This document shows positions 1-20,877 of a DNA stretch of 20,877 nucleotides, one piece after another. A program made the translations under genes and the position numbers. This stretch comes from a virus. The stretch spans positions 1 through 20,877 of the IMG/VR virus record IMGVR_UViG_3300032284_001188; one strand, given 5' to 3'. The notes below the pieces were generated by a model. It was not told the origin of the DNA, searched no databases, and saw nothing but the letters and a program-made list of their open reading frames with translations. Within the stretch, counting starts at the first letter, position 1, and every line of letters begins with the position of its first letter.

Positions 1-80
1 GTTTGTGCTGAACCACTAACTACTCCCGTTGGTAAATTAAGTATTGTTTGTGCTGAACCACTAACTACTCCCGTTGGTAA
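1..80 (-). repeat. 35-bp exact direct repeat with 45-bp period in the fibre gene
   Basis: Positions 1..35 and 46..80 are identical. Each encodes part of a LPTGVVSGSAQT module of 15 residues. Diverged relatives of the same module continue to about position 235. The array begins or continues beyond the left edge. Confidence 0.9.
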
Positions 81-1736
81 TTGTGCTGAACCACTCCATA
101 CTCCACTACCACCCAATACTTGTGATGAACCGGAAACTGTACCCGTTGGTAAGTTTGCTATGGTTTGTGCTGAACCCGATACAATCCCCGAAGGTAGTTG
201 TGCTGAACCACTCCATATACCTCTACCTTTTGTTTCATAAGACGATGTGGCCGTATTTAGTGCATTTACTGAAATATTTAAAGATGCAGTTGTAGTATTT
301 AAATTTGAAATAGATGTTACTAAACTTGCAGTTGATTGTGAAGCAGTAAATGTATTTAATGAACTTACTGATGTATTCAAACTTGCAGTTGTTGTATTCA
401 AATTTGTTATTGAAGTAACCAAACTTGCAGTTGAAACCGAAGCAGTAAAACTATTTAAATTACTAATAGAAGTTACAATTGATGCCGTAGTTACACTTGC
501 AGTAAATGTGTTTAAATTTGCTATTGAGGTAACTAAACTTGCAGTTGAAACCGAAGCAGTAAATGTATTCAAATTTGTTATTGAAGTAACCAAACTTGCA
601 GTTGAAACACTTGCAGTAAATGTATTTAAATTTGTTATTGAAGTAACCAAACTTGCAGTTGAAACACTTGCAGTAAATGTGTTCAACTTTGAAATAGATG
701 TTACAATAGATGCCGTAGTTACACTTGCAGTAAAAGTATTTAAATTTGTTATTGAAGTAACCAAACTTGCAGTTGAAACCGAAGCAGTAAATGTGTTTAA
801 ATTTGAAATAGATGTTACCAAACTTGCAGTTGAAACCGAAGCAGTAAATGTGTTTAAATTTGAAATAGATGTTACCAAACTTGCAGTTGAAACCGAAGCA
901 GTAAATGTGTTTAAATTTGAAATAGATGTAACTAAACTTGCAGTAGAAATACTTGCAGTATAACTATTAAATGATGATGTAGTTACTAAATTTGCAGATG
1001 AAGATATAATTCCTTTACCTGTTGTTTCATAACTTCCACTAACAAATCCGAAAGATGTAATTTGAGCAGAACCACTAATAGTTCCTGCTGGTATGGCTGC
1101 TGACGAACTTATAAATCCAAATGCAGTTATTTGTGCAGATGAACTTAATAAATTTGAAGGCAATGGTTGAACACTACCACTCAATGTATATCTTGTATCG
1201 TATGATGATGTTAATTGAGATGAAGAACTTATTGCTCCACTTAATGATGTCAAATATGAACCACTAACAAAACCTAATGATGTAATTTGTGCCGAAGAAC
1301 TAATTGTTCCCGCAGGTATTATTGTTGATGAACTTATAAATCCTAATGATGTAATTTGTGTTGACGAACTTACAATTCCACCTGGCTTTGATGCTATATT
1401 ATCCCAAGTTGTTTGAGTAATACTTCCACTTAATACATATCTTTGGTCAAATGAACTTGTTAATTGTGAAGAACCACTTATAGTTCCACTTGCAACCGAT
1501 GCCGTAAATGATGCGGTATAAGAATTGAAAGATGATGTAGATAATTTACCATCTAATGAACTACTTAATGCGTTGGTTACTAAATCGGTTGCAAATGTAG
1601 TATCTAATGAAGATGTTAATTGGTTTATAGAAATTTTATATGTTGTACTACCTGAAATACCAAGTACATATGTTGTATCTAATGATGCAGGACTTAATGC
1701 AGGTAGTTCCGATATTCTTTTACTTTTATTTGCCAT
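1..1736 (-). CDS. Repetitive Ser/Thr-rich tail fibre or adhesin, 3'-truncated by window edge
   Basis: The reading frame opens with ATG at 1736, one base after the stop of the upstream gene, and stays open for 578 codons to the left edge, so the C-terminus is missing. The first ~35 residues (KRISELPALSP..., TTYKISINQL) resemble the N-terminal attachment segment of many phage fibres. Residues ~75-255 are loose modules rich in SSAQITSLGF and SGSYLTSL motifs. Residues ~258-480 are eleven copies of a 19-residue unit (consensus TFTASVSTASLVTSISNLN). The last part contains WSGSAQLPTG/VVSGSAQT modules of about 15 residues. Composition is dominated by Ser, Thr, Ala, Val and Leu, with no Cys. Hydrophobic residues in the 19-mer are mostly spaced 3-4, which fits a trimeric shaft. 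A host-binding fibre or stalk is inferred from composition, repeats and its place after tail-completion genes. The receptor-binding tip would lie beyond the window. Confidence 0.72.
   Translation of the reverse strand, partial: MANKSKRISELPALSPASLDTTYVLGISGSTTYKISINQLTSSLDTTFATDLVTNALSSSLDGKLSTSSFNSYTASFTASVASGTISGSSQLTSSFDQRYVLSGSITQTTWDNIASKPGGIVSSSTQITSLGFISSSTIIPAGTISSSAQITSLGFVSGSYLTSLSGAISSSSQLTSSYDTRYTLSGSVQPLPSNLLSSSAQITAFGFISSSAAIPAGTISGSAQITSFGFVSGSYETTGKGIISSSANLVTTSSFNSYTASISTASLVTSISNLNTFTASVSTASLVTSISNLNTFTASVSTASLVTSISNLNTFTASVSTASLVTSITNLNTFTASVTTASIVTSISKLNTFTASVSTASLVTSITNLNTFTASVSTASLVTSITNLNTFTASVSTASLVTSIANLNTFTASVTTASIVTSISNLNSFTASVSTASLVTSITNLNTTTASLNTSVSSLNTFTASQSTASLVTSISNLNTTTASLNISVNALNTATSSYETKGRGIWSGSAQLPSGIVSGSAQTIANLPTGTVSGSSQVLGGSGVWSGSAQLPTGVVSGSAQTILNLPTGVVSGSAQ
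297..965 (-). repeat. Tandem array of eleven 57-bp units inside the fibre gene
   Basis: Units of exactly 57 bp (19 codons) begin at 965, 908, 851, 794, 737, 680, 623, 566, 509 and 452. After a 42-bp spacer unit (395..354) a further copy occupies 353..297. The units at 908 and 851 are identical over all 57 bp, and those at 680 and 623 differ at one base. Others differ mainly at synonymous positions, for example TCT ATT TCA against TCA ATA ACA, or GCT TCG against GCA AGT. Two units (737 and 509) share a variant encoding VTTASIVTSI. The array encodes the fibre shaft. Confidence 0.95.
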
Positions 1737-1737
1737 T

Positions 1738-2310
1738 TTACAATATTATATTTTCGTCATTTTCAGTTCTTAAATCAAAATAGTCTTCGGTATCTAATAT
1801 GACATCCATCAACTTTCCCATAACATAAATATCATTTACAGTTACATTATCGTAATCTATATATTGTTCGTTTAATGTTATTACTACATTATTTCCAACT
1901 TCTTCGATTTTGTAATTTCCTGGAATATGTAAACCAAATACTAATACTTCAAAATTATTAGGTGATGCTCCTTCGGTTCCGTAATCTAAACTGACATTAT
2001 ATATCGTTAATGTATTTGTATTATTGTCAAATTCATCAATTATTCTTTGGTTGTATCTTGCACTATTTTCTAATATCTCTTGGTAAAAATCCGATATTTT
2101 TGTTTTGTTATTTACTAATTTTGTTGGGTTTGGATTTGAACGGGTTTTAGAACTAGTTTTTTGAATACCGGTATTATGTTCTGCATATTCTGCTTCTGCT
2201 ATACTTTGTAAATATGCAATATAAGCATCATTATCCAAAGTGTTTCCTTTTATATTTTTAGGAACTGCTCTGTTTATCTTTTTACTATTTGAATTAAATC
2301 TATTAAGCAT
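1738..2310 (-). CDS. Unassigned virion protein upstream of the fibre
   Basis: A 190-residue protein with no family I recognise. The first ~80 residues are polar and basic (NSNSKKINRAVPKN, SSKTRSNPNPTKL) and probably flexible or helical. Residues ~95-190 alternate in a way that suggests a beta-rich domain (LTIYNVSLDYG, VLVFGLHIPGNYKI, NNVVITLNEQY). There is no signal peptide or membrane segment. The start ATG at 2310 overlaps the end of the preceding gene by 8 bp, which suggests translational coupling. An AAGGAG lies 12 nt upstream of the start, an unusual spacing. The fibre gene starts one base after its stop. Position suggests a baseplate, connector or fibre-attachment role, but nothing in the sequence proves it. 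Confidence 0.6.
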   Translation of the reverse strand: MLNRFNSNSKKINRAVPKNIKGNTLDNDAYIAYLQSIAEAEYAEHNTGIQKTSSKTRSNPNPTKLVNNKTKISDFYQEILENSARYNQRIIDEFDNNTNTLTIYNVSLDYGTEGASPNNFEVLVFGLHIPGNYKIEEVGNNVVITLNEQYIDYDNVTVNDIYVMGKLMDVILDTEDYFDLRTENDENIIL

Positions 2311-2632
2311 ATTGTTCTATATCTCCTTCAATTTGAATATAATCTTGTGCATCTAATTGATATTCAAAATTATTTTTTATAAATTTAATCAATAAACCAT
2401 TTCCACCTTCTTCAACTATATAATCTTTTGCACCTATACTTTGTGTATTAATATAAATTTTTAATCTATCTTGTGTAGTTCTATATTGAATTTCTCTTAA
2501 TATATCTACAAATTTCCAACCTGTTGCTTCAAAAATCCAATAAGTAGAATTTGTTAAATCTTTTGGAATTAAATTTGTTTTACCAGGATTTCTACTGATT
2601 TTTTGTGTAATATCTAATAAACTTCGTTTCAT
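2303..2632 (-). CDS. Small unassigned tail-region protein
   Basis: A 109-residue soluble protein without recognised motifs. It starts at ATG 2632 in a TAATG overlap with the stop of the 368-residue gene upstream, and its own end overlaps the next start by 8 bp, so it is likely translated as part of one coupled run. The middle (WIFEATGWKFVDILREIQ) looks helical and the C-terminal half (RLKIYINTQ, DYIVEEGGNGLLIKF) looks beta-stranded. The tight coupling to a tail-completion candidate suggests a virion component. No function is assigned. Confidence 0.6.
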   Translation of the reverse strand: MKRSLLDITQKISRNPGKTNLIPKDLTNSTYWIFEATGWKFVDILREIQYRTTQDRLKIYINTQSIGAKDYIVEEGGNGLLIKFIKNNFEYQLDAQDYIQIEGDIEQYA

Positions 2633-3738
2633 TATACAATATCAATAAATTTACCTGTAATGGTAATCTCATCGGTATTGTTTACTGAAAATCCAGGAGA
2701 CAATGTTAATACTAATGTATTGTTTGTATATGATGTTACCGTAAAATGTGTTGTTTGATAATATCTAACTCCATTTATATATAACTTAATATCATACGAA
2801 ATTCCATCATATGATAATCCGGATGTAATTACTTCAGATAATTGTGCAGGTGCTTGTATTAATTTTACTCCTGAGAATGTTGCAGTATCAATTCCACCAT
2901 CTACTATCTTAGTGTTATTTAAAGATAAAAAATCAATTAAATCTTTATTATCATAATATGGTGATGGTGTTGTTAATAACCCTTCCAATCTACCTGTACC
3001 ACTTGTCATATCGACTTCCGTTGACATTACAACTTTATTCATACTATAAGTCTTTTTAATAGTAGATTGATTATCGACTTGTTCAGGAAGTAAATATGCT
3101 CTAACATTTAAATTAAATTCAACTCTATTAACTCTTTCCGTTCCGTCACCGATTTCATTAACAATATTATAATCGGAAACAATTGTTCTAAATTTAAAAC
3201 TTTCTTTGTCTCCCCAAAAAGTTGCTGAATAACTAAGTTGTTCTATAATACTATTTAGTTGTTCTATGTATGTAGTCCAACCCATACATTCATAATTTAC
3301 TTCTACATATTGTGGAATTGATATATTATATAATTCTTTTTTTGGTTTTGTATTTGATAATAAACTAAATCTATCATAACGATTTTCTTTTGAATATCTA
3401 GATAGTGTTGTATATGATGAGTGATTTTTTAGTGTAGGTATTGATTCATCTTTTGCAATTGATGTTCTTCTTATCATCATTAAAGGTAATTGTATTCTAC
3501 CTTTATTGTCTCTAAAAATACCATCCCTTCTTGCACCATTCCATCTTTCAGAATTACCATATACTACTGGAATTTTTAATGCTTTACCATTATCATCCAA
3601 AGTAGGCAAAACTGTATCTTCCAAATATGACATAATTGCGTAATCAATATCAAATAAAGTTACACTACCTTTTAAATCTCCTTTTTCGGATTTAGATTGT
3701 GCAATTCTTGCTGTATTTCTTAGTGGATTTGTTGACAT
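2632..3738 (-). CDS. Putative tail-completion / sheath-terminator protein
   Basis: A 368-residue soluble protein. Recognisable stretches are FDIDYAIMSYLEDTVLPTLD near residue 30, IPVVYGNSERW near 57 with RIQLPLMMIRRTS near 82, a central SIPQYVEVNYECMGWTTYIE followed by SATFWGDKESFKFR, and a VRAYLLPEQ segment. I associate this combination with a conserved structural protein of environmental T4-like phages found after the neck genes, where T4 has gp15 (tail terminator). That link is from memory of the family, not an alignment. The C-terminal ~110 residues (KLYINGVRYYQTTHFTVTS, LVLTLSPGFSV, DEITITGKFI) look like an added beta-sandwich. It starts one base after the gp14-like gene and ends in a TAATG overlap with the next gene. 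Confidence 0.5.
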   Translation of the reverse strand: MSTNPLRNTARIAQSKSEKGDLKGSVTLFDIDYAIMSYLEDTVLPTLDDNGKALKIPVVYGNSERWNGARRDGIFRDNKGRIQLPLMMIRRTSIAKDESIPTLKNHSSYTTLSRYSKENRYDRFSLLSNTKPKKELYNISIPQYVEVNYECMGWTTYIEQLNSIIEQLSYSATFWGDKESFKFRTIVSDYNIVNEIGDGTERVNRVEFNLNVRAYLLPEQVDNQSTIKKTYSMNKVVMSTEVDMTSGTGRLEGLLTTPSPYYDNKDLIDFLSLNNTKIVDGGIDTATFSGVKLIQAPAQLSEVITSGLSYDGISYDIKLYINGVRYYQTTHFTVTSYTNNTLVLTLSPGFSVNNTDEITITGKFIDIV

Positions 3739-3739
3739 A

Positions 3740-4195
3740 TTATTTTATTCTTTCTTCTATGTTTAATTGTGATTTTCTTACCATTACAGTAGAACATACA
3801 ATACTAAAATTATTTTCTGCTAAACCACCAACAAATTGTACTTCACTTGTATTACTGATTTCATAATAAGATGAGTCAAAATAAATAACATCACCAATTT
3901 CAGGGTATGCATTCTTTTCCTCACAAGCAAATTTATCAAAACGAAATTCTATATTTTGATTTGCGTCTGAACCAAATCCCTCATATGCAGAAGAAACTGT
4001 ATCTTTATTTATTAAAGAATACATCTCCACTCCGGTATGCCAAGTTTTATCCATAGCTTCACCATATAGATTTATTCTAGTTTCTGCTAGATTTACTTTA
4101 TACAATATTACTAAATTTTGTATAACCTCATCTACCAATTCTCTAGCTATCCCTTTAAAGAATGTTACATCTCTTGTTGATATAAATTTTGGCAT
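3740..4195 (-). CDS. Putative neck protein, T4 gp14-like
   Basis: A 151-residue protein beginning PKFISTRDVTFFKGIARELV, with INLYGEAMDKTW near residue 41, GFGSDANQNIEFRF near 73 and PEIGDVIYFDSSYYEI near 97. This order (N-terminal helix, LYGE segment, then NQN...F and a GD-hydrophobic-F/YY stretch) matches my recollection of the gp14-type neck proteins that close the portal end and dock the tail. It starts one base after the stop of the 394-residue connector gene and ends one base before the tail-completion gene, as expected for a neck cassette. No membrane segment or signal is present. The assignment to gp14 rather than another head-tail adaptor is tentative. Confidence 0.5.
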   Translation of the reverse strand: MPKFISTRDVTFFKGIARELVDEVIQNLVILYKVNLAETRINLYGEAMDKTWHTGVEMYSLINKDTVSSAYEGFGSDANQNIEFRFDKFACEEKNAYPEIGDVIYFDSSYYEISNTSEVQFVGGLAENNFSIVCSTVMVRKSQLNIEERIK

Positions 4196-4196
4196 A

Positions 4197-5381
4197 TTAT
4201 CCTACATATAATTTTAATGGAACTTTTCTCAACATATCTTGATGATAGTCTGCTTCGTTTTTTCTGTTTTCAAATTGATGTTTTCTAGTCAATTCTTCTA
4301 AGTTTGCTCTTAATTGTTCTATTAATGTATCTTTTTCTAATTGTGCTTCTGCTCTTAATGCTGCACCATCTAAAGATACCGTACCGTCTGGAATAGGAAT
4401 TTCATTATATTTTTCTCTAATTGCTCCTAATAATTCTTTAGCAAGAGCAAGTGTGTATTTTCTAATCCATTGTTTACCAACCTCATTGATATCACCATAT
4501 TGTATAAAATCATATTTTATATTCGAATAATCCGAAACTACATTATCTTTTATAATTGCAGAATTATTATCAAAATCGTATCTTTCAAAATAATCAAAAT
4601 ATATTTTACTTGGTGAACCTGATGATGGTACAGGGAATATTGTAAGTTTATTATTTACAATATTGAATGTAAATGCAGACTTACGAATCATATCATTAAA
4701 TTCAATATGTTGCATTCTCAATAAATCTTCATAAATTGGCATCATTAAAAATTGTGCTGCCGGAGAGTAATTTCCAAAACCCAATTCTGAAATTAAATTC
4801 AATGTGCCCTGTGCACCCACTGAATACGGGTCAAAAAATCTTGTAATTGCAGGAACTGCTTCATAATAAATTCTCATAATATCTCTAACACTACTTGAAT
4901 CTAATAATTGACCGGTTTTAGCATCATAAGCTTCTGTTGTCAAATCGTATGTTTGTCTACTTGTATCTTCTCCAACTTCTACATTAAAATATGCTTTTTT
5001 AATATCAGTCGGGCCACCTACTCCTGCTAATGTACCATATGCTTCCGACATTCTAAATACAGTTGGTAAGTTTGTTCCGTCTATTAATTTTTGTGTATAA
5101 TTTGTTCCTGATGCTGCTCCTCTTACAATATCTAAATTATTTCTAATATTAAATTGGTTTACCTGTGCACCATATTCGGAAGTTGCCTCTTCAAAACATG
5201 CAAAAAATTGTTCGTCAATCATTTCAATATCAATAATTGGATAACCCAATCGTTTCGCACACCACACTGCAGTTTTGGGTGCATCAGATATAAAATTAGA
5301 ATCTGCATCATAAGTTCCAAATGGAGTTGATGAACCTGAATAGAAACTAGCTGAACCTGGCCATTTTAAATTTAAAGACAT
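4197..5381 (-). CDS. Putative head-tail connector / neck structural protein
   Basis: A 394-residue protein, first of the block after the capsid-gene terminator. The N-terminus (LNLKWPGSASF) leads into GYPIIDIEMIDEQFFACFEE. The central stretch FFDPYSVGAQGTLNLISELG followed by SPAAQFLMMPIYEDLLRMQ and FNDMIRKSAFTF is highly characteristic of a structural protein I know from environmental T4-like phages downstream of the capsid gene. The C-terminal third is helical and charged (residues ~300-385). Its location before a gp14-like protein suggests the T4 gp13 position. No catalytic motif is visible. A candidate promoter-like ATATTTATA lies 26 nt upstream of the start, and the leader has no Shine-Dalgarno. 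Confidence 0.55.
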   Translation of the reverse strand: MSLNLKWPGSASFYSGSSTPFGTYDADSNFISDAPKTAVWCAKRLGYPIIDIEMIDEQFFACFEEATSEYGAQVNQFNIRNNLDIVRGAASGTNYTQKLIDGTNLPTVFRMSEAYGTLAGVGGPTDIKKAYFNVEVGEDTSRQTYDLTTEAYDAKTGQLLDSSSVRDIMRIYYEAVPAITRFFDPYSVGAQGTLNLISELGFGNYSPAAQFLMMPIYEDLLRMQHIEFNDMIRKSAFTFNIVNNKLTIFPVPSSGSPSKIYFDYFERYDFDNNSAIIKDNVVSDYSNIKYDFIQYGDINEVGKQWIRKYTLALAKELLGAIREKYNEIPIPDGTVSLDGAALRAEAQLEKDTLIEQLRANLEELTRKHQFENRKNEADYHQDMLRKVPLKLYVG

Positions 5382-5406
5382 ATATAAAAAGTTATAGTTT
5401 TACTAC

Positions 5407-5415
5407 TATAAATAT
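5407..5415 (-). promoter_or_regulatory. Candidate promoter element ATATTTATA upstream of the neck block
   Basis: The coding strand reads ATATTTATA about 26 nt before the ATG at 5381, just after an intrinsic terminator. The same string occurs at a similar distance before the genes starting at 12372 and 14822. A promoter here is needed if the terminator is efficient. The exact consensus recognised is unknown. Confidence 0.35.
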
Positions 5416-5430
5416 GAATTATATAAATAA

Positions 5431-5462
5431 AAAAAGGGAAAGTATTTCTACTCTCCCTTTTT
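5431..5462 (-). terminator. Rho-independent terminator after the major capsid gene
   Basis: On the minus strand a 14-bp stem (AAAAAGGGAGAGTA paired with TACTTTCCCTTTTT, one G-U wobble) encloses a GAAA tetraloop and runs into TTTTTTTATTTATAT. It begins 41 nt after the capsid stop codon and precedes the next gene. This is the clearest terminator in the window. Confidence 0.9.
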
Positions 5463-5503
5463 CTTTTATTATAAGTTTATTACTTATCTAATCTACTCAA
5501 AGA

Positions 5504-7114
5504 TTAAAGTGTTTCCATACCATCAACGACAATCTTACCGTAAAATTCTGGTCTTACGATTTTCTTAGCGTATCTAGTCATAACACCTCTTCTTGGAGTG
5601 AAGTTAGATGGGTCATAAACTAATGGAGTCATAATCAATGGTACATATGGTGCGTAAACTGCTCCTGTTTCGAAGAAGTTAGAACCTTTGAAACCTAATA
5701 AGATTACATTCTCTGTCATATATGGGTTTTTGTAAACATCATATCTGTTAGAGATTTGACCAATGTTAGTTACACCTGCTGCGAAAGTTAAAGAATCTTT
5801 ACCTGGGTTAGCAGAGAAACCATTCATTGATTCCAAAATAGTTGCAACATTTGGAGATACTACTACGAAGTTAGCACCACCTCTCATTGTTAACTGATGG
5901 ATTTTGTTAGATACCTTTTGTAATTTGATACCTAAAGTTTGAAACCAAGTGTTCTTTTGATATGCTGATGCAGCTGCTGCATTAGAATCAATTGAGAATC
6001 CACCACCATTCCACTCATATCCAACCTTTGCAGACCAGTATTCTTGTGTGAATGCGTTTTGTTGTAACATTTCTAAGATTTCTAAGTCGATTTCTAAAGA
6101 GATGTACTCAGACAACATTTGAGTTAACTCAGCCTCAGCATCAATGCTATGGTAAGCGTTCAAATCTTGTGCTAATTCCGGTGTCCAAATTGCTTTTAAC
6201 TTACGAGTTTTAGCAACAATTGGTTCTGATTTCAATTCTAATTCGATTTCAGGAATTGCTAAGTTGTTACCTCTATCTTCAAAATCACCTCTTGAAGTAG
6301 ATGTAGGTTGTACGTGGTATGCTAAAGATACTCCGTTTGCACCTGCAGAACCAGTACCAGTTACAGTTGAAACATATTCAATGTTGTTACCATTTTTAGT
6401 AGTGTACTGAGGGAACATTGTATAAGAACCAGATAATAAAGATGCTTCAAAAGCTCTTATACCATTAAAATCAGCGTCAGCTGGTAATGCTACTACAACT
6501 TTTTTCAAAGTATTAGCTGCATAAGATGCCGATAAAGTAGCGTTTGTTAAATCATAATCAAAATCAGCAATAGATGCTGAAGAAACTGTTGCAGTTGATA
6601 CAGCTGTAGCGTTATTGATTGTGTATCCAAATCTACCTGCACCATACAAACCACCTTCAGTTACTTGAGTTGAACCTAATTTGTTACCTGCTGGAGATAA
6701 AGAATCTTTACCAAAAGTACCACCATTACCGAATAAAGATGAACCTGTAAAATCTGGGTTACCTGCTGGGTTAGAACCATATTTGAAGTCCATATAGAAA
6801 ATAAGACCTGAAGGTAAGTTCATTGGTTGAACTGAAACGAATTCTTTAGCTGCGATAGAACCGAAGATTCTTCTTACTAAAGGTAACGCTACACCTGCCC
6901 ATTCTTCAGAACCTGCAGATACACCTGTACGAGTTGCCTCATCTAATAATTGTTTAGCTTGGTTTTCTAACATTACTGCCATACCGTGCTTAGTTGTTTC
7001 AGAACCTACTCCTTCAAGTAATCCTGTTTTTTCCCATTTGCCTTTCAAACCTCTTGTTTGCTCTAGCATAACGCTCTGTGGGTTAGCGCCTGTCATTAAT
7101 TTTTTAATGTCCAT
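5504..7114 (-). CDS. Major capsid protein, T4 gp23-like
   Basis: A 536-residue protein, close to T4 gp23 (521). It forms the hexameric capsid lattice. The N-terminus has MLEQTRGLKGKWEKTGLLEG and GMAVMLENQAKQLL, followed by WAGVALPLVRRIFG and LPSGLIFYMDFKYG, which are hallmark positions of gp23 relatives. The C-terminus ends RYAKKIVRPEFYGKIVVDG, also typical. A glycine/serine-rich stretch at ~120-260 probably corresponds to the inserted surface domain. The prohead protease of this family cuts after (I/L)xE, and LLE at 32-34 is a possible propeptide site; T4 cuts near residue 65. The start at 7114 lies 21 nt after the scaffold stop, preceded by an A-rich leader without Shine-Dalgarno. A strong terminator follows. 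Confidence 0.93.
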   Translation of the reverse strand: MDIKKLMTGANPQSVMLEQTRGLKGKWEKTGLLEGVGSETTKHGMAVMLENQAKQLLDEATRTGVSAGSEEWAGVALPLVRRIFGSIAAKEFVSVQPMNLPSGLIFYMDFKYGSNPAGNPDFTGSSLFGNGGTFGKDSLSPAGNKLGSTQVTEGGLYGAGRFGYTINNATAVSTATVSSASIADFDYDLTNATLSASYAANTLKKVVVALPADADFNGIRAFEASLLSGSYTMFPQYTTKNGNNIEYVSTVTGTGSAGANGVSLAYHVQPTSTSRGDFEDRGNNLAIPEIELELKSEPIVAKTRKLKAIWTPELAQDLNAYHSIDAEAELTQMLSEYISLEIDLEILEMLQQNAFTQEYWSAKVGYEWNGGGFSIDSNAAAASAYQKNTWFQTLGIKLQKVSNKIHQLTMRGGANFVVVSPNVATILESMNGFSANPGKDSLTFAAGVTNIGQISNRYDVYKNPYMTENVILLGFKGSNFFETGAVYAPYVPLIMTPLVYDPSNFTPRRGVMTRYAKKIVRPEFYGKIVVDGMETL

Positions 7115-7135
7115 TGTTAGTTTATTTTTTTGTTT

Positions 7136-8440
7136 TTATTTTAAAATACCTGCTAATTTTTTAAATCTGTCAGAAAAATCTGTATTCTCAGCAATTACTT
7201 GCTTAGCTTGTGCAGGTTTAGTAGACTTAGTCACTTTACTTGCGATTCCTTCTGTCATTGATTTTTTAGCCGTTTTAGTAATTGAAGTGTATTTGAAATT
7301 CTCTGCTAATGTAGAGTATACCAATTTAACTTCTCTTACTGAGTTTGTTCTATCTAAAGTTTCAATCACTTTCACTTTTTGTTCGTTAGTCATGTTGTGA
7401 GCTCTAAATAATTTATTAGCGAATAATAATTTTGCGTTTAACAAGTTTACTTCGTTAATTGTTGTTTGTAAAGATTTGATTACTTTGTAAGCTTCGTTTA
7501 ACTCTGCTTCTTTTTCATCTTCTTTTTTGTCTTCTTTGTCGTCAGTCATGTCTGCTTCCATTTCTCTTAAAATTTCTTCTAAGTCAATTACTTCATCCAT
7601 GCTGTCTTTGTCAAAAGAACCTCTTGGTGCTTTACCAGATGCTTTTGTTACATCTTGACCTTCTTTGTTCATTACAACTTTAGGGTCTTCGGATTTGTCA
7701 GTACCTGCATCAGAACCATCAGAATAAGATTCGTTTTTAGACTCTTCTTCTTCCTCTTCTTCTGATTCGTACATTGTACCTTCTTCCTCTTCTTCCTTTT
7801 CTTCAGAACCTGGCTCATTTAATTGAGCTTCTAATTCTCTGATGATAGCTTCTAAGTCCATATCATCTTCATTGTGTTCATCTGGTTCATCGTGGTGGTC
7901 ATAATTTGGTTCGGTTGGAGTTTCAGCACCAAATTCATCTTTTGATGGTTGCATGCTTCCTTCTTCTTCCTCTTCTTCCTCTTCTTCAGGATGGTATCCA
8001 AATTCCGCTAATTTTGCAGTCAATTCCGCAATCTTATGGTCTTTTTCATCACCCATTCCGAATTGGTCTTCCATACCTTCTTCTTCGTTGATATCAGCTA
8101 CTTTTTTGTAGTCTGTACCAGCTTGTTCAGGTTTACCACCATCTTTCTTTACACCTACTGATAAATCAGTATCTGCTTTGTAATTTGGTTGTGCACCTGG
8201 AGTTTTAGGATATCCTGCGTCTGTTTTAGACCCGATACCTGTTGAAATTAAATCCTCGTTCTTCATGTCTGCATCATCTTTTTCAGTTTCTTCAGCCTCT
8301 GCTTGCATTTTTTGTGCTAAGATAGATTGAAGTCTTGGAGTAAATGCTTCTTCAAGAGCAAGTTTTGCATTCGCTAACGCAGTTTCTTTAACAGCTTTAG
8401 CATCCGCAATCGCTTCTTTCAATAATTTTGAATTTGCCAT
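7136..8440 (-). CDS. Prohead core scaffolding protein, T4 gp22-like
   Basis: A 434-residue, very acidic protein that would form the internal core on which the capsid assembles and which the prohead protease then degrades. The N-terminal ~50 residues are helical (SKLLKEAIADAKAVKETALA). Two glutamate runs occur at ~152-160 and 213-233. An internal duplication pairs DLEAIIRELEAQL (196-208) with DLEEILREMEADM (286-298). The C-terminal part carries EVNLLNAKLLFANKLF and KVKVIETLDRTNSVREVKLV, the signature I associate with T4-like scaffolds. Many (L/I)xE sites are present, including LKE at 7-9. It sits directly before the capsid gene, as gp22 precedes gp23 in T4. Unlike nearly all neighbours it has a well-spaced AAGGA upstream. 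Confidence 0.85.
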   Translation of the reverse strand: MANSKLLKEAIADAKAVKETALANAKLALEEAFTPRLQSILAQKMQAEAEETEKDDADMKNEDLISTGIGSKTDAGYPKTPGAQPNYKADTDLSVGVKKDGGKPEQAGTDYKKVADINEEEGMEDQFGMGDEKDHKIAELTAKLAEFGYHPEEEEEEEEEGSMQPSKDEFGAETPTEPNYDHHDEPDEHNEDDMDLEAIIRELEAQLNEPGSEEKEEEEEGTMYESEEEEEEESKNESYSDGSDAGTDKSEDPKVVMNKEGQDVTKASGKAPRGSFDKDSMDEVIDLEEILREMEADMTDDKEDKKEDEKEAELNEAYKVIKSLQTTINEVNLLNAKLLFANKLFRAHNMTNEQKVKVIETLDRTNSVREVKLVYSTLAENFKYTSITKTAKKSMTEGIASKVTKSTKPAQAKQVIAENTDFSDRFKKLAGILK

Positions 8441-8625
8441 TTGTTTTTCCTTAAATTTTGTTGTGAAGTTATTCTTGTAGGGAACTCCAATGTAATTATG
8501 TTGATTGTTCGGTCACACCTTATAAAGAAGGGTATTCATTAATCAACTATGTCTTGTAATCTTATAATAAAAAATAAGATATTTGATAATAAGTATGTAA
8601 AATTTTTAGAAAACTAAAGAAAATA
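8441..8625 (-). other. 185-nt leader of the scaffold-capsid operon
   Basis: This is the longest stretch without a gene. On the coding strand it contains a 7-bp inverted repeat ATCTTAT/ATAAGAT with an 8-nt loop (8559..8580), and a wider pair GTTGATT/AATCAAC (8541..8547 with 8500..8506) enclosing a less AT-rich core. No T-run follows either hairpin, so neither looks like a terminator. The stretch most likely holds a promoter and 5' untranslated region for scaffold and capsid. I see no tRNA or further ORF. Confidence 0.45.
8448..8452 (-). promoter_or_regulatory. Shine-Dalgarno-like AAGGA of the scaffold gene
   Basis: AAGGA ends 7 nt before the ATG at 8440, canonical spacing. Apart from a poorly spaced AAGGAG before the gene at 2310, an AGGA formed by a stop codon before 4195, and an AAAAGG abutting the bS21 start, other starts in the window have only A/T-rich leaders. 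Confidence 0.5.
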
Positions 8626-8802
8626 TTAAAATAATTTGTTTTTTCTTATTGTTTCTTCTTTTTGTAATCTTTTTCTAACCGAAGGTTTTGTAAAGTTTTT
8701 TCTTTCTCTAAGTTCTTCAATTTGTTTAGTGGCTTGTACTTTTTTTTTGTAATCTTTTAATGCCCACTCTATGTTACCCGCTTTGACGCTTACTATTAAC
8801 AT
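8626..8802 (-). CDS. rpsU: Phage-encoded ribosomal protein bS21
   Basis: A 58-codon gene starting at ATG 8802 and ending TAA at 8626. It begins MLIVSVKAGNIEWALKDYKK and continues with LRERKNFTKPSVRKRLQKEE. This matches the bS21 plan: short N-terminal strand, a helix with ALxxYKKK, the LRERxxFxKPS turn, and a basic second helix. The MLIV opening and KPSV block look like Bacteroidota bS21 rather than the proteobacterial form. bS21 binds the 30S platform next to the 3' end of 16S rRNA and affects initiation. The C-terminal tail is short. It starts 4 nt after the DUF5856-like gene stop, with AAAAGG directly touching the ATG, too close to act as a normal Shine-Dalgarno. Phage bS21 genes are known in other phages; the host target here is inferred. 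Confidence 0.9.
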   Translation of the reverse strand: MLIVSVKAGNIEWALKDYKKKVQATKQIEELRERKNFTKPSVRKRLQKEETIRKNKLF

Positions 8803-8806
8803 CCTT

Positions 8807-9178
8807 TTATTGTAAATTAACTAATTTATATTTTGTAGAATATAATAATTTTGCTACATTATCTATCTCATTTTGAATCCAACTATCTTTTAATTTTGAA
8901 TCTTGTCTCATTTTTTCTAATGCTATACATAATTTTTCAAAATATGAAATAATATTTTTAATATCACAATTTGTATCCAATCCATTTACTGGTTGAAATT
9001 TAATTAAACCATATTTTCCTTGATAAGATTCTACCAAACCATCTATTAATTCAATAATTTCATCATAGTATTTATTTAATGCTTTATGAGCTGCGAATGC
9101 TCCAGGTCCTTTAACTCCTAAATGAAACACATGTGCTTGTGTTCTACTATGAAAAAATAATGATGCTAATTGCTCCAT
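8807..9178 (-). CDS. DUF5856-like protein with Dps/ferritin-like helix pattern
   Basis: A 123-residue alpha-helical protein. The first 50 residues (LASLFFHSRTQAHVFHLG, AAHKALNKYYDEIIELIDGL) match what I recall of the phage family DUF5856. They also resemble the first two helices of Dps-type proteins, with His at 10, 16, 19 and 31 and acidic residues at 39, 40 and 46. SYQGKYGLIKF follows. Whether the His/Asp/Glu set binds iron or is only a fold relic cannot be judged here. It lies between a small helical gene and bS21 in the head cluster, with an A-rich leader and no Shine-Dalgarno. A ferroxidase or DNA-binding role would be inference. Confidence 0.6.
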   Translation of the reverse strand: MEQLASLFFHSRTQAHVFHLGVKGPGAFAAHKALNKYYDEIIELIDGLVESYQGKYGLIKFQPVNGLDTNCDIKNIISYFEKLCIALEKMRQDSKLKDSWIQNEIDNVAKLLYSTKYKLVNLQ

Positions 9179-9187
9179 TTTTTTATT

Positions 9188-9601
9188 TTAATTTTGTTTT
9201 AATCCTAATCTTTGTTTCATAACATCTTCAGAAACATTTGCTATTTCAAAGTATCTTCCTAATACATGTCCCATATCTTCATATAATGCTTCCATTCTCT
9301 GTTGTTGAGCCTGTGCTTCTACTGCTTCTTTTTCAAAACCAGCTTGTAACTTTTTAAGTTCACCCATATTTCTTTTAATAGTCACTCTATCAAACCAATC
9401 ACCACCTTCTCTTAAAGTATATTCTTGTGCTGCGTCTGCAATTGCTCCTAATGTTTCTGCAATTTGGCGAATGTCAGACTTTCTACTCATACCTTCTCTA
9501 TGTTGACCATATGTGGATATAATTTCTAAAAAGTGTTTTTTTATATTCGATGGAAGTTGTTGTACATCTTCCTCATTCAATAAATCTTTTAACTTTATCA
9601 T
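9188..9601 (-). CDS. Small helical head-region protein, possible internal or core protein
   Basis: A 137-residue mostly helical protein without a known function. It opens MIKLKDLLNE, in which LNE (8-10) fits the (L/I)xE recognition pattern of T4-type prohead proteases. A charged helical stretch (KRNMGELKKLQAGFEKEAVE, then AQAQQQRMEALYEDMG) follows at ~75-112, compatible with a coiled coil. The neighbouring upstream gene is the prohead protease, 4 nt away. T4 keeps small core proteins (gp67, gp68) near its protease gene, so a core or internal-protein role is plausible. No sequence similarity to those is visible to me. Confidence 0.55.
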   Translation of the reverse strand: MIKLKDLLNEEDVQQLPSNIKKHFLEIISTYGQHREGMSRKSDIRQIAETLGAIADAAQEYTLREGGDWFDRVTIKRNMGELKKLQAGFEKEAVEAQAQQQRMEALYEDMGHVLGRYFEIANVSEDVMKQRLGLKQN

Positions 9602-9605
9602 ATTC

Positions 9606-10196
9606 TTAATTTAATTCTATTATAATTTCTCTCATTAAATCTTGTGACTTACACCATTTACCACATTCCTCTGCCATTTTTGCCCATTGTTTTGATTCTT
9701 GTAAAGGTGCCATAAATGCTCCATGTGTAGAAGGATTGGAAACAAAATCCCATCCAACTAATTCAAAATCATCTGCTACCATTACAGTACCATCTGATAA
9801 TTCTTTTACCGAACCCAATCCTCTAGATGAAATACCTAAACGAATATTATTCTTTAATAATTCTTTTAAGATATTTCCTGATGGTGTTGAAAGAATTTCT
9901 ACTACACCACACACATCATCACCATCCCAATAGATTTCTCTAATATTGTGTGATACATTTTTTAAATTGATAACAGGAGAATCTGGATGGTCTAATTCAC
10001 CCAATGCTCTTCTTTCTTTAATGAGTTGTTCGTATTTTTTACATTCTCTCATTAAAATTTCTTTTGGATATCTTCTATTATTTTGATTAGGTGCACCTGC
10101 TCTTTGCAAAATACCTTTAACTAAATAAGTTCCATTTTCTTCTTGTTGAAGTTTTGCTTCAAACAAATGGGTTTCTATCAATAATCCTTTATTCAT
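9606..10196 (-). CDS. Prohead core protease, T4 gp21-like
   Basis: A 196-residue serine protease of the herpesvirus-assemblin-like prohead protease superfamily. It digests the scaffold and trims capsid proteins before DNA packaging. Visible landmarks are APNQNNRRYPKEIL (34-47), GELDHPDSP with the candidate catalytic His70, NIRLGISSRGLGSV with candidate Ser123 or Ser124, and DFELVGWDFVSNPS (143-156) with acidic residues that could complete the active site. T4 gp21 is of similar size. N-terminal LIE (6-8) and LFE (11-13) could be self-cleavage sites. The start ATG at 10196 overlaps the stop of the EF-hand gene as TAATG. Together with scaffold and capsid genes downstream, the order follows T4 21-22-23. 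Confidence 0.88.
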   Translation of the reverse strand: MNKGLLIETHLFEAKLQQEENGTYLVKGILQRAGAPNQNNRRYPKEILMRECKKYEQLIKERRALGELDHPDSPVINLKNVSHNIREIYWDGDDVCGVVEILSTPSGNILKELLKNNIRLGISSRGLGSVKELSDGTVMVADDFELVGWDFVSNPSTHGAFMAPLQESKQWAKMAEECGKWCKSQDLMREIIIELN

Positions 10197-10489
10197 TATT
10201 TTTCTTTTCTTAATTTTGCAAAATCATCGGAATCTATTTTACCATTGTGATTTGCATCAATTTTTTCTTGGTCACCTTTTAATTCTTCGTTATATCCTCT
10301 TAATTTGCCTTCATTTTTAGCTTTATATGCTTTATCTAATGCAATAAAGAATTTACTTTTAGCTTTTGGAGACATATCCTTTAATGAATGACCTGTTTTG
10401 CTAAGCATATGCTTAAAAAACTTTTCATAATCATCGGTTTGTTCGTCTATTACTTCTTGTACTAATTGTCTTAATTGTTCTAATTTCAT
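10196..10489 (-). CDS. Small protein with a C-terminal EF-hand calcium loop
   Basis: A 97-residue protein. The C-terminus contains KIDANHNGKIDSDDFAKLR, whose 12-residue loop starts at Asp78 with Asn80, Asn82, Lys84, Ile85 and Asp86, and ends at Asp89. This fits a single EF-hand loop (hydrophobic at position 8, acidic at 1, 9 and 12; Asp rather than Glu at 12). The N-terminus MKLEQLRQLVQEVIDE is an amphipathic helix with an (L/I)xE site at IDE (14-16). The middle is basic (SPKAKSKFFIALDKAYKAK). It overlaps the protease start as TAATG. A calcium-stabilised core or internal protein is an inference. Confidence 0.7.
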   Translation of the reverse strand: MKLEQLRQLVQEVIDEQTDDYEKFFKHMLSKTGHSLKDMSPKAKSKFFIALDKAYKAKNEGKLRGYNEELKGDQEKIDANHNGKIDSDDFAKLRKEK

Positions 10490-10490
10490 A

Positions 10491-11213
10491 TTATTCTGAT
10501 ATTTTACGAATTTGTTGTTCTAATTTAATAAGTCTCTCCTTTATTTTATAAATATTACTATTTGTTCTTTTCCAGAAATGTTCGTTTGTAACTCCATTTT
10601 CATTTTTAATTCTACCATACCAATTAAGAAACTTTTCAACTTCTGCTAATTGTTTATTAATGTTAGATATACCTCTATTAACCTTTGAAGTAGCCGATGA
10701 ATCTTCTTTTTTTAATTCCATCCATCTGTTTTCATGTATATCTTTTACATATTCCATATCAGAAACATCTGCCATTTTTTTATCTTTCTTACCATCTTGC
10801 CCCATTTTAGTTGCAACTGGTTTGTATTTAATTCTTTTAAGATTCATTATATCAGTATCTAAATACTTTTCTTCTTCAACTACTGTATATCCTGTTAGTT
10901 TTGCTTGCTTCTTACCTTTTGCTTTTTCACCACCTTTTTTAGTAAATGCAAATGGAGAATTATAGTCTCCCGCCGCACCACTACCGGTCATTTCTTTAAC
11001 AATACTACGAATTTTTTCTTTTAATTGTTGAACCATTTCTTCCGTTACATGGTCAGGCAAATCTTTATGTTTGGTAGATGCAAAATCTTTAGCATCTTTT
11101 TTACCCATATCCTTAGCTACTTTAGCAACTTCAGGAGATGCAGGTTTTTTACCTGTTTGTGCGGCATGAACCATACCCATAAATCTTTGTTGTGCTTTTG
11201 ATACTGCTGGCAT
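10491..11213 (-). CDS. DUF3008-domain head-region protein
   Basis: A 240-residue basic protein. The first ~56 residues (MPAVSKAQQRFMGMVHAAQ ... DFASTKHKDLPDHV) are a clear DUF3008-type small domain, known in many phages and bacteria without an agreed function. It is followed by a helix (EEMVQQLKEKIRSIVKEM), a GSGAAGDYNSPFAF stretch common in structural proteins of this phage group, a Lys/Gly-rich linker, and a C-terminal region with charged helices (NRGISNINKQLAEVEKFLNW; IKERLIKLEQQIRKI) likely to form coiled coils. It precedes the EF-hand and protease genes and probably belongs to prohead assembly. That role is inferred from position. Confidence 0.65.
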   Translation of the reverse strand: MPAVSKAQQRFMGMVHAAQTGKKPASPEVAKVAKDMGKKDAKDFASTKHKDLPDHVTEEMVQQLKEKIRSIVKEMTGSGAAGDYNSPFAFTKKGGEKAKGKKQAKLTGYTVVEEEKYLDTDIMNLKRIKYKPVATKMGQDGKKDKKMADVSDMEYVKDIHENRWMELKKEDSSATSKVNRGISNINKQLAEVEKFLNWYGRIKNENGVTNEHFWKRTNSNIYKIKERLIKLEQQIRKISE

Positions 11214-11226
11214 TTTTTTGTGTTTA

Positions 11227-11496
11227 TTATGCTAATAAATATGCGTTTCCAGAAGTTACCGTAATACTTCTAACATAGCAAGGAATTGGTTCTCCTATTG
11301 CTAAGTGTTCTAATTTTAAAGTAGTATGATTTGATGTCTGTGCAATTGTACCAGTATAATCATTATCAACAATACCTTCTAATGTAATTGAACCCGAACA
11401 TATTGCCGAACCTCTCATTACTCCCCAAGCTCTATTCAAAGAACCAGATTGGCCTGCAGTATATTCTTGTGAGTTAAAAATTCTATAATTTGTCAT
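11227..11496 (-). CDS. Small beta-rich unassigned protein
   Basis: An 89-residue protein rich in Ser, Thr, Gly and Ile with alternating hydrophobic residues (SAICSGSITLEGIVDND, TLKLEHLAIGEPIPCYVRSI, TVTSGNAYLLA), suggesting an all-beta fold. It has two Cys (~33 and ~73) and no membrane segment. Unlike its neighbours it is not lysine-rich. It sits between a helical protein and the DUF3008 protein in the head block, so a capsid decoration or small tail role is possible, but no family is recognised. Confidence 0.55.
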   Translation of the reverse strand: MTNYRIFNSQEYTAGQSGSLNRAWGVMRGSAICSGSITLEGIVDNDYTGTIAQTSNHTTLKLEHLAIGEPIPCYVRSITVTSGNAYLLA

Positions 11497-11499
11497 TTT

Positions 11500-12372
11500 T
11501 TATTTTTTAATTGATTCCTTTAATTCTTTTAGTAATTCATATGTCATCATCAATGCTGAAAGATGTTGTTCTTTAATCTTTTTAATTGATTTAACCTTTT
11601 TGATGTTTACAATTGTTTCGGATAATTTAATCTTTGTAACTTTGTCAGAAATTTTACAACCTACTTCTTTTAATTCGGCTACTAATTTAGTTACTTCGTT
11701 ATTGACATATTCACTTAATTTACCGGTATTATTGATATTATTAATATATTCTCTCAATAATAATTTTTGGTCATTTGTAAGATTATTGTATTTTGAATTA
11801 AAAGATTCTACTAATAATTTATAAGATACCGCTCTTAAATCATCATCTTGTTTTTTATATTCTTCTAAAACTGCATCTTTGATTTTTAAATCTTTATTTT
11901 CAATAGAAGTATTAATTATATTTTCTGCAATTGTAAATCTAGAACTAACTACATCCGTTGGGTCATATTGTTCGTCATTAATAACTGTTTCAAATATTTT
12001 ATAGATAGATGCTAATGTTTTGTAATTTGAAATCGATGATTTAATAAATTCATCTAAATTATAAGTTTCTTTAATCTGTTTAATAAGATTATACTTTTCT
12101 TTTATTAATTTCTTTTCATCTAATCTTTTTCTAGCTTCTAATATTGTATTGATGAATTGTTCTGCTTTTGATTCCGAATTATACTTTTCGTTAATCAAAT
12201 ATTGATATAATTTTAATTCTTTTGATAATTCTTTTTTTGAATTAAAATGTTCTTTTAAAATTTTTTCTGCTACCGATTTATCAGCAGACATAATTTCTGA
12301 TGTAATTTGTCTTACTAATAATTCAAATATAAATCCAGTATTTTTAAACTTGGAATGTTTTATTTTTTTCAT
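11500..12372 (-). CDS. Conserved helical T4-like head-region protein of unknown function
   Basis: A 290-residue Lys/Glu-rich, almost wholly helical protein. It begins MKKIKHSKFKNTGFIFELL, followed by VRQITSEIMSADKS, an opening I recall from many environmental T4-like phages beside the portal gene. An upstream in-frame TTG at 12375 could extend it by one residue, but the ATG at 12372 is the more likely start. The stretch LKLYQYLINEKYN and the long charged helices at ~60-130 suggest coiled coils. It sits where T4 has the prohead core genes 67 and 68, yet is larger than those products. A core or assembly-chaperone role is conceivable, and no catalytic residue pattern is seen. Confidence 0.6.
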   Translation of the reverse strand: MKKIKHSKFKNTGFIFELLVRQITSEIMSADKSVAEKILKEHFNSKKELSKELKLYQYLINEKYNSESKAEQFINTILEARKRLDEKKLIKEKYNLIKQIKETYNLDEFIKSSISNYKTLASIYKIFETVINDEQYDPTDVVSSRFTIAENIINTSIENKDLKIKDAVLEEYKKQDDDLRAVSYKLLVESFNSKYNNLTNDQKLLLREYINNINNTGKLSEYVNNEVTKLVAELKEVGCKISDKVTKIKLSETIVNIKKVKSIKKIKEQHLSALMMTYELLKELKESIKK

Positions 12373-12393
12373 CAATTCTTATAGTTTGTCAGA

Positions 12394-12402
12394 TATAAAT
12401 AT
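12394..12402 (-). promoter_or_regulatory. Candidate promoter element ATATTTATA between portal and the next gene
   Basis: The coding strand reads ATATTTATA 22 nt before the ATG at 12372, inside the short gap after the portal stop. It is the same 9-mer as at 5407 and 14852. A recurrence in three of the few intergenic gaps is notable, but AT-rich sequence makes chance matches likely. Confidence 0.35.
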
Positions 12403-12419
12403 ATTTTTATATTGGTTTC

Positions 12420-14162
12420 TTACTTTTTTGTTAAATCTTCTGTTAAAATAGTTTTTTTGTTTCCATTCATATCTTTAAATATTTCTTCATAGTTATTTCT
12501 TGGCTTATATTTTACAGAACCTTCTTTTTGTTTTAATGTTTTAATTCCCAATGGGTCGCGACCTTCAGGGTGGTCATCTTTACCATATCGGCTTGGGTCT
12601 TTTGGTCTACCTATTTGTCCACCTTCTTCTAATTCCGTATTAATTCTATTTATTTCTTCTTCTACATTTGTTGTTTCTTCGGTTCCTGTTGGTTTTGCTG
12701 GGTCAATACCTTGTGTTTCAATTGAAGTCAATCTAAAGTTTTGCTTAGTATCTTCTAATACTCCCAATGTTAACTCATCTTGCTCATCTTTTGCCATACC
12801 CATCACTGCCTCATACATCCATTCTTTAGAGAATAGTTTAGTTTGTTGCATTTGTGTAATCAATGTAACTTTAGATGAATACAATTCAACTTTTTCTTGT
12901 TCGTATATTTTAGATGGAATTGTTAACTCTAATGAGAAGTCTGTTAATCTATCATCGGTAATACCTTGTGCATATAAATGTACTATTGCAATTTTAGTCA
13001 ATTCTGAAATCAATACTCTTTGTACTCTTTCAATTGTTTTTGCAAATCTAACATCCATTGCTGCTAATGTTGCTTTACCATTTAAATCTTCGGAATATCC
13101 TAAAAATGCTTTTGGAATCTTTAATGATGCCATCAACTTATTTTTTAAATAATTGATATCATCAATCATATTATATTCCATACCTTTAATTGTATCGATA
13201 GATGTTCCATTATCGTTACCTCTAACTGGCATATAATAATCCTCAATTAAATTCATTACATTATATTTCAAATTGTAATCACCTGTTTTTTCATCAACAA
13301 ATGGAACTTTTTTAGAACTATTAATAATTTTTTGCATATAGTTATCAACCTCATTTGGTGGAATATTACCTACATCAATTTTAAATACTCTTTTTTCAGG
13401 AGCTCTCATAATACGATGAATCAACATTGCATCTTCCATTAAAGATAATTGTTTCCAAATTCTTCTACCACCTTCTACCATAGATTTTCCATAAGGTAAA
13501 AAGTTTGAATCTGAATTTAATCTAAAATGAGCCATCTCATAGTTTTCAAATTCTTTTTTTGCAGTTTGACCATATGAACCCAATGGATTCATGTATGGTG
13601 AATATATAAACTTTACTCTTTGAGGATTTAATGGGTCAAAGTTTTCCACTCTACTAATTTCATAAGGAGAGTATGGTGCAACATTTATAATACCTAATTG
13701 GTCTGCTATTTCTAAATGTAAATAAAAATCACCATATTTAACTAAATTTCTTGTCCATGGCCATAAGTTAAATTCTAAGTTTAAAATATCGTAAAATAAG
13801 TTTTCTAATACTTGCTTTATTTCATGGTCTGGATGATGAATTTTTAATACTTGTCCAAATTCATTTCTTGCAGTAGTCTCATCTGCATAGATATCTAATG
13901 CTGATGATAATATCGGGTCCATATCCATAGAATCGTAATCTCTAAATAAATCAATACGAACTTGTTGATATGCTAACGATGAATCAATTTGACCTGTTGC
14001 ATAATTTGTAACCTTTAATTTCATAAATCGGTCAACTAAATTTGTTGTCATATTTTGATACTCATCTGTATCTATGACTTTAGTTCCCTTTCCTGTTCTA
14101 CGAACAATAGTATTTGTTGAAAATAATTTCTGTAATCTACTAAATATTGTTTTGTCTGCCAT
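12420..14162 (-). CDS. Portal protein, T4 gp20-like
   Basis: A 580-residue protein (T4 gp20 is 524) that would form the dodecameric ring at one vertex, the channel for DNA and the seat of TerL. Characteristic stretches are MDMDPILSSALDIYADETT near 80, WTRNLVKYGDFYLHLEI near 136, YSPYEISRVEN, YGKSMVEGGRRIWKQLSLME, then HRIMRAPEKRVFKIDVGNIP near 252, and MASLKIPKAFLGYSEDLNG near 350 with ATLAAMDVRFAKTIERVQR after it. The order and spacing match gp20-type portals. The last ~90 residues are hydrophilic and Glu/Lys-rich with DPSRYGKDDHPEG, an extra tail compared with T4. It has an A/T-rich leader without Shine-Dalgarno and is followed by head-assembly genes, as in T4. Confidence 0.92.
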   Translation of the reverse strand: MADKTIFSRLQKLFSTNTIVRRTGKGTKVIDTDEYQNMTTNLVDRFMKLKVTNYATGQIDSSLAYQQVRIDLFRDYDSMDMDPILSSALDIYADETTARNEFGQVLKIHHPDHEIKQVLENLFYDILNLEFNLWPWTRNLVKYGDFYLHLEIADQLGIINVAPYSPYEISRVENFDPLNPQRVKFIYSPYMNPLGSYGQTAKKEFENYEMAHFRLNSDSNFLPYGKSMVEGGRRIWKQLSLMEDAMLIHRIMRAPEKRVFKIDVGNIPPNEVDNYMQKIINSSKKVPFVDEKTGDYNLKYNVMNLIEDYYMPVRGNDNGTSIDTIKGMEYNMIDDINYLKNKLMASLKIPKAFLGYSEDLNGKATLAAMDVRFAKTIERVQRVLISELTKIAIVHLYAQGITDDRLTDFSLELTIPSKIYEQEKVELYSSKVTLITQMQQTKLFSKEWMYEAVMGMAKDEQDELTLGVLEDTKQNFRLTSIETQGIDPAKPTGTEETTNVEEEINRINTELEEGGQIGRPKDPSRYGKDDHPEGRDPLGIKTLKQKEGSVKYKPRNNYEEIFKDMNGNKKTILTEDLTKK

Positions 14163-14187
14163 TTTGTTTATATTATCTTATATTATG

Positions 14188-14197
14188 TTTAAATATA
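14188..14197 (-). promoter_or_regulatory. Weak promoter-like element TATATTTAAA upstream of portal
   Basis: A variant of the ATATTTATA motif, 26 nt before the portal ATG at 14162, within the 60-nt gap 14163..14222. The rest of the gap holds nothing else recognisable. Confidence 0.25.
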
Positions 14198-14222
14198 AGG
14201 AATTTTTTTGGATTTTCCAAAT

Positions 14223-14822
14223 TTACCATTTTCTACAACTCCAGTAGTTTGCTTTTGTTCTAGGTCCTGGATTATCACAATGCATTCTTGCTCTAAAAGA
14301 TTTTCTAGCGGCAGGATTTGATTTTCTAATTTTCATTCCTTTTTGTCCAAAGTTTACTTTAATTATTTTTCCTGTTTTAGGATTTTTTACAAATACTTTA
14401 AATTTTTTAACATCACCTTGCATTGGATGTCCTAATTTTACTTCTCTTCCTTGATATTCTGCTTCATAAAGACATGGACAACCACCTTCATCTAATGTAT
14501 TTTTATATGCTTTTAAAAAATCAATAAAATCATCAATTTCTTCTGGTTCAACATCCAATTCATCATAATCATCATCATTACCCTCATACATACCACATTC
14601 GCATTGTTGTATTGGTTTACCACAATCTGGGCAAGTTTCTTCTCCTATTACACCACCCGCACCAAAGTATCCACCAGGTTCATTTGTAGAAGGAGTATCA
14701 CTTTCACTTATAGGAACACAATTTGGTACTTGTTTACCATTTTTGTTCTTCATTCCAATTTGTTTAAATCCTTTCCAACAAGGTGAATTTTCTTTTAGAG
14801 GTATTAAATTTATTAATTTCAT
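14223..14822 (-). CDS. Cys-rich conserved phage protein with C-terminal WSC-type module
   Basis: A 199-residue modular protein. The N-terminal ENSPCWKGFKQIGMKNKNGK (11-30) is a peptide I know from many T4-like phage proteins. CPDCGKPIQQCECG (64-77) offers four Cys in CxxC and CxC spacing, a plausible zinc site. An acidic stretch follows (82-100) before GGCPCLYEAEYQG. The C-terminus (KVFVKNPKTGKIIKVNFGQK, then SNPAARKSFRARMHCDNPGP and RTKANYWSCRKW) is a compact basic module with two Cys that recurs in environmental phages, sometimes attached to head proteins. LKE at 9-11 fits the prohead protease consensus. It sits between TerL and portal, where T4 has sheath and tube genes. The function is unknown. 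Confidence 0.7.
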   Translation of the reverse strand: MKLINLIPLKENSPCWKGFKQIGMKNKNGKQVPNCVPISESDTPSTNEPGGYFGAGGVIGEETCPDCGKPIQQCECGMYEGNDDDYDELDVEPEEIDDFIDFLKAYKNTLDEGGCPCLYEAEYQGREVKLGHPMQGDVKKFKVFVKNPKTGKIIKVNFGQKGMKIRKSNPAARKSFRARMHCDNPGPRTKANYWSCRKW

Positions 14823-14851
14823 AGTCTTTGTATTTTATAATAGTTTCAACA

Positions 14852-14860
14852 TATAAATAT
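14852..14860 (-). promoter_or_regulatory. Candidate promoter element ATATTTATA upstream of the Cys-rich gene
   Basis: Located 30 nt before the ATG at 14822, in the gap after the terminase stop. It is identical to the elements at 5407 and 12394, and sits in the sequence ATATATTTATAT. Confidence 0.35.
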
Positions 14861-14864
14861 ATAA

Positions 14865-16472
14865 TTATCCTAATAACCAAGTTAAATTTTCCTTTTCACC
14901 TCTACCCATATCCATTTCATATGGATTTGATTTTAAATGACCGGTTGATACAAATCCAGTATATTGACTTATTTGCGTTGAATTCAACATTGTCTTTGTC
15001 AAATCTATTCCTTCCTGTTTCAAACGAAGTGCTGTATTACGAACCCAGAGTCCAATTGCTAATGCCATTGTTAGGTCATCATTATAACCCTTCATTGCTT
15101 CTGCTCTACCATTATACCAAATAAATGTAAATAGTTCATCTATAAGTCTCTGAGAACGAATGAGGATGTCTTTACTATTTATGTATGTGTCTAATGTTGA
15201 AATAATAAGTGGTCTTGTCTTTGTTGTTGTTCCAAATCCTGCTACTAATTTCTTTTCGTCTCTATAAAACTTATTAGATACTTGTTTTTCAACATCTATA
15301 TATTTTAAGTCATTACTCATATAAAATAAATTACCATATGCTCTATCAATTACTTGTTGAATAGTTGCCCATCCTACATTTGAATTTTCTATAATTAATA
15401 GTGCGTTATTCCATTCCGTTGCAACTGCTACTAAAAAGTTTCCAAAATCTTTTGTTTCAATTTTGCCTCTATATTCTGCAACTTGCGAACTATCCTCAAT
15501 ATCAATTACTTGGAATGTTGAAAAGTCACTTCCATCACCTCTAGCGACATCGGCAACCACTATATATACTCTATTATAATTTGGATGTTCCCATTTCCAA
15601 TAGTTACCATCAAATCCACCTTTTTCAACCGGGTCCATTACATATGTGTCCTTATACCATGTTAATAATGCTGGGTCAATTACCGTATCACCTGAACCAA
15701 CAAAGTCACAATCACATTCCTGCGATGCTCCTTTGACTCCTAGTATACGAGTTTGTTCATCTCTCCATGCCTGATTTCTTTCTGGATGTTTTGTCCAATG
15801 TAAGTTTATATTATTAAATCCATTTGAACCACTTTCACCATCAACCCACATTTTATGAAACCAATTACCCACACCATTTGGAGTAGATAATACAATTGCA
15901 GCACCACCTGTTGATAAAGTTGATTGTGCTGATAACCAAATTTCATCAATATCTCTGATAAATGCTGCTTCATCCACAACTAATAAAGATAGGGCTTCCG
16001 AACGACCTGCGTCTGGAGAACTTGCGATTGCTTTTACTTGTGAACCATTTTTTAATTTAAGTGAAAGTTTGTTATCTTCTACTGAACTATTACCACCATC
16101 TCTTAACCAAATTGGTAGTAAGTCATGCATTACTCTAACCTTTTCAACTAAGTTTTTTGCTACTGTTACTTTTGTTGCGATTACTAACGCATTGAAGTCT
16201 TGGTTGAATAACATCTTCCAAAGAATAAATCCTGCAGATAAAGTCGATAATCCTAATTGACGAGATTTAAGAATAATGTTTAATCTATTTTGTTTAAAGT
16301 CAGTTAAACAATCTTCCTGGAATGGGAAAAGGTGAAAGGGTATTTTACCTCTCACCGGGTGTTGAATAACACAATATTTTTTCATAAAGTAAATGGGGTC
16401 TAATGCACATTTACGATATTCTTCATGTATTATTTCTTTTAATGTTTTCTTAGGTTGCCCTTGAACTCCCAT
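14865..16472 (-). CDS. Terminase large subunit, T4 gp17-like
   Basis: A 535-residue DNA-packaging motor: an ATPase that pumps DNA through the portal plus a nuclease that cuts the concatemer. The ATPase domain has a Walker A variant SRQLGLST (70-77), Walker B LLVVDEA (163-169, with Asp167/Glu168) and the coupling motif STPNG (196-200). The RNase H-like nuclease domain shows ADVARGDGSDFS (Asp308), LIIENSNVGWAT (Glu362) and YNDDLTMALA (Asp465/466), the expected three-acid set. T4 gp17 has 610 residues, and here the N-terminal extension before Walker A is shorter. The start ATG at 16472 overlaps the upstream stop as TAATG. Confidence 0.95.
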   Translation of the reverse strand: MGVQGQPKKTLKEIIHEEYRKCALDPIYFMKKYCVIQHPVRGKIPFHLFPFQEDCLTDFKQNRLNIILKSRQLGLSTLSAGFILWKMLFNQDFNALVIATKVTVAKNLVEKVRVMHDLLPIWLRDGGNSSVEDNKLSLKLKNGSQVKAIASSPDAGRSEALSLLVVDEAAFIRDIDEIWLSAQSTLSTGGAAIVLSTPNGVGNWFHKMWVDGESGSNGFNNINLHWTKHPERNQAWRDEQTRILGVKGASQECDCDFVGSGDTVIDPALLTWYKDTYVMDPVEKGGFDGNYWKWEHPNYNRVYIVVADVARGDGSDFSTFQVIDIEDSSQVAEYRGKIETKDFGNFLVAVATEWNNALLIIENSNVGWATIQQVIDRAYGNLFYMSNDLKYIDVEKQVSNKFYRDEKKLVAGFGTTTKTRPLIISTLDTYINSKDILIRSQRLIDELFTFIWYNGRAEAMKGYNDDLTMALAIGLWVRNTALRLKQEGIDLTKTMLNSTQISQYTGFVSTGHLKSNPYEMDMGRGEKENLTWLLG

Positions 16473-17107
16473 TATTTTCTTAATTTAATTTTCCAATAAA
16501 CACCACCACCAATGTAAGGTGCCAATTTACCACTAGTTCCATCAGTTGTTCTATTTGCAACACCAACTCCTAAATGATATATTTTGTCTTGTTTTGTATT
16601 TATTAAAAAACCAAATCCTAAATGAGATACAACATCTGCTTTGTTAAATCCACCTTCTAAACCATAAAATATTTTAGTTTTAGGTAATTCTTTTACGATT
16701 GTAGTATTTGTAACTACTCTTTGTTTAACATTTGCAACAAACTTTCTACTTTCAATTTTGTTTTTAGTAATTGTATCAGTTAAAAATACATAACCTAAAC
16801 TATCAGGCAATCTCAATGTATCTCTATATATGTTCTTTGCAAAGTAATCGTGTAATAATGCTGCAGTATCTATAATTGTGGGAATTTGTACTTCTTTAAT
16901 TGTTTCATGCACAATATCTGCACCTTTTTTTGTAACTATTTTTGTTTTTGTAACTTCCGTTGTATCATGTATTTCTTTGATAACTTGATATGCTTTACCT
17001 TCTACCATTATAGTTTTACCTATATTGATTTTTCCACTTTTTAATTGATAACCTAATATTAAAATTAATACTACCAATACTATGTTTTTAATTGTTGAAA
17101 ATTTCAT
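16472..17107 (-). CDS. Membrane-anchored protein with beta-rich C-terminus
   Basis: A 211-residue protein. A basic start (MKFSTIK) and a hydrophobic stretch at ~8-21 (NIVLVVLILILGYQ) form a signal anchor with no evident cleavage site. Residues ~25-140 are Thr/Lys/Val-rich and probably periplasmic in a Gram-negative host. Residues ~146-211 (KIFYGLEGGFNK, SHLGFGFLINTK, YHLGVGVANRT, YIGGGVYWKIKLRK) alternate like beta-hairpins of a small barrel or its fragment. The end overlaps the terminase start as TAATG, so it is co-translated with TerL. A lysis-related (spanin-like) or envelope-interaction role is possible, but no cysteine lipobox or other decisive sign is visible. Confidence 0.55.
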   Translation of the reverse strand: MKFSTIKNIVLVVLILILGYQLKSGKINIGKTIMVEGKAYQVIKEIHDTTEVTKTKIVTKKGADIVHETIKEVQIPTIIDTAALLHDYFAKNIYRDTLRLPDSLGYVFLTDTITKNKIESRKFVANVKQRVVTNTTIVKELPKTKIFYGLEGGFNKADVVSHLGFGFLINTKQDKIYHLGVGVANRTTDGTSGKLAPYIGGGVYWKIKLRK

Positions 17108-17111
17108 AATT

Positions 17112-17780
17112 TTATTTTTTAATTAATTCTGGATGTTTAAATTCTATTAATTTTTCCTCTAATAATCTTTTTCTTTCTACTAATAATTCAATGGCTTCAT
17201 ACGCACCATCAATATCTTTTTTTAAATCAGTTTTTACTTTTTCAATATCTACTTCCCATGTCCATTTTTCAATTTTGCCATTTTCTGTGACAATTTCCAT
17301 TTGTTCCTTTATACCATTCAATGCTTCTTCCATTTTATCTTTGTAGTCTCTAATATAACTAAGTTTATTATTAGTTATCTTATAATCTTCATAAAATGGA
17401 AATGTTCCGTCTGCTCTCAATTTAGTTTCAAATTTAGCTAAACAAAATGTACACATTCCTGTTTTACTAATTAATTTTTTATCTGCCCAACTATATGGAA
17501 CCGTTTTACAATCTTCTGAAGAACAATGACTTAGTTTATGTAAGAAATCTCTAACATCATCCATTTCACTAACAACCGTCTTAAATCCCTTCTCTTGTCT
17601 CCATTCTTTACCATCCGTATCTATCCAAGTTTCACCAACTTTTCTTTTTTGTTCTGCTTCTTTTTCATAACCAAATGTTTTTTGATTATTATCTTCTCTT
17701 CCAAATACCGTATCTATAATCAATTTACGAGATTTGTGAATGTTTTTGTTTTTTTCGTCAAAACTTTTTCTTTTTGCCAT
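17112..17780 (-). CDS. Cys-pair protein two genes upstream of TerL
   Basis: A 222-residue basic, largely helical protein. A central HCSSEDCKT (Cys86, Cys91) and GMCTFCLAKFE (Cys110, Cys113) could form a four-Cys zinc site of treble-clef type. Upstream is GETWIDTDGKEWRQEKGFKT (49-68), a motif I recall from proteins near phage terminase genes. The C-terminal ~70 residues have long charged helices (DIDGAYEAIELLVERKRLLE) suited to oligomerisation. A small-terminase or packaging role is conceivable from location and fold pattern (zinc module plus coiled coil), but no terminase small subunit signature is evident. It starts 66 nt after the preceding gene, in a leader with TAAATTTG-like and TATATTATA-like elements. 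Confidence 0.6.
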   Translation of the reverse strand: MAKRKSFDEKNKNIHKSRKLIIDTVFGREDNNQKTFGYEKEAEQKRKVGETWIDTDGKEWRQEKGFKTVVSEMDDVRDFLHKLSHCSSEDCKTVPYSWADKKLISKTGMCTFCLAKFETKLRADGTFPFYEDYKITNNKLSYIRDYKDKMEEALNGIKEQMEIVTENGKIEKWTWEVDIEKVKTDLKKDIDGAYEAIELLVERKRLLEEKLIEFKHPELIKK

Positions 17781-17846
17781 ACTAATCTTCCGTTTTGTAA
17801 CTGTTTATTATTATAATATATATCAAATTTATCTCTTAAAAATAAA
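17781..17846 (-). promoter_or_regulatory. Gap with a TAnnTTTG-type promoter-like element
   Basis: The coding strand contains TAAATTTG followed by ATATATATTATA, 40-55 nt before the ATG at 17780. TAnnTTTG is the known -7 element of Bacteroidota vegetative promoters, but I see no well-placed -33 TTG. It is a weak candidate in very AT-rich sequence. Confidence 0.25.
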
Positions 17847-20800
17847 TTACTTTCTTAAAGCTTGTTTTACCAATGATACTGCTAATTTTTTAACTCTTGT
17901 TTTATCATCATATTTTAATGCGGATTTAACTAAAATTAAATTTCCTGTTTCTGGATTTTTAATTTTTGTTTGTAATACTTTTTGGACATTTTTATTATTT
18001 TTAATATCCGATTTTTTAACTCCTTTATCTTTTGGTTTTGGTGTTAATTTTTGTTTTACAGGTATAATTTTTGTTTCTTTTGCTTTTTTAGCTACTTCTG
18101 CTTTTTTGGTTACTGCAACTATTTTAGCAAAAACATCTTTATCAAATTTAGGATATACTTGTTGAAATATTTTTTTCTTTTCAGGTATACTCAACATATT
18201 ACTACCAAATGTTGCTCTTAATTGAGTTCCACTAATATTTTTACCATCAACATTTAATTGCATTTCTGGTGCAACAATAAAATATCCTTCATCATTGTAT
18301 CCTTTCTTTTTATCATCAGGAACTTTGTTATAATTTTTAAAATATTTTCCACCCTTTTCTAATCTTTCTGCATCTTTTTGAGATACTGCCGTTACATATT
18401 TTGTATCATCTGGAACTTTTGATAAAATTTCTATCGGTTTGTATGGGTCTTTTACCTGAACTACATTTTTAGGAGGAATTCCAAACATTCTAGTCATAAT
18501 TTCCTTCTTATCTTTAAATGTGAATGGAGATTTGATTGGGTCTTGTACATTTGATGATGCTACATAAACATTATCTTTACCAAACTTCTCAACTAATGAT
18601 TTGTAAATACTATAATGTCCGGCATGAAATGGTTGAAAACGACCACTAAATATTGCAATGGTTTTTCCTTTACTTTCTTCTTTTGGTTGTTCGTTTCCTG
18701 CTACGGCTGCGGCTTCTTTCTTTTTAGGTTTGTCAAATTTAAAAGTTCCCTGTATTTGATTTATTGGTGCAAATAGGCCTGTGAATTTGTAAGGTTTTCC
18801 GTTGTACTGAAATACCACACCTTCCGATGGGACAATTTTATCCATTCCAATAGTTTCTAATCTTTCTAATTCAACTTGTAGTTTTGCAATTTTATCAACA
18901 TCTTTACTATCTTTGATTCCTTTTATAGATTGTAAAGTTTCTTTTGTTAAAGCATTTGCTGCTCCTGGATTATTAGATGATAAGAAATTGGTTACTCTTT
19001 TTAACGATTGAGCACCTGCATTTAAAAATACATGCTCAATTGGTTTAATCATTTGTTTTTGTGCTTTTGCTAATTGGTTTGTTTCAAAATCTCTAAACCA
19101 ATTTCTTTGTACATCTTCTTCAAAATTTTTTACTCCAAATGATTTATCACCATCTGCAAATCTATTAACCAATCCTTTTTTTTGTGATGGAGAAAATTTA
19201 ATACCTAATTTATTTTCTTGGTTATTTATTTCATTCTCCCACCATGCTCTACGATAATCTCCTAATTTAGCTTTATCAGATAAACCAAATTTACCAGCAG
19301 TTGCAGTTAGTGTTGAATTAAATTCTTTTGCTTTTTGTGCATACTCTTTTGCGTCTGCATCACTAAATGCTATTGTCTTGGGCCCTTCAATACCAAATGT
19401 TTTTTGTCTATCTGCTCCGACTTTTTTAACTGCTTCTGCAAATTCTTTACCATCTTCAGTTGAACGCTCTATTTGTTCTCCGTTTTTATCATATGTAATT
19501 GTTCCATGCATTACCAATACAGTTTTTCCGTAAGGTATTACATTTTGTGTTTCTGGCAATATAATTTCTAAACTCATAAATTTAGAACCATTACCAAACA
19601 TTTTTTTAATTTGTTGTGGTGATAGTTTTTTAACTGCTGCTTGCAAATCTTCGGATGCTCCTACAAATGCTTTTTCAATTCCACCTCTACCTTTAAACTG
19701 ATTGTATATTCCTTTTGTATCTAATGCATTTTTACCACTATCTCTAACATGTCCTTTATTTCTACCAAATACCACTTTACCATCTCTCACACTAAATGCA
19801 ATATTTTGTCCATCTAATTTTTCACTAACAGGTGCTTCTTTATCCAATCCTCCAATAAGGCCTCTGTTAATCATTTCTTTCATATCGTTAAAAGTCAAAT
19901 CTTCATCTTCAAATGGGTGTGCTAAGTGTCCTGCTGCTCCACCTTCTAATAGTAACCCTTCTGTGTATATTTGTTTATTTATCTTACCATAGTTTCTCAT
20001 TAAGATACCTGCAACTGCGTTTGCTTGATTTTCTATTGAAGAACCCGTTTTACCATTTTCTGCTGGATTGGTAAGTAAATTTAATTCGTCTTGTTTTCTA
20101 TGTACCAATTCGTGTGCAATGGTTCTTAAAATATCTGCCGAAAGTCTATTGTTTGTTACAACTACGATTTCTTTTGTTTCAGGATTATAGCCACCTAATG
20201 ATGCGTGTTTGTTTGCATAATCCGTATCGTTTATTAAATGGATTTTTGGTTGTTTTTTTAATTTTAATTTTGAAACTGCGTAATTTATAAAATCATTTAT
20301 ATTTTTAACTTTTAAATCCGATACTTCTTTTTCTTCTCTTAAATTTCTTAAAACTTTAGTTCTATTTTCATAATAATGTAAATCTTTAGCTATATTATTT
20401 TTTGCAATTTCAACTGCCAATCTTGCATCATTTGTTACTCCAATTTCTTGTTGTGCACCAAATGCTATTTTATTTTTTAATTCTTCGACAGATACATTAT
20501 TTACATTTGCCAACGATTCTATACTATGATTTCCGGATTGAATTCCATACATTTGAAATACTCCGGGAGCTCCTTCGTGAAATTCCTGATATGGTGCTTC
20601 TGGTGTGTATGTTTTATCCATAAATAAATGTGGAGAAACTTCCCACTTTTCTATTGCATGTTGTTTGTATTCTTCACCTTTAATATCATGTACCCATATT
20701 TTAGCGGGCCCGTTTTCGTAATTATGATTGTTTACAGGTACTGCTATTTTTGTTGCTGAATCAGGATAACTATCACTTAAATGTCCTTGTACATTCCAAC

Positions 20801-20877
20801 CCGGAAGATGGCTAACATAATTATAACTATCAAATTGAGCCCAGTCTTTATTTACATAGTTTACATAATTTTGTGGA
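17847..20877 (-). CDS. Multidomain protease-like / ligase-like / NMN-adenylyltransferase-like protein, 5'-truncated by window edge
   Basis: The frame is open from 20877 to the stop at 17847, at least 1009 residues. Numbers below count from the Met at 20621, which is probably internal because 85 further codons upstream (including LPGWNVQGHLSDS and IEKWEVSPHLF) are open and protein-like. Domain 1 (~105-215) has HELVH (170-174) and a downstream Glu197 in IENQANA, a gluzincin-like zinc pattern. Domain 2 (~225-620) has EKLDG (267-271, candidate nucleotidyl-lysine), FMSLEI (348-353), EGVVF (600-604) and KPYKFTG, in the order of motifs I, III, IV and V of ATP-dependent ligases and capping-type enzymes. 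Domain 3 (~653-805) has GRFQPFHAGH (660-669) and ISGTQLR (796-802), hallmarks of NMN adenylyltransferases. A Lys-rich tail ends with KNPETGNLILVKSALKYDD. Substrates are unknown; RNA or NAD chemistry is inferred. Confidence 0.85.
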   Translation of the reverse strand, partial: PQNYVNYVNKDWAQFDSYNYVSHLPGWNVQGHLSDSYPDSATKIAVPVNNHNYENGPAKIWVHDIKGEEYKQHAIEKWEVSPHLFMDKTYTPEAPYQEFHEGAPGVFQMYGIQSGNHSIESLANVNNVSVEELKNKIAFGAQQEIGVTNDARLAVEIAKNNIAKDLHYYENRTKVLRNLREEKEVSDLKVKNINDFINYAVSKLKLKKQPKIHLINDTDYANKHASLGGYNPETKEIVVVTNNRLSADILRTIAHELVHRKQDELNLLTNPAENGKTGSSIENQANAVAGILMRNYGKINKQIYTEGLLLEGGAAGHLAHPFEDEDLTFNDMKEMINRGLIGGLDKEAPVSEKLDGQNIAFSVRDGKVVFGRNKGHVRDSGKNALDTKGIYNQFKGRGGIEKAFVGASEDLQAAVKKLSPQQIKKMFGNGSKFMSLEIILPETQNVIPYGKTVLVMHGTITYDKNGEQIERSTEDGKEFAEAVKKVGADRQKTFGIEGPKTIAFSDADAKEYAQKAKEFNSTLTATAGKFGLSDKAKLGDYRRAWWENEINNQENKLGIKFSPSQKKGLVNRFADGDKSFGVKNFEEDVQRNWFRDFETNQLAKAQKQMIKPIEHVFLNAGAQSLKRVTNFLSSNNPGAANALTKETLQSIKGIKDSKDVDKIAKLQVELERLETIGMDKIVPSEGVVFQYNGKPYKFTGLFAPINQIQGTFKFDKPKKKEAAAVAGNEQPKEESKGKTIAIFSGRFQPFHAGHYSIYKSLVEKFGKDNVYVASSNVQDPIKSPFTFKDKKEIMTRMFGIPPKNVVQVKDPYKPIEILSKVPDDTKYVTAVSQKDAERLEKGGKYFKNYNKVPDDKKKGYNDEGYFIVAPEMQLNVDGKNISGTQLRATFGSNMLSIPEKKKIFQQVYPKFDKDVFAKIVAVTKKAEVAKKAKETKIIPVKQKLTPKPKDKGVKKSDIKNNKNVQKVLQTKIKNPETGNLILVKSALKYDDKTRVKKLAVSLVKQALRK

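Follow-up and report, generated by a model that had tools for sequence, protein, structure and literature searches.

A phage bS21 with arginine at position 54 and a covarying scaffold leader in the head module of an uncultured virus

Why would a phage keep a gene for the small-subunit ribosomal protein bS21 among the genes that build its head, and does that position say anything about what the protein does? We asked this of a genome fragment of 20.9 kb from an uncultured virus (20,877 nt, IMGVR_UViG_3300032284_001188; the whole analyzed stretch is called the window below). The initial annotation had described a bS21 gene of the Bacteroidota form among head-assembly genes, directly upstream of the scaffold and capsid genes, and had suggested that the protein changes which mRNAs are initiated, with a link to structural protein synthesis in a setting that would be new. 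The head-module genes of the window all lie on the minus strand:

14865–16472, minus strand: terminase large subunit (TerL; PF03237, PHROG 2)
12420–14162, minus strand: portal protein (Gp20; PF07230 Portal_T4, above cut-off)
9606–10196, minus strand: prohead protease (Peptidase_S77; PF03420, above cut-off)
9188–9601, minus strand: 137-aa head-module gene, unknown, between the protease and DUF5856
8807–9178, minus strand: DUF5856 / PHROG 858 gene, ending 4 nt ahead of the bS21 start
8626–8802, minus strand: phage bS21, 58 aa (Pfam and NCBIfam matches above cut-offs)
8441–8625, minus strand: putative structured RNA leader, 185 nt, between bS21 and the scaffold gene (covariation; no Rfam match)
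7136–8440, minus strand: scaffold-like acidic protein (by position and composition; no family match)
5504–7114, minus strand: major capsid protein (MCP) Gp23 (PF07068, E 1e-77)

The bS21 gene coincides exactly with an ORF at 8626–8802, and the profile check that the initial annotation had asked for came out in its favor. Both Pfam PF01165 Ribosomal_S21 (49.3 bits, cut-off 27; E 3.9e-13) and the NCBIfam equivalog TIGR00030 (41.7 bits, cut-off 28.95; E 7.8e-11) matched above cut-off over nearly the whole 58-aa protein. PHROG 21469 ("ribosomal protein S21") matched with E 1.1e-5. The closest solved chains in a PDB search were the bS21 proteins of 9i5v and 7jil, the latter being the Flavobacterium johnsoniae ribosome (PMC9723584). 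An AlphaFold model, whose input rows were taken from the collected loci, reached moderate confidence (pLDDT 77, pTM 0.41); its predicted helices (11–25, 27–33, and 40–57) would agree with the bS21 fold, and its PDB fold matches, although weak (best E 0.2), look like small-subunit S21 chains in 16/16 cases. Close relatives of the protein were found in 80 further IMG/VR contigs. Among 59 distinct family sequences, pS was 0.35 and pN 0.054 (pN/pS 0.15), and the median dN/dS of about 0.11 pointed to purifying selection, which argues that this bS21 is a functional protein. Because the same slot and strand recur in 80 more contigs under a pN/pS this low, the ORF is not a chance one. By its nearest cellular relatives it is of the Bacteroidota type, as had been claimed.

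The head module is T4-like (Gp23 MCP, Gp20 portal, S77 prohead protease), and the placement of bS21 among head genes is borne out by the S77 protease, Gp23 MCP, and Portal_T4 in its neighborhood. The slot reads protease / DUF5856 / bS21 / scaffold, is co-directional, and is the same in 81/81 contigs, with a DUF5856 gene upstream of bS21 in most of them. Since bS21 begins 4 nt past the DUF5856 stop, it closes the gene block that lies upstream. The proposed order relative to the scaffold and capsid genes thus holds, but "directly upstream" does not, as the 185-nt leader lies in between. The DUF5856 / PHROG 858 family is annotated as "starvation-inducible transcriptional regulator" and gave a weak ferritin-like match; the window protein is 84% identical to that of the sister phage L264, though the L264 capsid protein is only 67% identical. 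Upstream of the terminase, 17847–20621 (minus strand) encodes a protein of 924 aa or longer with a cytidylyltransferase-like PF01467 region and a weak M78-peptidase-like stretch. At the other end, 3–1736 (minus strand) encodes a Ser/Thr-rich repetitive protein with TASVSTASLVTSISNLNTF repeats, probably a tail or fiber protein, and a long frame overlaps it on the opposite strand.

No close DNA match to the window was present in the phage collection. The nearest MCPs from isolates were those of Microcystis phage Mel-JY01 (PP395634; 54% identity) and Flavobacterium phage vB_FspM_immuto (MW353176; 53%); that of the uncultured 484-kb phage LR756508 is 55% identical. From these relatives and from start regions devoid of Shine-Dalgarno (SD) sequences, the host is probably a Bacteroidota bacterium; the similarity to cellular bS21 may point the same way but is suggestive only, the query patterns being Bacteroidota-biased.

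The setting as such is not new. Chen et al. (2022) described 47 Bacteroidetes myovirus genomes with bS21 near TerL, portal, protease, and MCP, reported late expression together with structural genes, treated the anti-SD context, and proposed that host bS21 is replaced so that phage transcripts are favored late in infection; of 900 published phages, they counted 388 in which bS21 has head genes nearby (PMC9723584). An earlier list already had 1310 viral genomes and contigs that encode bS21 (Mizuno et al. 2019, PMC6375957). What differs here is a co-directional bS21 in another slot, with Arg at position 54, unlike the published clades. Clades a–e of Chen et al. share with the window a small Bacteroidota-like bS21 and a T4-like head module in which TerL, portal, protease, and MCP lie in the bS21 region. 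However, their bS21 runs without exception on the opposite strand, whereas the window and the 80 further contigs are co-directional, and they carry Tyr or another aromatic at position 54 in 61/61 cases (PMC9723584), where the window has Arg. In contigs with the Chen layout (the L233–L307 group), bS21 sits between protease and portal instead of between DUF5856 and scaffold. A third bS21 arrangement is that of the huge phage records L226 (LR756504), L230, and L231 (268–636 kb), in which bS21 is of a host-like Tyr54 type and no homolog of a head-module gene was detected nearby. A human-feces "Bacteriophage sp." GenBank record (L227, MT837542) with a Tyr54-type bS21 and a glutamyl-tRNA-synthetase-like ORF nearby looks like a fragment of a bacterial chromosome.

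In Bacteroidia-type bS21, Tyr54 stacks on A1534 of the 16S rRNA. Arg53 of the window protein aligns with F. johnsoniae Tyr54, and this position is Arg in 81/81 window-family contigs but Tyr in 80/80 cellular Bacteroidia copies. Tyr was also found in the best 20 matches of a 395-genome phylum search and in most other viral bS21s. The window protein shares its fold family and N-terminal motif with F. johnsoniae bS21 (7jil), yet its C-terminus, strongly conserved in sequence across the family, is about six residues shorter than that of host bS21. In the wider set of phages with related MCPs, position 54 was R in 80, Y in 8, H in 4, K in 1, and M in 1; a further 67 loci had no detected bS21, an absence count that is based on ATG-start ORFs only and may be too high, and 32 were truncated. 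A strict tie between residue 54 and strand or slot, apparent in the first 160 loci, was given up upon finding the same-slot Tyr (8) and His (4) copies. The bS21 tree, built on 64 columns and weakly resolved, separates same-slot phage bS21s from Chen-type phage and host bS21s by a supported branch (95/90), which argues against a recent capture from a host by the window lineage. Mel-JY01 has an annotated, co-directional RpsU between protease and scaffold, but this bS21 is far diverged, with K at position 54, and the listed host is a cyanobacterium.

We consider it fairly probable that the gene supplies a working bS21 that exchanges into the host 30S subunit while phage is being produced and shifts the choice of mRNAs to the phage's advantage. 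By analogy with the other published bS21 phages, it would be expressed late. Entry into host 30S subunits would have a parallel in the bS21 of Pelagibacter phage HTVC008M, which enters E. coli 70S ribosomes (Mizuno et al. 2019, PMC6375957); that protein is about 41% identical to ours and, in contrast, is of alphaproteobacterial origin in the published tree. Once there, a bS21 without the Tyr54 stack on A1534 may leave the 16S 3′ tail more loosely bound than it is in host ribosomes, by analogy with F. johnsoniae, in which ribosomes with Y54A or C-terminally truncated (ΔC) bS21 favor strong-SD mRNA (McNutt et al. 2023, PMC9976891). Two precedents tell against this explanation: ΔC ribosomes are also poorer at initiating on SD-less mRNA (PMC9976891), and the pelagiphage protein cut E. 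coli translation to about 5% (PMC6375957). In addition, the 16S tail may be held in another way, by Arg53 and what is left of the basic tail.

If a freed anti-SD served phage genes, SDs would be expected on them. We scored SD-like pairing as E ≤ −5 kcal/mol and strong SDs as E ≤ −9, in comparison with shuffled start regions. Pairing was found in 0/17 distinct start regions of MCP, 0/21 of portal, and 0/29 of the phage bS21 family. Of 79 host rpsU loci, 62% carry a strong SD (a feature of many, not all, Bacteroidia), and F. johnsoniae rpsU is autoregulated by bS21 (McNutt et al. 2023, PMC9976891); because the phage gene lacks such an SD, it should escape host autoregulation. Among genes that truly start in an intergenic region, the scaffold gene stands apart, with a conserved weak SD (AAGGA) upstream and SD-like pairing in 19/19 distinct start regions. 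Overall, 17% of 164 gene clusters of the window family paired, against 6% in shuffles; the corresponding figures were 10% versus 6% for Chen-type phages, 4% versus 6% for immuto, and 52% versus 14% for Mel-JY01, which differs from the window in having such pairing in about half of its genes. A simple SD-led switch for the capsid is therefore not supported, given an MCP and a bS21 that themselves lack SDs and an overall enrichment that is small, although it may apply to weak-SD genes. With MCP and most late genes SD-less, it is not evident that a freed anti-SD would benefit capsid synthesis. For this reason we favor an altered, unspecified handling of the 16S tail, and the same observation keeps alive a plainer reading.

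In that reading, which is that of Chen et al. and which we hold to be possible though not probable, phage bS21 equals host bS21 in function: the tail is hidden by other contacts, and the gene secures replete, SD-blind ribosomes for SD-less late phage mRNAs. Such ribosomes would suit these mRNAs, MCP included. Eleven other residues of bS21, bS18, or bS6 also touch the 16S tail, and F. johnsoniae Y54A grows normally (PMC9976891). Arg may be neutral drift at a tolerant position, since same-slot relatives keep Tyr. Functional equivalence fits less well with the fixation of Arg in all 81 contigs, Tyr never having reappeared in the genus (four near relatives have His), and with the strong conservation of the C-terminal sequence.

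The position next to the scaffold–capsid genes might be taken as a sign of a functional link, but this evidence is weak; what lies directly ahead of those genes is the leader. The leader is nearly invariant within the window genus and contains the following candidate helices:

8559–8580, minus strand: helix H1 (ATCTTA / TAAGAT); compensatory changes in three columns of alignment A3
8541–8547, minus strand: helix H2, 5′ arm GTTGATT, pairing with 8500–8506; 6/7 pairs with compensatory change
8500–8506, minus strand: helix H2, 3′ arm AATCAAC; same pairs as the 5′ arm
8514–8534, minus strand: helix H3 (TACCCTT / AAGG-T-GTG); 5/7 pairs with compensatory change
8464–8489, minus strand: helix H4 (TGGAGTT / AACTTCA), some 24 nt before the scaffold ATG; 100% paired, three pairs with compensatory change

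Single-sequence folding was not significant (z −1.0), so the structure rests on covariation. Alignment A6 (29 sequences from diverse relatives) supports 21 pairs in three helices that are 96.2% paired, against 34%–50% in slid controls with partners moved by one to three columns; 14 pairs had changed on both sides, and the observed covariation was reached by 0/500 shuffles. A second, independent alignment of 35 immuto-like and related leaders, most from phages without bS21, gave two hairpins with 96.3% pairing, versus 21%–44% when slid; of their 14 pairs, 13 had changed on both sides. Model R1, built in part from the window sequence, matches the window at 8441–8603; among loci outside its training set, it gave five weaker matches (Mel-JY01 and four immuto-type), each closely ahead of the start of a scaffold gene. 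Model R2 was trained on the second group of leaders alone. Across 531 kb it matched 19 times, in every case on the plus strand and directly before a scaffold start; these matches include window-genus, sister-genus, Mel-JY01, and LR756508 loci and are individually weak (E 0.03–0.7). The window itself was not among these 19, nor was any Chen-type or host locus. We discarded the idea that Chen-type phages share the leader, with no R2 match at E ≤ 1 in nine loci; between protease and scaffold, Chen-type phages (L234, L247, L266, L276, and L298) have a strong terminator and an AT-rich ATATTTAT element rather than the leader hairpins. In the window and in seven relatives, no Rfam 15 model matched the leader, and we found no description of it in the open-access literature. 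The scaffold leader seems to be a previously undescribed cis-acting element common to many Bacteroidota T4-like phages related to immuto.

Relatives without bS21 have the leader too, which led us to reject it as a bS21-dependent element; on this sequence evidence it belongs to the scaffold–capsid unit, not to bS21, and it is probably a cis-acting element for expression or stability. Immuto, for instance, has the same head-gene order and an R2-type scaffold leader, but no bS21 was found in it, and a terminator-like hairpin precedes its leader. Such hairpins lie ahead of the scaffold gene in 24 of 52 bS21-less relatives; none was seen between bS21 and scaffold in the window genus (0/95), so transcription could read through from one to the other. 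A candidate late promoter between the two genes (ATANNTAT) occurs in 95/95 leaders and was set aside as too AT-rich to count.

That bS21-less relatives keep the scaffold–MCP unit and its structured leader weakens the proposed link to structural protein synthesis, and it lends some appeal to a reading in which a hot slot between protease and scaffold leader harbors several optional small genes, among them bS21, which would be kept for a general growth benefit unrelated to structural proteins. The 67 loci with no detected bS21 in the slot would fit this, as would the immuto slot, which holds a 75-aa gene of other sequence. We nevertheless find it rather doubtful, given the frequency of head genes near phage bS21 and its co-expression with structural genes (Chen et al. 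2022), and given that bS21 lies in the head module in each of two architectures, whose slots and strands are not the same. Many ribosomal proteins bind the leaders of neighboring genes, and bS21 adjoins the leader in all complete family contigs, both being conserved, but it is extremely improbable that phage bS21 acts off the ribosome by binding and regulating the scaffold leader that directly follows the bS21 gene, as the leader is equally conserved and covaries in phages without bS21 and Chen-type bS21 phages gave no match with R2.

Our preferred reading remains a phage bS21 that would enter host 30S subunits and alter mRNA selection. We think it quite unlikely that the full scheme holds, in which the Arg54, short-tailed bS21 would create a phage-specific 30S subunit that does not sequester its 16S 3′ tail as Bacteroidia ribosomes do, start-site choice would shift during infection (including toward weak-SD sites such as the scaffold AAGGA), and a new leader RNA would control the scaffold–capsid unit. 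The published rule that the bS21 of Bacteroidota phages always carries an aromatic that blocks the anti-SD fails for a common lineage. Its Arg54 bS21 would be similar in effect to the F. johnsoniae Y54A and ΔC mutants, which are known to shift mRNA choice, and the scaffold leader RNA may offer a handle on how the most highly expressed genes of Bacteroidota T4-like phages are controlled without SDs.

Follow-up and report, generated by a model that had tools for sequence, protein, structure and literature searches.

A late-gene polyprotein of T4-like viruses with zincin, RNA-ligase-like and NMNAT-like domains, predicted to be cut and packaged in the phage head

The window analyzed here, the whole 20,877-nucleotide stretch of the IMG/VR virus record IMGVR_UViG_3300032284_001188, contains the open frame P0001, in which three domains follow one another: a zincin, a covalent nucleotidyltransferase of RNA-ligase-like type (LIG) and a HIGH nucleotidyltransferase of NMNAT type (NT) (Table 1). 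P0001 lacks its 5' end, which lies beyond the end of the contig; read from an ATG start, it has 924 aa, and Lys353 of the numbering used here is Lys268 in that shorter form. The original prediction had recognized the same three domains, and all three identities were upheld, whereas its idea that the metalloprotease releases the parts by self-cleavage was not. The best explanation, to which we assign a probability of roughly 50%, is that P0001 is a late, head-packaged polyprotein that would be cut by a gp21-type protease and would deliver a bifunctional RNA-repair enzyme at injection. The family is found in many uncultured T4-like viruses of bacteria.

Table 1. Features of P0001 and of neighboring genes, in positions of the window
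Feature	Residues (aa)	Positions	Strand	Remark
Whole ORF P0001	1009 aa	17847..20876	-	5'-truncated by contig end
N-terminal variable part	1-178	20343..20876	-	incomplete
LRE	179-181	20334..20342	-	candidate prohead-protease site right before zincin
Zincin (HExxH...E), metallopeptidase-type domain	179-311	19944..20342	-	
Zincin HELVH	255-259	20100..20114	-	
Zincin ENQAN	282-286	20019..20033	-	Glu282, candidate third zinc ligand
LLE, then GG	309-311	19944..19952	-	candidate prohead-protease site, zincin/LIG junction
LIG, RNA-ligase-like covalent nucleotidyltransferase domain	312-714	18735..19943	-	
LIG motif I EKLDG	352-356	19809..19823	-	Lys353, candidate nucleotidyl acceptor
LIG motif Ia GRNKG		19752..19766	-	Arg372
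LIG motif III FMSLE		19566..19580	-	Glu437
LIG helical insert, about 160 aa	509-676	18849..19352	-	between motifs III and IV; model secondary structure
LIG motif IV EGVVF	685-689	18810..18824	-	Glu685
LIG motif V YKFTG	696-700	18777..18791	-	Lys697
NT, HIGH-superfamily nucleotidyltransferase, NMNAT-like	738-929	18090..18665	-	
NT GRFQPFHAGH	745-754	18615..18644	-	HxGH motif
NT C-terminal motif ISGTQLR	881-887	18216..18236	-	
C-terminal tail module KNPETGxxI..SAL.Y		17850..17987	-	present in 16 LIG ORFs
Next gene of cluster, conserved		17112..17780	-	
Large terminase (gp17-like)		14865..16472	-	
Prohead protease (gp21-like, Peptidase_S77)		9606..10196	-	proposed processing enzyme

The ligase-type lysine that had been postulated for this ORF is supported by the sequences of the family, as motif I (KxDG) is present in 149 of 149 complete domains. 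Motifs Ia, III, IV and V follow in order with their catalytic R, E, E and K in all 71 non-redundant (NR90) sequences and in 149/149 in total, and each of the 149 complete relatives retains the eight catalytic residues tested; loss of catalytic residues, which had been named as an argument against a ligase, was found in no relative examined. The motif originally read as KPYK has to be corrected to YK[FLY]TG, with one invariant Lys. One scan for relatives used motif I or motif IV patterns as bait; of the 584 relatives confirmed by it, the best 80 were used, and the invariance of these two motifs in the pattern-baited loci is therefore partly built in. However, the catalytic residues are also kept in all 62 relatives from two scans without such bait (23/23 and 39/39), the second of which contributed the best 80 of 146 relatives. 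The counts leave out the window itself (L026), L113, L114, a short piece of L019 and the ORFs without a complete LIG (8/157). The family is common: one viral scan gave 600 pattern stretches, and at least 584 of these were confirmed. In profile searches, no Pfam, NCBIfam or PHROGs model covers the domain, and Pfam RNA_ligase (PF09414) matches at motif I only, below cut-off; nevertheless, LIG forms a conserved family in which the motif residues are invariant.

By its predicted fold, LIG belongs among the RNA ligases. The fold prediction and structure search that had been suggested for P0001 resulted in a ligase-like AF2 model (pLDDT 87.2), and in the PDB fold search with model residues 1-414 the ligase rows were RNA ligases with Z 8.0-9.5, of which values near 9 exceed, though not by far, the range of 7-8 that the search tool calls common. 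The best ligase folds were the Naegleria RNA ligase NgrRnl (Rnl5 type; 6vt3, Z 9.5, rmsd 3.9, 186 aligned) and the fungal tRNA ligase Trl1 (6n67, Z 9.0, rmsd 5.0, 209 aligned), of which the nucleotidyltransferase domain alone aligns, with an identity of 11-13%. T4 Rnl1 was also matched (5tt6, Z 8.6, rmsd 4.1, 187 aligned; Foldseek with 2c5u, E 2.6e-3). DNA ligases are found lower in the Foldseek list (3qwu at rank 29, 6wbo at rank 50), and the substrate of LIG could therefore be DNA instead of RNA.

With the T4 Rnl1 family, LIG shares, besides the fold match, KxDG of motif I, E-I-[IV]-x-P of motif III, EG of motif IV and the Lys of motif V. In a profile comparison with a nine-sequence phage Rnl1-type alignment, in which three of the nine sequences have no simple KxDG match in our script, a match with a probability of 52.9 and E 1.4e-4 was obtained that is confined to 50 columns at motif III, whereas six decoys stayed at 0.1-1.1. 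Single-sequence comparisons of this kind with phage RNA ligases were weak, the nine-sequence alignment being the only one that gave a signal, and the LIG alignment found nothing but a chance match (E 0.22) among the sequences of solved structures. Unlike T4 Rnl1, LIG has the long helical insert, a conserved GHxxHP[FY] N-terminus and a fusion to NT, and is encoded by a late head-operon gene.

The NT domain of the window combines HIGH-superfamily fold matches with both GRFQPFHxGH and SGTxxR, and it matches Pfam CTP_transf_like (PF01467, E 2.1e-7) and the archaeal NMNAT 1ej2 (E 5e-6). In many relatives, GPHH replaces HxGH. As NT scores below the NadM equivalog cut-offs (TIGR01527, 26.2 versus 181.2 bits; PRK01153.1, 27.6 versus 127), it was not filed as NadM. 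Homologues of NT include the “cytidyltransferases” of cyanophages, with 520 phage records matched. Of 51 five-prime-complete NR90 ORFs, 50 carry LIG and NT in one polypeptide, in one or the other order (NT first in 33 of the 50), and the one unfused ORF has NT in the next gene, which supports the functional coupling of both enzymes that had been claimed. Searches of open-licence PMC papers, by listings and passages, gave no report of such a fusion and no paper on Mel-JY01, a phage whose homologue is WWT39297. Four NR90 ORFs additionally contain a CCA-adding enzyme (three with the order CCA-NT-LIG, and L127; E 5.5e-32 to the CCA-adding enzyme 1miv), and three contain a P-loop kinase. Because relatives add these enzymes, RNA repair is favored among the functions that the original prediction had offered. 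The LIG gene has terminase, portal and prohead-protease genes as neighbors, and the terminase gene follows shortly downstream in 39 of 42 loci.

In case of the zincin, zincin-type metal-hydrolase chains top both fold searches with the AF2 model (pLDDT 90.1), led by 1oz9 (Z 9.9), which we take to be a YbeY-family hydrolase; 7y7o and 1xm5 carry the name YbeY in the list. HExxH...E is a peptidase pattern, and Pfam Peptidase_M78 gave E 0.0082 on the whole ORF, which is below cut-off, and E 0.0013 on the fragment. Given the YbeY-like top match of the model, the zincin may have a nuclease role. HE[LM]VH and EN[QE]A[NH] are present in 61/61 ORFs examined, but these are the 61 of 80 zincin loci that passed the filter HE[LMIA][VAIT]H, and the filter therefore accounts in part for the constancy of HExxH, though it did not ask for the downstream ENxA. 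DUF6267, another candidate family, was dropped, being absent from the Pfam matches listed. Self-cleavage by the zincin as the main release step was rejected because most relatives lack this domain (present in only 14 of 71 NR90 ORFs) and because the junctions bear consensus sites that suit the phage's own prohead protease.

A new finding at the level of sequence is that domain starts are marked by [LI]xE, the consensus of the T4 prohead protease. This motif lies close to the start of LIG in 61 of 71 cases, of the zincin in 14 of 14 and of the kinase in 3 of 3, whereas 14.7% of random linker windows contain it. The control motif [LI]xD is found at the LIG start in 3/71, and neither [LI]xD nor [LI]xN precedes zincin and kinase in this way. 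In front of NT, [LI]xE occurs in only 26/56, in front of the CCA domains in 0/4, and it is absent at the LIG junction of L028; other junction variants are MLE and SNI (1/71 each). In Mel-JY01, the junction reads IIAE followed by GGLGGHMNHP. In the NT-first members, cleavage ahead of LIG would part it from NT, and therefore only the architecture of the window is expected to give a stable product with both activities.

Mechanistically, the P0001 polyprotein would be incorporated into the prohead core, where the gp21-type protease would cleave after Glu181 and Glu311 to give free zincin and free LIG-NT in the head, and both would enter the cell together with the DNA, by analogy to T4 Alt and the internal proteins. 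LIG would then load AMP on Lys353, activate RNA 5'-phosphates and reseal RNA, most likely tRNA, that host defence ribonucleases have cleaved, before phage gene expression begins, while the CCA-adding enzyme or kinase of relatives would serve end repair. NT would produce an adenylated dinucleotide that is needed or spared by the ligase step, with NAD+ from NMN as best guess, and this is the weakest step of the proposed mechanism. In the known phage RNA repair by T4 Pnkp and Rnl1, the enzymes are produced after infection. A head-carried ligase would act ahead of any phage gene expression and would explain how a phage can meet defence ribonucleases at time zero. The [LI]xE rule yields exact predicted cut sites, and the NT-ligase fusion offers a route to the role of the many cyanophage “cytidyltransferases”. 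A more specific version of the head-diced repair kit, which we regard as improbable, has the ligase fed by NAD+ or an NT-made adenylate, with NT remaking NAD+ from released NMN and ATP; if true, repair would persist in cells with NAD+-depleting or tRNA-cutting defences.

What alternatives exist for such a packaged repair enzyme? P0001 could be the product of an ordinary late gene that is neither packaged nor cut, with [LI]xE before LIG as a mere structural strand. This is unlikely. In its favor, LLM (12/71) or LLC (1/71) replaces the consensus at LIG junctions with otherwise similar flanks, and M or C instead of Glu at these 13 junctions speaks against cleavage there. Leaders that carry [LI]xE at the N-terminus show only moderate enrichment (30 of 38 relatives versus 216 of 458 control ORFs, the N-terminus of the window being missing), and this modest effect would also fit an ordinary gene. 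What argues against it is that [LI]xE also precedes the unrelated zincin and kinase domains, and that the control motifs are not placed like this. A virion-delivered, Alt-like modifier that nucleotidylates (AMPylates) a phage or host protein would agree with the head-gene context, and Alt is described in the available text of PMC9026906 as a packaged nucleotide-transfer enzyme. But the fold matches of LIG are polynucleotide ligases, and its partners act on RNA, which makes such a modifier highly improbable.

The other alternatives center on NT. Restoration of NAD+ against NAD-depleting defences, with NT making NAD+ from NMN and LIG being secondary, would fit the nearness of NT to archaeal NMNAT, and phages with NadM/NadR-type NAD salvage exist (PMC9503650, as far as available). 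This option of the original prediction is disfavored, and we consider it improbable, because NadV (PF04095) is missing from 22 of the 23 family records, 20 of which are IMG/VR contigs and perhaps fragments. It is absent also from Mel-JY01 (190 kb, titled complete) and LR756508 (484 kb), and the sole positive record, LR756500, encodes NT and LIG in two different genes; in contrast, all NadM phages also have NadV according to the accessible part of PMC9503650. Moreover, NAD+ restoration leaves the conserved fusion to LIG unexplained, and GPHH in many NT domains argues against it. The phage NAD-salvage enzymes, such as natV of KVP40, do share the NMNAT-type domain, but they fuse it to Nudix or kinase domains (PMC9503650, same part), whereas the P0001 family fuses it to a ligase. 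RNA 5' capping, in which LIG or NT would add App-, NAD- or NMN-type caps to phage or host RNA, appears very unlikely. In the portion of PMC8131947 available, RNA ligases are named among potential A-pp-RNA capping enzymes and capping by NMNAT is termed “not proved”; LIG and NT are tightly coupled. However, the late-operon position does not suit capping, the CCA and kinase partners suggest end repair, and no capping partner was found among the ORFs scanned.

The position of P0001 beside packaging genes had been taken as a hint at packaging, and from the head-gene context we infer the same, which suggests a packaged protein. T4 Alt and the internal proteins resemble the P0001 family in head-gene context, [LI]xE sites and leaders, those of relatives being CTS-like, but they are other enzymes, and for the P0001 family cleavage and packaging are predicted. 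The T4 capsid-targeting leader is processed at residues 8 and 10 (PMC9026906, available part). All four cyanophage NT homologues that were read start with M-K-x-F-x-x-F-x-x-E followed by A and resemble this T4 leader. A cyanophage cytidylyltransferase was detected in purified virions, with the caution of the S-CREM2 authors that their protein may have been co-purified (PMC10665884, text available in part). A leader common to LIG and further head proteins encoded on these contigs was considered and finds no evidence, because the module leaderLTEW occurs in 6 LIG ORFs and 0 other ORFs; CWKG is confined to other ORFs. Like P0001, phage polyvalent proteins are multidomain, contain a zincin peptidase and are thought to be processed and injected, but the accessible part of PMC5512222 describes no NT-ligase core, and no link of its 2H domains to RNA ligases is reported there. 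Within the N-terminal variable part of P0001, aa 118-171 resemble a DUF5661-like module of the relative L007.

The 20,877-base window holds a T4-like head cluster on the minus strand, and the fusion named in the original prediction stands: a single frame carries, in this order, a HExxH...E domain (zincin), a covalent nucleotidyltransferase domain with ligase motifs (LIG) and an NMNAT-like nucleotidyltransferase domain of the HIGH superfamily (NT). A small conserved gene lies between the LIG ORF and the terminase in nearly all loci; the family search gave zero matches above cut-off for its product, and small terminase is a guess.

Genes of the window and domains of the LIG-bearing ORF
Feature	Position	Strand	Remark
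Tail-fibre-like ORF	3-1736	-	incomplete; numerous NLNTFTASVSTASLVTSIS-type repeats
gp23	5504-7114	-	
Prohead protease gp21	9606-10196	-	
Portal gp20	12420-14162	-	
Large terminase	14865-16472	-	
Small conserved gene	17112-17780	-	
LIG-bearing ORF	17847-20876	-	5' end missing at contig end
Zincin	aa 179-311 of ORF 17847-20876		HELVH...ENQAN
LIG	aa 312-714 of ORF 17847-20876		ligase motifs
NT	aa 738-929 of ORF 17847-20876		NMNAT-like

In Pfam, NCBIfam and PHROGs, no model covers LIG, weak matches aside: PHROG_562 (Rnl1; E 0.0044) in one relative (L024), and PF09414, under cut-off, in another (L074) as well as in four records where it falls on motif I of the LIG ORF. The ligase fold expected for this domain was nevertheless recovered in an AlphaFold model of aa 310-929 (alignment of 68 relatives; pLDDT 87.2, pTM 0.63), for which the best ligase-part matches are RNA ligases, namely Naegleria Rnl (Z 9.5, rmsd 3.9, 186 aligned), Trl1 (Z 9.0, 5.0, 209) and T4 Rnl1 (Z 8.6, 4.1, 187). 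Foldseek E-values are modest (T4 Rnl1 2.6e-3). Compared as profiles, LIG and a set of nine Rnl1-type phage ligases match with a probability of 52.9 (E 1.4e-4), against 0.1-1.1 for six decoys. The model places a helical insert of ~160 aa between motifs III and IV. The residues that define covalent nucleotidyltransferases (motif I K, D and G; motif Ia R; motif III E; motif IV E and G; motif V K) are all retained in 149/149 complete LIG domains, so that the catalytic set persists in relatives as anticipated; part of these domains came from a scan baited with motif I or IV, and the set is also intact in the 23/23 and 39/39 from scans with other baits.

By motif and predicted fold, aa 179-311 is a zincin and a putative peptidase (model from 45 sequences, pLDDT 90.1). 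PprI/IrrE and abylysin are among its top Foldseek rows, and its VIA rows are headed by 1oz9 (Z 9.9, rmsd 3.0, 109 aligned), with aminopeptidases (Z 8-9) and YbeY also leading.

NT is nearest by sequence to archaeal NMNAT (E 5e-6), and its score is far under the NCBI NadM cut-offs. Our non-redundant set (NR90) comprises 71 ORFs with complete LIG, drawn from several scans, two of which kept the best 80 of 584 and 80 of 146 relatives. Among its 51 five-prime-complete ORFs, 50 contain both NT and LIG, with NT N-terminal in 33, C-terminal in 16 and on both sides in 1; in the sole unfused case (L029), a HIGH-type NT ends the next gene. The two domain orders and the adjacent-gene case argue for a functional coupling of NT and LIG. 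As the HxGH motif varies across 63 NTs (GRFQPFHAGH in 19, GRFQPFGPHH in 11, no match in 5), the NT substrate may differ among relatives. Further partners recur in the 71 ORFs: NT-zincin-LIG in 10, CCA-NT-LIG, kinase-NT-LIG and zincin-LIG-NT in 3 each, and NT-zincin-CCA-LIG in 1. The CCA domain was recognised by PF01743 (E 2.8e-31 and 1.5e-29) and by its similarity to the CCA-adding enzyme 1miv (E 5.5e-32), and the kinase is AAA_33/Zeta-like by family match. Phage RNA-repair parts include CCA-adding enzymes, kinases and ATP-grasp ligases (PMC7824862).

Where the sequence extends far enough, a terminase follows downstream on the same strand in 39 of 42 non-redundant loci, at a distance of 860-3328 bases, and a portal in 28/31. 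The T4 prohead-protease (gp21) consensus [LI]xE occurs exactly at the LIG junction in 56/71 ORFs and, at -12 to +2 of domain starts, before 61/71 LIG, 14/14 zincin and 3/3 kinase domains, less regularly before NT (26/56) and never before CCA (0/4), versus 14.7% of random linker windows. Its density per residue is 1.37% in linkers versus 0.57% in domain interiors. Control motifs at the LIG start are rarer ([LI]xD 3, [LI]xN 5, [LI]xK 8, [VMF]xE 14 of 71), except [LI]xxE (52/71), which a leucine-rich stretch ahead of the same Glu would predict. The window protein has five [LI]xE, at 181 (before zincin), 311 (before LIG) and 442, 763 and 899 (inside LIG or NT). Against cleavage, however, the junction reads LLM in 12 and LLC in 1 of the 71 ORFs, and against both packaging and cleavage, the leader enrichment is modest (30/38 versus 216/458 controls).

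The window's gp23 contains QLLDE|ATRTG (| marks the candidate cut position), and [LI]xE also lies near the N-termini of head-cluster proteins at 5504-7114, 7136-8440, 9188-9601, 9606-10196 and 14223-14822 (e.g. MIKLKDLLNE|E, MANSKLLKE|A, MNKGLLIE|T, MKLINLIPLKE|N), in line with processing of several head proteins, gp23 included, by a gp21-type protease.

In cyanophage S-SRM01, a stand-alone zincin adjoins a 'cytidyltransferase', matched in 520 phage records, that starts MKNFHQFITE|A; three more cyanophage NT homologues start MKSFLNFFSE|A, MKKFSDFLTE|A and MKLFNQFFKE|A. The four (L195:6563-7882, L209, L210, L211) thus open with M-K-x-F-x-x-F-x-x-E|A, a T4-type capsid-targeting leader. In T4 IPIII, the first ten residues are enough to target the protein, and processing is read at residues 8 and 10 (PMC9026906). 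Two other papers report an S-CREM2 cytidylyltransferase found by mass spectrometry in CsCl-purified virions, where the authors caution about co-purification (PMC10665884), and describe polyvalent virion-embedded proteins with zincin domains as a theme (PMC5512222).

The domain identities and the LIG-NT coupling are well supported, whereas head packaging and protease cleavage of the putative polyprotein are suggested only by pattern. The LIG-bearing polyprotein would be packaged in the phage head and processed by the gp21-type protease; LIG-NT, in some phages with a CCA enzyme or kinase, would then enter at injection and mend RNA that host defences cut. A role of the NT in NAD restoration is less likely, because NadV was found in only 1 of 23 records (20 of them IMG/VR contigs that may be fragments), and there NT and LIG are separate genes. 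Each part of the putative polyprotein belongs to a known kind. Our search of open-licence papers returned no account of the conserved NT-ligase core, its head-operon place or the protease-site layout.

A single 1786-aa ORF (L127:646-6003) combines NT, a zinc-ribbon-like segment, zincin, a CCA-adding enzyme and LIG. A zinc-ribbon-like module, CxKCG...CHKCG, and KNPxTGxxIxVxSALxY recur in variable polyprotein parts, namely the N-terminal parts of two loci (L007, L005) and the C-terminal tails of 16 LIG ORFs. In the zincin-baited scan, a second family (L153-L191, e.g. L153:1996-4128), in which LIG is absent, joins NT and zincin to a DxDG phosphatase-like segment reading DMDGVLVDF, behind a short leader with [LI]xE.
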